From Nisaea sp. (GTDB taxonomy: Bacteria; Pseudomonadota; Alphaproteobacteria; Thalassobaculales; Thalassobaculaceae), in the NCBI RefSeq assembly GCF_017640745.1, contig NZ_JAEPQA010000010.1, positions 47,587 to 111,586 on the forward strand: 64,000 nucleotides of DNA, given 5' to 3'. The translations under genes were made by a program, and so were the position numbers. How positions within the stretch are numbered: position 1 is the first letter of the stretch; every line of letters starts with the position of its first letter. Below the pieces are notes generated by a model. It was not told the DNA's origin and did no database searches. It was given only the letters and a program-made list of their open reading frames with translations. Of this stretch, positions 1 through 64,000 are shown piece after piece.

Positions 1-1183
1 CATTCAGCGGAGTCCGGAATTCATGGCTCACGTTCGCCAGCAGGACGCTCTTGGCGCGATCCATCTGCTCGATACGATGCGCGCGCGCCTGGGATTCGAT
101 CCGGGCACGCACCGCCTCGCCCACCTGCTCCGCCATGGTGTCTATGGCACTGGCAACGCGATCAAGCTCGACCGGCAGGATGACGCTTCGTGTCGCGACC
201 GGTTCGTCAAAATCTCCGTCTGCGATCCGTGCCGCCGTCTCTTCGATCGGACGCACCCCGCGGGAGATCAGGCCGGCAATGAACCAAGCGGCAACCGTGA
301 TGAAGATCCCGACAGCGAGCGCCAGCCCGACGATCGCCTTCAGAAGTTCGTTCAAGGGGGCCACGATCTCTGAACGCGGCTGCGGCACCATCACGCCCCA
401 CCCTGGTCCGGAGACAGACGCGAATCCAGCCACCATTTCTGTATCCATTGCGGGCGAATAGAATTTCCCGATGCCGCTTTCACCCCGCGACATTGCCTGG
501 ACAACAGAGATCTCCGAGAGGTCCTTCCGCTCCCTCACCCAGTCGTCCAGCGGATGCGCGAGAACGCGCCCCTCTCGGTCCACGACCGCCGCGTGGCCTT
601 TCTGACCGAATCTGATTGGTGACTGCAGTTCTTGAATGTAGCTGGCCGTCACCGATGCAACCGCGACGCCTTCGGCTCCAAGATCCTTCAGGAGAAAAAG
701 TGTCGGGACGCCACCGGCAGCCTCGAGCACACCGGTCCAGACCCAATCCGGAGATCGAGCGGCCGTCTCGGACAGATAGGGTTTCAGGGCAGCACGCAAG
801 CCGGGATCGATTTGGCCGACCGCGACGCAATCCGCTGCACAAAAGACGGAGCGAACATTTTCCGCGTCAGGCTCCAGTAATGCGACCGAACGGATTCTAT
901 GATCATCAAGCAGCGGCGAAATATCCAGCTTCAGAGCGGGCGCTTCGGTCAGACCGTTCCGGTTCGAGACGATGAATTCCGCGGCGCTGACCGCGTCGGC
1001 AGCAAATCTCTCAAGGGCGAGCGCAAGCGGCTGTGACAGCGCCCTGAGCCTGTCTCGCACCTCGTCCTCGATCCGGTCGCTCGCCGTCACGTAGGCCCAT
1101 CCCGCGAATATCGCGATGGGGAACCAGGAAACGACGGCGAAGCCGACAAACAACCAGGTCCGAAGTGATAACGACCGCAGCAT
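1..1183 (-). CDS. Membrane sensor histidine kinase (3' part cut by window edge)
   Basis: Reading the minus strand from the ATG at 1183 gives about 394 residues with no stop before the window edge. The N-terminus is a membrane anchor (LFVGFAVVSWFPIAIFAG). A roughly 250-residue periplasmic region resembling a dCache sensor follows, then a second membrane segment (AIVGLALAVGIFITVAAWF). Next come a HAMP-like stretch (RGVRPIEETAARIADGDF) and, at the very edge, the dimerisation H-box (LLANVSHEFRTPLN), whose His would be autophosphorylated. The ATPase domain and any receiver domain lie outside the window. This is a two-component sensor kinase; its ligand cannot be told. The order of domains is seen, the dCache label is inferred. 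Confidence 0.85.
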   Translation of the reverse strand, partial: MLRSLSLRTWLFVGFAVVSWFPIAIFAGWAYVTASDRIEDEVRDRLRALSQPLALALERFAADAVSAAEFIVSNRNGLTEAPALKLDISPLLDDHRIRSVALLEPDAENVRSVFCAADCVAVGQIDPGLRAALKPYLSETAARSPDWVWTGVLEAAGGVPTLFLLKDLGAEGVAVASVTASYIQELQSPIRFGQKGHAAVVDREGRVLAHPLDDWVRERKDLSEISVVQAMSRGESGIGKFYSPAMDTEMVAGFASVSGPGWGVMVPQPRSEIVAPLNELLKAIVGLALAVGIFITVAAWFIAGLISRGVRPIEETAARIADGDFDEPVATRSVILPVELDRVASAIDTMAEQVGEAVRARIESQARAHRIEQMDRAKSVLLANVSHEFRTPLN

Positions 1184-1569
1184 TTACGATTTGATTCCGA
1201 ATCTTTTCCGCCTCTTTCCCATGAAGCGCGAACCGGTTTAAAAACTGATTAACTTTGATGCGTAATTCAGCGGCGCGTGACTACCGAATGGTGACCTCAG
1301 CCAGACATCGTCACCAAGACCTCGGCTATCTCCGGGGCCTTACCGCTTTCTCGCCGCATGAATGCAGCCGATCAATCGAGGCACAGAGAGGCGATGCGCT
1401 CCGGTTTGCCGCCGCCCGCCGCCGCGTCAAAATAACCTAGGAGTATCCGTTCAATTCCTCTGGTATTTTGTATCCCAGAGAGGCCATAATCCCCCGCGAA
1501 ACGTCACCGGAAGCATTCGCCGCGCCACGAGAAGCGCGCTAGTCTCGGTGCATTGGGAGGAGTGAAGCA
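1184..1569. other. Divergent intergenic region, no gene seen
   Basis: About 386 bases lie between the divergently transcribed histidine kinase and AraD1-like genes. Short open frames here have no family resemblance and no good ribosome-binding site. Only the strong Shine-Dalgarno sequence GGGAGGAG just before 1570 stands out. The region must hold promoters for both neighbours, but no convincing -35/-10 pair was identified. Confidence 0.5.
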
Positions 1570-2733
1570 ATGGGCAATCGCATCGAAACGGATCTTCCGT
1601 CAGATCTTGAAAAGGCAACGCTGCTCGGCCGCGTCGCGACTCCGGACGGACCGGCCGTCTGCACGGTTCGCGGCGACGAGGTGATCGATATCACCCACCG
1701 CCTCCCGACAATCACTCATGCACTGAAGGCGAACTGCCCGGCAAGCATCGTCCGGGGCTGCGAGGGCACTCCGCTCGGGAAGCTCACCGATATTCTCGAT
1801 GCCAGTTTCGACTCGGCGGCGACCGGTCCGCGGCTGTTGTCGCCGATCGACCTGCAGGCGATCAAGGCCGCCGGCGTTACCTTCGCCAACAGTCTGATCG
1901 AGCGCGTCGTCGAGGAGATGACGAAAGGCAATCCGCTGAAGGCTGAAGAGGCGCGCCAGCAGCTTGCCCGCGATATCGGCGACGACGTCTTCTCAATTGT
2001 GCCGGGCTCGGAAGAGGCGATGAAGCTGCGCGAGACGCTGCTGGAGAAGGACCTCTGGTCGCCTTATCTCGAGGTCGGGTTCGGCGTCGACGCCGAGATC
2101 TTCACCAAGGCCCAGCCGATGTCCTCTGTCGGCCACGGCGCCCGGATCGGCCTGCACCCGCGCTCCGACTGGAACAATCCGGAGCCCGAGGTCGTGCTGG
2201 TCTGCGCTCCCGACGGCCGCATCGTCGGCGCGACCCTCGGCAACGACGTGAACCTGCGCGATTTCGAAGGCCGGAGCGCGTTGCTGCTTGGCCGTGCCAA
2301 GGACAACAACGCGTCGGCCAGCCTCGGCCCGTTCATCCGGCTGCTGGACGAGAATTTCACCATGACCGAGATCCGCAACGCGGATCTCTCTCTGGAGGTG
2401 ACCGGCCCCGACGGGTATGTCCTGAGCGGCTCCAGCACCATGCGGGTGATCAGCCGTGACCCGGAAGATCTCGCCAACCAGCTGTTCGACAGCCACCAGT
2501 ATCCGGACGGCGCCGTGCTCTATACCGGCACCCTCTTCGCGCCGACCGAGGACCGGGATGAGAACCGCCCGGGCGAGGGTTTCACGCACAAGCTGGGAGA
2601 CCGGGTGCGGATCGCAAGTTCGCGCCTCGGTGCGCTGGAGAACGTGGTCGGCCGGTCGGATCAGCTGCCCGCGTGGGAAGACGGCGCCCTCGCCCTCTTC
2701 CGCTCGCTCTCCAAGCGCGGGATTTCGATCTGA
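1570..2733 (+). CDS. AraD1-family fumarylacetoacetate hydrolase-fold protein
   Basis: The protein has 387 residues and belongs to the FAH superfamily. Its C-terminal two thirds carry AraD1-type motifs: FTKAQPMSSVGHGARIGLHP, WNNPEPEVVLV, GNDVNLRDFEGRSALLLGRA and GEGFTHKLGDRV. Known AraD1 proteins act on 2-keto-3-deoxy sugar acids such as L-2-keto-3-deoxyarabonate, yielding a ketoglutarate semialdehyde precursor. The start follows a strong GGGAGGAG site. The next gene, 126 bases downstream on the same strand, is a semialdehyde dehydrogenase of the type that would use the product, which supports a sugar-acid role. The exact substrate is not shown by the sequence; other FAH-fold activities remain possible. 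Confidence 0.85.
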   Translation: MGNRIETDLPSDLEKATLLGRVATPDGPAVCTVRGDEVIDITHRLPTITHALKANCPASIVRGCEGTPLGKLTDILDASFDSAATGPRLLSPIDLQAIKAAGVTFANSLIERVVEEMTKGNPLKAEEARQQLARDIGDDVFSIVPGSEEAMKLRETLLEKDLWSPYLEVGFGVDAEIFTKAQPMSSVGHGARIGLHPRSDWNNPEPEVVLVCAPDGRIVGATLGNDVNLRDFEGRSALLLGRAKDNNASASLGPFIRLLDENFTMTEIRNADLSLEVTGPDGYVLSGSSTMRVISRDPEDLANQLFDSHQYPDGAVLYTGTLFAPTEDRDENRPGEGFTHKLGDRVRIASSRLGALENVVGRSDQLPAWEDGALALFRSLSKRGISI

Positions 2734-2859
2734 GGCTTATTTCCCGAACGGAACAGGTCTTCGGGCCGCGACGGCCTTGCGCCACGCCGTATCCCGCGTA
2801 AGCTCCCTCCCCGGATCAAGGCCGGCGCGCACGGCACCGGCAGAAGAGAGGGAACACCC

Positions 2860-4299
2860 ATGACACTGCACCGCAACCTTATTGGCGGCGAATGGGTCGA
2901 AGGCAGCAATGCCAGCGACAACATCAACCCGTCCAACACCAACGACGTGGTCGGCCAGTTCGCAATGGCGGATGCCGCCGCCACCGAGCAGGCGATCGAC
3001 GCCGCCGTCGCCGCCTCGCACGCCTGGGCCCGCAGCCCGATCCAGCAGCGCCACGACATCCTCGCCGCCGCCTCGGCCGAGATCATGGCGCGCAAGGACG
3101 AGCTCGGCCGCCTGCTCTCCCGCGAGGAAGGCAAGACGCTGGCCGAGGGCATCGGCGAGACCATCCGAGCCGCGCAGATCTTCGATTTCTTCGCCGGCGA
3201 ATGCCTGCGCCTCTCCGGCGAGAAGCTCGCATCGACCCGTCCGGGCCTGGATGTCGAGATCACCCGCGAGCCGGTCGGCGTGGTCGGCATCATCACGCCC
3301 TGGAACTTCCCGATCGCGATCCCGGCCTGGAAGATCGCGCCGGCGCTCTGCTACGGCAACACGGTGGTGTTCAAGCCGGCAGGCCTGGTGCCGGGTTGCG
3401 CCTGGGCCCTCGTCGAGATTCTGAAGAAGGCGGGCCTGCCGGACGGCGTTCTGAACCTCGTCATGGGCAGCGGCGGTACGGTCGGCGAGGCGATCCTGTC
3501 CAGCACGAAGATCCATGCCGTGACCTTCACCGGCTCGGTCTCGACCGGCGCCCATGTCGCGGCGAAATGCTCGGCGACGATGAAGAAGTACCAGCTCGAG
3601 ATGGGCGGCAAGAACCCGATGGTGGTGCTTGACGACGCCGATCTCGCGACTGCGGTCGACGTTTCCGTAAACGGCGCCTTCTTCTCCACCGGCCAGCGCT
3701 GCACCGCCTCCTCGCGCCTGATCGTCACGGAAGGTATCCACGACAGGTTCGTCGCCGCCTGCATCGAGAAACTGCAGAGCCTGAATGTCGACGACGCGCT
3801 CAAGGCCGGGACCCATATTGGCCCTGTTGTGGACGAAAGCCAGCTGGCGCAGGACGAGAAATACATCCAGATCGGCAAGGACGAAGGCGCCAAGCTGGCC
3901 TGGGGTGGCGAACGGCTGAACCGCGAGACGCCGGGCTTCTATCTGCAGCCTGCCCTCTTCACCGAGACCACCAATTCCATGCGAATCAACCGCGAGGAAG
4001 TGTTCGGCCCGGTGGCGAGCGTCATCAAGGTGAAGGATTACGACGAGGCCCTCGCGGTCGCCAACGACACGACGTTCGGCCTCTCCTCGGGCATCTGCAC
4101 ATCGAGCCTCAAATATGCGAGCCACTTCAAGCGCAATTCGGAGGCCGGCATGGTCATGGTCAACCTGCCGACGGCGGGCGTAGACTATCATGTGCCGTTC
4201 GGCGGCCGGAAGGGCTCCAGCTACGGTTCGCGCGAGCAGGGCAGGTATGCAGCCGAGTTCTACACAACGGTGAAGACCGCCTATACACTTCCAATCTGA
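2860..4299 (+). CDS. NAD(P)-dependent aldehyde dehydrogenase, ketoglutarate-semialdehyde type
   Basis: At 479 residues this is a full-length ALDH-superfamily enzyme. Visible catalytic elements are TPWNF (Asn149), the cofactor lysine in VFKPAG (Lys172), the Rossmann motif FTGSVSTG, the general base in LEMGGK (Glu247) and the nucleophile in GQRCTAS (Cys281). Such enzymes oxidise 2,5-dioxopentanoate (alpha-ketoglutarate semialdehyde) or succinate semialdehyde in the cytoplasm. The AraD1-like gene just upstream argues for the former. Start: GAGAGGGAACACCC precedes the ATG. A 10-bp hairpin follows the stop. Substrate specificity is an inference from context. Confidence 0.9.
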   Translation: MTLHRNLIGGEWVEGSNASDNINPSNTNDVVGQFAMADAAATEQAIDAAVAASHAWARSPIQQRHDILAAASAEIMARKDELGRLLSREEGKTLAEGIGETIRAAQIFDFFAGECLRLSGEKLASTRPGLDVEITREPVGVVGIITPWNFPIAIPAWKIAPALCYGNTVVFKPAGLVPGCAWALVEILKKAGLPDGVLNLVMGSGGTVGEAILSSTKIHAVTFTGSVSTGAHVAAKCSATMKKYQLEMGGKNPMVVLDDADLATAVDVSVNGAFFSTGQRCTASSRLIVTEGIHDRFVAACIEKLQSLNVDDALKAGTHIGPVVDESQLAQDEKYIQIGKDEGAKLAWGGERLNRETPGFYLQPALFTETTNSMRINREEVFGPVASVIKVKDYDEALAVANDTTFGLSSGICTSSLKYASHFKRNSEAGMVMVNLPTAGVDYHVPFGGRKGSSYGSREQGRYAAEFYTTVKTAYTLPI

Positions 4300-4321
4300 C
4301 GCAGTTACGCGTCCAATCGCG

Positions 4322-4347
4322 CGGCCGGCACATCCCCGTGCCGGCCG
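4322..4347 (+). terminator. Hairpin terminator after the aldehyde dehydrogenase
   Basis: A perfect 10-bp stem (4322-4331 with 4338-4347) and a 6-base loop lie 22 bases after the dehydrogenase stop, followed by the T-rich TTCGTATTT. The PaiB-like gene then starts at 4372, so it probably has its own promoter or depends on read-through. Confidence 0.6.
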
Positions 4348-4371
4348 TTCGTATTTCAGGAGAGAAGTCCC

Positions 4372-5007
4372 ATGTACGTGCCGCCGCATTTCCGCGAACA
4401 GAGTCTCGACGTGCTGCATGAGACGATCCGACGAATTGCCCTCGGCACCGTCGTCACGCTCGGCCCGGACGGGCTGATCGGCAGCCATGTGCCGATGCTG
4501 CTCGACCCGACGAAGGGCGAGTTCGGCACCCTAACCGGCCATCTGGCGAAAGCGAACCTGCAGGCCAAGGGCGCAGACGAAAGCGTCGAGGCCTTGGCCA
4601 TGTTCCTTGGGCCGGAGGCCTACATCACGCCGAACTGGTATGCGACCAAGCAGGAAAGCGGCAAGGTCGTACCGACATGGAACTACATCGCCGTCCATGC
4701 CTACGGCCCGATCACCTATCACGACGACGCGGATTGGCTGCGCGGCATGGTCTCGCGGCTGACGGACGTGCACGAAGCCTCGAACGCACAGCCCTGGGAA
4801 GTCTCGGACGCGCCGGAGCCTTTCATCCAGTCCCAGCTCAAAGGCATCATCGGTTTCGAGATCCCGATCACGCGGATCGAGGGCAAGTGGAAGCTGAGCC
4901 AGAACCGGCCGGCCGCCGACAAGGAGGGTGTCATGTCCGGACTCGAGGCTCGCGACGGCGCCGATGCTGAGATCACCAAGGTCACGCACGAACGCCTCAA
5001 GGCCTGA
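4372..5007 (+). CDS. PaiB-family FMN-binding negative regulator-like protein
   Basis: The 211-residue protein begins MYVPPHFRE, as PaiB-family proteins do, and has the family blocks GPDGLIGSHVPMLLD, VPTWNYIAVHAYG, LKGIIGFEIPI and KLSQNRPAADKEGV. The fold is that of pyridoxamine-phosphate-oxidase-like FMN-binding split barrels. Bacillus PaiB was described as a negative regulator of protease and sporulation genes, but most homologues, including this one, have no proven DNA-binding role and may simply be flavin or heme proteins. Length is typical. The Shine-Dalgarno AGGAGAGAAG precedes the ATG. Confidence 0.85.
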   Translation: MYVPPHFREQSLDVLHETIRRIALGTVVTLGPDGLIGSHVPMLLDPTKGEFGTLTGHLAKANLQAKGADESVEALAMFLGPEAYITPNWYATKQESGKVVPTWNYIAVHAYGPITYHDDADWLRGMVSRLTDVHEASNAQPWEVSDAPEPFIQSQLKGIIGFEIPITRIEGKWKLSQNRPAADKEGVMSGLEARDGADAEITKVTHERLKA

Positions 5008-5012
5008 GCGGA

Positions 5013-5049
5013 CAAAAAAGAACGGCCGCCTAGGGGGAAGCGGCCGTTC
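5013..5049 (-). terminator. Intrinsic terminator of the first glycine-zipper lipoprotein gene
   Basis: The perfect 10-bp stem GAACGGCCGC/GCGGCCGTTC (5020-5029, 5040-5049) is followed on the minus strand by a run of six T (complement of 5014-5019). This is a textbook rho-independent terminator for the gene at 5102-5317. The same stem recurs at 5431-5460 behind its paralogue. Confidence 0.85.
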
Positions 5050-5101
5050 TATGGGGGAACGTCGGGTTGGGGGAGGTCGACGCTCTCGGTAGAACTCTCT
5101 G

Positions 5102-5317
5102 TCAGTTGTCGACGAGGTATGCGGTTCCGGCACCAACACCAGTACCGGCACCGACACCGCAAGACACACATCCGTCGGTCAGCGACGTACTCGGGCCAAG
5201 GCCGGAGCCGATAGCACCACCGTTCAGCACATAGCTCTCTGTCGCGCCCCCACCGACACAGGCGGAAAGCAACAGCATGCCTCCGGCAATGGCCGGCAGG
5301 ATCAGAATGCGTCGCAT
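5102..5317 (-). CDS. Small glycine-zipper outer-membrane lipoprotein (copy 1)
   Basis: The ATG at 5317 is preceded by AGGAGAGGAG, so the frame extending to 5350 is not used. The 71-residue product has a lipoprotein signal (MRRILILPAIAGGMLLLSAC, lipobox LSAC, Cys20). A short Gly/Ala-rich body follows with a GGAIGSG block, the CxxC-containing DGCVSCG and a GVGAGTGVGAGTAY glycine zipper. Mature proteins of this kind sit in the outer membrane or periplasm. Function is unknown. A longer paralogue (5507-5752) lies immediately upstream on the same strand, and both copies end in the same hairpin. Confidence 0.75.
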   Translation of the reverse strand: MRRILILPAIAGGMLLLSACVGGGATESYVLNGGAIGSGLGPSTSLTDGCVSCGVGAGTGVGAGTAYLVDN

Positions 5318-5430
5318 GTCTTTGCTCCTCTCCTGTTTCGGGGGAGGCATCTCGCCTCGCTTGTATGGACAATGCGGCAGGACGGAAAAGGTTCCATGCA
5401 GGAAGAAATTATTCCGGCCCCCGAATGCAC

Positions 5431-5460
5431 GAACGGCCGCCTGAGGGATGGCGGCCGTTC
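5431..5460 (-). terminator. Hairpin after the second glycine-zipper lipoprotein gene
   Basis: The stem GAACGGCCGC/GCGGCCGTTC (5431-5440, 5451-5460) with a 10-base loop is identical in stem and loop length to the hairpin at 5020-5049. Here no clean T run follows on the minus strand, so termination may be weaker and some transcripts could continue into copy 1. Confidence 0.6.
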
Positions 5461-5506
5461 ATCCGGAGGATGTCGGGAGATTGGAGAACTGTCGCTCTCC
5501 CGGACC

Positions 5507-5752
5507 TCAATCCGCTCCCTTCTCCTCGTTCTTGATCTTGTCGTGAATATAGCCCGCACCGGCACCGACGCCGGCACCGATCGCCGCTCCGCAGGAGACG
5601 CAACCGCCGGTCATCAGCGTACCGACGGCGCCGACACCCGCGCCGATCGCGCCGCCTGACAGCGTGCTCTGCTCCGTCGAATTCATGCCGGTACAGCCGG
5701 AGGCCAGGAGGCCGCCGGCAACCACCGCCGGTAGGATCATGGTGCGTCGCAT
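5507..5752 (-). CDS. Small glycine-zipper outer-membrane lipoprotein (copy 2)
   Basis: The ATG at 5752 follows GAGGAGACGAGAA. The 81-residue product has a lipoprotein signal ending ASGC (Cys20), then LSGGAIGAGVGAVGTL, the CxxC block GGCVSCG, the zipper AAIGAGVGAGAGYIHDKI and a charged tail NEEKGAD. It aligns along its whole length with copy 1. Upstream of both copies is the same short palindromic stretch GAGGCATC(T/C)CGCCTC (near 5344 and 5782), so coding sequence, leader and terminator were duplicated together. No function can be assigned; glycine-zipper lipoproteins are often linked to envelope stress. Confidence 0.75.
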   Translation of the reverse strand: MRRTMILPAVVAGGLLASGCTGMNSTEQSTLSGGAIGAGVGAVGTLMTGGCVSCGAAIGAGVGAGAGYIHDKIKNEEKGAD

Positions 5753-5868
5753 TTCTCGTCTCCTCGAAGCAATCCAGAGGGAGGCATCCCGCCTCACTTG
5801 GAAGAGAACGGCTCTGGCGACAGATTGTTCCAGGACTGGCGGTGCTGCGTATGCAGGGCGCGGAACGA

Positions 5869-6444
5869 TTATCGGGCGTCCAGCTTCCGCACGGAGCCCG
5901 CAACCTGTTCGATCTGGCGAGCCGTCGTATCCGTGCCGGAAACCCTGATCACCGGGCAAGGCAGCCTTGCCATCCACGTCTCATGCGCCCGCCGGCTGCG
6001 GGTTTCCAGTCCGGCCGTGTCGTAGGACGCCGCCCACTCGATGAAGGCCATATGCGCGTCATAATGCGCCCCGCCGGGTTGCAGCGCCTCGGCGCCGTAG
6101 CGCTCCTCCTCGCGCGCGATCAGGCGGTCCATGCGCAGATCGAAGGGCGTGTAGACGAAGACCACGAGATCGAACCGCTCGACCAGCGGCTCGCCCCAGG
6201 ACACAAGCGAGCCGGTCAGGACCCAGCGTTCCGCCGCGTCCACCGCCTCCGTCAGCAGGCGGAGTCTCTCCGGCATCGGGCGTTTCTCGAGGAACCGCGG
6301 CTCGGTCGGCAGCCAGTAGAAATCGTCCGTATCAAGATGCAGATGGCCGAAACGCTCCGCCCAGGCCCGCCCGAAGGTTGACGTGCCGGAGCCCGAGGCG
6401 CCGAGCACGTGGACGCGCTGCGGAAGCGATGACGGATCCGTCAC
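5869..6444 (-). CDS. P-loop nucleotide kinase-like (adenylate-kinase-like) protein
   Basis: The protein carries a Walker A motif, VLGASGSGTST, close to its N-terminus. A DTDDFYW motif and EEERYG further on resemble the AAA_18/adenylate-kinase-like small P-loop proteins often labelled topology modulators. The frame could start at ATG 6501, but that overlaps the upstream amidohydrolase by 53 bases. GTG at 6444, four bases past that gene's TGA, gives a 191-residue protein starting just before the P-loop and is preferred. The gene is translationally close-coupled to the M20 hydrolase. The phosphate acceptor is unknown. Confidence 0.7.
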   Translation of the reverse strand: MTDPSSLPQRVHVLGASGSGTSTFGRAWAERFGHLHLDTDDFYWLPTEPRFLEKRPMPERLRLLTEAVDAAERWVLTGSLVSWGEPLVERFDLVVFVYTPFDLRMDRLIAREEERYGAEALQPGGAHYDAHMAFIEWAASYDTAGLETRSRRAHETWMARLPCPVIRVSGTDTTARQIEQVAGSVRKLDAR

Positions 6445-6448
6445 GGCC

Positions 6449-7618
6449 TCACGCGGATTTCGCGAGACGCGTCTCGACGAGACGGGACCAGTAGCTGGCA
6501 CCGACGGTCAGCGCCTCGTCGTTGAAATCGTATTCCGGATGATGCAGGCCCGCCGTATCTCCGTTGCCGCACCAGATATAGGCGCCCGGCTTTTCCTGCA
6601 GCATGTAGGAGAAGTCCTCCGCGCCCATGCTCGGCGGCAGATCGCGGTCGACCTTGCCCGTACCGCCCGCGACCTCGGCGCAGATCCCGGCCGCGAAATC
6701 CGCTTCCTTCGACGTGTTCACCGTAGCCGGATATCCGGTAATGTAATTCAGCTCCGCCGTCGCGCCGTAGGTCGCCGCGATGCCGTTCGCGACCCGCCGG
6801 ATCTGGTCCGGCAGACCGGCCTGGATCTCCGGGTTGAACACCCGGCAGGTGCCCCGCAGGATGATCTCGTCCGGAATGACGTTGAAGGCGTCGCCCGCAT
6901 GGAACTGGGTGGCGCTGATCACGAGCGCCTCGGCCGGATCGGTGTTACGGCTGGTGATGGTCTGCAGCGCCATGACGATGTTCGCCCCGACGACGACCGG
7001 ATCGATGCCCTGGTGCGGCATCGCCGCATGCGCGCCGCGGCCCTTGATGGCGATCTCCCAGTTGTCGCGGGCCGCCATGACCGGCCCCGCTGAGACGCCG
7101 AAACAGCCGACCGGCATTTCTGGCCGGTTGTGCATGCCGTAGACCTCGTCCACCGGAAACAGCTTGAAGAGACCGTCCTCGATCATCTTCTTGCCGCCGC
7201 CCTTGCCTTCCTCGGCAGGCTGGAAGATCAGGTGCACGGTGCCGGCGAAGTTTCGCGTCTCCGAGAGGTACTTCGCCGCGCCGAGCAGCATCGTGGTGTG
7301 CCCGTCATGACCGCAGGCATGCATCTTTCCGTCGTTTTTCGAGCGGTGCTTGGGCGTACCCTTCTCCTGGATCGGCAGCGCATCCATGTCCGCGCGCAGC
7401 CCGATCGCCGGACCGTCGCCGCCATTGCCCTTGATGGTCGCGACGACCCCCGTACCGCCGAGCCCGCGATGGATCTCAATGCCCATCTCCGTCAGCCGGG
7501 CGGCAACGAAATCGGCGGTCTCGAATTCCTCGAAGCCAAGCTCCGGGTTCTGATGGATGTGCCGCCGCCATCCCGTCAGCTCTGCATGGAAGTCGGCGAT
7601 GCGATTGACGATAGGCAT
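6449..7618 (-). CDS. M20 family amidohydrolase (hippurate hydrolase-like)
   Basis: This 389-residue enzyme starts MPIVNRIADFHAELTGWRRH and has the M20D hallmarks: RRHIHQNPELGFEE, GLRADMDALPI, the metal-binding MHACGHDGHT, FQPAEEGKGG, YGMHNRPEMPVG and, near the C-terminus, SMGAEDFSYML. Family members hydrolyse N-acyl amino acids such as hippurate or N-acetyl-amino acids, using a dinuclear metal centre, in the cytoplasm. Length is typical of HipO/AmaA proteins. The acyl group and amino acid cannot be read from sequence. A P-loop protein gene follows with only 4 bases between. Confidence 0.9.
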   Translation of the reverse strand: MPIVNRIADFHAELTGWRRHIHQNPELGFEEFETADFVAARLTEMGIEIHRGLGGTGVVATIKGNGGDGPAIGLRADMDALPIQEKGTPKHRSKNDGKMHACGHDGHTTMLLGAAKYLSETRNFAGTVHLIFQPAEEGKGGGKKMIEDGLFKLFPVDEVYGMHNRPEMPVGCFGVSAGPVMAARDNWEIAIKGRGAHAAMPHQGIDPVVVGANIVMALQTITSRNTDPAEALVISATQFHAGDAFNVIPDEIILRGTCRVFNPEIQAGLPDQIRRVANGIAATYGATAELNYITGYPATVNTSKEADFAAGICAEVAGGTGKVDRDLPPSMGAEDFSYMLQEKPGAYIWCGNGDTAGLHHPEYDFNDEALTVGASYWSRLVETRLAKSA

Positions 7619-7797
7619 GGAAAGGCTCCTGGCGGGCGGATGATTTTAGGGATTAGGAAACGAGCCCACGATGGCGTGCTGCGCGATCCTGTCAAGTGCC
7701 GAGCGGGCGCGATTGACTTGGCTTCAGAGAACCAACCGGAAATGGCCATTTTCAAAGGCCATGGGCTATCCTCTCCGGCAAAATGGGGAGGACTTCA

Positions 7798-8946
7798 ATG
7801 ACCGACAAGACGCCACTGCTGTTCCAGCCGATCCAGCTCCGGGGCATCACCCTGCCGAACCGCATCGTGATCCCGCCGATGTGCATGTATTCGGCCGAGG
7901 ACGGTTTCCCGACCGACTTCCATATGGCGCATCTCGGCAAGTTCGCCATCGGCGGCGCCGGCATGGTGATCCTGGAAGTGACGGCGGTCACCCGCGACGG
8001 ACGGATCACCCATGGCGATCTCGGTATCTGGGACGATGAGCATGCGGCGAAGCTCGCTCCGCTTGCCGCCTTCCTGAAATCGGAAGGCTCGGTCCCGGCG
8101 ATCCAGCTCGGCCATTCCGGGCGCAAGGGCAGCATGCAGCGCCCCTGGAAAGGCAACGGTCCCCTTACCCCGGAGGATATTGCCGGCGGCGATACGCCCT
8201 GGCAGCCGGAAGCGCCGAGCGCGGTGCCGCTGGCCGACGGCTGGCTCACCCCGCGCGAGCTCGACCTCTCTGACATGAAGCGCGTGCGGCAGGCTTTCGC
8301 CGACGCGACCAAGCGTTCGGTCGATGCCGGCTTCGAGTCCGTCGAGATCCATTGTGCGCACGGCTATCTGCTGCAGACCTTCCTCTCCCCGCTCGGCAAC
8401 TTCCGCACTGATGCCTATGGCGGGGATCTTCAGGGACGCATGCGGCTGCCGCTGGAGATCGCCGAGGATGTCCGCGCCGCCCTGCCGGACAATCTCCCGC
8501 TTTTCGTACGCATCTCCGCAGTCGACGCCATCGACGGCGGTTGGGAGATGGAGGACAGCCTCGTCTTCGCCAAGGAACTGAAGGACCGCGGCGTCGACGT
8601 GATCGACTGCTCCTCCGGCGGACAGACGCCGAAGGGCGCGACCAACTTCAAGCTGAACCGCTCACCCGGCTACCAGGTGCCCTACGCCGCCGAGATCCGC
8701 CGCGATGTCGGGATCATGACCCAGGCGGTCGGCCTGATCACCGACCCGCACCATGCCGAGGAGATCCTCGAGGCCGGCGACGCCGACCTGATCGCGATCG
8801 GCCGCGAGGCGCTCTACAATCCGTTCTGGCCGCGCCACGCGGCGGACGCCTTCAAGCTCGACGAGGATTTCGAGAGCTGGCCGCCGCAATATGGCTGGTG
8901 GCTGCAGAAGCGGGCGCAGGGCCAGAGGGCGCAGGCAAAGGACTGA
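7798..8946 (+). CDS. NADH:flavin oxidoreductase, old yellow enzyme family (YqjM-like)
   Basis: The start at 7798 follows GGGGAGGACTTCA; the ATG at 7783 is part of that ribosome-binding region. The 382-residue product begins LLFQPIQLRGITLPNRI and contains PPMCMYSAEDG, IQLGHSGRKGS, the active-site EIHCAHGYLLQTFLSP, the NFRTDAYGG block and IAIGREALYNPFW. These mark an FMN TIM-barrel ene-reductase of the thermophilic-like/YqjM class (Cys in the PMCMY motif, CAHGYL near the flavin). Such enzymes reduce activated C=C bonds with NAD(P)H. The physiological substrate is unknown. Confidence 0.9.
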   Translation: MTDKTPLLFQPIQLRGITLPNRIVIPPMCMYSAEDGFPTDFHMAHLGKFAIGGAGMVILEVTAVTRDGRITHGDLGIWDDEHAAKLAPLAAFLKSEGSVPAIQLGHSGRKGSMQRPWKGNGPLTPEDIAGGDTPWQPEAPSAVPLADGWLTPRELDLSDMKRVRQAFADATKRSVDAGFESVEIHCAHGYLLQTFLSPLGNFRTDAYGGDLQGRMRLPLEIAEDVRAALPDNLPLFVRISAVDAIDGGWEMEDSLVFAKELKDRGVDVIDCSSGGQTPKGATNFKLNRSPGYQVPYAAEIRRDVGIMTQAVGLITDPHHAEEILEAGDADLIAIGREALYNPFWPRHAADAFKLDEDFESWPPQYGWWLQKRAQGQRAQAKD

Positions 8947-8953
8947 CGCGTGC

Positions 8954-9478
8954 TCAGCCGCCTTTGGCGGCTTGCGCGTTGATCATGTCGTGACGCTGCC
9001 GGATTTCCGCCGGCCAGGTGCTCTTGATGAAGGAGAGCACGGCGAGGATTTCCCGGTCGCTGAGCACACCCTCGTAGCCCGGCATGTCGCTCTCGTAGCC
9101 GTTGCCGACGATCCGTGCCGGGCCGAACTTGGTAAGCGCGAAGAGCTGCTCGTCCGGATGGTGCCAGGTATGCCCGCTCGGATCGTGCGGCGGCGCCGGC
9201 AGACGTCCGTCCGGTTTGCGCTCGCGCCAGTTCGGCTGACCGTCGAGATTGAGCCCGTGACAGGCTGCGCATTCGCTCGCATAGACCTTTTTGCCCTCGG
9301 CGACGAGCCCGGTATCTCCGGGGCGGAGCCGGATCGCGGCCGATTTCTCCGCCTCGGCTGCGCCCGGGAGCACGCGGGAAAGGATCGACGGCCTCTCCGG
9401 ATCCTGGATCCGGGAATAGCCGGCCAGCGCGAAAAGCAGCAGGACGGCTCCTCCGGAGAGCAGGATCTTCCAGTTCAT
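8954..9478 (-). CDS. Membrane-anchored monoheme cytochrome c, copper operon
   Basis: The start at 9478 overlaps the TGA of cueR by four bases (ATGA). The 174-residue product has an N-terminal membrane anchor (ILLSGGAVLLLFALAGY), one heme-binding CAACH, and a C-terminal SDMPGYEGVLSDREILAVLSFIK block that supplies the axial Met, as in class I cytochromes c. It lies in the periplasm tethered to the inner membrane. Its translational coupling to cueR and position behind copA suggest a role in copper oxidation or handling, which is an inference. The frame upstream of 9478 inside cueR is not needed. Confidence 0.85.
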   Translation of the reverse strand: MNWKILLSGGAVLLLFALAGYSRIQDPERPSILSRVLPGAAEAEKSAAIRLRPGDTGLVAEGKKVYASECAACHGLNLDGQPNWRERKPDGRLPAPPHDPSGHTWHHPDEQLFALTKFGPARIVGNGYESDMPGYEGVLSDREILAVLSFIKSTWPAEIRQRHDMINAQAAKGG

Positions 9479-9867
9479 TGCGAACCACCCGCGAGATCGT
9501 CGAGGATCGGGCAATCGGGGCGGTCATCGCCGTGGCAGGCACGCACCAGATGAGCGAGCGTGCCGCGCAGGCTCTGCAACTCGCGGATCTTGCGGTCGAT
9601 CTCCTCCAGATGCGCCTCGGCAATGGCCCGGACATCCGCGCTTTCCCGCCCCTTCTCGTCATAGAGAGACAGCAGAGCGCGACAATCCTCTATGGAGAAG
9701 CCGAGCCCCCGTGCCCGCTGGAGGAAGCGGAGACGGTGAATATCCTCGTCCGAATAGTCACGATACCCATTCTCCCGGCGCTCCGGATGCACGAGGCCGA
9801 TTTCCTCGTAATAGCGGATCGTCTTGGCCGGCAGCCCGGCGCTTTCGGCGACATCCCTGATCTGCAT
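9475..9867 (-). CDS. cueR: MerR-family copper-responsive regulator CueR
   Basis: This 130-residue protein has the MerR winged-helix N-terminus (MQIRDVAESAGLPAKTIRYY), the GYRDYSDEDIHRLRFLQRAR block, a long dimerisation helix and a C-terminal metal loop CHGDDRPDCPIL. The two Cys with this spacing are the Cu(I) ligands of CueR. It would activate copA by untwisting a 19-bp-spaced promoter, and such a promoter is present at 12266-12296. It is encoded 14 bases downstream of copA, so it is probably autoregulated through copA transcription, and overlaps the next cytochrome gene by four bases. Confidence 0.92.
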   Translation of the reverse strand: MQIRDVAESAGLPAKTIRYYEEIGLVHPERRENGYRDYSDEDIHRLRFLQRARGLGFSIEDCRALLSLYDEKGRESADVRAIAEAHLEEIDRKIRELQSLRGTLAHLVRACHGDDRPDCPILDDLAGGSQ

Positions 9868-9881
9868 GACGCGTCTCCCCG

Positions 9882-12212
9882 TTAGAGCTTCGCGGTCCGC
9901 AAGCGCAGCGCGTTGCTGATGACCGAAACGGAACTGAGGCTCATCGCCGCCGCCGCCAGCATCGGGCTCAGGGTCATCCCCAGGAAGGGATAGAGCACGC
10001 CTGCCGCCACCGGCACGCCGAGCGCGTTGTAGATGAAGGCGAAGAACAGGTTCTGACGGATATTGCGCATGGTAGCCCGGCTGAGATGCCGCGCCTTCAC
10101 CAGTCCGCGGATATCACCCTTCACCAGCGTCACCGCCGCGCTTTCCTTGGCGATGTCGGTGCCGGTGCCCATGGCGATACCGATATCGGCAAGCGCCAGC
10201 GCCGGCGCGTCGTTGATGCCGTCCCCGGCCATCGCCACCGTCCGCCCTTCGGCTTTCAGGTCGGCGATCAGGTCCGCCTTGTCTGCCGGCATCAGGCCGC
10301 CGCGCACTTCCTTGATCCCGAGCTCCCGGCCGATCGCGGCCGCCGCTTTCGGATTGTCGCCGGAGGCCATAACCACCCGGATCCCGTCCTTCTGCAGATC
10401 TGCAACCGCTTCCTTGGCGCCGTCCTTCACCCGATCACGCACCGCGAGCAGCCCGACGAGGCTGTCGCCTTTCGCGATATAGAGCAGCGTCGCACCGGAA
10501 TTGGAGAAGCGATCGGCCTGCTCCGCGAGCGCCGCGATATCGACCCCGAGCGTTTCCATGAAGCGGGCGGAACCGGCGGCAACGATCTCTCCGTCGACCG
10601 TTCCCTTGAGCCCCATCCCGGTTTCGGCGGTCACGCCGCTCGCGGGCTTGTAGGTGACCGAACGCTTCTCGGCTGCCCGCAGCACTGCCGCAGACAAGGG
10701 ATGCTCGCTGCCGCTTTCTACCGCCGCGGCAAGACGCAGGATTTCTTCCGCATCGGGACCGGCACTCGCCATATCGACCATTTCCGGGCGCCCCTCGGTC
10801 AGCGTTCCGGTCTTGTCGACCACCAGCGTGTCAACTTTCTCGAAGCCCTCGATCGCCTCGGCGTCGCGGATCAGGATACCTGCCGCGGCCCCGCGCCCCG
10901 CCCCGACCATGATCGACATCGGCGTCGCCAGACCGAGCGCGCAGGGACAGGCGATGATGAGAACCGAAACGGCGGCGATCACGCCGTGCGCAAGCGCCGG
11001 CTCAGGACCGATCAGCGCCCAGACTGCGAAAGCGGCGATCGCCGAGAGCACTACCGCCGGGACGAAATAGCCCGCCACCGCATCAGCCACCTTCTGCACC
11101 GGCGCACGGCTGCGCTGCGCGTCGGCAACCATCGCGACGATATGGGACAGCATGGTGTCGCGGCCGACCCGCTCCGCCTCCATGATCAGTGTCGCGTTAC
11201 CGTTGAGCGTCCCGCCGACGAGGGCATCTCCTTCGCTTTTTTCGACCGGAAGCGGTTCCCCGGTCAGCATGGATTCATCCACCGACCCGGTCCCTTCGAG
11301 CAGGCGCCCGTCGACCGGGACACGCTCGCCCGGACGGATGCGCAGCCGGTCGCCGACTTCGATCGCCTCGATCTCGATCTCCTCGTCGCCTCCGTCGGCG
11401 GTAAGCCGCCGGGCCGTGAGCGGCGCAAGGCCAAGCAGGGCCTTTAGCGCATCCGACGTCTTCTCCCGCGCCCCGAGTTCCAGCACCTGCCCGAGCGCGA
11501 CCAGTGTGATGATGACGGCCGCGGATTCGAAATAAAGCCCGACCGTTCCGTCGGCGCCGCGGAACCCTTCCGGGAACAGATCCGGCAGCAGCAGCGCCGC
11601 GACGCTGTAGAGCCAGGCCGCGCCGGTGCCGAGGGCAATCAGCGTGAACATGTTGAAATGTCCGCTCTTCAGCGAGTTCCAGCCGCGCTCGAAGAACGGG
11701 AAGCCGACCCAGAGCACAACCGGCGTCGCGAGCAGTGCCTGCACCCAAGGGTTCCAGGCTCCGGCGACCAGACGGTCAAGGCCCGGCACCATTTCCCCCA
11801 TCGCCAGGATGAAGGCCGGCAGGGTCAGAACCGCGCCGACGGCAAAGCGGCGGCGCATGTCGATATATTCCGGATTGGGCGGCGTATCCCGGGTGATCAT
11901 TTCCGGTTCGAGCGCCATGCCGCAGATCGGGCAATTGTCGGGTTCCGGGCTCCAGACGCTCGGGCACATCGGGCAGATATAACCGGGACCGGCGCCTTCG
12001 GGCTTGCCGGTCGTCACCGCCATGCCCGAGCTCTTCCCGCCGCCATGGCCGCAGCACGAATGCGCGGCGGGCTCGGCTTTCGCATGTCCGCAACAGGCGC
12101 TCGCAGCAGGTGCCGGAGCGGAATGTCCGCAGCAGGACGTCTCCGCCGGCTTGGCTTCGCCGTGGCAGCAGGAACTCTTGGTCTCGATTTTCTCATGCGC
12201 GTGACAGGACAT
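9882..12212 (-). CDS. copA: Cu(+)-exporting P1B-type ATPase with CCGH-repeat N-terminal tail
   Basis: The ATG at 12212 is preceded by GGAG; the frame to 12257 would run into the leader. The 776-residue protein lacks the usual GMTCxxC domains. Its N-terminus has four double-Cys motifs (SCCHG, SCCGH, ACCGH, SCCGH; first Cys at 15, 27, 40, 53), then a heavy-metal-binding block [20 protein letters not shown]. The core is canonical: TGEPLPVEK actuator, [13 protein letters not shown] membrane metal site, phosphorylated Asp in [12 protein letters not shown] in SEHPLSAAV, and [12 protein letters not shown]. It pumps Cu(I) across the inner membrane. It heads an operon with cueR and a cytochrome c. Confidence 0.92.
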
Positions 12213-12265
12213 GCGCGGGCTCCATCGGAACGGTAAAAACGGCCGAAAAACGGCCACTACCCCCC

Positions 12266-12296
12266 TTGATAAAGCCTCCAGTCACTAGAAGGTCAA
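12266..12296 (-). promoter_or_regulatory. CueR-type promoter/operator of the copA operon
   Basis: On the minus strand, TTGACC (12296-12291) and TATCAA (12271-12266) are separated by 19 bases, the over-long spacer required by MerR-family activators. The spacer holds an imperfect dyad, ACCTTCT-N7-GGAGGCT, close to the known CueR operator half-sites. It lies 54 bases upstream of the copA start. A short GGCCG-T5-CGGCC hairpin followed by GTTTTT lies in the leader (about 12241-12255). Confidence 0.8.
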
Positions 12297-12322
12297 GCGA
12301 CAAACCTGCCGGACCTTCGGCC

Positions 12323-12751
12323 TTAATCTCCAAGCAGGTGGAGGACGATTTCCCGGCGGTGCGGCGCCCGGCGATGCTCGATCAGATAGATCCCCTGCCA
12401 TGTCCCGAGCAACGGACGCCCGCCCCCGACGGGGATCGAGAGCGAAGTCTGCGTCAGCATGGTGCGAATATGCGCCGGCATGTCGTCCGGCCCCTCGATG
12501 CCGTGACGGTAACGGGCGGGATCCTCGGGAGCGATCTCTGCGAGATAGTCGGCGAGATCCGCCCGAACGTCCGGGTCGGCATTCTCCTGTATCGTGAGCG
12601 AGGCCGAGGTATGGCGCAGAAACAGGGTCAGCAGCCCGGTTCCGATTCTGGTAGCGCCGACCCAGTCACAGATCTCTCCGGTGACATCGTAGAAACCTCT
12701 GCCGCGGCTCTGCACCGGCAGGATGTCCTGTTCCTGTCTGGATACGTTCAT
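12323..12751 (-). CDS. YjbQ / UPF0047 family protein
   Basis: A complete 142-residue member of the YjbQ family: it starts MNVSRQEQDILPVQSRGRGF and has LTLFLRHTSASLTIQENADP, the HGIEGPDDMPAHIRTMLTQ block and the C-terminal LLGTWQGIYLIEHRR. Conserved His and Glu residues form a likely metal site. Family members weakly rescue thiamine-phosphate-synthase mutants, but the physiological role is unsettled. It is divergently oriented from the AlkA-type gene, and its 3' end faces away from copA's promoter. Confidence 0.9.
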   Translation of the reverse strand: MNVSRQEQDILPVQSRGRGFYDVTGEICDWVGATRIGTGLLTLFLRHTSASLTIQENADPDVRADLADYLAEIAPEDPARYRHGIEGPDDMPAHIRTMLTQTSLSIPVGGGRPLLGTWQGIYLIEHRRAPHRREIVLHLLGD

Positions 12752-12824
12752 GGTCGCCCCTTACCTGTCCGCCGCGGGCAAACTATGCTCGCCCGGCGGA
12801 GATTGGAACAGCGGGAAGCAGCGA

Positions 12825-13502
12825 ATGAGCGGCAGCACGGAGCATGACGAAGGCCTGACCGCGGCGGTCGTGAAATTGGCGGCATGCGATGCCGATCTCC
12901 GTGCGGTCTATGAGCGGCTCGGCCCTCCGCCATCGCGCCGTGAGCCGCCGGGCTTCGCCTCGCTGATCCGCATTCTGACGGCGCAGCAGGTCTCCCTCGC
13001 CTCCGCGAGCGCGATCTGGACACGCCTGAACCAGGTCCTCGAGGTCACACCGCAGGCCATCGCCGGAGCAACCGACGAGGACTTCCGGGCTGTCGGCTTC
13101 AGCCGTCCAAAAGTCCGTTATGCACGAGCGCTTGCAGACCATGTCGTCTCCGGCCGGCTCGACCTCGATGCACTCCCCGAACTGCCCGACGATCAGGTGA
13201 GGATCGCGCTTACGGCAGTGCCGGGGATCGGCCGCTGGACCGCCGACATCTATCTCCTGTTCTGCCTCGGACGCCTCGACACCTGGCCGGGCGGCGATCT
13301 GGCGATCCAGGAGGCCCTGCGCGACGTCAAGCGGCTGGAAGCAAGACCGAACGAAAAGCAGGCCCGGCTGCTGGCGGAGAACTGGCAGCCATACCGCGGC
13401 GCAGCGGCACAGCTTCTGTGGCAGCATTACCGCCATCTGAAGTTCGGCAATAAATCCGGAGAAAATGCTGTCTTTCCCGTGACAGACGCAACATCGCCCT
13501 GA
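12825..13502 (+). CDS. AlkA-type DNA-3-methyladenine glycosylase
   Basis: Starting at the ATG at 12825 gives 225 residues; the upstream frame overlaps the divergent yjbQ and has no family similarity. The HhH-GPD core is clear: FASLIRILTAQQVSLASA, the helix-hairpin-helix VPGIGRWTADIYLLF and the catalytic Asp in WPGGDLAIQEAL. This class removes alkylated purines such as 3-methyladenine in base-excision repair. There is no N-terminal AlkA beta domain, so it is the short glycosylase form. The last 15 residues are variable. Confidence 0.88.
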   Translation: MSGSTEHDEGLTAAVVKLAACDADLRAVYERLGPPPSRREPPGFASLIRILTAQQVSLASASAIWTRLNQVLEVTPQAIAGATDEDFRAVGFSRPKVRYARALADHVVSGRLDLDALPELPDDQVRIALTAVPGIGRWTADIYLLFCLGRLDTWPGGDLAIQEALRDVKRLEARPNEKQARLLAENWQPYRGAAAQLLWQHYRHLKFGNKSGENAVFPVTDATSP

Positions 13503-13686
13503 TATCCTTTGAAAAATCGAAACGAAATCAGTGGCCAGTGCTGTTCCGGTTGGGTCATCTCCTGACCGACGATCGGCGGCATCACGATCGAGAATTCTAG
13601 CGGGACGGAGAGCCGGATTGACATCAAAGAGCCCGACGAAGTCTCGCCGCAGTGGCCAGACCGGGCAGCGAAACGACGCCACTGAA

Positions 13687-16173
13687 ATGACCGCACTGGC
13701 CACCCTCCACAATGACCCCACCGAACTGCTCAAAGCACTCGAACAGCTCGAAGTCGGGCTTTGCCATTACGACAGGAATGGCCGGCTGACCTCGTGGAAC
13801 CAGCAGTTCCTAAACCTCTATCCCGAGCTTGATGCGAACGAGATTTCCGGCAAAACGCTGGAGGAAATTCTCACTGCCGAACCGGTCCTCGCCCGCTGGG
13901 TGACGGATCCTGAGACCGAATGCGCGGAGAAATGGATTGAACGGCGCCTGTCACGGCATCGCGATCCGGGCGCTCCGGTTCTGATCCACGACAGCCGCGA
14001 CCGCTGGGTCGAGGTCACCGAGTTCCGGACCGCCGGCGGCGGCCTGCTGAGTTTCCACCGCGATATCACGGAGGCGAAGGAGCAGCGCAAGCACGCCGAG
14101 GATCAGACCCTGCTCCTGCGCGCCACGCTCGACAGCATGGACCAGGCGATCGCGGTGTTCGATATGCGCATGACGCTCCGGGTCTGGAACGCCCGGCTGA
14201 TCGAGCTGTTCGACTTCCCGGAACATCTGATGCGGGTCGGGACTCCTGTGTCCGAACTGGTCGATTTCATGCTGGCACGCGGAGATTTTGTCGAGCGCGA
14301 CCGCGAGACCATTCTGAACGAGGTGATCGGTTATCTTCGCCTCGAGCGGTCGATGATCAGCAATCACAGGCTCTCGTCGGGCCGCATCCTCGAATACACC
14401 TTCACGCCGATGGCGAACGGCGACGTGATCCTGGCGGCGACCGACGTGACCTTGACCGAGACCGCGCGCCAGGGGCTGGCCGAAAGCGAGGAACGCTACG
14501 CGCTTTCCGCGGCCGGATCGAATGACGGGCTCTGGGACTGGGACCTGAGGCGGGAACGGATCTATCTCTCTCCGCGCTGGCGCGAAATGCTCGGCCTTGC
14601 CCATGAGGATGTCACCGACAATCCGGCCGAATGGTTCAGCCGCATCCATCCCGAAGACGTCGCCCGTGTAACCAAGCAGATAGACGCTCATCTATCCGGA
14701 ACCCTGCCACATTTCGAATGCGAGTTTCGCGTCCGGCACGCCGACGGCAGCTATCTCTGGATGCTGACGCGCGGACTCGCGGTCCGCAGCGAGGATGGAA
14801 CGGCGCTCCGCTTTGCCGGGAGCCAGACTGACATCACAGGACGCAAGCGGGCAGAGCAGCAGCTGGTGCATGACGCGTTGCACGATGCGCTCACCGGGTT
14901 GCCGAACCGCACGCTTTTCCTCGACCTGGTGCGCAAGGCACTGGCAAGACTACGGCGTGAGCCAGACGCCCGCTTCGCCGTCGCCTTCCTCGATCTAGAC
15001 CGTTTCAAGATCGTGAACGAAAGCCTTGGCCACGTGCATGGCGACGACCTCATCGTCGCGACCGCGCGGCGCTTCGAAAACGCGCTCCGGGAAAGCGACA
15101 CGGTCGCGCGGCTCGGCGGCGACGAATTCGCGATCCTGCTGGAGGAGATCGAGACGACGGAGGAGGCGACCCGGCTTTCCGAGAGCCTGCACCAGTCCCT
15201 CGCCTCCCCATTCCGCCTCGGCGGCAAGGAGATCTTCGTCTCCGCATCGCTCGGCGTGGCGCATTCGGATCAGGGATACGAGCGCCCGGAAGATATCCTG
15301 CGCGATGCCGAACTCGCGATGTATCAGGCGAAGGAGCGCGGCAAGGCGCAAAGCATCGCCTTCGACAATGAGATGCGCGTCTGGCCGGTGACGCCGCTGG
15401 ATCTCGATTCCGATCTCCGGCGCGCGCTGGAACGCGACGAGATGCGGCTGCACTACCAGCCGATCATCGACATTCGGAGGGGTAAGCTCGCCGGATTCGA
15501 GGCGCTTCTGCGCTGGTTCCATGCCGAGCGCGGCGAGATTTCACCGGTCGAATTCATCCCGGTCGCTGAGGAGACCGGGACCATTTTCGCGCTCAGCCAG
15601 TGGGCGCTACGAACCGCGGCACAGCAGATGGCCGAGTGGAACGCAGCCCGTCCGTCAAACGAGAGACTGGAGATCAGCGTCAACCTCTCCGGCCGTCAGT
15701 TCGCCCGGCCTGATGCGGTCTCCGGGATCATAGAGTGCCTCGAAGGCGTGGGCCTCCCGGCCAGCCTGCTCAAGATCGAAATCACAGAAAGCACACTGAT
15801 GGCGGATGTCGACCGGTCGACACAAATGCTCGACCGCCTGAAGGCCGCGGACATCAAGATCTGCGTCGACGATTTCGGAACCGGCTACTCGTCCCTTTCC
15901 TATCTGCACACCTTTCCGATCGACACCCTCAAGATCGACAAGTCCTTTATTCAGGACATGACAAGCAACTATCAGAACCTCGAGATCGTCCGGACGATTA
16001 CCATGCTGGGACAGAACCTGCGGCTGGACGTGATCGCGGAGGGCGTCGAGACGCCGGAACAACTCGGACAGCTGCGCGCGCTTGACTGTCAGTATGCGCA
16101 AGGGTTCCTTTTCTCAAAGCCCATGAGCGCGGCGGACGCAACCGCGTTTCTTGCGGAAGACAAGTCCTGGTAG
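13687..16173 (+). CDS. PAS-GGDEF-EAL c-di-GMP signalling protein with intact motifs
   Basis: The ATG at 13687 gives 828 residues; an upstream GTG at 13531 would add an Arg/Ser-rich stretch with no domain. Order: PAS-like domain (about 12-125), second PAS (about 140-250), PAS_3-type domain (about 267-385), GGDEF (GGDEF at 477-481) and EAL (EAL at 605-607, plus DDFGTGYSSLSYL). The inhibitory I-site RESD lies exactly five residues before GGDEF, so c-di-GMP feedback is likely. Both catalytic motifs are intact, so either synthesis or breakdown is possible. No membrane segment is visible; it should be cytoplasmic. Confidence 0.92.
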   Translation: MTALATLHNDPTELLKALEQLEVGLCHYDRNGRLTSWNQQFLNLYPELDANEISGKTLEEILTAEPVLARWVTDPETECAEKWIERRLSRHRDPGAPVLIHDSRDRWVEVTEFRTAGGGLLSFHRDITEAKEQRKHAEDQTLLLRATLDSMDQAIAVFDMRMTLRVWNARLIELFDFPEHLMRVGTPVSELVDFMLARGDFVERDRETILNEVIGYLRLERSMISNHRLSSGRILEYTFTPMANGDVILAATDVTLTETARQGLAESEERYALSAAGSNDGLWDWDLRRERIYLSPRWREMLGLAHEDVTDNPAEWFSRIHPEDVARVTKQIDAHLSGTLPHFECEFRVRHADGSYLWMLTRGLAVRSEDGTALRFAGSQTDITGRKRAEQQLVHDALHDALTGLPNRTLFLDLVRKALARLRREPDARFAVAFLDLDRFKIVNESLGHVHGDDLIVATARRFENALRESDTVARLGGDEFAILLEEIETTEEATRLSESLHQSLASPFRLGGKEIFVSASLGVAHSDQGYERPEDILRDAELAMYQAKERGKAQSIAFDNEMRVWPVTPLDLDSDLRRALERDEMRLHYQPIIDIRRGKLAGFEALLRWFHAERGEISPVEFIPVAEETGTIFALSQWALRTAAQQMAEWNAARPSNERLEISVNLSGRQFARPDAVSGIIECLEGVGLPASLLKIEITESTLMADVDRSTQMLDRLKAADIKICVDDFGTGYSSLSYLHTFPIDTLKIDKSFIQDMTSNYQNLEIVRTITMLGQNLRLDVIAEGVETPEQLGQLRALDCQYAQGFLFSKPMSAADATAFLAEDKSW

Positions 16174-16194
16174 GCTAGGTATCATCACCCCGTC

Positions 16195-17256
16195 ATGAAG
16201 CGATACGCGCATTATTTCCTCCAGTCCCGCCCCGCCACTGCACGCGGGGGACACTGGGAAACTCTCGAACAGGCCCGTGCCTATTCCGTCCTCAAATCCG
16301 GCCTCCTGCGCGAGATCGCGAACGATCGCGGCGCGGAGATCCGCTTGGTCGGCGCCTATCACGACGATGCGACCGGCGAATGGCAGTACGCGCAGCTTTT
16401 CTATCTCGATCAGAGCTCGGTGGAGCTGCCCGGCGCCGATGATGACGACTATGACGAGTACGACCGGGAGGAAGACGAGGACCGGGGCGGGTTCGACGAC
16501 GATGCCGTAGACGGCTTCGGTACCGGATCGTCCCATGAGGATACGATCCAGGAAACGCAATACGAGGCGGAACCCGACAGCGAACCGCTGGAGACGGAGG
16601 CCGAAACCGGGACCGCGGATGGCGTGCCGTGGGCGTCGCGCGGCCGCGACAGTTCCGATGCCGATCGCTATGACGAACTTCCGCCGGTATTTCACAAACC
16701 GGTGCCGAAGCGGCGTTCGCCCGTAAAGGGTCTCGTTCTGCTGCTCCTGGTCCTGGTCCTGATCGGCGGCCTCGCCGCTTCGGTGCTGCTCTATCTGCAG
16801 CACCCGGCGATCCTCTCCCTCGCGGACAGAACCGGGCTCGGCGACTATGCGCGGATGTTCCCGCACGCCTCCGCCCCCGGAGAGACCGGGATGCCGGCGC
16901 CGACGGAAGAGCCGGTCGTGATGCCGCTGACGACAGGCAATGTCATAAACTACCGGGGCGTCGCACCGACTCTGGTCGGACGCTGGTCGCCGGACAATTG
17001 CATCGACAGCTATGTCGTCTTCACTGACGATGGGTATACCGTCACGCGCGATGGGAAAACGTCGCCGGAGACCGTCGAGGTCACCGAGACCATGGAAGAC
17101 GATTTCCAGTACTATCTGAGGCGCTCGCCGTCTCTGGTGGAGCACCTGCAGAAACTGGGGCCGAACGACATCCAGATGGCCGGCTCGACGGGGACCGGCG
17201 GTTTCATGCCGAGCGGTAATTCGATCCAGATCCTGAGCCGCTGCCCGGCGCAGTAA
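16195..17256 (+). CDS. Acidic single-pass membrane protein of unknown function
   Basis: The 353-residue protein starts 21 bases after the GGDEF-EAL gene. Residues 1-75 form a small folded-looking domain (MKRYAHYFLQSRPAT..., VGAYHDDATGEWQYAQLFYL). A very acidic, low-complexity stretch follows (about 80-160). One membrane helix (GLVLLLLVLVLIGGLAASVLL, about 180-200) precedes a roughly 150-residue C-terminal domain containing GRWSPDNCIDSYVVFTDDGY and a terminal Cys (SRCPAQ), perhaps disulfide-bonded and periplasmic. I recognise no family. Its tight position suggests co-transcription with the c-di-GMP protein. Confidence 0.75.
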   Translation: MKRYAHYFLQSRPATARGGHWETLEQARAYSVLKSGLLREIANDRGAEIRLVGAYHDDATGEWQYAQLFYLDQSSVELPGADDDDYDEYDREEDEDRGGFDDDAVDGFGTGSSHEDTIQETQYEAEPDSEPLETEAETGTADGVPWASRGRDSSDADRYDELPPVFHKPVPKRRSPVKGLVLLLLVLVLIGGLAASVLLYLQHPAILSLADRTGLGDYARMFPHASAPGETGMPAPTEEPVVMPLTTGNVINYRGVAPTLVGRWSPDNCIDSYVVFTDDGYTVTRDGKTSPETVEVTETMEDDFQYYLRRSPSLVEHLQKLGPNDIQMAGSTGTGGFMPSGNSIQILSRCPAQ

Positions 17257-17261
17257 CCGCC

Positions 17262-17981
17262 CTAGAAGAGCGACCCCTGGCGCGGGGCCGGCATTTCATC
17301 TTCTTGCACGGCCGGCTCTTCCGGTTCCTCGACCGACTGCAGAAGTCCGGCATCGTCGTTGCGGACATTGCCGACCCGGCTTGAGACCGGCGTGAAGACA
17401 AGATCCTCGCCGTCATAAGCTTTCAGGACGGACTCACGTTCCGCAGCATCTCCCTCAAGCCAAGACGCGAACGCCGCGACCTCGGCCAGCATCACCGGCA
17501 TGCGGTGATGAATATGCGCGATGCGCGGATCCGCGTCTGTCGTCAGCAAAATGAAGGTCTCGACCGGCTCCGCCCCCCTGCTCCAGCGCTCCCAGAGACC
17601 GGCGAAGGCAAAGGGCCGGTTGCCCTCGAGCGAGACCCGATAGGGCTGCTTGTCCCGGCCGAGCTTGCGCCATTCGTAAAACCCGTCCGCCGGCACGAGG
17701 CAGCGCCGTTTCTGGTAGGCGTCCCGAAAGGCGGGTTTCTCCGCGACGGTCTCCGAGCGGGCGTTGATCAGCGAGGCCGCACGGCTTTCGTCCGGCGCCC
17801 AGGACGGCACCAGGCCCCAGCGCAGCATGTCCATATGGCGGGCGCCGTCGCGCTCGCGGATCACCGGAGCGGACTGCATCGGCGCCATGTTGTAGCGCGG
17901 CTCCAGGTTGATCATGTCCGAGACCGCGAAGAGCCGCCGGATCGCTTCCGGCGCCGTGGTGATGCTGTAGCGTCCGCACAT
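17262..17981 (-). CDS. SOS response-associated peptidase (SRAP, YedK/HMCES family)
   Basis: The mature N-terminus MCGRYS supplies catalytic Cys2, which crosslinks to abasic sites in single-stranded DNA. Other active-site blocks are NARSETVAEKPAF, FYEWRK (Glu) and HHRMPV (His). At 239 residues it is of normal length. The protein shields abasic sites from error-prone processing. The extreme C-terminus reads RQGSLF, which matches the consensus of bacterial sliding-clamp-binding peptides (Qxx(L/M)F), a possible analogue of the PCNA-binding tail of human HMCES. It converges on the acidic membrane protein gene and is divergent from cysQ. Confidence 0.92.
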   Translation of the reverse strand: MCGRYSITTAPEAIRRLFAVSDMINLEPRYNMAPMQSAPVIRERDGARHMDMLRWGLVPSWAPDESRAASLINARSETVAEKPAFRDAYQKRRCLVPADGFYEWRKLGRDKQPYRVSLEGNRPFAFAGLWERWSRGAEPVETFILLTTDADPRIAHIHHRMPVMLAEVAAFASWLEGDAAERESVLKAYDGEDLVFTPVSSRVGNVRNDDAGLLQSVEEPEEPAVQEDEMPAPRQGSLF

Positions 17982-18080
17982 GCCTGTTCAAACCCGCCCG
18001 TTTCCAGTATTCAGGGACTGCCCGTGCGCCGAGCCTACGACCCGGCGGTACACATCTTCAACTCATCTCCCGGACCGGTC

Positions 18081-18854
18081 ATGGACAAACAGTCGCTTCT
18101 TAACGAGATCATCCTGATTGCGCGCGAGGCCTCAACGCTGATCCTCAAATATTACGACGGTGAGATTGCGGTCGACGACAAGGCGGATGGATCGCCGGTG
18201 ACCGCCGCCGACAGAGCCGCGGATAAGCTGATTGTCGCGGGACTCAAGAAGCTGACGCCGGAGATCCCGATCATCTCCGAGGAAGGCTTCGCCGCCGGCG
18301 CCAATCCGGACATCTCGGGCGGCACCTACTGGCTGGTCGATCCGCTCGACGGCACTAAGGAATTCATCAAGCGCAATGGCGACTTCACCGTGAATATCGC
18401 GCTGCTGGAAAAGTTCGAGCCGGTGCTTGGCGTCGTGCTCGCGCCGGTGACCGGGCTGGCTTCCGCCGGTGTCGTCGGCGAAGGTGCGTTCGACGAGGAC
18501 GCGGACGGTAACCGGAAAAAGATCTCCGTGCGTCAGGCGAACCCGGAGAAGCTGACCGTGGTCGCCAGCCGCTCGCACCGCTCGCCGGAGCTGGAGGAGT
18601 ATCTCGCCAAGCTGAAACCGGCGGAATCGATCTCCCGCGGTTCGGCATTGAAATTCTGCCTCGTCGCCCGCGGAGAAGCCGACCTCTATCCGCGCGTCGG
18701 CCCGACCTGCGAGTGGGATACGGCCGCCGGCCAGGCGGTCCTGATGGCCGCCGGCGGGATCATGACGGCGTTCGACGGCACGCCGTTCCGCTACGGCAAG
18801 GCCAGCGAGCGCTTCCTCAACGGAATGTTCATCGCCAAGGCGCCGGGCGCCTGA
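18081..18854 (+). CDS. cysQ: 3'(2'),5'-bisphosphate nucleotidase CysQ
   Basis: The ATG at 18081 gives 257 residues; the open frame further upstream lies antisense to the SRAP gene and is discarded. Inositol-monophosphatase superfamily motifs are present: SPVTAADRAAD, PIISEEG (metal Glu), DPLDGTKEFIKRNGDFTVNIAL and the C-terminal CEWDTAAGQAVL. FIKRNGDFTVNIAL is characteristic of CysQ. It hydrolyses 3'-phosphoadenosine 5'-phosphate, recycling the by-product of sulfate assimilation. No sulfate genes are adjacent. Confidence 0.9.
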   Translation: MDKQSLLNEIILIAREASTLILKYYDGEIAVDDKADGSPVTAADRAADKLIVAGLKKLTPEIPIISEEGFAAGANPDISGGTYWLVDPLDGTKEFIKRNGDFTVNIALLEKFEPVLGVVLAPVTGLASAGVVGEGAFDEDADGNRKKISVRQANPEKLTVVASRSHRSPELEEYLAKLKPAESISRGSALKFCLVARGEADLYPRVGPTCEWDTAAGQAVLMAAGGIMTAFDGTPFRYGKASERFLNGMFIAKAPGA

Positions 18855-18864
18855 TCGACAGCTG

Positions 18865-19515
18865 TTAGCCAGCCGCCTTCAGGGCGGCCTTTGCAAGGGC
18901 GGTGATCTCCTGCGCGGCGACGCTTCGCTTGGCCGCCTCGACCACGCCGAGACCGTCGGCCATGCTGCTTGCGAGGGCAACCCGGTTGCCGATCGTCACC
19001 TTCGAAAGCGGAACGTTGAGCTCGGCAATTGCGGCGCTCATCCGCTCGGTCAGGTTGGCGCGCGGCGGGACCCGGTTCAGCACCAGCAGTACCGGCGTCT
19101 TTTCGGCTGCGGCTATTTCGAGAGTCGGTTTGGTCGCCCAGACGTCCATAGGGCTCGGCTGCACCGGAAGCAGAGCCAGATGGGCGTTGCGGATCGCGAT
19201 TTTCGCCTCCGTCTCCGCGTGCGGCGGGGAGTCGACAATGACCACGTCATGCTCCTTCGCCTGTCTCTCGATCTCGGCGGCGGCACGCCAGCCGGTGATC
19301 TGGACGATCTCAAGCGCCCCCTTGCCTTTGTAGGCGATCTCGCCATTGAGGGAGTTGCGCATCGCGAACCAGGTCGCGAGGCTCATCTGCGGGTCGATGT
19401 CGATCGCCGCAACCCGCTTGCCGGAATGCGCGAGCGCGACGGCAAGCTGGGCCGCGAGCGTCGTCTTGCCGGCCCCGCCCTTCTGCTGTGCGATGGTAAT
19501 GATGGTTCCCGTCAT
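18865..19515 (-). CDS. Orphan ParA-family partition ATPase
   Basis: The ATG at 19515 is preceded by GGGGAG and gives 216 residues. It contains a deviant Walker A motif (AQQKGGAGKTTLA), a Walker A' region AIDIDPQMSLATW, and the Walker B-like VVIVDSPPHAE. Small ParA ATPases of this type position plasmids, chemoreceptor clusters or other cargo on the nucleoid. No ParB or recognisable cargo gene flanks it: cysQ converges from the left and sua5 diverges on the right. It may therefore move a protein cargo or be a plasmid relic; neither is shown. Confidence 0.85.
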   Translation of the reverse strand: MTGTIITIAQQKGGAGKTTLAAQLAVALAHSGKRVAAIDIDPQMSLATWFAMRNSLNGEIAYKGKGALEIVQITGWRAAAEIERQAKEHDVVIVDSPPHAETEAKIAIRNAHLALLPVQPSPMDVWATKPTLEIAAAEKTPVLLVLNRVPPRANLTERMSAAIAELNVPLSKVTIGNRVALASSMADGLGVVEAAKRSVAAQEITALAKAALKAAG

Positions 19516-19636
19516 GGCGGCACTCCCCGGCTGCATCACGACTGCGATTTCCCGTTCACGTTATCATCAATTTTGTGCGCCGCAACACGCGTCCGCCGCT
19601 TGACCCGCCCGATCCGACGGCCGATAAGCGGCAGCC

Positions 19637-20590
19637 ATGACCGAGACCCGGATATTGAAACCGTCCGACGACGCCATCCGCGAGGCCGCAGACGCCCTTC
19701 GCCGAGGCGAACTCGTCGCCTTTCCGACGGAGACCGTCTACGGGCTCGGTGGCGACGCAACCGACGACCGGGCGGTGGCGAAGATCTTCGAGGCAAAGGC
19801 GCGGCCGAGTTTCAATCCGCTGATCTCGCACCTCCCCGATCCGGAATCCGCCTTTGATCACGGGATGTTCGACGATCGCGCCCGTATGGTTGCGAAGGCC
19901 TTCTGGCCGGGCCCGCTGACCCTCGTGGTCCCAAGGCGGAACGATTGCCGGATCTCGCTGCTTGCCAGCGCCGGGCTCGATACCGTCGCGCTTCGGGTTC
20001 CGTCGCACCCGATCGCCTCCGCTCTCCTTGCCGCCACAGGGCGGCCGATCGCCGCGCCCAGTGCCAATCCGTCCGGACGCGTCAGCCCGACGACGGCGGA
20101 GCACGTTCAGGCCGGTCTGAGCGGCCGCGTTTCCATCATTCTCGACGGTGGCCCCTGCTCCGTCGGCCTCGAATCGACGGTGCTCGACCTCTCCGGCGGA
20201 GCTCCGACGATCCTCCGCCCCGGTGCAGTGACCGCGGACATGCTGGAACCGCTGATCGGCCCGGTCGGATCTGCCGGACACGGAGCGAAGATCGCTGCTC
20301 CGGGCATGCTCGAAAGTCATTACGCGCCGGCCCTTCCCGTGCGCCTCGACGCGACGGCACCGGAGCCGGGGGAACTCTTCCTCGGTTTCGGCGCGGTCTC
20401 CGGCCCGGCAGGTTCGGAGACGCTCAGCGCGCGCGGCGACCTGACCGAAGCTGCCGCCAGGCTTTTCGCCCTGCTGCGCAGCCTCGACAGGCCGGGCGCC
20501 ACAGGGATCGCCGTTGCGCCGATCCCAGAAACCGGCCTCGGCATCGCCATCAACGACCGTCTGCGGCGGGCTGCTGCGCCGCGCGCATAG
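19637..20590 (+). CDS. L-threonylcarbamoyladenylate synthase (Sua5/TsaC family)
   Basis: A 317-residue protein with the YrdC-domain signature PTETVYGLGGDATD, KIFEAKARPSFNPLISHL, WPGPLTLVV, RVPSHPIASALL and SANPSGRVSPT. A shorter Sua5-type C-terminal domain follows (ESHYAPALPVRLD...). It makes threonylcarbamoyl-AMP for the universal t6A37 tRNA modification. The long form with the C-terminal domain corresponds to Sua5 rather than TsaC. Partner Tsa genes are not in the window. Confidence 0.92.
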   Translation: MTETRILKPSDDAIREAADALRRGELVAFPTETVYGLGGDATDDRAVAKIFEAKARPSFNPLISHLPDPESAFDHGMFDDRARMVAKAFWPGPLTLVVPRRNDCRISLLASAGLDTVALRVPSHPIASALLAATGRPIAAPSANPSGRVSPTTAEHVQAGLSGRVSIILDGGPCSVGLESTVLDLSGGAPTILRPGAVTADMLEPLIGPVGSAGHGAKIAAPGMLESHYAPALPVRLDATAPEPGELFLGFGAVSGPAGSETLSARGDLTEAAARLFALLRSLDRPGATGIAVAPIPETGLGIAINDRLRRAAAPRA

Positions 20591-20682
20591 GTGCCTTCGC
20601 TCATGAGCGGGTTGCCGTTCCGGTTTCCCTCACTAATATTGCCGCCTCGTTCGCTGCTATTGCCGATCTGGAGACACCGCCC

Positions 20683-22149
20683 ATGTCCGCCCCGCGCACA
20701 ACGGCCCTTTCCGATGCGCCCTATGTTCCGAGCCAGCAGGAATCTGCCGCCATCGCTCGGATCAAGGAACTTCTGGGTCCGAAAGGCTGGATCGACGATC
20801 CCGCCGACATGGAAGGGAACCTGATCGAGGATCGCGGTATCTATCACGGCCGCGCCATGCTGGTAGCGAAACCGGCGACGACCGAGGAAGTCTCCGGTGT
20901 CCTGAAGCTCTGCCACGAGGCCGGCATCCCGGTCGTACCCCAGGGCGGCAATACCAGCCTCTGCGGAGCATCCGTGCCCTACGAGACCGGAAACGAGATC
21001 GTCCTCTCGCTCGCCCGGATGAACCGGATCCGCTCGATCGATCCGCTGAATTACACGATGACGGTCGAGGCCGGCTGCGTGCTGCAGACGCTGCAGGAAG
21101 AAGCCGCCAAGGCCGACCGCTATTTCCCGCTCAGCCTCGCCGCCGAAGGGAGCTGCATGATCGGCGGCAATCTCGGCACCAATGCCGGCGGCACCAACGT
21201 GCTGCGCTACGGCAACGCGCGCGAACTGACGCTCGGCATTGAAGTGGTGCTGCCGGACGGGCGGATCTGGAACGGGCTCGGCAGCCTGCGCAAGGACAAT
21301 ACCGGCTACGACCTGAAGGATCTCTTCATCGGCTCCGAGGGCACGCTCGGCGTGATCACTGCGGCCGTCCTCAAACTGTTCCCGAAACCGCGCGACATCC
21401 GCACCGCCTTCTGCGCGGTCCGCGACATCGACGCGGCGCTGGAACTCCTGAAGCGGGCGCGGACGGAGAGCGGCGACAGCGTGGAAACCTTCGAGCTGAT
21501 CCCGCGGCTGGTCATCGATCTCGTGCTGAAGCACATGCCGGACTGCGAGGATCCGCTCGAGACCCGCTACGACATGTACACGCTGATCGAACTGGTCACG
21601 ACGCGGGACAATGACGACGGCATCGAGGAGCGCTTCGAGAGCATCCTCGGCCAGGCGATGGAAGACGGCCTGATCCTCGACGCGGCGCTGGCCCAGAACG
21701 AGCATCAGAGGCAGGAAATCTGGAAGCTGCGCGAGAACGCCTCGGAATCCCAGAAGATCGAGGGCGCCTCGATCAAGCACGACGTCTCCGTGCCGGTGGC
21801 GAGCGTTCCCGCCTTCTACAAGGCCGCCGCCGACGCGGTCTACAAGGTGAACCCGGACGCCCGCATCGTCGCCTTCGGCCATATGGGCGACGGCAACCTG
21901 CACTACAACGTGCAGGAGCCGGAAGGCGGCGACACCAAGGCCTTCGTCGAGAACTGGGACGCCTATAACCGCGCCGTGCACGACGTCGTCGTCTCTTTCG
22001 GCGGCTCGATCAGCGCCGAGCACGGCATCGGCCGGCTGAAGCGCGAGGAACTGGCGCACTACAAGAACCCGGTCGCACTCGACCTCATGCGCACAATCAA
22101 GGCCGCGATCGACCCGAAGGGGATCATGAACCCGGGCAAGGTGATCTGA
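20683..22149 (+). CDS. FAD-linked D-2-hydroxyacid dehydrogenase
   Basis: The ATG at 20683 gives 488 residues; the frame stays open further upstream but that part is antisense-like coding shadow of sua5. The PCMH-type FAD-binding half shows PVVPQGGNTSLCGASVP, GGNLGTNAGGTNVLRYGNAR and FIGSEGTLGVIT. The substrate half has AFGHMGDGNLHYNVQEP (metal-binding His) and SAEHGIGRLKREEL. This matches the D-2-hydroxyglutarate/D-lactate dehydrogenase group (VAO/GlcD superfamily). The exact hydroxyacid is unknown; a D-3-phosphoglycerate or hydroxyglutarate role is plausible. The LTA-synthase-like gene converges on it. Confidence 0.88.
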   Translation: MSAPRTTALSDAPYVPSQQESAAIARIKELLGPKGWIDDPADMEGNLIEDRGIYHGRAMLVAKPATTEEVSGVLKLCHEAGIPVVPQGGNTSLCGASVPYETGNEIVLSLARMNRIRSIDPLNYTMTVEAGCVLQTLQEEAAKADRYFPLSLAAEGSCMIGGNLGTNAGGTNVLRYGNARELTLGIEVVLPDGRIWNGLGSLRKDNTGYDLKDLFIGSEGTLGVITAAVLKLFPKPRDIRTAFCAVRDIDAALELLKRARTESGDSVETFELIPRLVIDLVLKHMPDCEDPLETRYDMYTLIELVTTRDNDDGIEERFESILGQAMEDGLILDAALAQNEHQRQEIWKLRENASESQKIEGASIKHDVSVPVASVPAFYKAAADAVYKVNPDARIVAFGHMGDGNLHYNVQEPEGGDTKAFVENWDAYNRAVHDVVVSFGGSISAEHGIGRLKREELAHYKNPVALDLMRTIKAAIDPKGIMNPGKVI

Positions 22150-22171
22150 TAAGGCTGGCGTCCGGCGGCCG

Positions 22172-24085
22172 CTAGGACGCACCTTCCTTCTCGTCCTCGC
22201 GCAGGTCGCCCTGTTTGAAATAGTGGCTCGCCGACTGATACCAGGCGATCGCGTCGGCGATCAGGTCGTCGTCCGATTTCAACGGCCCGGATCCGGTGGC
22301 CACTGGGAGCCCGTCGGCAACCTCCGGCGCGCGGTTGACGTCGAGGATGACCAGACGGCCGTCGCTCAGATACCCGAGTTTCTGGTAGGTGCTGATGAAG
22401 GCGCGCTCGCGGCCTTCCTCCAGCGCGAAAATATCGTAGCCGAAAAAGCGGCTCGAATAGGACATCCCGAGCCAACCCATCAGGCTCGGACCGATATCGA
22501 TCTGGCTCATCAGACGGTCCATCCGCGACGGCTCGATGATCTTCGGCGCGTACCAGATCATCGGGATGTGGTAGCGGTCGAGCGGCAGGTCGGTCTTGCC
22601 GGCGGCCTTCGAGGTGTGATCCGCCGTGATGATGAACAGCGTGTTGTCGAACCACGGCTTCGACGCGCTGCGGCGGATGAAATCGCCGATCGCCCAGTCG
22701 GTATATTTGACCGCGCCCTCGCGCTTGCCCTGCGGCAGGTCGATACGATCCTCCGGGAAAGTATAGGGACGGTGATTGGATGTGGTCATGACATGGGCGA
22801 AGAACCTCTGCCCCTCGGCATGCGCGCGATCGAGCGTCGCGATGGTGAGGGAAAAGAGGTCCTCGTCGGCGATCCCCCAGATGTTCTCCGCATGAGGCGT
22901 CAGCCCCGCCGCCTCCAGGTCGGTCCGGTCGACGACCTTGTAACCGTTGCTGCCGAAATAGGCGTTCATGTTGTCGAAGAAGCCGTAGCCGCCGTAGATC
23001 CAGTATGGCGTCCACCCGTTCTCGCCGAGTTCCTCGCCAAGATTTTCGAGGCTGTTGTTGTTCGGCCTGCGGACGATGCTCTGGCCCGGTGTCGGAGGCG
23101 TGCCGATTGACAGCGCCTCGAGCCCGCGGACGGTTCGGGTCCCGGTAGCGTAGAGGTGCGTGAACTCGAGCCCTGATGCGGCCAGCCGGTCGAGTTCGGG
23201 CGTAAGATTCTGGCTGTTCCCGAACCGGCCGAGGAACTCCGCCGAGAGGCTTTCGACGGACACCAGAACGACATTCAGATCCTTGCCGGCGACGCGCGCG
23301 CTCACCTCGCGCTCGATGCCCGTTTCCTGCTTGAAGGATGCGTTCGGCTGCGCGACCAGACGGCGGATCCGGCTGTCCGCCTCAGCAAGCGGGAGCGAGG
23401 GATAATACTTGTCGTAGTCCAGCTGATTGTGCCGGTAGGCATGCCCGAGAGAATAGATCCCGTTGCTGGAGAGCTGCGCGACGAACACATTCGGAGCGGC
23501 GTCGGCCAGATCCGTATCCAGGAAGACCGCCCCGGCGCCGGCCGCCGCCGAGAGAGCCGCCAAGATCCCGAGGCGCGGCCCCCAGCCAGACCGGGCCGGT
23601 CGTGCCATGCGGGGCCAGCTGAACCAGGTCACAATCCCCGCCCCTCCGGTAATGATCGCGAACCACAGGGCCACCGGGTAGCTTTCGCGGATATTGCCGA
23701 TCACCTCGTGGGTATAGATCAGGTAGTCGACAGCGATGAAATCGAACCGGCTCGCAAACTCGGCCCAGAAGGCGAATTCCGCGATCGAAATCACGGCGAA
23801 CAGGCTGAGATAGAGACCGGCCCAGGCCATGGCCCAGATCGCTTCCCAGCGCGCAAGGCGGCCGGAACGGGCAAGATCCGGCATGATCGCATCGTAGAGC
23901 GCCCAGGGCAGAAGCAGCCAGGGTGCGATCGCCAGATCGTAGATCGATCCGACCAAGACGATCCTGACCCATTGCCCGGCCTCGAAAGGCTGCCCGGAGA
24001 ATATGGCGAGGCCGATCCGCGTCGTCAGGGACACAAGGAGAAATGCCGCGCCGATCCAAATCAGGCGCCTCATACCTCTGGTCAC
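22172..24085 (-). CDS. LTA synthase-like membrane phosphoglycerol transferase
   Basis: I place the start at the GTG at 24085, preceded by GGAAG, giving 637 residues; an open frame reaches 24307 but lacks similarity. Several membrane helices occupy the N-terminal third (WIGAAFLLVSLTTRIGLAIF onward). The extracytoplasmic sulfatase-type domain has NVVLVSVESLSAEF (metal Glu), the Thr nucleophile region YATGTRTVRGLEAL, MTTSNHRPYTFP and FIITADHTSKA. In Gram-negatives such enzymes (OpgB-like) transfer phosphoglycerol to periplasmic glucans or other glycans. The acceptor is unknown. Confidence 0.88.
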   Translation of the reverse strand: MTRGMRRLIWIGAAFLLVSLTTRIGLAIFSGQPFEAGQWVRIVLVGSIYDLAIAPWLLLPWALYDAIMPDLARSGRLARWEAIWAMAWAGLYLSLFAVISIAEFAFWAEFASRFDFIAVDYLIYTHEVIGNIRESYPVALWFAIITGGAGIVTWFSWPRMARPARSGWGPRLGILAALSAAAGAGAVFLDTDLADAAPNVFVAQLSSNGIYSLGHAYRHNQLDYDKYYPSLPLAEADSRIRRLVAQPNASFKQETGIEREVSARVAGKDLNVVLVSVESLSAEFLGRFGNSQNLTPELDRLAASGLEFTHLYATGTRTVRGLEALSIGTPPTPGQSIVRRPNNNSLENLGEELGENGWTPYWIYGGYGFFDNMNAYFGSNGYKVVDRTDLEAAGLTPHAENIWGIADEDLFSLTIATLDRAHAEGQRFFAHVMTTSNHRPYTFPEDRIDLPQGKREGAVKYTDWAIGDFIRRSASKPWFDNTLFIITADHTSKAAGKTDLPLDRYHIPMIWYAPKIIEPSRMDRLMSQIDIGPSLMGWLGMSYSSRFFGYDIFALEEGRERAFISTYQKLGYLSDGRLVILDVNRAPEVADGLPVATGSGPLKSDDDLIADAIAWYQSASHYFKQGDLREDEKEGAS

Positions 24086-24331
24086 GGTGATTGCTTCCGA
24101 TGTCGGTTGGTCCAGAGAACGGCTGGTACCGTTCGTCTGCACAGCATACCCCAAAGCCACGCGCGATGCCCGATGATGCGACCGATAGCGCGGGGCAGAT
24201 CGTCGCATGGTTCCAAGCGATGTGCTGTCCACAATAGCTGAGTCAGCTTGACCCAGCTCAATGCATGAGCGCTGAGGCCTTCCTATATTTCCTTCATGAG
24301 TGTGCAACCGCCAGACTCATTGGAGGAAATC

Positions 24332-24811
24332 ATGGGCGAAGTCACAGAGAAGAAAGCCACCGAACCCGCGCGCACATACACCGATCCCTTTGCCGCCTTC
24401 CGGGCGGAGATGGACCGGATGTTCCATAACTTTCTGCAGACACCGACCTTCTCGCTGCCCTTCGCAGGAGGCAACGGGATGGTTGTCCCGAGCGCCGACA
24501 TGAAGGAAGGCGATAACGAGTATACGCTGAGCGCCGAGTTGCCGGGCATGGCCGAGGACGATATCGATCTGTCGGTCGCCAACGGCATGATCACGATCAA
24601 GGGCGAGAAGACCGAAGAGAAGAAGGACGAGAAGGAAAACTACCACCTGACGGAACGCCGCTACGGCTCGTTCCAGCGCTCCTTCCGCCTGCCGGACAAT
24701 GTCGACGAGGCGAAGATCAAGGCAAGCTTCGACAAGGGCGTACTCACCGTCTCGATGCCGAAAAGCAAGGACGGCAAGCACCAGGAACGCAAGATCAAGA
24801 TCGGCAGCTGA
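24332..24811 (+). CDS. Small heat-shock protein Hsp20
   Basis: The ATG at 24332 follows GGAGGA, so the frame from 24296 is not preferred. The 159-residue protein has a short N-terminal arm, an alpha-crystallin domain beginning VPSADMKEGDNEYTLSAELPGM and containing the ITIKGEKTEEKKDEKENYH loop, the RRYGSFQRSFRLP strand and the FDKGVLTVSMPK motif. A C-terminal IKI (IxI-type) anchor ends the protein, as in oligomeric holdases. I searched upstream for a sigma-32 promoter but spacing did not fit. A strong terminator follows. Confidence 0.92.
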   Translation: MGEVTEKKATEPARTYTDPFAAFRAEMDRMFHNFLQTPTFSLPFAGGNGMVVPSADMKEGDNEYTLSAELPGMAEDDIDLSVANGMITIKGEKTEEKKDEKENYHLTERRYGSFQRSFRLPDNVDEAKIKASFDKGVLTVSMPKSKDGKHQERKIKIGS

Positions 24812-24829
24812 AAACCCGAGACACACCTC

Positions 24830-24858
24830 GCCCGGCCCCCCTCCAGGGGCCGGGCTTT
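24830..24858 (+). terminator. Intrinsic terminator after hsp20
   Basis: A 10-bp GC-rich stem (GCCCGGCCCC at 24830-24839 with GGGGCCGGGC at 24846-24855), a 6-base loop and a TTT tail lie 18 bases after the hsp20 stop. The next gene, an acyl-CoA dehydrogenase, begins 126 bases later on the same strand and should have its own promoter. Confidence 0.8.
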
Positions 24859-24984
24859 GCATGCTCTTTTCCCGCCTCAACACGGCTCTATTTGGATTGC
24901 AACACCGGCGCCACGGACTAGACTGCGCCGAACAATGAAACCGTCCGTGAACCGCAATCCGGACGGCCAGTCGAGAGGAAACCC

Positions 24985-26775
24985 ATGACCGTCTATTCCG
25001 CCCCCCTCGAGGATATGCGCTTCACGTTGCGCGACATTGTCGGCTTCGACAGGATCGCCGCCCTGCCCGGCTTCAGTGGTTCCGACGACGAGATCATGGA
25101 ACAGGTCCTGGAAGAGGCCGGCAAGCTGGCGCGCGACGTGCTGGCGCCGCTGAACCCGGTTGGCGACAAAGAGAAGGCCAGGCTCGAGAACGGTGTTGTT
25201 CGCCCCGTCCCCGGCTTTGCCGATGCCTATGCGCAATTCTGGCAGGGCGGCTGGAACGCCATGCCGTTCGAGGAGGAATATGGCGGCCAGAACCTGCCGA
25301 TCTCGCTGACCACCGCGGTCTGGGAGATGTGGAACGCCTCCAACCTCGCCTTCACGCTCTGCCCGCTTCTGACGCAGGCCGGCATCGAGGCGCTCTCGAA
25401 GCATGCGAGCCCGGAGCAGAAGGAAAAGTACCTGCACAAGCTGGTCTCCGGCGAATGGACCGGGACCATGAACCTGACCGAGCCGCAGTCCGGGACCGAT
25501 CTCGGAGCGATCCGCACCAGTTCCCGGCGCAATGGTGACCACTATCTGCTCAAGGGCCAGAAAATCTACATCACCTGGGGCGACCACGACATGACGGACA
25601 ATATCGTCCACATGGTGCTGGCCCGCTCGCCCGACGGACCTCCCGGCAGCAAGGGGCTCTCGCTCTTCATCGTGCCGAAATACCTCGTCAACGACGACGG
25701 CTCGCTCGGTGCGCGCAACGATGTTCGTCCGGTCTCGCTCGAGCACAAGCTCGGCATCCATGCTTCGCCGACCTGCGTCATGTCCTACGGCGACAACGAA
25801 GGCGCGGTCGCCTATCTCGTCGGCGAGGAAAACCGCGGCATCGAATACATGTTTGTGATGATGAACAACGCCCGTCTCGCGGTCGGCCTGCAGGGCCTCG
25901 CGATCGCGGAGCGCGCCTATCAGCAGGCCGTCGCCTTCGCCCGCGACCGGGTGCAGAGCCGTGCCATCCAAGGCAGCGAGGGACCGGTCGCTATCATCCA
26001 GCACCCGGACGTCCGGCGCATGCTGCTCGGCATGAAGAGCCAGATCGAGGGCATGCGGGCGCTCTGCTACTACACGGCAGCCGAGATCGACCGCGCGAAC
26101 CGCGAGGCCGATCCGGACGCGGCGGCGAAAGCGCAGCGCCGGGTCGAGATCCTGATCCCGGTGGTGAAATCCTGGTGTACCGATACCGGCCTCGCCGTCA
26201 CCTCGACCAACATCCAGATCCACGGTGGCATGGGGTTCATCGAGGAGACCGGCGCGGCACAGCACTACCGCGACGCGCGCATCACCACGATCTACGAGGG
26301 CACCAACGGCGTGCAGGCGATGGATCTGATCGGCCGCAAGGTTGCGCGCGACGGCGGCGAGGCGGCGAAAGAGCTGTTCGCCGACATCCGCACCGATCTG
26401 GAGCCGCTGCGCGGCAGTGACGAACTCGCCGCCCGGGCGCTTGTGAAGCATATGGATGCGGGACTCGCGGCCGCAGAGGACGCGGTGAAATGGCTGGTTG
26501 CTACCTTCCCGAAGGATCCCGGCACCGCGGCGAGCGGCGGTGTGCCGTTCCAGAACCTGATGGGGCTGCTTTGCGCCGGCTGGCTGCTCGCCCGCGGCGT
26601 GACCGCCGCGTCTGCCCAGAAGGCTGGAGCCAACGGCGATGCCGCGTTCCTGGAAGCGAAACTGACCACGGCGCGCTTCTTCGCCGATTATCACCTGAGC
26701 CAGGCGCCGTCGCTGCTGACGCAGATGACAGAGGCCGGCGAGAGCGTGATGGCAATGGCGCTGGATCGCTTCTGA
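24985..26775 (+). CDS. Long-form acyl-CoA dehydrogenase (DmdC-like)
   Basis: At 596 residues this is the long ACAD form that starts with YSAPLEDMRFTL. It has the middle-domain MNLTEPQSGTDLGAI, the KIYITWGDHDMTDNIVHMVLA block and a dehydrogenase helical region with IQIHGGMGFIEETGAAQHYRD followed by ITTIYEGTNGVQAMDLIGRK (catalytic Glu in the YEGT motif). About 150 extra C-terminal residues match the extension found in DmdC, the 3-methylmercaptopropionyl-CoA dehydrogenase of DMSP demethylation. Many such proteins act on other acyl-CoAs, and no dmdA, dmdB or dmdD is nearby, so the substrate is open. Confidence 0.88.
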   Translation: MTVYSAPLEDMRFTLRDIVGFDRIAALPGFSGSDDEIMEQVLEEAGKLARDVLAPLNPVGDKEKARLENGVVRPVPGFADAYAQFWQGGWNAMPFEEEYGGQNLPISLTTAVWEMWNASNLAFTLCPLLTQAGIEALSKHASPEQKEKYLHKLVSGEWTGTMNLTEPQSGTDLGAIRTSSRRNGDHYLLKGQKIYITWGDHDMTDNIVHMVLARSPDGPPGSKGLSLFIVPKYLVNDDGSLGARNDVRPVSLEHKLGIHASPTCVMSYGDNEGAVAYLVGEENRGIEYMFVMMNNARLAVGLQGLAIAERAYQQAVAFARDRVQSRAIQGSEGPVAIIQHPDVRRMLLGMKSQIEGMRALCYYTAAEIDRANREADPDAAAKAQRRVEILIPVVKSWCTDTGLAVTSTNIQIHGGMGFIEETGAAQHYRDARITTIYEGTNGVQAMDLIGRKVARDGGEAAKELFADIRTDLEPLRGSDELAARALVKHMDAGLAAAEDAVKWLVATFPKDPGTAASGGVPFQNLMGLLCAGWLLARGVTAASAQKAGANGDAAFLEAKLTTARFFADYHLSQAPSLLTQMTEAGESVMAMALDRF

Positions 26776-26802
26776 TCCAGCGCGGCTCGCCGGTTCACAG
26801 GA

Positions 26803-27399
26803 TCAGAACTTGAACATTCCGATCCGGATCCCGTTCCCCTGCTCGTCCGGGTCGCGTTCCCGCTCGATCGGGAAGAGCTCCTGCATCGCGCCGCGCACGA
26901 GCGCCCGGAAAGCCTCGTCATCCACGTTGGACGGCGCGGGGCCGCGTGCAGTCGACGTACTGAGGGCCGCACCGCCGGTGCAGAAACCGGCCGTCAGCCT
27001 GAAGCCGTCGGCTCCCGCCGGGACGGGCGGCGGCAGCGGCTTGTCGTCGCAGAGTGCCGTCGTCGGAACGGAGACCGGCAGGTTCACCGCCATGACGACA
27101 TAATAGTCCGCGTGTTTCGCCTCTGCGGGATTGGCGGTAAAGGCCGCCGTCGATCCGAAGATCGAACCGGTTGCATGCCGTGCCGCCGCGACCGAGGCCG
27201 CCGCATCGCCGCCCGGCAGGGACGAATTGACCACCCTCAGGTAAACCGGGGACTCCGCCGCCGCATAGGCGAGATATTCCCGTTTGCCTTCGTTATCGAG
27301 CTGCGAGTAGCCGGTTTGCGTGGTCACGCATCCGGCAAGGAGGCCGGCCGTCATCAGCGCACTCAGGGCCGTGGCCCTCATTCCAAAATTCTTCTGCAC
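26803..27399 (-). CDS. Lipoprotein of unknown function (paralogue A)
   Basis: A 198-residue protein with a lipoprotein signal ending LLAGC (Cys about 23). The mature part contains YLAYAAAESPVYLRVVNSS, ADYYVVMAVNLPVS, a CDDKPLPPP loop with a second Cys, GFCTGGAAL and a C-terminal FRALVRGAMQELFPIERE. It resembles the next gene (27502-28119) in architecture: a substitution-rich N-domain with one Val-Asn stretch, then a proline-rich Cys loop and a terminal amphipathic FR-LV/ML-A(M/R)Q helix. Function is unknown; outer-membrane or periplasmic location is inferred. Confidence 0.7.
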   Translation of the reverse strand: MQKNFGMRATALSALMTAGLLAGCVTTQTGYSQLDNEGKREYLAYAAAESPVYLRVVNSSLPGGDAAASVAAARHATGSIFGSTAAFTANPAEAKHADYYVVMAVNLPVSVPTTALCDDKPLPPPVPAGADGFRLTAGFCTGGAALSTSTARGPAPSNVDDEAFRALVRGAMQELFPIERERDPDEQGNGIRIGMFKF

Positions 27400-27501
27400 G
27401 CTATCTCTCCCGACTTGGACGCCCTATTGGCGCCTGTTTGGGGGCATATGGGGAGCGCCTGTGGGTACGCAATTGCGACAAAATGGCAGACTGCCGCTGT
27501 C

Positions 27502-28119
27502 TCAGAATATACCTTCGACCGGGTTCAGCTTGATTCGCGGCTCCGGCTCGAAGGTCAGGATGCCGAGGCTGCCCGTGTCGCCGGCTGACGCCTGGAACAT
27601 CTGCCGGGCGCTCTGCCGCAGCATCTCACGGAACTTCGGATCGCGAACCGACGTTACCCGGTCGGCTTGGGTCCTCACGGCGGCGACCGGCACATCCTGG
27701 CGGCAGAACACCATGAAAAGGGTCTGTCGCGCCGGGCGCCGGTCGTAGCTGAGCGGGTTGGTCTCGCTCGCGGCGCAGATAGTCTCCGGGCCCGCCGAGG
27801 CCATGGGATCGAAAGCAAGACGGAAGCGGTATTGCGGCAGTCCGGCCTTCTGCGGATCGAGGGTGAAGCCCTTCGGCACCTCGCGGAACATCGGAGAAAG
27901 GATTTCCGCCGCGGCGACCGCGGTCTCACCACGCCCCTCGGCGAAATCGACATTGGAGACCTGCAGCAGCACCGGTCCCTGCTTGCCGGCGAAGGCCAGT
28001 ACACGAGACTTGGCCTGCCCTGTGACGCCGGTCTGCTCCTGCACCACCGACGTGCCACAGGCCGCGAGTCCCGAAGCCAACGCAAGTGCGACGATCAGTT
28101 TCGGAAGGGACCGGATCAT
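27502..28119 (-). CDS. Lipoprotein of unknown function (paralogue B)
   Basis: A 205-residue protein with signal ending GLAAC (Cys21). The mature portion has AGKQGPVLLQVSNVDFAEG, a QYRFRLAFDPMASAGPETIC stretch with Cys, MVFCRQDVPVAAVRT and the terminal helix FREMLRQSARQMFQAS. Order and terminal helix match paralogue A just downstream on the same strand, so the two probably arose by an old tandem duplication. I recognise no family name. It is divergent from the DUF924 gene. Confidence 0.7.
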   Translation of the reverse strand: MIRSLPKLIVALALASGLAACGTSVVQEQTGVTGQAKSRVLAFAGKQGPVLLQVSNVDFAEGRGETAVAAAEILSPMFREVPKGFTLDPQKAGLPQYRFRLAFDPMASAGPETICAASETNPLSYDRRPARQTLFMVFCRQDVPVAAVRTQADRVTSVRDPKFREMLRQSARQMFQASAGDTGSLGILTFEPEPRIKLNPVEGIF

Positions 28120-28216
28120 GAAAACTCCTCTGCCGCGCCATTTCGCGGCGACGTGACGGCTCCGCGTTTACGTTAACCCGCGCCGGGGTATATCGTTCGC
28201 GCTCGTAAAATGGAAC

Positions 28217-28771
28217 ATGGGCGTGACGATGCGGGATATCGAGCAGATACTGACCTTCTGGTTCGAGGAATGCACGGACAAGGAGCGTTTCGGCAAGGAT
28301 GCCGCCTTCGATGCCGAAATCCGTCGCCGTTTCGGCGCCCTGGTCGAGGAGGCAATGCAGGGCGGGCTGACCGGCTGGTGCGATTCGACTGACGGCACGC
28401 TCGCCTACATCATCCTGCTCGACCAGTTCACCCGGAACATCTTCCGCGGCTCGCCGAAAGCCTTCGCCGCCGACCATCTGGCCCGCGCCGCTGCGGTCAG
28501 GGCGATCGATGCGGGCCTCGACGCCGGGCTGGCGGACGATCGCAAGACCTTCCTTTACCTGCCGCTCGAACATAGCGAGGATCTTGAAGACCAGGAGCGC
28601 TGCGTTGCGCTTTTCGAAGCAATGGGTGACGCCGAGAAAACAGATTACGCTGTGCGGCACCGCGATATTATCCAGCGTTTCGGGCGCTTCCCGCACCGGA
28701 ACGAAACGCTTGGCCGGAAAAGTACAGATGCCGAGCTGGCCTTCCTGAAAGAACCGGGCTCGTCCTTCTGA
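28217..28771 (+). CDS. DUF924 family protein
   Basis: The 184-residue protein begins ILTFWFEECTDKERFGKD and carries the DUF924 hallmarks: DAEIRRRFG, LAYIILLDQFTRNIFRGSP, FLYLPLEHSEDLEDQERCVALF and the C-terminal FPHRNETLGRKSTDAELAFL. DUF924 proteins are small, helical, TPR-like cytoplasmic proteins widespread in Proteobacteria with no firmly assigned function. An internal ATG four codons later is also possible. The 2-hydroxyacid dehydrogenase gene starts 38 bases after the stop, so co-transcription is likely. Confidence 0.88.
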   Translation: MGVTMRDIEQILTFWFEECTDKERFGKDAAFDAEIRRRFGALVEEAMQGGLTGWCDSTDGTLAYIILLDQFTRNIFRGSPKAFAADHLARAAAVRAIDAGLDAGLADDRKTFLYLPLEHSEDLEDQERCVALFEAMGDAEKTDYAVRHRDIIQRFGRFPHRNETLGRKSTDAELAFLKEPGSSF

Positions 28772-28809
28772 GCAGCCGGAAAAGACAGTGATCGAGAGGA
28801 ACCGACGCC

Positions 28810-29754
28810 GTGGCTGAGAAACCCCATGTTCTAATCCCGTCCCCTTTTTACAAGCCCGCAATGGACCGGCTCGACGAGATCGTCGTCACCCATCACCTCT
28901 ATTCGGCCGCCGATCCGGACAAGGTGGTCGATGAAGTGGGAGACAAGTGCATCGCCTTCGCCACATTCATGAAATGCGAACCGGAGCTGATGGACCGGGC
29001 GCCGAATGCCAAGCTGATCGCCAACTTCGGCGTGGGCTACGATGCCATCAACATCGAAGAGGCGACGAAACGAGGCATCAAAGTCACCAATACGCCGGAC
29101 GTGCTCAACGACTGCGTTGCCGACCTCGCGCTCGGCCTGCTGATCGCCGCCCGCCGCCATATCGTCGATGCAGACCGCTTCGTGCGCGCCGGTGAATGGC
29201 CGGTGAAGAAGCTCTACGGCTTCGTCAACAGAGTCCACCATTCCAAAGTCGGGATTGTTGGTCTCGGCCGCATCGGCGAGGAGATCGCCGCCCGCTGCGC
29301 CGGGTTCAAAATGGACATCTCCTACCACAACCGATCGATGAAGCCGGATGTGTCCTATCGCTATTATCCAGACCTCGTGGAGATGGCGCGCGACGTCGAT
29401 ATCATGGTCGTGATCACGCCGGGCGGGGCGGCGACAAAGAACCTGGTGAACGAGGAAGTGATGGAGGCGCTAGGCCCGGAGGGCCTGCTGGTCAACGTCG
29501 CCCGCGGATCCGTCGTGGACATGGATGCGCTGATTGCCTGCCTAAAGGACGGGCGGCTCGGCGGCGCCGCGCTTGACGTCTATCCGAATGAGCCGCACGT
29601 GCCCGAAGAACTCTTCGAGATCCGCCGGAACCTTGTGCTCACACCGCATATCGCCAGCGCCAGCCAAGATACCCGAATGGCCATGGGCATGCTGGTCTAT
29701 GAAAACATCAAAGCTCGCATCGAAGGCCGCGAGCTGCTGACGCCGGTGAACTGA
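28810..29754 (+). CDS. NAD(P)-dependent D-2-hydroxyacid dehydrogenase
   Basis: The GTG start is preceded by GAGAGGAACC. The 314-residue enzyme has the dinucleotide fold VGIVGLGRIGEEIAAR, the substrate-binding NFGVGYDAINIEEA, and the catalytic set Arg in VNVARGSVVDMDAL, Glu in DVYPNEPHVPE and His in LTPHIASAS. This is the D-isomer-specific family; glyoxylate/hydroxypyruvate reductase is the most likely subgroup judging by length and by the ARGS and TPHIAS blocks. The family usually works in the cytoplasm on glyoxylate, hydroxypyruvate or related ketoacids. Confidence 0.88.
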   Translation: MAEKPHVLIPSPFYKPAMDRLDEIVVTHHLYSAADPDKVVDEVGDKCIAFATFMKCEPELMDRAPNAKLIANFGVGYDAINIEEATKRGIKVTNTPDVLNDCVADLALGLLIAARRHIVDADRFVRAGEWPVKKLYGFVNRVHHSKVGIVGLGRIGEEIAARCAGFKMDISYHNRSMKPDVSYRYYPDLVEMARDVDIMVVITPGGAATKNLVNEEVMEALGPEGLLVNVARGSVVDMDALIACLKDGRLGGAALDVYPNEPHVPEELFEIRRNLVLTPHIASASQDTRMAMGMLVYENIKARIEGRELLTPVN

Positions 29755-29767
29755 GGCGTCGCCGGAC

Positions 29768-30226
29768 CTAGTCCTGCACCACCGGACCGGCGAGCGCGAC
29801 GAGACCCTCGCGCTGGCCGTCCGGAATGCGCATGGATTTGCGCTCCTGCATGTCGAAGCAAACTCCGATCACCCGGGCGAGCCCCGCCAGTTCGCCGTCC
29901 TTGAAGATCCCTTGGCGGACGACGATGGAGCTGTTGCCGAGCTTCTCGATCCTCGTGCCGACCCGAACCGTCCCCGGATAGTGCATTTCCTTCAGGTAAT
30001 CGACCTCGATACGGGCGACGACCCAGGATTGCCGACCCTCGCGGCCGCCATACATCTTGCCGGCGGCATCGGCGAAGAGCGTGACCCGGGCGCTTTCCAG
30101 ATAGACTCCGATCGCATTGTTGTTCACGTGGCCGACGGGATCGAGATCGGCGAAGCGAATCTTCTCCTCGATCCAGTATCGGTAACTGGCGGCGTCGCGT
30201 TCGTTGAATTCCGCGCTCTCGGTCAT
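29768..30226 (-). CDS. Hotdog-fold acyl-CoA thioesterase (4HBT family)
   Basis: The ATG at 30226 with GGAGATGAGG upstream gives 152 residues; a GTG at 30247 is possible. The thioesterase signature IRFADLDPVGHVNNNAIGVYLESAR carries the catalytic Asp (DPVGHVNN) of 4-hydroxybenzoyl-CoA-type enzymes. VDYLKEMHYPGTVRVGTRIEK forms the central strand. This is a YbgC/FadM-like acyl-CoA thioesterase with unknown acyl specificity. It converges with the 2-hydroxyacid dehydrogenase gene, and a 13-bp stem hairpin separates it from the TRAP permease upstream. Confidence 0.87.
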   Translation of the reverse strand: MTESAEFNERDAASYRYWIEEKIRFADLDPVGHVNNNAIGVYLESARVTLFADAAGKMYGGREGRQSWVVARIEVDYLKEMHYPGTVRVGTRIEKLGNSSIVVRQGIFKDGELAGLARVIGVCFDMQERKSMRIPDGQREGLVALAGPVVQD

Positions 30227-30272
30227 CTCACCCTCATCTCCGGACACAGCTTGCGCCTGGCTCCATAAAGGA

Positions 30273-30305
30273 CAGGCCGATCAGATTGAAGCTCTGATCG
30301 GCCTG
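30273..30305 (-). terminator. Hairpin after the TRAP permease
   Basis: A perfect 13-bp stem (30273-30285 with 30293-30305) and 7-base loop lie between the TRAP permease stop and the thioesterase start on the minus strand. The following CTTTATG is only weakly T-rich, so this is a probable but not ideal terminator; it separates the transporter transcript from the thioesterase. Confidence 0.65.
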
Positions 30306-30334
30306 CCGGCGGGAATATATGTCTTTGTGTCCCG

Positions 30335-32206
30335 TCAGGTTTCGCCAGTGCTCGGCGCCGTTTCCGCCGCCTCGCTCCGCTTCTTCAGCGCGAGATTGGT
30401 CGCAAAGACCAGGACCACCATCCCGAAGCCTATGAGGTCCGTCGTCAGGCCCGGCTTGATCAGCACCATGGCCGCGGCGACCAGCACGCCCCGCTGCCAC
30501 CATTGGAGCGGCGCGACAAGAAACCCGGCCAGTCCGGAGGAGAGACACACCACGCCAATGATCGCCGTCGCCGCCGTGGTAACGATCGTACCCGGCTCGC
30601 CGATCAGCAGCAGGGACGGCCCGAAGACGAACATGAAGGGCACGATGTATCCGGTCGCGCCGAGCTTCACTGCCGCCACGCCGGTTTCCCAGAGCTTTGC
30701 TCCCGAGAGGCCGTTCGCGGCATAGACCGCAAGGGCGACCGGCGGGGTGATAGCCGAGAGGATGGCGAAATAGAGCGCGAACATATGTGCCGCTTCCAGC
30801 GCCACACCCAGCTTCACCAGCGCCGGAACCAGCAAGGCCACCTGCACGACATAGGCGGGCGTGGTCGGCAGCCCCATGCCGAGGATGATGCCCGCGCACA
30901 TCGTCATGATCAGAGCGAGGATCAGCGTATCCTGCGAGACCTTCAGCACCAGGCTGGTGAATTCGATGCCGAGACCGGTCAGCGAGATCACGCCGATGAC
31001 GATACCCGCACAGCCGCAGGCCAGCGCCACCGTGACCGTATTGCGGGCACCCGCGATGAAGCCCTCGATCACATTCTTCGGCGTCAGCTCCGAACGGGTG
31101 TTCTTGCGCAGCGCGGCGGAGATCAGCACCGAGGCGATTCCCGCCAGAGCCGAGTAAGGCGCGCTGTACCCCATGAAAAGGAAGGCGCAGATGACGACAA
31201 GCGGCAGGAACATATGTCCCCGCTCCTTCAGCACCTGCCCGAGACGCGGAAGGTCGGCCTTCGGCAGTCCGCGCATGCCGAGACGCCTTGCCTCGAAATG
31301 CACGCACATGAAGACCGCGAGGAAATAGAGCACCGCCGGGATCAGCGCGTAGCCGATAACGGTGATGTAGCTGATACCGAGGAAGTCGGCCATCACGAAG
31401 GCCACCGCGCCCATGATCGGCGGCATGATCTGGCCGCCTGTGGAGGCCACGGCCTCGACCGCCCCGGAAAAAGCCGGCGGATAGCCGATGCGCTTCATCA
31501 GCGGAATGGTGAAGGTGCCGGTGGTCATCACGTTGGCGACGGCACTGCCCGAGATGGTGCCGAACATGCCGCTGGTGATGCAGGCCACCTTGGCGGGGCC
31601 GCCGGCGGTATGGCCGGCAATGGCCATGGCGAAATCCATGAAGAGGCGGCCGGTACCGGTGCGCTCGACCATGGCGCCGAACAGAATGAACAGCATGACG
31701 TAGGTCGCCGACACGCTTACCGGGATGCCGAAGATACCCTCGGTGCCGAGATAGAGCTGCTCCATCAGCTGCGCCGGGTCGGCATTGCCGATCGTCGCGG
31801 CGTAAAGCAGGAAGACGCCGGCCGTGATCGGCAGGGCGAGGCCGACGGCCCGCCGGGTCGCCTCAAGCAGGAGCACGATCAGCAGCGTGCCGAGCACCCA
31901 GTCCTCACCGCGCAGATCGTCGACCATGATCATGCGGTTATCGATGTATTCCTGGGCGAAGAGGATATAGCCGCAGGCGACGATGCTGAGACCGGCGCAA
32001 AGAATGCCGGAGATGTCCGGCTTGTCGATCTCGGTGCCGCGTGCCGGAAAGATGAGAAAGGCCAGAACGAGGGCGAAAGCGACGTGCACTGCGCGGAAGG
32101 TCAGTGCGTCGGGTGCGCCGAACAATGCCGTGTAGATATGATAGGCGACCATCGCGAGAGCGACCGCCGACATCACCAACTTGGCGCCGCGCAACCAGTT
32201 CAACAT
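30335..32206 (-). CDS. TRAP transporter fused 4TM/12TM permease (TAXI type)
   Basis: The 623-residue, highly hydrophobic protein is the DctQ-DctM fusion used by TAXI TRAP systems: an N-terminal small-subunit-like region with four helices, then the DctM domain with MFGTISGSAVANVMTTGTFT, ASTGGQIMPPIMGAVAFVMA and ILGMGLPTTPAYVVQVALLV. It imports an organic acid with sodium or proton coupling. The binding-protein gene lies 90 bases upstream on the same strand, with a hairpin in between. The substrate is unknown; the sugar-acid dehydratase upstream makes a carboxylate plausible. Confidence 0.92.
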   Translation of the reverse strand: MLNWLRGAKLVMSAVALAMVAYHIYTALFGAPDALTFRAVHVAFALVLAFLIFPARGTEIDKPDISGILCAGLSIVACGYILFAQEYIDNRMIMVDDLRGEDWVLGTLLIVLLLEATRRAVGLALPITAGVFLLYAATIGNADPAQLMEQLYLGTEGIFGIPVSVSATYVMLFILFGAMVERTGTGRLFMDFAMAIAGHTAGGPAKVACITSGMFGTISGSAVANVMTTGTFTIPLMKRIGYPPAFSGAVEAVASTGGQIMPPIMGAVAFVMADFLGISYITVIGYALIPAVLYFLAVFMCVHFEARRLGMRGLPKADLPRLGQVLKERGHMFLPLVVICAFLFMGYSAPYSALAGIASVLISAALRKNTRSELTPKNVIEGFIAGARNTVTVALACGCAGIVIGVISLTGLGIEFTSLVLKVSQDTLILALIMTMCAGIILGMGLPTTPAYVVQVALLVPALVKLGVALEAAHMFALYFAILSAITPPVALAVYAANGLSGAKLWETGVAAVKLGATGYIVPFMFVFGPSLLLIGEPGTIVTTAATAIIGVVCLSSGLAGFLVAPLQWWQRGVLVAAAMVLIKPGLTTDLIGFGMVVLVFATNLALKKRSEAAETAPSTGET

Positions 32207-32240
32207 GGTGGGCCTCCGGGGCCGGATATATGCCGATTGT

Positions 32241-32277
32241 ATAAAAGCGAGCGAGGGCGGCCGTGACCGCCCTCGCT
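32241..32277 (-). terminator. Intercistronic hairpin between TRAP binding protein and permease
   Basis: An 11-bp perfect stem (AGCGAGGGCGG at 32250-32260 with its complement at 32267-32277), 6-base loop and a TTTT run on the minus strand sit between the binding-protein stop (32297) and the permease start (32206). It would act as a partial terminator or mRNA stabiliser that keeps the periplasmic binding protein in excess over the permease. Confidence 0.75.
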
Positions 32278-32296
32278 CCGGAAACGGGGTCCCGGG

Positions 32297-33241
32297 TTAG
32301 AGGACGCCTTTTTCCTTGTAGAACTTCGTGGCGCCCTTGTGCAGCGGAACGCCGGTCTCGACGGCCATGCTCTTCGGGTCGGCCTTGCCGACGGCCTTGG
32401 CGACGTTGGCGAGATCCGGAACGCTGGCGGCGAGGTTCTTCAGCACGTCATAGACCAGCTGCTCGTCAAGGTCGCAGCGGGCGATGATGTGTGTGGAATA
32501 GCCGATCGTCGGAACCGCGTCGGCCTGGCCGGGATAGCTGCCGGCCGGGACCATGATGCGCTGATAACCCGGGTTGATCTCTTTCATCTTCGCCAGCCCG
32601 TCGTCCGGAACCGGAACGATGGTGATGTCGCGGGCGGAGGCGAGATCCATGATGGCGCCCGCCGGGACCGTGGTGCCGAGGGTGAACCAGTCGGCATTGC
32701 CGTCTTTCAGCTGGTTGACCGAGTCGGTGTAGGAACCGTAGCTGACGCGGCTGAGATCGTCGTAGCTCATGCCATAGGCCTGCATCAGGTGAGACGTGAT
32801 GGCCTCACCGGTGTTGCCTTTCTTCTGCGTGGTGAGGGCCTTGCCCTTCACGTCGGCCGGGGTGCTGATGCCGGAATCCTTCAGCGCCACGATCTGGAAG
32901 TACTGCGGATAGAGCGTCGCCACGTTACAGACGTTGACCGCCTTCTCGGTGAACGGCGCCTTGCCGTTGATCGCGTCAACGGTAGAGACCGAGTTGGCGA
33001 AGCCGAAATCGGCTTTGCCGGCCTCGACCGCCTTCACGTTGGCGATGCCGGCGCCCGGCAGAACCTGAACGCTGGAGCCGGAGACGTTGCTCTCGACGAT
33101 GTTCTTGATCGCGCCGCCGAGCGGATACCAGGAACCGCCCTGCGGACCGGTCATCAGCTTGATATTGTCGGCATGGGCCGACGCGGCAAAACCGGCGGCG
33201 AGCACGCCGGCGGCAAGGGTACGGATTACAGTCGAAGACAT
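32297..33241 (-). CDS. TAXI-family TRAP solute-binding protein
   Basis: The 314-residue protein has a signal peptide (VIRTLAAGVLAAGFAASAHA) and begins its mature part with DNIKLMTGPQGGSWYPLGGA, the TAXI hallmark. GAGIANVKAVEAGKADFGFAN follows, then the VNQLKDGNADWFTLGTTVP block. It binds the solute in the periplasm and delivers it to the permease encoded just downstream. TAXI ligands are mostly dicarboxylates such as glutamate or 2-oxoglutarate-like acids, though many are unknown. GGAGG-type ribosome-binding sequence precedes the start. Confidence 0.92.
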   Translation of the reverse strand: MSSTVIRTLAAGVLAAGFAASAHADNIKLMTGPQGGSWYPLGGAIKNIVESNVSGSSVQVLPGAGIANVKAVEAGKADFGFANSVSTVDAINGKAPFTEKAVNVCNVATLYPQYFQIVALKDSGISTPADVKGKALTTQKKGNTGEAITSHLMQAYGMSYDDLSRVSYGSYTDSVNQLKDGNADWFTLGTTVPAGAIMDLASARDITIVPVPDDGLAKMKEINPGYQRIMVPAGSYPGQADAVPTIGYSTHIIARCDLDEQLVYDVLKNLAASVPDLANVAKAVGKADPKSMAVETGVPLHKGATKFYKEKGVL

Positions 33242-33488
33242 TATTGCTTCCTCCTGATGCTGGAAAATTCGTTCTTCTTTTGCGGAACGATTTTGAAAGG
33301 TCGGTCACGCCGTCAATGCGGCGCGATCTCGGCCCACATACTCACGAACAACGACCTGCGGTGCAAGTCCGCCCCGCGCCGCCATTGCCTCGTTGTTGGA
33401 AAGACGGGCGGGGCATTTACGCATAAATCGTTCGGATCCGGGAAGATTCTCTGCAATCGTCCGCTGAGGCCATCTTCCGCAGACGTCG

Positions 33489-35213
33489 TCAGTGAATCTC
33501 CGGCTCCGGCGTCGGCTCCGTGCCTTCGAGCACGTCAAAATCGCAGCCTTTGTCAGCCTGGGTGATATGACTGGCATAGATTGCGCCGAAGCCGCGCTTG
33601 AATTTCGGCGTCGGCGCCACCCACGCGGCCTTGCGCGCGGCCATCTCCGCCTCGTCGACATGCAGCTCAAGCTTGCGCGCCGGGATATCGAGCGTGATCA
33701 GGTCGCCATCCTTGACCAGCGCCAGCGGACCGCCGACGAAACTTTCAGGCGCGACATGCAGCACGCAGGTGCCGTAGCTCGTGCCGCTCATCCGTGCGTC
33801 GGAGATCCGCACCATGTCGCGCACGCCCTCCTGAAGCAGCTTCTTCGGGATCGGCAGCATGCCCCATTCCGGCATGCCGGGGCCGCCCTGCGGGCCGGCA
33901 TTCTGCAGCACCAGCACCGAGTCCTTGGTCACGTTCAGGTTCGGATCGTCGATCCGCGCCGACATGTCGTTATAGTCGCGGAACACCACGGCCGGGCCGG
34001 TATGCTTGTGCAGCGACGGATCGGCGGCGATGTGCTTGATGATCGCCCCGTCCGGCGCGAGGTTGCCGCGCAGAACCGCGAGCCCACCCTCGGCATTGAG
34101 CGCGTTGCCCCGGCGCCGGATGACGTCCTCGTTGTAGATGTCCTTGCCCTGGATGTTCTCGCCAAGGGTCTTGCCGTTCACCGTCATGCAGTCGAGATGC
34201 AGGATGTCCTTCAGCTCGTTCAGCAGCCCGGCAAGCCCGCCCGCATAGAAGAAATCCTCCATCAGGTACTTGCCGGACGGGCGGATGTTGGCGAGGAACG
34301 GGGTGCGCTTGGAGATCTCGTCGAAACGCTCGAGATCAAGCTCGACACCGAGCCGCCCGGCCATCGCGACCAGGTGCACGACCGCGTTGGTAGAGCCGCC
34401 CATCGCCATCACCGTGGTGATCGCGTTCTCGAAGGCCTCGTTGGTGAAGATGTCGGACGGCTTCACGTCTTCCCAGACCATCTCCACGATGCGCCGCCCG
34501 GTGCGGGTCGCCATGCGGGAATGGTTGCTGTCGGCGGCCGGGATCGAGCCCGCGTCTGCGAGCGTCAGGCCAAGTGCCTCGGCGGCGCACATCATGGTCG
34601 CCGCCGTGCCCATGGTCATGCAGGTGCCGGGGGTCCGGGCGATGCCGTCCTCGATCTCCTCCCAATCGTCCTCGGTGATGTTGCCGGCACGCAGCTCGGC
34701 CCAGTATTTCCAGGTATCGCTGCCGGAGCCGAGGGTCTTGCCGCGCCAGTTGCCGCGCAGCATTGGACCGGCCGGGACGAAAATCGACGGGATGTTCATG
34801 CTCGCCGCGCCCATGAAGAGCGCCGGCGTGGTCTTGTCGCAGCCGCCGAGCAGCACCGCGCCGTCACAGGGATAGGAGCGCAGCAGCTCCTCGGTCTCCA
34901 GCGCCAGCAGGTTGCGGTACATCATCGTGGTCGGCTTCTGGAACGGCTCGGAGAGCGAGATCGCGGGCATCTCCACAGGGAATCCGCCCGCCTGCCAGAT
35001 ACCGCGTTTCACCTCTTCCGCACGATCGCGGAAATGGGTGTGGCAGGGGTTGATGTCGGACCAGGTATTGATGATCGCGATCACCGGTTTGCCAGCCCAG
35101 TCCTCGCGGGCATAGCCCATCTGCTTGGCTCTGGAGCGGTGCCCGAAGGACCTGAGGTCGTCGACCCCGTACCAGCGATAGCTTCGCAAGTCCTTGTAGG
35201 ATTTGCGCGTCAT
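33489..35213 (-). CDS. IlvD/Edd-family sugar-acid dehydratase (arabonate-dehydratase-like)
   Basis: At 574 residues it has the three iron-sulfur Cys blocks of the family: SDINPCHTHFRD, LLGGCDKTTPALFMGAAS and RTPGTCMTMGTAAT. Also present are ADSNHSRMA, MGGSTNAVVHLVAMA and DARMSGTSYGTCVLH (near the Mg site). The N-terminal YRWYGVDDLRSFGHRSR and the FPVEMPAIS block are those of sugar-acid dehydratases rather than IlvD. It would dehydrate an aldonate to its 2-keto-3-deoxy acid. This product is the substrate class of AraD1 proteins such as that at 1570. A TRAP transporter lies downstream. Confidence 0.85.
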   Translation of the reverse strand: MTRKSYKDLRSYRWYGVDDLRSFGHRSRAKQMGYAREDWAGKPVIAIINTWSDINPCHTHFRDRAEEVKRGIWQAGGFPVEMPAISLSEPFQKPTTMMYRNLLALETEELLRSYPCDGAVLLGGCDKTTPALFMGAASMNIPSIFVPAGPMLRGNWRGKTLGSGSDTWKYWAELRAGNITEDDWEEIEDGIARTPGTCMTMGTAATMMCAAEALGLTLADAGSIPAADSNHSRMATRTGRRIVEMVWEDVKPSDIFTNEAFENAITTVMAMGGSTNAVVHLVAMAGRLGVELDLERFDEISKRTPFLANIRPSGKYLMEDFFYAGGLAGLLNELKDILHLDCMTVNGKTLGENIQGKDIYNEDVIRRRGNALNAEGGLAVLRGNLAPDGAIIKHIAADPSLHKHTGPAVVFRDYNDMSARIDDPNLNVTKDSVLVLQNAGPQGGPGMPEWGMLPIPKKLLQEGVRDMVRISDARMSGTSYGTCVLHVAPESFVGGPLALVKDGDLITLDIPARKLELHVDEAEMAARKAAWVAPTPKFKRGFGAIYASHITQADKGCDFDVLEGTEPTPEPEIH

Positions 35214-35274
35214 GACGTTCTCCCCTGTGTCCGTCCGGTTCGCCGGCGGCTTTTGTCAACTAGGTCAGCGATTC

Positions 35275-35757
35275 TTAAAGCGGTTTTTCGAGCACGATTT
35301 CGAGCGGATCGAAGCCGCAGCCACGGCAGGCTGCCAGCGCCGCCGCATTGCGCGCAAGAGAGTGGATTCTGAGGCGTCGCGCGCCCTGGGCGCGCAGATG
35401 GTTCTCGATCGCGCCCAGAAGCTGCTGCGCGATATCCTTTCCGCGCCAGCGCGAGAGCACATAGATGTCGGAGATGTAGCCGTGCGAGGCCAGCTCCGGG
35501 AAATTCAGCGGATCCTGGTCGACCGCCATCCAGCCGGCCACGAAACCGGCGATATCGTCGCCGACCCAGGCGATGAAAATCGCGCCGCCGCCCTCTTCCG
35601 CCGAATGAATCAGGTAATCGACATGATCGTCGGCGACACGGTCGCCGGGCTGCCGGGCCTGGTGCAGGTAGCGTTCGTAGTTCTTCAGCTCCCGGACCAG
35701 TTCGGTCAGCCCGTCCCGGTCACTCGCGCGGGCCGGCAAAATCTCCACTTCATCCAT
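35275..35757 (-). CDS. GNAT family N-acetyltransferase
   Basis: A 160-residue GNAT protein. The acetyl-CoA-binding motif A reads YISDIYVLSRWRGKDIAQQLL, followed by LRIHSLARNAAALAACRGCGF with the usual alpha4/beta5 elements. Substrate is unknown: the family acetylates amines on small molecules, antibiotics or proteins. The gene is 61 bases upstream of the dehydratase on the same strand and could share its transcript. An upstream gap of about 110 bases separates it from the CoA-transferase subunit gene. Confidence 0.85.
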   Translation of the reverse strand: MDEVEILPARASDRDGLTELVRELKNYERYLHQARQPGDRVADDHVDYLIHSAEEGGGAIFIAWVGDDIAGFVAGWMAVDQDPLNFPELASHGYISDIYVLSRWRGKDIAQQLLGAIENHLRAQGARRLRIHSLARNAAALAACRGCGFDPLEIVLEKPL

Positions 35758-35868
35758 GACTTAGGCGAGCCCCCGGAATTGGCGCCGAACGCGGACCGCG
35801 CCCGGCACCGAAGTGAAACCGTGCAAGCCTGGCGAGTCAACAGATGCGCACATCCGGGTGAAGCGGCA

Positions 35869-36573
35869 CTAGACCGCCGGCGCCGCCAGAACCCTGCAGT
35901 CCGGCGCCAGGGTCAGTTTCGGCTCGGTCAGTTCCTGCAGCGCTTCCAGCGTCATGCCATCCACCATCTCGCGCACGATCAGCCCGTCCGGCGTGACATC
36001 GATCACGGCCAGGTCTGTGAAGACCTTGGTGACGACGTTCTGAGCGGTCAGCGGGTAGCTGCATTTCTTGACCAGTTTCGGCTCGCCCTTGCGGGTGACG
36101 TGATCGGTCAGGACCCAGACCTGTTTCGCGCCGGCGGCGAGATCCATCGCCCCGCCGACGCCCGGCGGGAAATTGGGGTTTTCCGTCGTCCAGTTCGCCA
36201 GATCGCCGCTCTCCGAGACCTCGAACGCTCCGAGCAACGCGAGATCGATATGCCCTCCACGGATCATCACGAAGGCATCGGAATGGACAAAGAACGAGCC
36301 GCCCGGAACCAGCGTGATCGGATCCTTCGAGGCGTTGATCAGCTCCGGGTCTTCCTTGCCCGGCTCCGGTGCCGGACCGACGCCGAGGATACCGTTTTCA
36401 CTATGCAAAACGATCTCACGGTCCGCAGGCATGAAATTCGCGCAAGTGGTCGGCAAACCGATCCCGAGATTGACGAAACTCCCGTCGGGAATCTCGTTGG
36501 CGGCCCGCCAAGCAACTTGATTTCGCGTCAGTTTTTTGACGGCCTCGTCCCGGGCTTCAGCTTCCAGTGCCAT
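35869..36573 (-). CDS. 3-oxoacid CoA-transferase subunit B
   Basis: The ATG at 36573 gives 234 residues; an upstream ATG at 36609 adds a 12-residue extension without family similarity. It has the class I CoA-transferase subunit B features: FVNLGIGLPTTCANFM, the catalytic Glu in LHSENGILGVGP, INASKDPITLVPGGSFF, ALLGAFEVSESGDLANW and GVGGAMDLAAGAKQVWVLTDH. It would pair with the subunit A encoded at 38027-38713 on the same strand to move CoA between succinyl-CoA and a 3-oxoacid such as acetoacetate or 3-oxoadipate. Unusually, the partner gene is not adjacent. Confidence 0.9.
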   Translation of the reverse strand: MALEAEARDEAVKKLTRNQVAWRAANEIPDGSFVNLGIGLPTTCANFMPADREIVLHSENGILGVGPAPEPGKEDPELINASKDPITLVPGGSFFVHSDAFVMIRGGHIDLALLGAFEVSESGDLANWTTENPNFPPGVGGAMDLAAGAKQVWVLTDHVTRKGEPKLVKKCSYPLTAQNVVTKVFTDLAVIDVTPDGLIVREMVDGMTLEALQELTEPKLTLAPDCRVLAAPAV

Positions 36574-36794
36574 AACGGCGCTCCAGATTGGTTCGAATTT
36601 GGCGCCCATAATAACGGCAAATGCCTGATTTTGAAGTATTGCCGCTTTGCGCGGAGAAACTTATAACTCGGTCCGCACATCCCCGATAAGCGGGATTCTT
36701 CGCGGACCAACCCACGAAAATCGCGGATTGCGCCAGCCCCCGGTCGAGGAATGCCTCGTCCGCGGAGTGGCGCGACAGAACTGGGAGTACCCTT

Positions 36795-38000
36795 ATGTCT
36801 TACAGCGTTCATCGCGGCCGGCACCTCCTGAACACCCCGGGCCCGACCAATGTGCCCGAACGCGTGCTGCGAGCTATGGCCCGCAATCCGATGGACCTGA
36901 GCGACCCGGTACCCCTTGCCGTGATCGATTCCTGTTTCCAGGACCTAAAGAAGATCTTCCAGACCGAGCACGAGATCTTCATGTACGCGGCCAACGGCCA
37001 CGGCGCCTGGGAAGCCGCCCTCGTCAACACGATGTCGCCGGGCGACCTGCTGCTCGTGCCGGAACTCGGCAACTTCTCCACCGGCTGGGGCGAGATGGCG
37101 GAAGCGCTGCAGATGCGCACCGAGACCATCAAAGGCGACTGGCGCCGGGCGATCGACCCGGAGAAGATCCGCGAACGACTGGCCGCCGACAAGAATCACG
37201 AGATCAAAGGCCTGTTGATCGTCCAGACCGACACGGCGACGAGCGTGACCTGCGACGTCTCCGCGATCCGCAAGGCGATCGACGATGCCGGCCATCCGGC
37301 TCTGCTGCTGGTCGACACCATCCCGACGCTGGCGGTGACCGATTTCCGCATGGACGAATGGGGCGTGGACGTTGCCGTCACCGCCTCCCAGAAAGGCCTC
37401 ATGATGCCGCCGGGTCTCGGCTTCGTCGCCGCCTCCCCGAAGGCTCTCGAGGTTCACAAGAAGGCAACTTCGCAGCGCCGCTACTGGGACTGGTCGCTGC
37501 GCCTCGCATCCGAAAGCTACCGTACTTTCTGCGGCACCAGCCCGCAGAGCCAGCTCTACGGCCTCCGTGCCGCGCTAGACATGCTGCTCGAGGAAGGCCT
37601 GGAGAACGTCTTCGCCCGCCACAAGCGTCTGGCCGAAGCGACCCGGCGCTGCGTCGAGCACTGGGGCAAGGCAGGCGCGATGGAACTGAATGCGGTGGTT
37701 CCGGAAGAACGCGCGGACGGCGTCACCACCATCCTCCTGAAGGAAGGCATCGACGGGAACCTGATCCGCAATGTCTGCCGGGACGAGATGCAGTGTGCCC
37801 TCGGCGGCGGTCTTCGCAACCTGAACGGCAAGGCGTTCCGGATCGGCCACATGGGCGACATGAACGAGCCCCTGCTCTACGGAGCTCTCTCCACAGTCGA
37901 GGCGACGCTGTCCTACCTCGACATTCCGCACGAGCCGGGCGGCGTCACAAAGGCGATCGACTATCTGGTCGGTGAGCGGAAGAAGAACCGGGACGCCTGA
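36795..38000 (+). CDS. Class V PLP aminotransferase, serine/alanine-glyoxylate type
   Basis: The 401-residue protein starts near LLNTPGPTNVPERVLRAM, the hallmark of alanine-glyoxylate/serine-glyoxylate aminotransferases. It also has FMYAANGHGAWEAALVNT, DTIPTLAVTDFRMDEWGVD and the Schiff-base lysine in TASQKGLMMPPGL. These enzymes use glyoxylate as amino acceptor. The donor (serine, alanine or aspartate) cannot be told; BhcA-like aspartate donors are also in this fold. It lies on the opposite strand between the two CoA-transferase subunit genes, and is divergent from subunit B. Confidence 0.87.
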   Translation: MSYSVHRGRHLLNTPGPTNVPERVLRAMARNPMDLSDPVPLAVIDSCFQDLKKIFQTEHEIFMYAANGHGAWEAALVNTMSPGDLLLVPELGNFSTGWGEMAEALQMRTETIKGDWRRAIDPEKIRERLAADKNHEIKGLLIVQTDTATSVTCDVSAIRKAIDDAGHPALLLVDTIPTLAVTDFRMDEWGVDVAVTASQKGLMMPPGLGFVAASPKALEVHKKATSQRRYWDWSLRLASESYRTFCGTSPQSQLYGLRAALDMLLEEGLENVFARHKRLAEATRRCVEHWGKAGAMELNAVVPEERADGVTTILLKEGIDGNLIRNVCRDEMQCALGGGLRNLNGKAFRIGHMGDMNEPLLYGALSTVEATLSYLDIPHEPGGVTKAIDYLVGERKKNRDA

Positions 38001-38026
38001 TCCCGGTTCGGTTTCTCCGGCGGATC

Positions 38027-38713
38027 TCAGGCCGCGGTGGCGGCCTCCGCCGGGACGTGGAGCACGCGGTCGACGAAGATGCTCGGCGTGACAATGGTTT
38101 CCGGATTCATCTGGCCGAGTTCGACGATATTGCGCGCCTCGACGATGGTGAGTTCGGCAGCCATCGCCATGACCGGGCCGAAATTCCGCGCCGACTTGTT
38201 GTAGGTCAGGTTGCCCCAGCGGTCGGCATATTCCGCCTCGACCAGCGCGACATCGCCCTTCAGCGGATATTCGAGCACATATTCGCGCCCGTCGATCTCC
38301 CGGACTTCCTTACCCTCGGCGAGCTTCGTGCCGACCCCGGTCGGCGTATAGAAAGCGCCGATCCCGGCCCCGGCCGCCCGCATGCGCTCGCTGAGCGTCC
38401 CCTGCGGCACCAGTTCGAGCTCGATCTTGCCGGCAGCATATAGCTCGTCGAACGCGATCGATCCCGCCGAACGCGGATAGGAGCAGATGATCCGGCGCAC
38501 CCGGCCTTCGCGCAGCAAGGCGGCAAGGCCCTTGTCCCCGGTTCCTGCGTTGTTCGACACCACGGTCAGGTCGCGCGATCCCTGGTCCAGCAGGGCATGG
38601 ATCAGGTCCGTCGGAACGCCTGCATTCCCGAACCCCGAAATCAGCACCGTGCTTCCGTCCCCGATCCCCTGCACGGCTTCCGTGCGGGACTGGACGATCT
38701 TGTTAATCGCCAC
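38027..38713 (-). CDS. 3-oxoacid CoA-transferase subunit A
   Basis: This 228-residue protein has the subunit A pattern: GSTVLISGFGNAGVPTDLI, TVVSNNAGTGDKGLAALL, ELELVPQGTLSERMRAAG and GAFYTPTGVGTKLAEGKE. GDVALVEAEYADRWGNLTYN is also typical. It supplies the CoA-binding half of a heteromeric succinyl-CoA:3-oxoacid transferase. Its partner (subunit B) lies 1.4 kb downstream, separated by an oppositely oriented aminotransferase gene. It converges with that aminotransferase, leaving 26 bases between stops. Confidence 0.9.
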   Translation of the reverse strand: MAINKIVQSRTEAVQGIGDGSTVLISGFGNAGVPTDLIHALLDQGSRDLTVVSNNAGTGDKGLAALLREGRVRRIICSYPRSAGSIAFDELYAAGKIELELVPQGTLSERMRAAGAGIGAFYTPTGVGTKLAEGKEVREIDGREYVLEYPLKGDVALVEAEYADRWGNLTYNKSARNFGPVMAMAAELTIVEARNIVELGQMNPETIVTPSIFVDRVLHVPAEAATAA

Positions 38714-38866
38714 GACAGACCCTTTCCTAGTGAATTCAACGAGTACCGGGCGTCTTTATGACCGCGGACCGTCTCTGCGTCCAGAGACCTTTCGGGACAC
38801 CGGTCGACCGACGCAAATTTTACAACCTTTAACCAAACATTAAGCGTGCTCCCATATTGTATGCTC

Positions 38867-40069
38867 ATGAGCACCCTTCAATACATCTCCAAAGAGGCCC
38901 TGGAGCACGCGCTGCACCAGCATTGTCTTTGGTTGAACGACCCCACTGCCGGCCGGCCGGCAGACCTTTCGGAAACCAATCTCTTCGGAAGCGATTTGCG
39001 GCGGCTGAAGCTGCAGAAAGTGCTGATGCGCGGTGCGAACCTCCAGGGTGCCAATCTGGAAGGCGCGGACCTTTCGGGCGCCGATCTCACCGGCGCCGAC
39101 CTTATGTCTGCCAACCTGCGCGGCGCCAAGCTGGAGAAGACGAACTTCAGCCACGCGATCATCGCGTCGGTCGATTTTACCGATGCCGACATGCGCGGAG
39201 CCAACCTCACCCGCACGCGCGGCCGCGTCGCCGAGACCACGTGGTCCGGCGTCGAGACCGAAGTGACCCCGCTCAATCTCTCGCACGCACGGCTGCATCA
39301 CGCGAACATGGAGCGCGCGGACCTCTCCGGCGCGATTCTGGAAGACGCGGACCTTTCCGGCGCCAATCTCGAGCGGACCAATCTCTCCCACGCACGGCTC
39401 TGCGGCGCGACATTGCGCAATGCCAAGCTTGTCGGAGCCGCCCTCGACGCGGCCGACCTCAGCCGCTCGGTCGCAACCGGCGCGGATCTCTCCGGCGCGA
39501 TCCTGAAAGGCGCTCTTCTGAAAGGCGCGAACATGATCGGCGCCCGGATCAAGAACACGGACCTCTCCGGCGTCGACATGTCCACGGTCCGCCTCCACGG
39601 GGCGATGGACCCGGTTTCGGTGGAGTTGCACAGGCGCCTGATCGAGCATGATTTCTGGGTCACCACAGGCGGGGCGCGCGGCGCGCGGGCGGATCTCGAC
39701 GGCGCCAATCTGGACAATGCGGACCTGCGTAACCTCAACCTGAGCGGCGCACAGATGCGCGGCGTCAGCTTCCGGGGCGCGCAGTTCAACGGCTCGATGC
39801 TGATCCTCGCCGATCTTTCGAATTCGGATTTCGAGATGGCGAGCCTGAAAGGCTGCAATCTCTCCGGCGCAAGCCTGTGGGGCTGCAATCTGCGCGGTGC
39901 CGATCTGACGGATGCCGTGATCCAGCCGGCGCCGATCAGCACCAGCGACGGCAGCAAGGCCGGGCGGGTCCGCAAGACCAACCTGCGCGCCGCCAACCTC
40001 GAGAATGCCCTCCTCGCCCCCCTCGATCCGGAGCTCGTGCTCCTGGATGAGTCGCGGGCCGCGAGCTGA
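38867..40069 (+). CDS. Pentapeptide-repeat protein
   Basis: About 400 residues. After an N-terminal lead (ISKEALEHALHQHCLWLND) come many tandem A(D/N)LxG-type pentapeptides, for example GANLQGANLEGADLSGADLT and RADLSGAILEDADLSGANLE. These form a right-handed quadrilateral beta-helix. A linker (about 245-275, with HRRLIEHDFWVTTGG) divides the repeat array into two blocks. Such proteins include DNA mimics like Qnr and scaffolds, but most have no known role. The true start is uncertain: ATG 38861 or 38867; no clear Shine-Dalgarno sequence. Confidence 0.87.
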   Translation: MSTLQYISKEALEHALHQHCLWLNDPTAGRPADLSETNLFGSDLRRLKLQKVLMRGANLQGANLEGADLSGADLTGADLMSANLRGAKLEKTNFSHAIIASVDFTDADMRGANLTRTRGRVAETTWSGVETEVTPLNLSHARLHHANMERADLSGAILEDADLSGANLERTNLSHARLCGATLRNAKLVGAALDAADLSRSVATGADLSGAILKGALLKGANMIGARIKNTDLSGVDMSTVRLHGAMDPVSVELHRRLIEHDFWVTTGGARGARADLDGANLDNADLRNLNLSGAQMRGVSFRGAQFNGSMLILADLSNSDFEMASLKGCNLSGASLWGCNLRGADLTDAVIQPAPISTSDGSKAGRVRKTNLRAANLENALLAPLDPELVLLDESRAAS

Positions 40070-40099
40070 CCTCTCAAGCCTCTCGAAAGCCGGCGGGTC

Positions 40100-40786
40100 C
40101 TATTCAGGCGGGCGGGCGGACCGCACGCGGTGACGCAATTCTGAAAGAGTCACGTTCGCCACGCTCTTCAGAGGCAGCAATCCCCCCAATCCCATCCGGA
40201 GCGTGTGCTCGATCTTGTCCTTCGAGTAACGCACGACCGGATCGCTGATAGCGATCACGAGAGCCGACGAGAGCGCCTGCTTGACCCGCGGCCGGTTGGC
40301 CAGGATCAGGTCAGCGATCTCGTTCTCATAGACATGGATATAGACGCGGCCGACGCATTCGAACTTGTCGACCGACGGATCCCCCGTGTTCGGCGACGCC
40401 ACGATCTCGTCCGGAAACGGAAGGGCCTGCGCGGCGTTGGCGATGGCGACCATCCTCAGGCGCAGGACATGCGCGAGGACGGACATTCCGGCGAACACGC
40501 CCGTGACGCGCATGATCCCCATATAGTTCGGGGCGGCGAAGATCGGAGTATCGAACGCGAGTTCCGCGGCGAAATTCAGCACATAGATCCCGAGCGCCAT
40601 GAGCATGCTGACGGAGGAAAGGATCGCCGTCGCAATAGTCGCCAGCCAGAGAAAATAGGTGAAGTCGACGCCCTCGACCTGCGATGCGTACGACCGGGCA
40701 GCGCTCGACGGCGCGGCGGACGTCGGCGCTTTAGCGGGTTTGGCGTTCGACCCTTCGGCCGGTTTCTCAAGTTCCTCGGACACCAC
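40100..40786 (-). CDS. Two-helix membrane protein of unknown function
   Basis: The 228-residue protein has an Ala/Pro-rich cytoplasmic N-terminus and two membrane helices (YFLWLATIATAILSSVSMLM and MRVTGVFAGMSVLAHVL). The soluble C-terminal part ends RPRVKQALSSALVIAISDP and LRMGLGGLLPLKSVANVTL. The C-terminal segment vaguely recalls FliL-type domains, but no convincing signature is present, so I leave it unnamed. It is convergent with the pentapeptide gene (30 bases apart). Confidence 0.6.
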   Translation of the reverse strand: MVSEELEKPAEGSNAKPAKAPTSAAPSSAARSYASQVEGVDFTYFLWLATIATAILSSVSMLMALGIYVLNFAAELAFDTPIFAAPNYMGIMRVTGVFAGMSVLAHVLRLRMVAIANAAQALPFPDEIVASPNTGDPSVDKFECVGRVYIHVYENEIADLILANRPRVKQALSSALVIAISDPVVRYSKDKIEHTLRMGLGGLLPLKSVANVTLSELRHRVRSARPPE

Positions 40787-40882
40787 TAGGCTTCCTCAGC
40801 GCTCAGCGGACGGTATCGCATCCACAGTCTACGATTGGGAACTGCCATTCTCTGTTGCACAGAGCCATTCATCTGACTCGCA

Positions 40883-42574
40883 CTAGACCAGAATAGCCAT
40901 ATCCTGCTCAAGCTGGGCCGCATAGGGCCGGGCCTCCGACAGACGCTGTGCGACGGCATCGGGGTCGAGCGGCCGGTCGAACAAATAGCCTTGTGCCAGC
41001 TTGCAGCCATACTCGCGGATCTCGGTCAACTGAGCATGGGTTTCGACACCCTCCGCGATCGAGACCGCCCCCATCGCTGCCGTCATCGCGGTAATAGCCT
41101 GAACGATCGCCTTGCTGCCCTTGCTCGTTTCCATCGTCTGCACAAAGGATTTGTCGATCTTCACCACGCTGACCGGAAGGTCGGTGATGTGGACGAGCGA
41201 AGAATATCCGGTCCCGAAATCGTCAACCGCCGTCGTCAGCCCCATCGTGACCAGTTGTTCGAACAGCGTCTTGGCCGCCCGCATATCGGCAACAATGCTG
41301 GTCTCGGTGAGCTCGCATTCCAGGGCATTCGGCGCCAGATCCGCCGTGTGCAGCAGATTGCTCAGGAAAGGCACCACGCGGTTCTCGCGGACGTCGTCGG
41401 CGCCTATATTGAATGCGACCGGAACGGTGTTGAGACCGGCCGACTGCCACTTCTTGATCTGCCAGACCAGTTTTTCCAGGACGATGAAGGTGAGTTCGGA
41501 GGCAATTCCGGCCTGCCGGGCGACCGGGAAAAAATCATTTGGCGCAACCATACCCCGTTTCGGATGATTCCAGCGCAACAAGGCCTCGAGCCCAACGATA
41601 TCGCCGGTATCGCAATCGACCTTCGGCTGATAGGCCAGCCAGAACTCGTCGGGCCGCTCGGAGATCGCGCGCCTCAGATCGTGCTCGACGACCAGATCGT
41701 GAACGGCCTTGCGATGGGTTTCGTCGCGATAGATCTCGACGCTGCCCATGGCTTTCTGCATGGCCGCATTCAGGGCGAACCGGGCCTTGCGGACAATATC
41801 CTCGGGATCGAGGTCCGGATCGTTGATACGGCTCACGCCGAAATGCGGGACGATGCGCGCGGCATTCTCGCTCGGCGAATAGCTGACCTCGACGCAGGCC
41901 CGCAGTCCCTCGACGATCTTGCCGAACTCGTCCGTCGCGCTTTTGACGGCCGCGACGACTCCGATCGTCGAGTCGTCCAGAAGCGCGACTTCGGAAACGG
42001 CATCGAGGCGGCGAAGCCGCTCGCCCGCCTCGCGTACGATCCGGGCCCGCGTCGCTTCACCGAGCGTCCCGGCAAAAAAACCGAGACGGCCGAGCGAAAT
42101 CGCGATCACCATTTCCGTTCCGTCGGCGGCGAAATCTCCACCCTGGAGGCGCTGGCCGATACGGCTGCAGAAGCCGAGGAGATTGGGAAGTTTCGTCGCC
42201 GGATCGTTGAACGCGGCCCACACCAGTTTTTCTTCGAGGGCCACCCGGCTGCGCCGGTCGCGCAGGATGAGGAGAAACAAAGTCCTGCCGCCGCTATCGA
42301 CCTCGGACATCCGCCCCTCTACGAGCATACCGGAACCGTCCGCGCGACGGCCGTTGATCTCCACGACGTCTCTGGTCCCGCTTTCGAACAATTTTTCGCA
42401 GTCGGGGAAATAATCGCTGAACGGCGTCCCGATGGTCCGCATATGGTCGCGCCCGATCATCTCGGTCCCGCTCTTGTTGACCGCGATGATGAGCCGGTTG
42501 GAATCCAGCAGAAACGCGCAGTCTTGGAGCAGCTCAAAAGCGTCGAACTGGTCGGCGATATTCGTCTTCGTCAT
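40883..42574 (-). CDS. PAS-degenerate GGDEF-EAL protein, likely c-di-GMP phosphodiesterase
   Basis: The ATG at 42574 gives 563 residues. A PAS-like region (about 8-108) is followed by a GGDEF-fold domain with the signature site replaced by LDDSTIGV (about 199-206), so diguanylate cyclase activity is unlikely. The EAL domain is intact: EAL at 330-332 (GLEALLRWNHPKRG), ECELTETSIV, DDFGTGYSSLVHI and VKIDKSFVQTM. It is thus best read as a c-di-GMP phosphodiesterase with a regulatory GGDEF relic. No membrane segment was seen. Confidence 0.88.
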   Translation of the reverse strand: MTKTNIADQFDAFELLQDCAFLLDSNRLIIAVNKSGTEMIGRDHMRTIGTPFSDYFPDCEKLFESGTRDVVEINGRRADGSGMLVEGRMSEVDSGGRTLFLLILRDRRSRVALEEKLVWAAFNDPATKLPNLLGFCSRIGQRLQGGDFAADGTEMVIAISLGRLGFFAGTLGEATRARIVREAGERLRRLDAVSEVALLDDSTIGVVAAVKSATDEFGKIVEGLRACVEVSYSPSENAARIVPHFGVSRINDPDLDPEDIVRKARFALNAAMQKAMGSVEIYRDETHRKAVHDLVVEHDLRRAISERPDEFWLAYQPKVDCDTGDIVGLEALLRWNHPKRGMVAPNDFFPVARQAGIASELTFIVLEKLVWQIKKWQSAGLNTVPVAFNIGADDVRENRVVPFLSNLLHTADLAPNALECELTETSIVADMRAAKTLFEQLVTMGLTTAVDDFGTGYSSLVHITDLPVSVVKIDKSFVQTMETSKGSKAIVQAITAMTAAMGAVSIAEGVETHAQLTEIREYGCKLAQGYLFDRPLDPDAVAQRLSEARPYAAQLEQDMAILV

Positions 42575-42719
42575 GAACGGGTCCACCGGCCAGATCAAGT
42601 TCGGACACAACGACCCGGCAGCAGCGGTCGGGCCAAAGTTTCACGGACGCAGGATAATATTTGGTAGGACCCTAAGATTCCGTAAACGCAATGATTTAGG
42701 AACTCCGGGGTGCCGGTTC

Positions 42720-42750
42720 CGGCCATCGCCAAAGGCAATGGCCGTTTTCG
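42720..42750. terminator. Possible terminator hairpin between EAL and esterase genes
   Basis: A stem of about 11 bp (42720-42730 with 42734-42744, one mismatch) around an AAA loop is followed on the plus strand by TTTTCG. Both flanking genes are minus-strand, where no T run follows, so its use as a terminator of the esterase transcript is unsure. Confidence 0.4.
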
Positions 42751-42791
42751 TGGAATCAATCCAGTGAGGCAGGCCATCCATACGCTCGCGT

Positions 42792-43502
42792 CTATTTCCC
42801 GGCCTCCTCGAGCAGGGACGAAAGCTCATCCGGCATGTCCACCATGATGTCATGCCCGCAGGGCATTTCGCTTACTTTCCAGCCCGGAGCCCCCGTCAGC
42901 CTCTGGACGCAAGCATCGAATTGCGGCGCCTTGTACCCGGCGGCGCGAACATAGTGCTTCGGCGATATGGTGTCGACCCCACCGGTCAGATGGACGCGCT
43001 GGGTAAAGCAGGAAATCGGAAAATTCGTGCATTTCGCATCGACCCAGGCCTGATCGGCCTCATTGACGCGGAAGGATGCTGCGGGCGTCGGCGGCATCCA
43101 CCATCCCTCGCCCACAGTGCGCACCTGCTCATAGGCCAGCTTGACCCGATCCGGCGGACGGGAATCCATCGCGCATTCCCCGTTCGCCGGGACGAAGGCA
43201 TCGACATAGACCAGCGTCTTGATCCGCGCGCTCTGCCGGTCGGCGGCCCCGGTGATGACCATCCCGCCGTAGGAATGACCGCAGAGCACGACGTCCTCGA
43301 GATCTTCCCACTCGAGAAGGTTCGCGATATCGAGGATATGGGTCTGAAGGTTCACTGTCGGCGACAGCAGATGGGAGCGATCCGCCAACCCCGTCAGGGT
43401 CGGGGTGAAAACCTCGTGTCCGTCGGCGCGAAGACGGTCGGCGACGCGGCGCCAGCACCATCCCCCATGCCACGCTCCATGAACGAGAACAAAAGTCGTC
43501 AT
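42792..43502 (-). CDS. Alpha/beta-hydrolase, methylesterase-like
   Basis: A 236-residue alpha/beta-hydrolase: the N-terminal oxyanion segment reads FVLVHGAWHGGWCWRRVADR, the nucleophile elbow VVLCGHSYGGMVITG (Ser) and the C-terminal catalytic His lies in EMPCGHDIMVDMP. The short form without an extended cap and the HGAWHGGWCW motif match plant salicylate/jasmonate methylesterase-like and EstC-type hydrolases. Natural ester unknown. GGGATG-containing upstream sequence is short; start taken as the first ATG. Confidence 0.87.
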   Translation of the reverse strand: MTTFVLVHGAWHGGWCWRRVADRLRADGHEVFTPTLTGLADRSHLLSPTVNLQTHILDIANLLEWEDLEDVVLCGHSYGGMVITGAADRQSARIKTLVYVDAFVPANGECAMDSRPPDRVKLAYEQVRTVGEGWWMPPTPAASFRVNEADQAWVDAKCTNFPISCFTQRVHLTGGVDTISPKHYVRAAGYKAPQFDACVQRLTGAPGWKVSEMPCGHDIMVDMPDELSSLLEEAGK

Positions 43503-43710
43503 AAGAATTGCGTCCCGAATTCGCTTTCCGCCGCAGCAGGAGAGTTTGGCCTCGAAAGACTAGGGCTAGATGGTGGCACCGCGGTGTGTGCAGCACAAGG
43601 TCGCCGGAAGGCTTGGCGCATTCTTCCCCGAAACAGTTTCACTCCGCGGAAAGGACGCCTTTCCGAACGCGGCGAATCGCCTCGCCAGGCGTCACGGAAT
43701 GCAAAGCGCC

Positions 43711-44505
43711 TCAAGTGAAGTTGACCTCGATTCTGCCGAGTTCGCCGAGGTCTGCCACACATCTTGCCGGCGCATCGAAATGAACGGTCTTCACGATACT
43801 GCCGAGCAGCACGAACTCTCCCGCGCGCAGCGGTCGGTCCTGCGTCTGCCGCAGATTGGCCAGCCACGCCAGCGCTTCGAACGGATGCCCGAGAATATCG
43901 GCGCCGCTGCCGGAGCCGGCCTCCTCGCCATCGATGTAAAGCGTTCCGGAGACGGCGCCGAGATCCAGATTGTCCCAGTTCAGAACCGGAGCTCCCAGGA
44001 CAGCGCCGGAATTAAAGAAATTGTCCGCGATCAGCATCGGTACCGGGAGCGAGGGGTAATCCACGTAACGATCGTCCACCAGTTCCACGGCGGGAAGCAC
44101 CGCTTCGACATATCCGCCGACGGATCCGCGGTCGAAGCGGTCCTCGCCGGTCAGGTCATGCGACAGCAAGGCGCCGATCTCCACTTCGATCCCGATCCGG
44201 TGGTAGAGATCGATCTGGACGTCGGCCTGCTCGTGGAACTCCATGGTCGCGAAGATCTCGCCGGCACAGGGCTGGTCAATCTTCATGTACTCCTGCATGA
44301 CCTGCGTCGTGCAGCCGATCTTGTGGCCGACGACCGGCCCGAAGCCGGCCTGGGTCAGATGCGCGTTGAGACGATGCTGGAGGGCATATCCCTCCTCGAT
44401 CGTCTGCGGCATCAGCTCGTCCGGCATCCGCTCGGTCGGGCCGCCGCCGAGACGCGCGGCCGCGAGCCACTCGACGGCATGCCTGGTCAGATCGCTATCC
44501 GTCAT
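43711..44505 (-). CDS. 2-keto-4-pentenoate hydratase-like protein
   Basis: The ATG at 44505 shares its A with the TGA of the upstream gene, so the pair is translationally coupled. The 264-residue protein has the hydratase/decarboxylase signature GFGPVVGHKIGCTTQVMQEY, IGIEVEIGALLSHDL (metal Glu residues), and GADILGHPFEALAWLANL. Relatives hydrate 2-hydroxypenta-2,4-dienoate in meta-cleavage pathways or act on oxalocrotonate, but no such pathway genes are here. Substrate unknown. Confidence 0.85.
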   Translation of the reverse strand: MTDSDLTRHAVEWLAAARLGGGPTERMPDELMPQTIEEGYALQHRLNAHLTQAGFGPVVGHKIGCTTQVMQEYMKIDQPCAGEIFATMEFHEQADVQIDLYHRIGIEVEIGALLSHDLTGEDRFDRGSVGGYVEAVLPAVELVDDRYVDYPSLPVPMLIADNFFNSGAVLGAPVLNWDNLDLGAVSGTLYIDGEEAGSGSGADILGHPFEALAWLANLRQTQDRPLRAGEFVLLGSIVKTVHFDAPARCVADLGELGRIEVNFT

Positions 44506-45743
44506 CAACTGCTCTCCCGGCGTGCTTTCAGGATGGAGGCCGCCGCGTCCGCCAACACCTGGCATCCGGCGACAATGTCCTCCTCGTGACTGTCTTCCGC
44601 GAAATCGTGGCTGATCCCCCCGATCGAGGGGATGAAAAGCATGGCGCAGGGCAATGCCTGGGTGAGCACCATCGGATCGTGCCCGGCGGCGCTCGGCATG
44701 CGGCGCCATTTGCCGGGCGAGGTCTTTTCGGCCGCGGCGGCGAGATGTTCCTGGAAACTCTCGTCCATGTCCGACGGCCGCACCGGGGTGCGGTTGCGCT
44801 CCGCAGACGCCTTCACCCGACCTTCCGCGTTGATCTCCCGGACGATGCCCTGGACGATCTCCTCGTATTTGTCGAGCAACGCGTCCTCGCTGTCACGGAA
44901 CTGCAGGGTCAGCTCGGCATAGCCCGGCACGATGGAGGCCGCGCCCGGCTCGATCGAAACCCGGCCGATGGTCCAGACCGTGGTCGGCTTGGCATGTTTC
45001 GGGAATTCCTCGTGGATCCGGCTCGCCGCCCTGAAAAGCGCCGTCGCCGCGTCCTTGCGGCGGGCCATGGTGGTGGTGCCGGCGTGGTTCTGCTCGCCCT
45101 CGAAGCGCAGGGTCATGCCCCGGATACCGACGATGGAGGTCACGACGCCGATCTGCTCGCCGGCATCCTCGAGCCAGGCGCCCTGCTCGATATGGGCCTC
45201 GAGATAGCCGACATAGCGGCCCTCCTCCATGCGCGCGCGGGGCACGTCCGTCAGGCCCGCCGCCTTGAGCGCGTCGGTCAGCTTCACCCCGTCGCGGTCC
45301 ACCGCCTTCGCCTCGACCTCCGGGTCGGCAACGCCGATCCAGGAGCGCGAGCCGAGGCAGCCATAGAACCGGCTCTCCTCGTCCTGCCAGGAGACGACAT
45401 CCACCGCGAGATCCGACGTTTCCGGGTCCTCCGCCAGCGCCCGCGCGACCTCGAGGCCGTAGATCACGCCGAGCGCGCCGTCGAGCCAGCCGCCGCGCGG
45501 CTGGGTGTCGGAATGGGAGCCGACGATCAGCGCCGGCCCGTTCTTCGTCGAGCGGCCGATCACGTTGGCGACGCCGTCGAGCACGGTGTCGAGCCCGGCT
45601 TCCTCGAAGCGCTGCTTCAGCCAGCGCCGGGCCTCCAGATCCTTCTCGCTCAGCGCGGGGCGCACGACGCCGGTCTCCACGGCACCGATCGCACGCAGGT
45701 CCTTCAGGTCTTTCAGAAGACGTTCGGCATTGATCTTCGGCAT
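44505..45743 (-). CDS. Zn-dependent M20 amidohydrolase (N-carbamoyl-amino acid hydrolase / allantoate amidohydrolase type)
   Basis: The start at 45743 follows AGAGGGAC. The 412-residue enzyme has the HyuC/AllC metal-binding blocks: VGSHSDTQPRGGWLDGALGV (His, Asp), VVSWQDEESRFYGCLGSRSW (Glu), YLEAHIEQGAWLED and the C-terminal GGISHDFAEDSHEED (His). The dimerisation insert NHAGTTTMARRKDA is also present. It would release amino acids from N-carbamoyl derivatives or open allantoate. Coupling to a hydratase gene is unusual for purine catabolism, so the substrate is left open. Confidence 0.88.
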   Translation of the reverse strand: MPKINAERLLKDLKDLRAIGAVETGVVRPALSEKDLEARRWLKQRFEEAGLDTVLDGVANVIGRSTKNGPALIVGSHSDTQPRGGWLDGALGVIYGLEVARALAEDPETSDLAVDVVSWQDEESRFYGCLGSRSWIGVADPEVEAKAVDRDGVKLTDALKAAGLTDVPRARMEEGRYVGYLEAHIEQGAWLEDAGEQIGVVTSIVGIRGMTLRFEGEQNHAGTTTMARRKDAATALFRAASRIHEEFPKHAKPTTVWTIGRVSIEPGAASIVPGYAELTLQFRDSEDALLDKYEEIVQGIVREINAEGRVKASAERNRTPVRPSDMDESFQEHLAAAAEKTSPGKWRRMPSAAGHDPMVLTQALPCAMLFIPSIGGISHDFAEDSHEEDIVAGCQVLADAAASILKARRESS

Positions 45744-45936
45744 GGGGGTCCCTCTGTTCCGGATGAGCCCGCATCCTAATGATCTAAGCCGTGCGGCATA
45801 ACCCCGATAACCCGAAAGGGACCCTTCATGGCCTGCCGGCGCCACGGGACAAGGGATCGTGGACAAGGGATCGTTTATCGCGTCCCGGGCTTGGTGTAGC
45901 TTCCCCCGCGAGACACACCGGAAGGGATGGACAGAG

Positions 45937-46791
45937 ATGAGCGCACCGAGCCTGACGACAGTTTCCGAAGCCAAGGCCTTCGGCGGCAAGCAGTTCGTCT
46001 ATTCGCATTCCTCGAAAGAGACCGGCACGGAGATGCGCTTCGCCGCCTATCTGCCGCCTGAGGCCGACAAGGGCGACGTGCCCGTGCTCTGGTTTCTCTC
46101 CGGCCTGACCTGCACGGAAGAGAATTTCACCGTCAAGGCCGGTGCCCAGCGCGTCGCGGCGGAGCTCGGGATCGCGCTGATCGCGCCGGATACCAGCCCG
46201 CGCGGAGACGAAGTGCCGGACGACCCGGAAGGCGCCTACGATTTCGGCAAGGGCGCCGGCTTCTATGTCGACGCGACCGAGGCACCCTGGTCGGCGCATT
46301 ACCGGATGCGGAGCTATATAGAGAAGGAACTGCCCGCCCTCGTCGGACAGGCGCTGCCGCTCGACATGAACCGCCAGGCGATCACCGGCCATTCCATGGG
46401 GGGGCACGGCGCCCTCACCATCGCGCTTCGCAATCCGGACCGGTTCAGGAGCGTCTCCGCCTTCGCGCCGATCTGCTCTCCCCTGCACTGCCCCTGGGGC
46501 GAGAAGGCGCTGACCGGCTATATCGGGCCGAACAGGGCGAAATGGCGGGAGTACGATGCCTGCGCCCTGATCGAGGACGGCGCGCGCGTGCCCGCAATTC
46601 TCGTCGACCAGGGCCTCGCCGACGGCTTCCTCGCGGAGCAGCTGAAGCCCGAACTGCTCGAAGCGGCCTGCGACGGGACCGGCATCGAGCTGACGCTGCG
46701 CCGCCAGGAAGGCTACGATCACTCGTACTATTTCATCGCCACCTTCATCGAGGACCATATGCGCTGGCATGCCGACCGTCTGGCAGGCTGA
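45937..46791 (+). CDS. fghA: S-formylglutathione hydrolase
   Basis: The ATG at 45937 gives 284 residues; the earlier ATG at 45859 adds nothing conserved. Esterase D features are all visible: LWFLSGLTCTEENF, APDTSPRGDEVPDD, GFYVDATEAPW, the nucleophile in ITGHSMGGHGALT, and DHSYYFIATFIEDH (His). It releases formate from S-formylglutathione in glutathione-dependent formaldehyde detoxification. The partner formaldehyde dehydrogenase is not in the window. Confidence 0.93.
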   Translation: MSAPSLTTVSEAKAFGGKQFVYSHSSKETGTEMRFAAYLPPEADKGDVPVLWFLSGLTCTEENFTVKAGAQRVAAELGIALIAPDTSPRGDEVPDDPEGAYDFGKGAGFYVDATEAPWSAHYRMRSYIEKELPALVGQALPLDMNRQAITGHSMGGHGALTIALRNPDRFRSVSAFAPICSPLHCPWGEKALTGYIGPNRAKWREYDACALIEDGARVPAILVDQGLADGFLAEQLKPELLEAACDGTGIELTLRRQEGYDHSYYFIATFIEDHMRWHADRLAG

Positions 46792-46817
46792 CCGGCGCGG
46801 AAGCCTGACGTGACATC

Positions 46818-48449
46818 ATGATCGCCAACGCCGCCATAGCCATCGGCGGGATCGGCCTGTTCCTGATCGGGATGCTGATCCTGACCGACGGCCTTAAGAG
46901 CCTGATCGGCAACAGCCAGCGCCGCCTGCTCGCGGGTTTCACCAGCAGTCCCGTCAGCGGCGCGGCGACCGGCGCGCTGACCACCGCCATCGTGCAGTCC
47001 TCGAGCGCCACGACCGTCACCGCCGTCGGTTTCGTCGGGGCCGGACTGCTGACTTTCCCGCAGGCCCTCGGCATCATCTTCGGCGCCAATGTCGGCACCA
47101 CGATCACCGGCTGGATGGTCGCCCTGATCGGCTTCAAGCTGCATCTCGGCACGATGCTCTTCCCCGTGCTGCTGCTCGCCGTCCTGATCAAGCTCTTCGG
47201 CCGGGCGCGCACGGCGCAGGCGGGCTGGGCGCTCGCCGGGTTCTGCCTGATCTTCATCGGCCTCGACACGATGCAAAGCGGCATGGAGCTGTTCGAGGGC
47301 CTCGTCACGCCCGCCGATTTTCCGGCCGACAGCTTCTTCGGACGGCTCTTCCTCGTCGCCATCGGGATCGTCATCACGCTGGTCACGCAATCCTCCAGCG
47401 CCGGCGTCGCGACGGCGATGGTCGCGCTCGGCAGCGGCGCGATCACCCTGCCCCAGGCGGCGGCGATGGTGATCGGCATGAATATCGGCACGACCTTCTC
47501 GGCGATGCTCGCGACCGTCGGCGGCTCGGCCGCGATGCGGCAGACCGGGCTCGCACATGTCGTCTTCAACCTCATCGCCGGCGCAATGGCCTTCGCCCTG
47601 CTCACGCCCTTCGCGATACTCGCCGGGCCCCTCGTCGACCCGGCGGTGCCGGGCTCGGAACAGCTCGCGCTGGTGCTCTTCCACACCGCCTTCAACCTCT
47701 TGGGTGCGCTGATCTTCCTGCCCTTCACGCGGCAGTTCGCCCGCCTGATCCTCGCGGTGGTGCCGGAGGACAGCGCGAACCTCGCCCGGCATCTCGACAG
47801 CGCGCTCCTGAAGACGCCGGCGGCCGCCACCGACGCTCTGGCGGGGACGCTCAGCGACTGCTGCTACAAGCTCCTCGAACTGCTGCAGGCCGCCCTCGCC
47901 GGCACTCCCGAGCGCCGCGCGGCCTACGAGCTGGGCATGGTCGGCGAGGCGATCGGCAAGGCGGAGCACTACGCCGCCGACCTCCAGCTCCATCTCGACC
48001 CCGCGTCCGATCAGTCGCGCTTCGTCGCCGCGATGCATGCGCTCGACCATCTCCGGCGCCTGCACCGGCGCGTCGGGCAGACCCAGCGGATCCAGGACAT
48101 CATCGAGGACGAGGAGCTGCAGGACGATCGGCACGAATTCCTCGCCGGTCTCGCCATCTTCACCCGCGACAGGGACACCGGGAAGGCCGAGGCGGATTTC
48201 GATGCGCTGCGCCGGAAACTCCGGGCGGAGCGCCGCAAGCTGCAGAAATCGGGAACGCTGGACGCGGCGCTTCTGCACCTGAGTGTGGAGGACGCCATCG
48301 CCCGGATCGACGGGACCCGATGGCTGCACCGCTGCGCCTATCACGTCTGGCGCATCGCCGTCCTGCTTGGCGCCAGCGTGACGACCGCCCCGCCCGGGGA
48401 GGCGGAAAGCCCGGAGAAGACCGCCGCGCGCGAAGCCGATCTCGACTGA
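46818..48449 (+). CDS. Na+/phosphate symporter family protein (NptA/YjbB type) with PhoU-like C-terminus
   Basis: The 543-residue protein has an N-terminal membrane half with two inverted QSSSAT repeats: IVQSSSATTVTAVGFVGA and VTQSSSAGVATAMVALG. GANVGTTITGWMVALIGF is the second hallmark. The C-terminal 220 residues are soluble and charged with repeated three-helix elements (PhoU-like). The family exports or imports phosphate with sodium. It begins 26 bases after fghA, perhaps as part of one transcript. The very C-terminus is alanine/glutamate-rich. Confidence 0.9.
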   Translation: MIANAAIAIGGIGLFLIGMLILTDGLKSLIGNSQRRLLAGFTSSPVSGAATGALTTAIVQSSSATTVTAVGFVGAGLLTFPQALGIIFGANVGTTITGWMVALIGFKLHLGTMLFPVLLLAVLIKLFGRARTAQAGWALAGFCLIFIGLDTMQSGMELFEGLVTPADFPADSFFGRLFLVAIGIVITLVTQSSSAGVATAMVALGSGAITLPQAAAMVIGMNIGTTFSAMLATVGGSAAMRQTGLAHVVFNLIAGAMAFALLTPFAILAGPLVDPAVPGSEQLALVLFHTAFNLLGALIFLPFTRQFARLILAVVPEDSANLARHLDSALLKTPAAATDALAGTLSDCCYKLLELLQAALAGTPERRAAYELGMVGEAIGKAEHYAADLQLHLDPASDQSRFVAAMHALDHLRRLHRRVGQTQRIQDIIEDEELQDDRHEFLAGLAIFTRDRDTGKAEADFDALRRKLRAERRKLQKSGTLDAALLHLSVEDAIARIDGTRWLHRCAYHVWRIAVLLGASVTTAPPGEAESPEKTAAREADLD

Positions 48450-48481
48450 ACCGGCCCGCCCCTCCCGTCAGACGGGCGCCG

Positions 48482-49084
48482 TCAGCCCGGCACCCGGTAG
48501 CGGTAGATGTTGGCGTGCATCGCTTCCGAGACCACTTCCGTCTCCTCCGCCTCCCAGCCCGGCAGCGCGAAGGCATTGGCGATCACCACCGCCCCCGGCC
48601 GGAGGTCGGCGCTCAGCTTCCGCTCCAGCGTCCGCATGGGCGCCACCATGAGATAGCAGAGCAGCAGGTCCGCATCCGCGAGATCCGCCTTCAGGAAATC
48701 CGCCCGGCGGATCTCGAGATTGCGCCGGGGCTGGAGCAGCCGGCGGATATGGCAGACGAGCCAGGGGAGCGGCGAGAGCTCGATCGCGACCACCCGCGCG
48801 TCGGGAAACCGCGCGGCGAGTTCGAAGGCGATCCCGCCCCAGCCGCAGCCGAGCTCGTAGATCGTCGCCGGCCGCGCGTCCTCCGGGATCAGGCGGAACA
48901 TCGCCCGCCGTGCGAAAGGGTTGGACGGCATCGGCGGCACCCCGGTGCGGATCGTGTACCAGAGGATCGAGAGCGCGGCGGCGAGCAGCAGCGCGAACAG
49001 CGCCGCCTCGAAGACGCCGTGCTGCACCAGTTCCTGGAACAGCAGGCCGAGCGACGGCGCCTCATTGCCGGTTTCAGCGCTCAT
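48482..49084 (-). CDS. Membrane-anchored SAM-dependent methyltransferase
   Basis: The ATG at 49084 lies inside the last codons of the IMPACT gene (11-base overlap). The 200-residue protein has one N-terminal membrane helix (AALFALLLAAALSILWYTIR), then a Rossmann methyltransferase: TIYELGCGWGGIAFELAARF (motif I), VVAIELSPLPWLVCHI and DADLLLCYLMV. The methylated substrate is unknown; the helix suggests work at the membrane. Its overlap with a YigZ/IMPACT gene implies translational coupling. Confidence 0.8.
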   Translation of the reverse strand: MSAETGNEAPSLGLLFQELVQHGVFEAALFALLLAAALSILWYTIRTGVPPMPSNPFARRAMFRLIPEDARPATIYELGCGWGGIAFELAARFPDARVVAIELSPLPWLVCHIRRLLQPRRNLEIRRADFLKADLADADLLLCYLMVAPMRTLERKLSADLRPGAVVIANAFALPGWEAEETEVVSEAMHANIYRYRVPG

Positions 49085-49460
49085 GGTCTGGGTCCGCGCG
49101 CCCGGGGCCCGCACGCAGGGCGTCGAGATAGATCCGGACCGCGCTCTGCACATGGCGGAAGCGGTCGCCGCCGAGATGCTTGCCGCCGAACCAGCGCGTC
49201 ACCACGACGATATGGTCCTGCAGCCCTTCGCGCTCCAGCATGCGCAGGATCACCATCCCCGCCCCCGCCTCGCCGTCGTCGTTCTTCGCCGCGCCGCCGG
49301 CCGAGAGCAGCGCCCAGGTGTTATGGGTCGCCTTGGCGAATTTCTTCCTGCCGCAGAGCGTCCGGACGAAGGCCTTCGCCTCCTCCTCGGACGCGCAGGG
49401 CCCGCCCGAGACCGCATATTTCGATCCGCGATCGCTGATGATGTTGTCGAGAATGCGCAT
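49074..49460 (-). CDS. IMPACT/YigZ (UPF0029) family protein
   Basis: A 128-residue short form of the IMPACT family, containing RGSKYAVSGGPCASEEEAKA, ATHNTWALL, the diagnostic NDDGEAGAGMVILRML and VVVTRWFGGKHLGGDRFRH. It corresponds to the N-terminal YigZ domain alone. Eukaryotic IMPACT modulates Gcn1/Gcn2; bacterial YigZ function is not settled. It is the first gene of a two-gene overlap with the methyltransferase. Confidence 0.87.
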   Translation of the reverse strand: MRILDNIISDRGSKYAVSGGPCASEEEAKAFVRTLCGRKKFAKATHNTWALLSAGGAAKNDDGEAGAGMVILRMLEREGLQDHIVVVTRWFGGKHLGGDRFRHVQSAVRIYLDALRAGPGRADPDHER

Positions 49461-49522
49461 GGCAGAGGCTTAGAGGCATCTGGCGATGCGGGCAAGATGA
49501 AGGGGCACTGTTCCGGAGCGCG

Positions 49523-49951
49523 TCACTCTACCGCGCCGTCGATATAGACCCAGCCCGCGCCCTCGCGGCGGAACCGGCTGGTCTCGGTCATCCGGCCCGT
49601 CTGCGGTCCCATGCGCCAGGTTGCGGTGAAGCGGACAATGGCGGTGTCGGGCCCGGTCGCCTCGTGCCGCTCGATTTTCAGCCCGGTCCAGACCTGCGCC
49701 GGGTCGAGCGTCAGCGCCAACGGCCGCGTCTCCGCCGCCCAGCTCTTCTGCAGGTAGGCCGTGTTGCCCCGCGCGAAAGCCGCATAGCGCGCGCGCATCA
49801 GCTCCTCCGCATCCCGCGCCGGGGTGCCGGAATGGAGCCTGCCGCAGCAGGCGAGATAGGTTTTGCCGCTAGCGCAGGGGCATGGTTCGAACAAGGGTGT
49901 CTCCGGGGGTTGAAAGGGTCGTGGAGGGCGGGATGTTGCCCCCGCTTTCAT
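49523..49951 (-). CDS. YchJ-family SEC-C motif protein
   Basis: A 142-residue protein. After a variable 18-residue lead comes the SEC-C zinc motif PCPCASGKTYLACCGRLH, followed by the NTF2-like YchJ domain: AEELMRARYAAFARGNTAYL, the WAAETRP block and RFTATWRMGP. The family is widespread and uncharacterised; the SEC-C motif binds zinc as at the SecA C-terminus. The start could be the ATG at 49951 but ribosome-binding sequence is poor. The low-GC island begins about 25 bases upstream of it. Confidence 0.85.
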   Translation of the reverse strand: MKAGATSRPPRPFQPPETPLFEPCPCASGKTYLACCGRLHSGTPARDAEELMRARYAAFARGNTAYLQKSWAAETRPLALTLDPAQVWTGLKIERHEATGPDTAIVRFTATWRMGPQTGRMTETSRFRREGAGWVYIDGAVE

Positions 49952-49976
49952 CGCTCTTTGTGTCAGGTGGCTGCAT

Positions 49977-49988
49977 TCGACCCATAGC
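49977..49988 (+). repeat. Left 12-bp direct repeat flanking the low-GC island
   Basis: TCGACCCATAGC occurs here and again at 53919-53930 in the same orientation. The two copies bracket the AT-richer gene, as a duplicated target or attachment core would. The chance of an unplanned 12-mer match between two flanks of about 100 bases is below one in a thousand by rough estimate. Confidence 0.6.
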
Positions 49989-50008
49989 AGACGTTCTTAA
50001 ACCTCCAT

Positions 50009-50037
50009 TTGTCTGCAGTGCAACATTCTGAAATAAT
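50009..50037 (+). promoter_or_regulatory. Possible sigma-70 promoter of the island gene
   Basis: TTGTCT (50009-50014) and AATAAT (50032-50037) are separated by 17 bases and lie about 50 bases before the ATG at 50085. The pair resembles a housekeeping promoter and would let the island gene carry its own transcription start. It overlaps the left inverted-repeat segment at 50013-50028. Confidence 0.4.
50013..50028 (+). repeat. Left inverted-repeat arm
   Basis: CTGCAGTGCAACATTC matches the reverse complement of 53890-53905 at 14 of 16 positions. Its core TGCAGTGCA is itself nearly palindromic. Together the arms look like imperfect terminal inverted repeats just inside the outer direct repeats. 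Confidence 0.45.
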
Positions 50038-50084
50038 TCAATTATCGATTGATAGTGGTAGCCTTCAAGGCGCATCATTTATTC

Positions 50085-53000
50085 ATGAAAGAACCGATTG
50101 ATATCGAAGAATTCTTGGCACGGATGCAACCTCCTTCGATCCCGGATGAGACGTTCATACCTGAATACGAAGAACTGTTCCGTGTAAGTGGATGGAAGCG
50201 GAACTACGTCGCAACAATTCTCGCGTGTCTGACGACGATTCCTGATCTTCATGCCAATGGCATCAGACTAGATTGGCTCCAACGTCTGGTGATCGCGAAA
50301 GCAGAAGGTAAGAGAAAACCAAAAATTCGAGAGTTGGCGGCAGCTCTCAACTTAGGGCTGGAGAAAGCAGGGGTTCTTCGGCTTGAAGACCCAATTGAAG
50401 ATCTGTTCTGTGAAATAGTGGCAACAAGACGCGGAAATTTCCGGATATTTCCGGGACAATGGGAAACTGCCGGCCCTTATACCCAAACGCTGCTAGCCGC
50501 TTTTGAACAACTTCCGGGAAGCCAATTCAAAACGGACGTACTGGAGTCCGTGTACGGTATACTTCGCATCAGCGATATGATTGCTGCAAGGAGCGACGTA
50601 CATAGACAGACTGAATCAGGCGGAGTGGCGCAAGGCGAAATAAGAGTCCCCGGTGAGGCAGCGATCAACCGCATCTCTACCAGGGTGAAATTTACGGACA
50701 GGACACTGGAAGCGCTAGATATTCGAAAGGAAGCGCTGACACCATACTTTTTGTCGGCAGAGAATTATCCGTACGTTTCAGATAGGGAAGTCGGCGAAAC
50801 GCCATTGGAATTTCACCCGTTTTTGGAGACTCCAAACGGGATTATTGTGGTCAGTCCGAACAATCTGTCGATAGCAGCTAGAGCTGTGATGATTCATGCT
50901 GCCGTCGAAGGCGGTGTTTCAGATTTGCTTCAGCAAATTTTGCTGCACGAACAGGAGATTTACGCAGAGCGGACGGGCTTCTGGCCGACAACTAATCTGA
51001 AGCTTTCGAGACCAAACGAATTCGGATTTAGAGCATCCATCTGCGAATTTGAAGAGGGTCGGTTTCTGCAAGTAATTCAATTGCCTACAACGTTTGACGG
51101 ATTTCCGCGCAACGGGTTCGGTATCGTGCGACGAGCTGGCGAGGAAGCGAACAAATTTCTTGGAACGCAAATTGAAGGCTTTTGGAAGTTTGCAGCCAAA
51201 CAAGAAAACGGTCGCCAATTTGTTTCCGTGCTTCTTACGAGTGGGTGGGGGGCGCCACACTCAATTTTTCCCGCGATAGACGAGAGCAAAGTGCCTGCCA
51301 ATTGGCTGTATTTTCATCTCAGTTTCGCGGAGGCCGCTGTGCTTGGCGCCTGTGAAAACGGGAAGTTTCAAGACATATGTCGCCTCTTGAAACAAGAGCA
51401 ATTGTTAGAGAACGCCGAATTTCACTTTCAGAACGCAAACGGCCTAACAAATCTATTTGGCTTTTGGCGTGTTACGGACGGGAACTTGATTCCTGAATAT
51501 ATGAGTGACATGGAACCGCCATGTAACTTGATGATTCCAACAGACGATCTGTATGCGCCCAGAATTGAAGCGGCCCGTAAGCAAAACCTACTCTCGCTCC
51601 CGTTTCCCGACGGGAGCCACAAATTGGTTCAGCATACTGATTTCGAGGAATATTGGGCGCTAGATCCGGTATTTGGTAGTTTGGAGGATCTATCCGAGCG
51701 GCGTCTTGTTGGCGCTGTAGCGCACGAGGAATACATTTGGTGGATTGAGGCCGTTCCTGACGAGGATAGCGTTGCACACCGGCAATACCGAATCTGGCAG
51801 GCAGCACTCCATTGGATAGCAGCAGTCGGTCGGCAAGTTGCGCGTACGTATCCAAAGTCTTTCCCCAAAGGTATTTTTCAAACGACGATCATTGTCCCGA
51901 TCGACGATGGCTTAATGAGGATGGATAGGTCTTCATTCAACTCCACTCCTCTAGCCAAAACGGTTCAGACTCAAGGCCAAGAAGAAGTCCGTATTACCAA
52001 TGGGTGGTTTCAGCACCTGTGGAGACCCGAGAACGATGCAGAAATCGAACTGACTGCCGCAATTCTGGAATCCGTCGCAGCTCGTCATGCGCCGCTTGAG
52101 CGCGATGTACTGAGGGAAGCGGTGAGGTCGGCCATTCCGTCGAGAGATTGGCGATGGCTGCACGCAAGTACGGCGGAAAGACCGATAGATCGGCTTAGAG
52201 CAACGGGGCTTGTAAGCGGCTTCCAGGAAATCCCGTGGTCAGCGACAACGTTGGCAAAATGCTGTTCGATATGGACCTTTCGCGATCGGAGTAATGGACT
52301 TCGTATAGAGGGCGAGCAAGATTGCAGCGCCTTTGTTTTGCTTTATGCACGCCAATTGCTGGGCACGTTGATCGAAAGAATTCGGCGATTTGACTGTAGG
52401 GCGCTAATCACACTGGCTGCGGACGGTTATCAAGCAGCACGCTTGGAGCAATCTCAATGGCGTGCGACTATTCTGGCGCTCCGCGCCATACACGGTGCGG
52501 AAGCAGATTCCCGAGCTTTTGAACGACAGAGCAACATTAACGCTGTCCAGCGTGCGGCGAAAGCGATTTGCGAAGTTGCTGCTTGCGAGTCCCCAACAGA
52601 GGGTGGTCTTAAACCTAGCCTAACAGATTTTCATGACTTATGTGCGCTCGTACTCCTTTTGGTAGGAAACGGCGATTTGCTGGGTGCAATAAAGTCCGGT
52701 CTTATAGCCCCTGAGATCCGTATAAGCCCTGCGGGCGATTTGCTTTCCGAGCGTTCGGTATTTGAAACGACATTGCGGCCCGGAGCCGAGTGGTTAAATG
52801 AGCGAGCGCTGAACGAGGCGGCAGAAACTTACAAAGAAGAACGTAAAGAAGAAGCAGCAACGCCGGAGAAACCCGGGGAATTGCAACTGCCTGCGGCGCT
52901 AAAGGATGCAATTCGCGCAGAATACGGGGTACCAGCCGAGGCTTTCTTTCGTTTTCAGTTTGCGACGGTCGAATTCGCCGCTGAGCGCGAACAAGCTGTA

Positions 53001-53846
53001 TTATTCCTTAAGCGCTCTGAATTGGTGCAAGCGATGAGCGAGCGGATGGACACTCCGGTCGTGGAGGTCGCTCAATTATGCGAACGGCTGTCTCTCTCGA
53101 ACAGACCGGATTGGTATGACTTATCTGGCGGGATACCTGCATCCAGTATCGATCTTACACGCTTTGATAGACCGATCTCTGTTATCAATCGGCCGCTGCT
53201 CTGTATCGATGCGGAAGAAGATCCAACCGTAGTCCTAGCGCCGGCATTCGTGAGTGATTCCACGATGTATTCGTTCTCGGGCCTGATGGAAGGCAGCCTG
53301 CAGGAGAAATATTGGGTTTCGAAAGAAGCGATCAGCTACGCGGGTGCACGCGCTCATGCGACTGGAGAAGAATTCGAAACTGATGTTGCAGAGCGACTGA
53401 AGGAGCTTGGTCTTAAGGCTTGGTCACGATGCAAGCTGTCCTGGGCGCTCAACCAGAAAGTAGATCCGTCTTTTGGGGATATTGATGTTCTCGCTGTCGA
53501 CAAGAGCGGTAAGACAGTCTGGGTCATTGAAGCGAAGAACCTGAAACTTTGCAGAACCATTGGGGAGGTGGCTGCACGTTTGACAGAGTACCGAGGCCTG
53601 ATGGTCAAAGATAGCAAAGGACGTGAGAAACCTGACAAATTGCTTCGTCATTTGAACCGTGTTCGGTTTCTCAGGGAGAACTGCAGAGCATTATGTCAGC
53701 GTTTAGATCTTGATGAAACGCCTGAGGTAAGGGGGCTCTTGATTGTCGACTCACCGCAACCGATGAATTTCCATATGATCGAAAAGATTGCAGACACCGA
53801 TAGCACCTTTCTCGATCAAGTAGATAAGTTTGATTTTTGCGGATAG
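50085..53846 (+). CDS. Large low-GC protein with C-terminal PD-(D/E)XK nuclease signature; N-terminus unknown
   Basis: The ATG at 50085 gives 1253 residues (a TTG at 50049 is also open). Sampled base composition is about 48% GC, against about 65% outside. The last 160 residues carry a nuclease-like pattern: an acidic helix GEEFETDVAERLKEL (Glu1095-1098), then FGDIDVLAVDKSGKTVWVIEAKNL with Asp1134 and Glu1149-x-Lys1151, as in Mrr/NERD-type PD-(D/E)XK folds. The first 1090 residues show no motif I recognise: no Walker A, helicase or methyltransferase block. It is a lone gene between ychJ and an MFS gene, with repeats at both flanks. Restriction, antiphage or mobile-element cargo is inferred. 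Confidence 0.7.
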   Translation: MKEPIDIEEFLARMQPPSIPDETFIPEYEELFRVSGWKRNYVATILACLTTIPDLHANGIRLDWLQRLVIAKAEGKRKPKIRELAAALNLGLEKAGVLRLEDPIEDLFCEIVATRRGNFRIFPGQWETAGPYTQTLLAAFEQLPGSQFKTDVLESVYGILRISDMIAARSDVHRQTESGGVAQGEIRVPGEAAINRISTRVKFTDRTLEALDIRKEALTPYFLSAENYPYVSDREVGETPLEFHPFLETPNGIIVVSPNNLSIAARAVMIHAAVEGGVSDLLQQILLHEQEIYAERTGFWPTTNLKLSRPNEFGFRASICEFEEGRFLQVIQLPTTFDGFPRNGFGIVRRAGEEANKFLGTQIEGFWKFAAKQENGRQFVSVLLTSGWGAPHSIFPAIDESKVPANWLYFHLSFAEAAVLGACENGKFQDICRLLKQEQLLENAEFHFQNANGLTNLFGFWRVTDGNLIPEYMSDMEPPCNLMIPTDDLYAPRIEAARKQNLLSLPFPDGSHKLVQHTDFEEYWALDPVFGSLEDLSERRLVGAVAHEEYIWWIEAVPDEDSVAHRQYRIWQAALHWIAAVGRQVARTYPKSFPKGIFQTTIIVPIDDGLMRMDRSSFNSTPLAKTVQTQGQEEVRITNGWFQHLWRPENDAEIELTAAILESVAARHAPLERDVLREAVRSAIPSRDWRWLHASTAERPIDRLRATGLVSGFQEIPWSATTLAKCCSIWTFRDRSNGLRIEGEQDCSAFVLLYARQLLGTLIERIRRFDCRALITLAADGYQAARLEQSQWRATILALRAIHGAEADSRAFERQSNINAVQRAAKAICEVAACESPTEGGLKPSLTDFHDLCALVLLLVGNGDLLGAIKSGLIAPEIRISPAGDLLSERSVFETTLRPGAEWLNERALNEAAETYKEERKEEAATPEKPGELQLPAALKDAIRAEYGVPAEAFFRFQFATVEFAAEREQAVLFLKRSELVQAMSERMDTPVVEVAQLCERLSLSNRPDWYDLSGGIPASSIDLTRFDRPISVINRPLLCIDAEEDPTVVLAPAFVSDSTMYSFSGLMEGSLQEKYWVSKEAISYAGARAHATGEEFETDVAERLKELGLKAWSRCKLSWALNQKVDPSFGDIDVLAVDKSGKTVWVIEAKNLKLCRTIGEVAARLTEYRGLMVKDSKGREKPDKLLRHLNRVRFLRENCRALCQRLDLDETPEVRGLLIVDSPQPMNFHMIEKIADTDSTFLDQVDKFDFCG

Positions 53847-53889
53847 ATGCCGGATTTGTATCAGCGAGATTGCAGCACACACAGACCTT

Positions 53890-53905
53890 GAATCTTGCAG
53901 TGCAG
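53890..53905 (-). repeat. Right inverted-repeat arm
   Basis: GAATCTTGCAGTGCAG is the 14/16 inverted partner of 50013-50028. It lies 44 bases after the island gene's stop and 14 bases before the right outer direct repeat. Confidence 0.45.
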
Positions 53906-53918
53906 CGAATGCCCCCTA

Positions 53919-53930
53919 TCGACCCATAGC
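53919..53930 (+). repeat. Right 12-bp direct repeat flanking the low-GC island
   Basis: TCGACCCATAGC, identical and in the same orientation as 49977-49988. The distance between repeat starts is 3942 bases, so excision between them would remove the whole gene and leave a single copy. The stretch to the MFS start at 54072 is C-rich and holds no other feature. Confidence 0.6.
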
Positions 53931-54071
53931 TGATGCCACAGCGCAGTCTTTCCTCAACCCGCCTCCCATCACAGCCCCTGCCGGTCCCCACCCCCATCAA
54001 ATATTTCCTCCCCCGCCCCCGCTCCCGCGATATCCTGCTCCCTCGTTCCGCCCCCTTTCTCAGGATCCCCC

Positions 54072-55316
54072 ATGTCCCTTTCCGAGCGCCTGACCGGCGT
54101 CACCCTCAGGGAGAACATTCCGATCACGCTGGTCGGGCTCGGCCATGGCGCGATTCACTGGACGGCCGCGTGTTTCTACCTGCTGCTGCCGCCGCTCTCG
54201 ATGGCACTCGGGCTCAGCTACACGGAGACCGGCGCGCTGGTCAGCGTGTTCCATGTCAGCTCCTTCGCCGCCAATTTCTTCAGCGGCCCGCTGATCGACA
54301 TTTCCGGGCGCAAGGTGCTGTTCCAGATCCTCTCCGTCGCAATCGGCGCGCTGGCGCTGGCCGGGATCGGAATGGCGGCGAGTTTCCTCGCCATCGCGGG
54401 GCTCGTCGCGGTGATCGGCGTCACCGCCAATCTCTGGCACCCGCCGGCGATCTCCTTCCTCTCCGGGCGCTATCCGAAGAACCGGGGCTACGCGCTCTCG
54501 ATCCACGGGCTCGGCGCCAGCACCGGCGACACGATCGCCCCGCTCGCGGCGGGCGCGCTGATCGCCGCGCTCGGCTGGCAGCAGGCGGCGGAAGTCTCCG
54601 CGCTCCCCGTGCTCGCGGTCGCGGCGATCCTCGCCGTGGGGCTGCTGCGCTACGAGACTGTGCGGCCGAAGACCGGCGCGGCGCACGGGGTCGGGCTCGG
54701 CGAATATCTCTCCGGGCTGAAGCGCGTCGTCGCCAACCGCGCGATCCTCGGGCTCTGCCTGATGAGCGGCTTCCGCTCGATGACCCAGCAGGGCCTGCTC
54801 GCCTTCCTGCCGCTCTATCTCGCGCATGACATGGGCTCGGGCCCGGTGATGATCGGCCTCGCCATGGCGGCGATGCAGGTCGGCGGGGTGATCGCGACGC
54901 CGGTCGCGGGCGTCTGGTCGGACCGGGCGGGACGGCGCACCGTGGTGCTGGCCGGGCTCGGCGCCTCGACGCTGATCATCGCCAGCCTCACCTTCCTCGG
55001 CAGCGAGACCGCCTTCATCGCCGGGATCTCCCTGCTCGGCTTCGTGCTCTTCGCGGTCCGGCCGGTGGTGCACAGCTGGATGATGGACCTGACGCCGCCC
55101 CATCTCGGCGGCTCGGCGACCAGCCTGATGTTCGGCACGCAGAGCGGCTTCGCCATGGTCATGCCGCTCGCCGGCGGCATGCTGGCGGACGCCTACGGGC
55201 TGGTCTCGGTGTTCTACATGCTGGCGGCCTCGATCCTGGTCACCAACCTGATCACGCTCCGCCTGCCGAAGGACAGGGCTTCGGCCGAAGCGGAGAGCCA
55301 GGACCGGGGAGCCTAG
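54072..55316 (+). CDS. MFS transporter (Fsr-like exporter)
   Basis: A 414-residue protein with twelve predicted membrane helices. The N-terminal SLSERLTGVTLRENIPITL and the early GHGAIHWTAACFYLLLPP resemble fosmidomycin-resistance (Fsr-type) exporters. The ISGRKVLFQIL loop and VWSDRAGRRTVVLAG loop are the two characteristic MFS loops 2-3 and 8-9. It is an inner-membrane drug/solute exporter with unknown substrate. Codon use is again high-GC, so it is not part of the neighbouring island. Confidence 0.87.
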   Translation: MSLSERLTGVTLRENIPITLVGLGHGAIHWTAACFYLLLPPLSMALGLSYTETGALVSVFHVSSFAANFFSGPLIDISGRKVLFQILSVAIGALALAGIGMAASFLAIAGLVAVIGVTANLWHPPAISFLSGRYPKNRGYALSIHGLGASTGDTIAPLAAGALIAALGWQQAAEVSALPVLAVAAILAVGLLRYETVRPKTGAAHGVGLGEYLSGLKRVVANRAILGLCLMSGFRSMTQQGLLAFLPLYLAHDMGSGPVMIGLAMAAMQVGGVIATPVAGVWSDRAGRRTVVLAGLGASTLIIASLTFLGSETAFIAGISLLGFVLFAVRPVVHSWMMDLTPPHLGGSATSLMFGTQSGFAMVMPLAGGMLADAYGLVSVFYMLAASILVTNLITLRLPKDRASAEAESQDRGA

Positions 55317-55317
55317 G

Positions 55318-56289
55318 TCAGGCGAGCCCGAGATTGCGCCGGATCGCGCCGGTCGCGTCGTCGATCAGCTCGTGCGCCTGGTCGACCATGCGGGTCAGGT
55401 TGATGAAGGCGTGGCAGACGCCGGGATAGAGCTTGTACTCGACCGGCACGCCCGCCGCCTCCATGCGTTCCTTCATCCGGATGGAATCGTCGCGCAGCGG
55501 GTCGAGCCCGGCGGGATAGAGCTGGGTCGGCGGCAGGCCCGCGAGATCCGCCCGGAGCGGGCAGGCATAGGGGTTCGTGGCGTCCGTATCGTCCCGCAGA
55601 TAATGGTTCCAGTACCAGCGCATTGAGGCGGTCGAGAGGCCGAAGGATCCGTCGCCGAAGAGCGTGTGGGACTCCTCCTCCAGATCCCGGTCGAAGCAGC
55701 CGTAGAACAGGGTGAGAGAGCGGATCGGGCTCGCGCCCCGGTCGCGCAGGGTCAACGCCGAACCGAGCGCGAGATTGGCCCCCGCGCTGTCCCCGCCGAC
55801 CGCGAGGCGCGACGGGTCGAGCCCCCAGGCGGCGCCGTTGGCGCTCACATGCTCGATGGCGGCGACGCAGTCTTCCAGCGGCACCGGGAACTTGTGCTCC
55901 GGCGCGAGGCGGTAATCGACCGCGGCGACGGCGCAGCCGCTCTTCAGCGCGAGGTAGCGCATCGCCCGGTGATGGGTCTCGAGCGAGCCGACGACCCAGC
56001 CGCCGCCGTGGAAATAGACCAGCACCGGCGCCGGGCGCGGCACATCGGGATAGAGCAGCCGCACCGGGATCGGCCCGTGCGGGCCCGGGATCGTCTCCTC
56101 GCGGACCTCGGCCATCTCCGGCAGTTCCCTGTTCCACCAGGCGCGTTCGGCCTCCATGCGGATGCGGGCTTCCGGCGGGGTCGGGTCGAGCGGGATGGGG
56201 CCGAGATTTTCTTCCTCGACGATCTCGACCATGCGCTCGATGGCCTTCGCCATCTGCGGGTCGATGGAATAATTGTCGGTCTCGCTCAT
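55318..56289 (-). CDS. Hormone-sensitive-lipase family esterase
   Basis: A 323-residue alpha/beta-hydrolase. The oxyanion motif YFHGGGWVVGSLETHH, the nucleophile in AVGGDSAGANLALGSAL and the distal catalytic His in GVCHAFINL define the bacterial HSL (family IV) esterases. NlhH/Aes-type enzymes hydrolyse short-chain acyl esters in the cytoplasm. The gene converges with the MFS gene (1 base between stops) and lies 83 bases downstream of the sulfatase-type gene on the same strand. Confidence 0.9.
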   Translation of the reverse strand: MSETDNYSIDPQMAKAIERMVEIVEEENLGPIPLDPTPPEARIRMEAERAWWNRELPEMAEVREETIPGPHGPIPVRLLYPDVPRPAPVLVYFHGGGWVVGSLETHHRAMRYLALKSGCAVAAVDYRLAPEHKFPVPLEDCVAAIEHVSANGAAWGLDPSRLAVGGDSAGANLALGSALTLRDRGASPIRSLTLFYGCFDRDLEEESHTLFGDGSFGLSTASMRWYWNHYLRDDTDATNPYACPLRADLAGLPPTQLYPAGLDPLRDDSIRMKERMEAAGVPVEYKLYPGVCHAFINLTRMVDQAHELIDDATGAIRRNLGLA

Positions 56290-56372
56290 GGTGCTCCCCG
56301 GAATGCCACCCGTTTTTCGCGGCAGCTTACCAGTCCGGCGAGAGTCCGGCCAAGATATCCCGCGGAACCGCT

Positions 56373-57911
56373 TCAGTAGCGATCCGCGAAGGATCGTTCG
56401 ACCGGTCCGCGCGCGGTGATCTCGATCCCGGTCAGCGTCCGCTCGCTATTGGTCTGGCGCCAGGAGAGCATCGCCCGCGCGGCCGCCAGTTCCTCCGCCG
56501 CATAGTCCGGATGGCCCGAGAGATTGACCAGCTCCCCCGGGTCCGTCTCGAGATCGAAGAAGAGCGGCGGCAGGGCGGCGAAATGGACGTATTTGAAGCG
56601 CTCGCCGCGATGCACGGCGAGCTGGCACTGGTCGAGCTTGAGGCCGAGCGCCGCCTCCGGCTTGCCGCTGACGACCTCGCGGAAATCGAACTCCCAGTGC
56701 GCCGCCTCGCGCCAGTCGGCGGGTTCCCCGCCGCGGAGGAACGGCATAAGCGAGCGGCCGTCATATTGCAGCGGGACATCGATGCCGCTCCACTCGGCGA
56801 GCGTCGGCGCGATGTCGATGGATTCGGTGAATTTGCGCACCCGCGTGCCGCGCGGCCCGTCCGGCGCCCGGACGATCAGCGGGATGTGATAGCTGCCCTC
56901 GAAATAGCCGAGCTTCCCGAAGAGATGGTGCTCGCCCATCATCTCGCCATGGTCGCTGGTCAGCACGATCAGCGTGTTCTCGTAGGCGCCCGCCGCCTTC
57001 AGTCCGGCGATCATCCGGCCGAGCTGGGCGTCGACCTCGGCGATCATGCCGTAATAGACCGCGCGCACGGCCCGGATCTCCTCGTCCGACCAGTCCGTCA
57101 CCGGCCGGTCGCCGCCGCCCGGCACGAAGGATTTCGATTTCACCTCGCCCAGCACGTAACGGACGAAGGGGTGCAGCGCCCCCTCCTCCTCCGGAGAGCC
57201 CGCGCGGACCGGCATCTCGACCGCCTCGTCCGGCACCATCGAATTGTACGGCTCCGGCACCGAGAAGGGCGGGTGCGGGCGGATGAAGGAAAGATGCGCG
57301 AACCAGGGCGCCCCGCTCTCCTGCCGCTCCACGAAATCGAGGAAGCGCTCGGTGATGTAGCCGGTTTCCGTGTATTCCGCCGAGAAGCGCGGAATCAGAT
57401 CGGAGCGCTTGAAGGGGGTCGGAACCTTGCCATAGACCCCGCCGAGCCCGTCCGAGGCGTCCTCGCCCTTGCCTTCCAGCCATTGCAGCCAGTCCGCCGC
57501 CTGCTCGTCGAAGCGGGCGATCCGCTCGAAGCCCGGCAGGACCTCCTCGTAGGTCTTGAGCCGCGGATCGTCCGCTGCCAGGGCGCGCGGATCGAAACTC
57601 TGGTCGGTATAGCCGAACAGCGCCGGCCCGTAGCCCGCGCGCCGGCCTTCGAGCGCGATGTTGGTGAAGCGGGCATCTAGCGGCGTGCCGTTGCGGCAGA
57701 CCCGGTGGTTCATCTGGTAGAGCCCGGTATAGAGCGAGGCGCGCGCGGGGGAACAGGGCGCGGCCTGGCAGTAATGCCGCTCGAAGAGCACGCCGTCGGC
57801 CGCGAGCGCGTCGATGTTCGGCGTCTTCACGGCGGGATGGCCGAGGACGGAGAGACAGTCGGCGCGCCACTGGTCGGCGGTGATGACGAGGATGTTTCCG
57901 GGAAGGGACAT
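56373..57911 (-). CDS. Formylglycine-dependent sulfatase/phosphonate monoester hydrolase
   Basis: The ATG at 57911 gives 512 residues. Motifs: metal-binding ILVITADQWRADCLSVLGHP, the CSPAR formylglycine signature in YCQAAPCSPARASLYTGLY (the Cys is matured), FIRPHPPFSVPEP, LIVLTSDHGEMMGEHHLFGK and YVHFAALPPLFFDLETDPGE. Length and the last three blocks match rhizobial phosphonate monoester hydrolase more than classic arylsulfatases. Such enzymes are promiscuous for phosphonate, phosphodiester and sulfate esters. A formylglycine-generating enzyme is needed from elsewhere on the genome. Confidence 0.9.
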   Translation of the reverse strand: MSLPGNILVITADQWRADCLSVLGHPAVKTPNIDALAADGVLFERHYCQAAPCSPARASLYTGLYQMNHRVCRNGTPLDARFTNIALEGRRAGYGPALFGYTDQSFDPRALAADDPRLKTYEEVLPGFERIARFDEQAADWLQWLEGKGEDASDGLGGVYGKVPTPFKRSDLIPRFSAEYTETGYITERFLDFVERQESGAPWFAHLSFIRPHPPFSVPEPYNSMVPDEAVEMPVRAGSPEEEGALHPFVRYVLGEVKSKSFVPGGGDRPVTDWSDEEIRAVRAVYYGMIAEVDAQLGRMIAGLKAAGAYENTLIVLTSDHGEMMGEHHLFGKLGYFEGSYHIPLIVRAPDGPRGTRVRKFTESIDIAPTLAEWSGIDVPLQYDGRSLMPFLRGGEPADWREAAHWEFDFREVVSGKPEAALGLKLDQCQLAVHRGERFKYVHFAALPPLFFDLETDPGELVNLSGHPDYAAEELAAARAMLSWRQTNSERTLTGIEITARGPVERSFADRY

Positions 57912-58078
57912 GACGGTCCGGGCTCCGCACGCGACAGGAAAGGACAAGACCGGCGAACGCTCCCACCTTGTTCCGATCCGCTCAACAGAAAATTCCGTTA
58001 CGGAAGTGGCGGTTGTTTTCCGTCTGCTGCTAATCTCGCCTCCGTTTCCATCCCGCCCCGTTTCCCGGACCCGACCGT

Positions 58079-59185
58079 ATGAGCATTCTCGAATTCCTCG
58101 ATCACGCCTTTTCCAAGGACTATGCCGAAGCCCGTTCGCGCTTCCTCGCCGCCGCGGAGCGCGAGGGCGCCGACGTCACCACTTACCTCAACCCGAACAC
58201 GGGACCGACGGGCGAGGAACTCGCCTGCGACGCCGCCTGGGTCGGCCCGAGGGACGCGAAGAAGGTGCTGGTGACGATCTCGGCGACGCACGGGGTCGAG
58301 GGCTTCTGCGGCTCCGGCGCGCAGATCGACTGGTTCCTCTCCGGCGCCCGCCAGGGGCTCGGCCCGGACATGGCGGCGCTGCATATCCACGCGCTGAACC
58401 CGCACGGCTTCGCCTGGCTCCGCCGGGTGACGGAGGAAGGCTGCGATCTCAACCGCAACTACATCGATTTCTCGAAGCCGGTGCCCGAGAATCCCGGACA
58501 TGACGAACTGGTCGACGCCCTCGTCCCGCCCTCACTCGACGCAGCGACCCTGAAGGCCGCGGAGGAGAAGATCGCCGCCTTCCGCAAGGAACACGGCGAG
58601 AAGGCCTTCCAGGCCGCGCGCAAGGCCGGTCAGTACAAACATGCCCACAGCATGTTCTTCGGCGGCTTCGGCCCCTCCTGGGCTCGGCAGACGCTGGAGA
58701 AGATCATCGAAGACTTCAAGCTCGCCGACCGTTCCCTCGTCGCGGTGATCGACTATCACACCGGCCTCGGCCCGTTCGGCTACGGCGAGCCGATCTGCGC
58801 CCATCTGCCCGGCAGCAAGGGCATGCAGCGCGTGGTCGAGATGTACGGCGATTCCGTCGGCGTCCCGGAGCTCGGCACCTCCTCCTCGATCCCGCTGCAC
58901 GGCACCTCGCGCGAGCTCTGGAATGCGAAACTCGGCGACGACTACACCTACGTCGCGCTCGAATACGGCACCTACAGCACCGACCGCGGCCGCATCGCGC
59001 TGCGCGAGGATCACTGGCTGCACAATCAGGGCGAGGTCGACTGGACCGATCCGGAGACCCGGCGGATCAAGAACCAGATCCGCAACCACTACTCGCCGCA
59101 GATGGAGGACTGGTACGAAATGGTGCTCTGGCGCTCCCGCCAGATCATCCGCCAGACCATGATGGGGCTGGAAAAGTTCGGCTGA
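58079..59185 (+). CDS. DUF2817 (M14-like metallopeptidase) family protein
   Basis: The 368-residue protein has DUF2817 motifs that parallel zinc carboxypeptidases: ISATHGVEGFCGSGAQIDW (His/Glu), NPHGFAWLRRVTEEGCDLNRNY, AVIDYHTGLGPFGYGEPI (His) and VALEYGTYSTDRG (Glu). The protein is cytoplasmic by sequence: no signal peptide. The family is uncharacterised; a peptidase or amidase function is inferred. It is divergent from the sulfatase-type gene and ends before a bidirectional terminator. Confidence 0.87.
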   Translation: MSILEFLDHAFSKDYAEARSRFLAAAEREGADVTTYLNPNTGPTGEELACDAAWVGPRDAKKVLVTISATHGVEGFCGSGAQIDWFLSGARQGLGPDMAALHIHALNPHGFAWLRRVTEEGCDLNRNYIDFSKPVPENPGHDELVDALVPPSLDAATLKAAEEKIAAFRKEHGEKAFQAARKAGQYKHAHSMFFGGFGPSWARQTLEKIIEDFKLADRSLVAVIDYHTGLGPFGYGEPICAHLPGSKGMQRVVEMYGDSVGVPELGTSSSIPLHGTSRELWNAKLGDDYTYVALEYGTYSTDRGRIALREDHWLHNQGEVDWTDPETRRIKNQIRNHYSPQMEDWYEMVLWRSRQIIRQTMMGLEKFG

Positions 59186-59195
59186 GTTCCTCGCT

Positions 59196-59223
59196 CGTCA
59201 TCCCGGCGGAGGCCGGGGTGACG
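59196..59223. repeat. REP-like extragenic palindrome
   Basis: CGTCATCCCGGC and GCCGGGGTGACG form a 12-bp near-perfect palindrome (one G-T pair) with a GGAG-type spacer. The sequence is the common CGTCATCCCGG repeat found between genes in many Proteobacteria. Only one copy was noticed in this window. Confidence 0.6.
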
Positions 59224-59243
59224 ATCAATGAGGGTGAAAACAG

Positions 59244-59268
59244 AAAAGGCCGCCCGAAGGCGGCCTTT
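59244..59268. terminator. Bidirectional terminator between DUF2817 and OmpA-type genes
   Basis: AAAGGCCGCC (59245-59254), loop CGAA and GGCGGCCTTT (59259-59268) form a perfect 10-bp stem with A and T tracts on both sides, suited to end transcripts from both converging genes. Confidence 0.88.
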
Positions 59269-59291
59269 CCATTTGAATATGGGTCAACCGT

Positions 59292-60179
59292 TTAGCGGAT
59301 GATCTCGATCTTCACACGCCGGTTTTCCGGCTCTTTCACGCCGTCCGCGGTCGGCACGAGGTTTTCCGTCTCGCCATAGACCTTGAACTCGGTGAGGCCC
59401 GTGATCTTCTTGGTCGAACGGATCTCGAGCGCGCCCAGAACCGATTTGTTCCGCCGGTCGGCGAGCTTGAGGTTGTAGGCCTCGGAGCCGGCACGGTCGG
59501 TGTAACCGGACAGGATCACGGTACGCGCCTTCATCTCGTCGATCGCCATGCCGGCTTCGGCGATGATGGCGCTCGCGTCAGCAGTGATCGCATCGGAGTC
59601 GAAGTCGAAATTGACCGTGTAGGTCGCCGCCATCCGCTCGGGCGCCTTCGGTGCCGGTGCCGGAGCAGCGGCGGCCGGAGCCGGTTTCAGAGCGAGCCTG
59701 ATCGCTTTCATCGCCGCATCGTAGTCGGCGCGGCAGGCCGCGATGTCGTCGGGCTGGAAGTTTTCTTCCTGCTCCTGCATCCAGCAGTCGAAGGCCGCCT
59801 GGGCCATCGCCGCGAAGACCGGAGCCTTCTGCGTCGCCGTCGCGTCCATCGCCTCTACGAGTTCGCGGCGGGCCGTTGCGAGTTCGCCCTTGTGCGCGGC
59901 CGGCAGGTTGCGTGCCGCAAGTTCTTCCGGGGCCGTCGGCTGGTTGTTGGCCGCGGCAATCGCGCGAAGCGCGAAAGCGTCGGAATCCGCGTAGTCGCCC
60001 TCAAGGAACTCGAGTTCCGACAGACGCATGTATTCCTTGTAGAGCGCGTTGGTGAAATCGGTTCCCTTGGGCTCAACCTCGCGTGCATTTTCGAGCTGCA
60101 TTCCGGCGCAACCGGACAGCAGGACCGCGCCGAACACAGCGGCGGCAATCTTAAATCTCGAGTTCTGAATGCTTTTCAT
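59292..60179 (-). CDS. OmpA-family outer-membrane lipoprotein
   Basis: The ATG at 60179 follows GGAGGGGAG, giving 295 residues. Signal: IAAAVFGAVLLSGC (lipobox LSGC). A helical middle region (about 40-190, TPR-like, Cys-containing) and an Ala/Pro linker lead to a C-terminal OmpA peptidoglycan-binding domain: FDFDSDAITADASAIIAEAG, LSGYTDRAGSEAYNLKLADR, FKVYGETENLVP and ENRRVKIEI. It tethers the outer membrane to peptidoglycan; the middle domain resembles no known partner. Its upstream neighbour, the D-amino-acid dehydrogenase, reads away from it on the same strand after a 155-base gap. Confidence 0.9.
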   Translation of the reverse strand: MKSIQNSRFKIAAAVFGAVLLSGCAGMQLENAREVEPKGTDFTNALYKEYMRLSELEFLEGDYADSDAFALRAIAAANNQPTAPEELAARNLPAAHKGELATARRELVEAMDATATQKAPVFAAMAQAAFDCWMQEQEENFQPDDIAACRADYDAAMKAIRLALKPAPAAAAPAPAPKAPERMAATYTVNFDFDSDAITADASAIIAEAGMAIDEMKARTVILSGYTDRAGSEAYNLKLADRRNKSVLGALEIRSTKKITGLTEFKVYGETENLVPTADGVKEPENRRVKIEIIR

Positions 60180-60334
60180 GCTTCTCCCCTCCTCGGTGGC
60201 ATTTTGCATGACTGTGAAGAGTCCCAAGAGACTCATAGCGCAACGGCAGACGCGGGCAATGTTTTTTCGCACATGGAAGCTTCAGCGAAATATTTGGCCG
60301 AAATCCGTAAAAAATAAGTCGGTTTTGTGGAAAC

Positions 60335-61588
60335 TCAGAACCTGTTGGCCGCGAAAGGCGCAAGGTCAATGTCAGCGGGGCGTCCGGCGATCCTGTCGGC
60401 CAGAAGATCCGCGGTCCGCGCAGCCAGCGTCAGACCGATATGACCGTGACCGAAGCCAAGAAAAACATTCTCCAATCCCGGCGCCGAACCAATCACCGGT
60501 TTACTATCCGGTGTCGAAGGGCGATGTCCGAGCCATTCCCGGGTGACGTTTGCGGAGAGACCGGGAAGGGCCTTCTGCGCCAGCGGCAGCATGCGCTTTA
60601 TGCGCGTAAAGTCCGGCGCCGCGTCCACGCCGGCGAACTCGACGCCGCTGGTCAGCCGGATACCGTCCTGCATCGGCGCCAGGACGAACCCGTGATCGCC
60701 GATCACCACCGGACGGGTCAATTTCGGCCCGTCTTCCGGCTGCACGAGATTGAGGTGATAGCCCCGCTCTGTATCGAGCGGAACGCGGATCCCCAGCATC
60801 TCGCAGACCCTGCCTGACCAGGCACCGGCGCAGATCACCACATGCTCCGCCTCGTGGATGGCGAGATCGGTGACGACCCTGGCAACCCGGTTGCCGTCCC
60901 GCTCGAAACGCACCGCCGTCTCGGCAAGGATGCTGCCGCCGAGCCTCGTGAAGGCCTCCGCGTAGGCTTCGGCCAGCTTCACCGGACTGGTCACGAAGAG
61001 ATTGTCCGGCTGGAACGCGCCGTGGGTGAAATTCGGGGCGAGTCCGGGCTCAAGCTGGCGCAGTTCGTCCTGGTTCAGCAGCTGCAGGTTGACGCCGAGC
61101 TTCTGCATCACCAGGCGTTCCTCCAGCGTGCTGCGGAAGGAAGCTTCGCCGGTATAGACCTTGAGCCAGCCGAGCGGCTTCACGATGCCCTCGATCCTGT
61201 GCGCCTTCATCAGCGCCTTGTGCGCCTCGCCCGCAGGCGCCACGAGGGCGCTGAGTTCCGTGGAGATCTGCTCGACCCGCGCCGGCGTGCTGGCGACGAA
61301 GAAGCGCCAGAGCCAGGGCGCCAGCCACGGCAGATAGGACCAGCGGATGGAGACCGGGCCGCTGCGGTTGAAGAGCATTTTCGGCAGCTGCTTGAAATTG
61401 CCGGGAGAGCCCGTCGGATAGACCGCGCCGATGGCGATGGACCCCGCATTGCCGAAGGAGGTCGCGCGCCCCGGCGCTTTCGGGTCGATCACGGTGACCT
61501 TGCGGCCGTCCATCTGCAGGCGCAGCGCCGTAGCGATGCCGACGATGCCGGCGCCGATGACGATGGTCGATTTCGAACCCTTGGACAC
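60335..61588 (-). CDS. FAD-dependent D-amino-acid dehydrogenase-like oxidoreductase
   Basis: The GTG at 61588 is nine bases past the upstream gene and is preceded by AAAGGATAGG. The 417-residue protein opens with the dinucleotide motif STIVIGAGIVGIATALRLQM. It has ATSFGNAGSIAIG, typical of DadA, HVVICAGAWSGRVCEMLGI, and the C-terminal FAD/substrate block EWLGHRPSTPDSKPVIGSAP followed by FLGFGHGHIGLTLAA. DadA oxidises D-amino acids to 2-oxoacids with electrons passed to the respiratory chain. The substrate could instead be a hydroxyproline-type or glycine-derived compound. Confidence 0.88.
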   Translation of the reverse strand: MSKGSKSTIVIGAGIVGIATALRLQMDGRKVTVIDPKAPGRATSFGNAGSIAIGAVYPTGSPGNFKQLPKMLFNRSGPVSIRWSYLPWLAPWLWRFFVASTPARVEQISTELSALVAPAGEAHKALMKAHRIEGIVKPLGWLKVYTGEASFRSTLEERLVMQKLGVNLQLLNQDELRQLEPGLAPNFTHGAFQPDNLFVTSPVKLAEAYAEAFTRLGGSILAETAVRFERDGNRVARVVTDLAIHEAEHVVICAGAWSGRVCEMLGIRVPLDTERGYHLNLVQPEDGPKLTRPVVIGDHGFVLAPMQDGIRLTSGVEFAGVDAAPDFTRIKRMLPLAQKALPGLSANVTREWLGHRPSTPDSKPVIGSAPGLENVFLGFGHGHIGLTLAARTADLLADRIAGRPADIDLAPFAANRF

Positions 61589-61596
61589 GGTTGGCC

Positions 61597-62547
61597 CTAT
61601 CCTTTCGCCTGCAGCATCTTCAGGAGCGCGATCAGCTTTCCGTCGCGCTCCGCCTCGAGATCGTCGATCGAGCGGCCGGCGGCCTCTTCCTCGATACCCT
61701 CGATCAGCGCGGCACGCAGGCTTGCGTCGAGCTTCGGCGTCTCCTGCATGGTTTCCCACCAGGCCTCCATCGCCGGGCCGATATGATCGTAGAAATGCGC
61801 CATGCCGCCCTTGCCGCCGGCGAGGTTGAAGATCATGTGCGGCCCCATCAGCGCGAGCCGGAGCCCGGGCCCCTGGGACATCGCGGCGTCGATATCCTCG
61901 ATCGAGGCGATGTCCTCCTTCACCGCGAGCAGGGCCTCGCGCCAGAGCGCCGCTTGCAGCCGGTTGGCGAGATGGCCCTTCAGTTCCTTCTTCAGCCGGA
62001 TCGGATGCTTGCCGACATGGCGGTAGAAATCCATCGCCCAGTCGGCGGCGGCGGGATCGGTTTCCTTTCCGGCGACGACCTCGACCAGCGGGATCAGGTG
62101 CGGTGGATTGAAGGGATGCCCGATCACCATGCGCGGCGCGCTTTTCAGCCCCTGCTGCATCTCGCTCATCACGAGACCGGAGGTGCTGGAGGCGAAGATC
62201 GCGTTCGGCCCGAGCGCCCCGTCGATTATCCGGTAAAGCTCGCGCTTGATGTCGAGCCGCTCCGGCGCGCTTTCCTGGATGAAGTCGGCGCCGGCGACCG
62301 CCTCTTCCGGCGTTGCGACGAAGGAAAGCCGCTTGCGGTCGGCACCGGAGGCGAGACCGAGTTCGGTCAGCTGCGGCCAGGCATTGTCGACGAAGGCGCG
62401 GAGCTTGGCCTCGGCATCCGGTCCCGGATCCCAGGCGGTGACGTCATAGCCGTGTGCCAAGAAATACGCCGACCAGCTCGCGCCGATCGTGCCGCCCCCG
62501 AGAATTCCGATCCGGCCGACCTCGTCCACCGCCGTATACCCCGCCAT
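61597..62547 (-). CDS. 3-hydroxyacyl-CoA dehydrogenase superfamily, L-carnitine dehydrogenase-like
   Basis: The ATG at 62547 after GGGGAG gives 316 residues. Rossmann motif IGILGGGTIGASWSAYFLAH, ADFIQESAPERLDIKRELY, the catalytic His in IGHPFNPPHLIPLVEVV, and KELKGHLANRLQAALWREAL match the LcdH/L-carnitine 3-dehydrogenase subgroup better than 3-hydroxybutyryl-CoA dehydrogenases. No other carnitine-degradation gene is near. It is eight bases upstream of the DadA-like gene and so forms a two-gene unit with it. Confidence 0.85.
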   Translation of the reverse strand: MAGYTAVDEVGRIGILGGGTIGASWSAYFLAHGYDVTAWDPGPDAEAKLRAFVDNAWPQLTELGLASGADRKRLSFVATPEEAVAGADFIQESAPERLDIKRELYRIIDGALGPNAIFASSTSGLVMSEMQQGLKSAPRMVIGHPFNPPHLIPLVEVVAGKETDPAAADWAMDFYRHVGKHPIRLKKELKGHLANRLQAALWREALLAVKEDIASIEDIDAAMSQGPGLRLALMGPHMIFNLAGGKGGMAHFYDHIGPAMEAWWETMQETPKLDASLRAALIEGIEEEAAGRSIDDLEAERDGKLIALLKMLQAKG

Positions 62548-62619
62548 GCCATGTCTCCCCGCTTCGCTTCGCGTTTTCTTTCCGCCACTTAACACCAGCC
62601 GCGCGGTATGGAAAAGCGA

Positions 62620-63846
62620 TCAGTCGGAAGCGCTATCGTCGCGGCAGAGAACGCCGAAGCAAAGGATGGTGAAGCCGATGATGCCGAGCCAGGTTTCCTG
62701 CCAGATCCCGTAGGAGACCGAGGCGATCACCAGCCCCGCCGCCAGCGCGGAGAGTGCCGCGGCACGTGCGGGCTGCGGTTTCCCGCCGATCGCCAGGACA
62801 AGCCTCCAGAGCGGCGCCAGCACAGCAACGATCCCGAACAGCCCGAACTCGAGCCAGATCTGCACCGCCGCGTTGTGCGGATGGATGGTCGGCGTCTTGA
62901 AGAGCGCATAGCTCTCCCGGAGCGCCTCCGGCACCTCCAGCCCGCGCATCGCCCCGACCCCCTGCCCGAGCAAGGGCTGGTCCAGCACGGCAAGCGACGC
63001 CGCGTTCCAGATCTCAAGCCGCTCCGCGAAGGAGGGCGGCAGCAGGGAGAGATAATCCGGTACCAGTGTGAGAATGTCGGCGAACAGCCAGGGTGCGCCG
63101 AGCATCAGCAACGCAGAGCATGTGAAGATCGCCGCTCCCGTGAACCGCGGCAACAACAGCGCCAGCGGCAGGACGAGCAGCGCGACGATAGCCGCCAGCG
63201 CAGCCGAGGCGGATTCGCCCGAGAGGGCAGCGGCAAGACCGATCAGAAGGAGGATCGCGGGAAAGACCCGGCGGCCAGCGAGCCAGAGTGCGGCCGCCGC
63301 CGGCCAGGTCAGCAACACCAGAGCGGTGCTGCCCCGGTTGAAACGCGAGGGCGCGACGTCCACCGCCTCCCCCTTGCCGGAGAAGAAGCGGTAGAGCGGC
63401 GCGTCGAAATGGATTTCGACGGCGAGGATCAGCGCGCCCAGGCATAGCGAGAGCGCGAGCAGAGAGGCGAGCTTGCGGGCGGCCAGCCCCGCCGCGATCT
63501 CCGGCCCCGCCGAGACCGTCACCAGCAGCAGTGCGAGCAGCCCCAGCTTCGGCAGCGTCCGGGCAAGATCGAGCGGAAAGCCACCGGCAAGCGGTCCGAT
63601 GAACGACAGCAGCAGCACCACGCCGAAGGCGATCTGCACCGGCCGTTCCGGCAGCGGCAGGCGCCGCCGCTCCAGCCAGACCGCGCCGAGCAGCAGGATG
63701 GCGGCGGCGATGAAAAGCGTAGCCATCGCCTGCTTGGCGAGAATACCGACCGGTACGAAAATCAACAGCGAGACCGCCAGCACCCAGAAGCGAACCCGCG
63801 CGAGACGCGGATCTCGGGCATGGCTCCGGATTGCGTCGGGGCTCAT
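62620..63846 (-). CDS. O-antigen ligase-like (Wzy_C) membrane protein
   Basis: The 408-residue polytopic membrane protein has about ten to eleven helices and the large periplasmic loop typical of WaaL/Wzy_C ligases, with FKTPTIHPHNAAVQIWLEFG (the conserved His-Asn) near residue 330. Such proteins join O-antigen or other glycans to lipid A-core or polymerise exopolysaccharide. The C-terminus is short and charged. The DUF6165-type gene ends 7 bases upstream, so both probably belong to one envelope-polysaccharide operon that continues beyond the window. Confidence 0.85.
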   Translation of the reverse strand: MSPDAIRSHARDPRLARVRFWVLAVSLLIFVPVGILAKQAMATLFIAAAILLLGAVWLERRRLPLPERPVQIAFGVVLLLSFIGPLAGGFPLDLARTLPKLGLLALLLVTVSAGPEIAAGLAARKLASLLALSLCLGALILAVEIHFDAPLYRFFSGKGEAVDVAPSRFNRGSTALVLLTWPAAAALWLAGRRVFPAILLLIGLAAALSGESASAALAAIVALLVLPLALLLPRFTGAAIFTCSALLMLGAPWLFADILTLVPDYLSLLPPSFAERLEIWNAASLAVLDQPLLGQGVGAMRGLEVPEALRESYALFKTPTIHPHNAAVQIWLEFGLFGIVAVLAPLWRLVLAIGGKPQPARAAALSALAAGLVIASVSYGIWQETWLGIIGFTILCFGVLCRDDSASD

Positions 63847-63853
63847 TGCGCCC

Positions 63854-64000
63854 TCACCCGCCGGCCGTTCCGGGCGCGAGATACTCCTTGTAGGACTTCT
63901 CCTCCACCAGCGCGGACCCGAGCAGCAGGTTGATCTCCTTCTTGATCGCCGCGCGCCGGTCGTTGGTGCGGTAGACCGCGCGGGCGAGCTCGATGAAAGT
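63854..64000 (-). CDS. DUF6165-like protein, 3' end only (cut by window edge)
   Basis: The minus-strand frame from the window edge ends in TGA at 63854-63856. The visible 48 residues read FIELARAVYRTNDRRAAI then KKEINLLLGSALVEEKSY, which match the C-terminus of DUF6165 proteins found beside LPS glycosyltransferases. The start is outside the window. It ends 7 bases before the ligase ATG at 63846, so the two genes are close-coupled. Function is unknown. Confidence 0.7.
   Translation of the reverse strand, partial: TFIELARAVYRTNDRRAAIKKEINLLLGSALVEEKSYKEYLAPGTAGG

Follow-up and report, generated by a model that had tools for sequence, protein, structure and literature searches.

A low-GC single-gene island in Nisaea sp. 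encodes a divergent Upx-like protein with a predicted C-terminal PD-(D/E)XK nuclease domain

The window, by which we mean the whole 64,000-nucleotide stretch of Nisaea sp. DNA that was analysed, contains a gene for a large Upx-like protein that is set between a YchJ-type gene and a gene for an MFS transporter and is bordered by two copies of a short direct repeat. The features of the locus are as follows.

49523..49951, minus strand: YchJ-type gene, left flank of the proposed hotspot (Pfam YchJ_M-like, 1.1e-20; SEC-C)
49977..49988, plus strand: left 12-bp direct repeat TCGACCCATAGC at the island edge, exact copy
50085..53846, plus strand: gene of the Upx-like protein, 1253 amino acids, ATG start, TTG at 50049 possible (PADLOC Upx 437 bits, NF042954 496 bits, match to PDB 9wuf)
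50085..53336, plus strand: N-terminal part of the protein, about 1084 amino acids, homologous to the same part of Upx, with a presumed role in sensing or gating
53337..53843, plus strand: predicted PD-(D/E)XK (NERD-like) nuclease domain, about residues 1085-1253, with Asp1134, Glu1149, Lys1151 and Glu1161 (model, structure matches, conservation)
53919..53930, plus strand: right 12-bp direct repeat TCGACCCATAGC at the island edge, exact copy
54072..55316, plus strand: MFS transporter gene, right flank of the proposed hotspot (Pfam MFS_1, 5e-42; close homologue in 5 of 5 genomes of the genus, its own included)

The reading frame is translated over 1253 codons without an internal stop, and the alternative TTG start, 36 bases upstream of the ATG, would yield a protein of 1265 amino acids. 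The gene has a GC content of 50.6% as compared to 64.8% in the window outside positions 49952-53930, and 3.76-kb segments sampled every 500 bases do not fall below 61.2% outside the island. The composition changes sharply at the left and the right island end, and within the island the gene stands alone, the other open reading frames of at least 100 amino acids all overlapping it on the opposite strand. These figures bear out the first-pass annotation, which had described a single low-GC gene in a high-GC chromosome; its value of about 48% matches the first two kilobases of the gene (48.4 and 49.1%) but not the next two (54.1 and 51.0%) or the gene as a whole. The Upx-like gene is a real foreign gene.

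The edges of the island coincide with the exact 12-bp direct repeat, and when the two intergenic stretches were dinucleotide-shuffled 1000 times, a shared word of this length arose once. In the 4.5-Mb assembly to which the window belongs the exact word occurs at two sites, both of them island edges, as compared to one site for the reversed control. We ruled out that the repeat is a genome-wide intergenic (REP-like) element, since the exact 12-mer is found only twice in the genome; the count of 8 for CGACCCATAGCNGA with at most one mismatch, versus 10 for the reversed-pattern control, also speaks against such an element. Neither an integrase nor a transposase was found among the five flanking genes scanned (Na/Pi cotransporter, methyltransferase, UPF0029, YchJ and MFS), and the scans for promoters (5 versus a mean of 3.5, sd 2.4) and terminators (4 versus 4.9) remained at chance level.

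The protein matches Upx over nearly its entire length. The PADLOC Upx model scores 437 bits (E 2.4e-131; protein residues 36-1238 of 1253 against model positions 46-1260 of 1271), the NCBIfam model NF042954 (Upx_antiphage) scores 495.9 bits (E 1.8e-148, residues 34-1238), which is below its equivalog cut-off of 1900 bits, and phmmer matched one sequence of the PDB, 9wuf_A (E 5.7e-96), with protein residues 37-1236 aligned to 47-1259. The entry 9WUF, released 2026-02-11, is entitled 'Cryo-EM structure of Upx' and its chain is named 'Restriction endonuclease'. The homology is collinear over almost the full length; together with a C-terminal PD-(D/E)XK domain carrying the D, E and K residues, this places the window protein among Upx-like proteins in the wide sense. 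As judged by sequence it is Upx-like and not a Upx equivalog, and we name it so because the five of its ten clade members that were scored reach 463-496 bits against the cut-off of 1900. At this score, and with about 24% identity to canonical Upx, a function equal to that of canonical Upx would not be assured. Upx itself is an already known one-gene antiphage protein and the kind of system is thus not new, so that the 'new one-gene defence system' proposed earlier has to be given up: the protein is homologous to known Upx from end to end, and this covers the N-terminal region for which no motif had been recognised.

The name Upx traces to Gao et al. 2020, which the passage on Upx in PMC10855318 cites for it, and the wording 'Gao Upx' appears in an excerpt of PMC13249269. 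As described in the relevant passages of the respective papers, Upx occurs in Pseudomonas almost exclusively in one hotspot, in genomes carrying PAGI-1 (PMC12629846), and within ICEs/IMEs of Vibrio europaeus (PMC12824646). A search of the full text of open-licence papers returned no paper on the mechanism of Upx; PMC12118408 concerns UpxY, and the word Upx is absent from the main text of PMC13367071.

Residues 925-1253 were modelled from 12 sequences with a mean pLDDT of 87.6, and the sole Foldseek match of this model at E <= 0.001 was 9wuf (E 6e-19). VIA-align likewise aligned it with 9wuf (Z 18.9) and, with Z up to 10.4 for chains other than Upx, with AF1548 (10.4), McrBC chain M (9.4), the fdxN-element excision controlling factor AVA_3312 (2okf; 9.3), Cdn1 (9.2), Can2 (9.0), a Pyrococcus repair endonuclease (8.9), EndoMS and a Holliday junction resolvase (8.5 each), and nicking and restriction enzymes near Z 8. 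We take these structures to belong to the PD-(D/E)XK superfamily. DSSP assigns to the model (model numbering) a helix at 156-183, strands at 187-192, 209-214 and 220-228, a helix at 235-244 and a later strand at 290-298, which is the alpha-beta-beta-beta-alpha-beta core of the superfamily; Asp1134 (position 210) lies on strand 209-214 and Glu1149 and Lys1151 (positions 225 and 227) on strand 220-228, so that the acidic residue and the E-x-K element occupy neighbouring core strands of the model. Asp1134, Glu1149, Lys1151 and Glu1161 are kept in 19 of 19 aligned rows, the window row included, and 9wuf carries the same active-site motif. Asp1132 is not conserved, being Asn in three Bradyrhizobium copies and Glu in Bosea among these 19 rows. 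The related Pfam domain NERD (PF08378) matches residues 1094-1177 with E 0.0049, its 17.8 bits falling short of the gathering score (22.1), and the domain is called NERD-like here. The PD-(D/E)XK fold of the last approximately 170 residues is well supported by the model, and nuclease activity is predicted. Here the first-pass annotation proved right: a C-terminal core of this type had been called from the motif pattern, the three residue numbers Asp1134, Glu1149 and Lys1151 were exact, and the residues are conserved across the homologues.

The preceding approximately 1090 residues are regarded as a Upx-like N-terminal part because the PADLOC, NCBIfam and 9wuf alignments span them. A model of residues 54-1253 (1200 residues) is of low confidence (pLDDT 70.8, pTM 0.47); here too Foldseek matches nothing but 9wuf at E <= 0.001 (E 5.9e-50, TM 0.38), on which the model superposes with an rmsd of about 25 A. 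With so poor a model, the predicted N-terminal fold is described no further than 'as in Upx'. Two likenesses seen in this region of the poor model are not claimed, both having Z values at or near noise: a degenerate second nuclease fold (N.BspD6I, Z 6.9, model residues 78-413; EcoT38I, Z 6.4, 241-370) and an M1-type aminopeptidase (seven rows, Z 6.7-8.1, model residues 484-636), whose HExxH motif is absent from the protein.

What would a protein of this build do? The most likely mechanism, we infer, is that of a phage-triggered DNA nuclease gated by the large N-terminal part. The approximately 1080-residue N-terminal part would keep the nuclease inactive and recognise a phage component or phage DNA; upon infection the C-terminal domain would cut DNA with a divalent metal, and phage replication would be stopped either directly or via killing of the infected cell. 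The DNA that is cut may be that of the phage only or also that of the host. Alternatively, the protein may be a restriction-type nuclease acting on its own: without any phage trigger it would directly cut incoming phage or plasmid DNA, whether modified or not, its N-terminal part serving as the DNA-recognition module. The name given to the 9wuf chain by its depositors and the resemblance of the C-terminal model to McrBC chain M and to restriction and nicking enzymes are in line with this view, as are an HsdS gene and a DNA methyltransferase gene near homologues (L051 and L053, respectively). These neighbours are, however, confined to 2 of 17 homologue loci, the sole methyltransferase gene found nearby in the window (48485-49153, Methyltransf_25) is part of a flank common to the congeners, and Pfam, at E up to 5, finds no DNA-recognition domain in the protein. 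We therefore consider restriction without a trigger possible but rather doubtful, and hold to the phage-triggered, gated nuclease.

In a maximum-likelihood tree of 19 sequences, rooted at the midpoint only and built without the weak matches L006, L007, L043 and L044 and the fragment L050, the window protein falls into a clade of ten with 100/100 support, apart from canonical Upx. The clade comprises the window protein, a protein of genome G038, three from Bradyrhizobium, two from Betaproteobacteria, one from Novosphingobium and two from viral contigs; identity to the window protein is 34-50% within the clade and 17-24% outside it. NF042954 gives 463.5-495.9 bits for the five of the ten members that were scored (window 495.9; L002, L051 and L053 480-481; G441 = L005 463.5), as compared to 2186, 2118 and 1965 bits for the full-length canonical proteins L003, L047 and L048 and 1483 bits for the canonical fragment L037. 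Three clade pairs, the window gene itself not among them, show dN/dS values of 0.10-0.18, and so low a ratio points to selection for function in the clade. This bears on the possibility that the gene is a decaying passenger without present function. Two homologues do have broken frames (L046 and L056) and a plasmid copy (L036) is annotated as two CDS; but the window frame is open over its 1253 codons, its catalytic residues are kept, and the dN/dS values of its clade relatives point the same way, so that we regard decay as highly improbable. In the two broken copies (L046, 7974-11689; L056, 123-3238) the gene is split into two overlapping frames, and these copies are either truly broken or mis-assembled; that of L056 also begins at a contig end, and that of L046 is found on a viral contig that also carries genes for an integrase and a CapP-like peptidase and one of McrC type.

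The Upx-like family is sparse. NF042954 matched in 5 of 398 genomes of the phylum sample, with one match over the cut-off and two of the five weak, and alignment A2 in 5 of 385 genomes of the class sample, two of them weakly. By tblastn five matches were obtained in 72,556 plasmid records and none in 50,697 phage records; the viral contigs of IMG/VR contributed six loci. A single-protein scan of genome contigs found no relative, the seven-row alignment A2 contained no sufficiently conserved stretch, and the four-row alignment A3 yielded six loci. None of 20,395 E. coli records contained a near match to a canonical Upx fragment.

Neighbours were compared at 17 homologue loci with flanks (the window, L036, L038, L039, L045-L048 and L051-L059, L005 being the same as L055), leaving aside L037, L049 and L050 as short contigs or fragments. 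The profile scan covered 31 hand-picked neighbours, those of L036, L055 and L058 not among them, and had no background control. On this basis 10 of the 17 loci have a phage-type integrase or a defence-type neighbour: the integrase in L046, L047, L054, L056 and L059, and defence-type genes in L046 (McrC-type PF10117 and CapP), L038 (caspase-helicase), L039 (Avs2-like, L039:1266-5108), L051 (HsdS), L053 (DNA methyltransferase) and L057 (nSTAND3 NTPase). L048 has only a weak Avs4 match, and in L036 the annotation lists transposases and a VapC-type toxin. In 5 of the 17 no such neighbour was seen (the window, L045, L052, and L055 and L058 with their unscanned neighbours). Two genes (about 220 and 362 amino acids) lie directly upstream of the Upx-like gene in L045 (6169-7922) and L051 (2397-4159); the pair has no PADLOC match in either locus and no Pfam match in L051, and by eye both proteins show acidic-plus-lysine motifs like those of PD-(D/E)XK nucleases.

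Might plasmids or other mobile elements, rather than phages, be what the protein chiefly guards against? Competition between elements is common near integrases and on conjugative plasmids, and homologues are found near integrases in five loci and on two plasmids typed as conjugative. Against this, the family name rests on the antiphage activity of canonical Upx, as the NCBIfam name has it, and a sister species carries the antiphage system DRT3 at the same place. Gao and co-workers are said to have reported this activity of canonical Upx in 2020. We thus find a guard mainly against plasmids quite improbable and favour an antiphage role.

The Upx-like gene is absent from all four congeners, its close relatives, and a search of 35 further genomes of the order did not find it either. 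In G004, whose MFS protein (98% identical) makes it the nearest of the congeners by this measure, genes for Drt3a (E 7.3e-126) and Drt3b (E 1.1e-200) with a low GC content of 44-45% fill the interval from a copy of ychJ to the corresponding MFS gene. The borders of this DRT3 island share no word of at least 9 bases, which does not favour a common repeat-based insertion of both islands. In G001-G003 the alignment crosses from the methyltransferase gene to the MFS gene over about 120 bp, with neither defence system there. A clean empty site was not found among them; the ancestral site is not readable to the base because G001-G003 also lack UPF0029 and ychJ at the locus. The island may, as suggested earlier, be cargo of a minimal mobile element: the 12-bp direct repeat fits this idea, but such an empty site and a mobility gene among the five scanned flanking genes were not found. 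The simplest reading, which rests on two filled sites, is that the locus is a defence hotspot taking different modules.

The G004 locus (L028, G004:C3:440000-455000) holds, at 3206-7195, three partial or whole ychJ copies in one orientation, preceded by an inositol-phosphatase-like gene, with a CEL-III_C lectin-domain gene separating the first copy from the second and a gene of 205 aa the second from the third; DRT3 follows, between the last copy and the MFS gene. Pieces of ychJ seem to have been duplicated in this genome by repeated insertions. The UPF0029-ychJ pair is located elsewhere in G002:C11 (L033) and G003:C89 (L032) and itself seems to have moved, and G001 gave no ychJ match. Finally, a sulfatase gene of the window (56373-57947), about 2.5 kb downstream of the Upx-like gene, encodes a protein 56% identical to a G729 sulfatase (L058, G729:C1:697500-717000, 4614-6131) that is encoded near the G729 Upx-like gene, the two Upx-like proteins being only 23% identical.

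A bolder proposal would make the window gene the founder of a second, functionally distinct Upx clade with its own trigger or target, lying on a 3.94-kb cassette that is framed by the 12-bp direct repeats, has no integrase and is moved in trans; the ychJ-MFS hotspot receiving it would exchange one defence module for another, Upx-like in one species and DRT3 in the next. We regard this combination as speculative and unlikely.

Taken together, we suggest, with a probability of roughly 0.8, that horizontal transfer brought in the island as a single-gene antiphage module, whose product is a divergent Upx-like protein with N-terminal gating and C-terminal DNA cutting as its presumed mechanism. Whole-length homology, the predicted fold with its three catalytic residues, the absence from congeners and DRT3 at the same locus argue for this reading; the NERD score below the gathering score, the pTM of 0.47, the 496 bits versus 1900 and the 5 of 17 loci without an integrase or defence neighbour argue against it. 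The defence setting supposed in the first-pass annotation is thus upheld by the Upx family and by DRT3 in the sister species. Being under the NCBI Upx cut-off, the gene would probably be annotated only as a hypothetical protein; its placement reveals a distinct Upx clade, found in Alpha- and Betaproteobacteria, whose nuclease site is intact and which lends itself to comparison with the solved Upx structure, and a locus where Upx-like and DRT3 modules hold the same place in sister species.

How does the window protein compare with known systems? With Upx (NF042954; PADLOC PDLC02221; PDB 9WUF) it shares length, collinear homology over residues 37-1236, the apparent single-gene organisation, the C-terminal PD-(D/E)XK domain with its GDID...VIE-x-K motif, and many loci near integrases or other defence genes; it differs in its approximately 24% identity, its 496 versus 1900 bits and its separate clade with 100/100 support. 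With NERD and other PD-(D/E)XK nucleases (McrBC chain M, Can2/Cdn1, EndoMS, Holliday junction resolvase, type II restriction enzymes) it has in common the core fold of the last approximately 170 residues and the D...E-x-K site, whereas its approximately 1080 preceding residues have no match to them in the structure search, where the model is poor, and identity is 8-23% in the listed structural alignments other than that with 9wuf. DRT3 (Drt3a and Drt3b of G004), in turn, occupies the same ychJ-MFS interval and is low in GC like the window island, but consists of two reverse transcriptases, with repetitive DNA synthesis as the mechanism described in PMC13174585.
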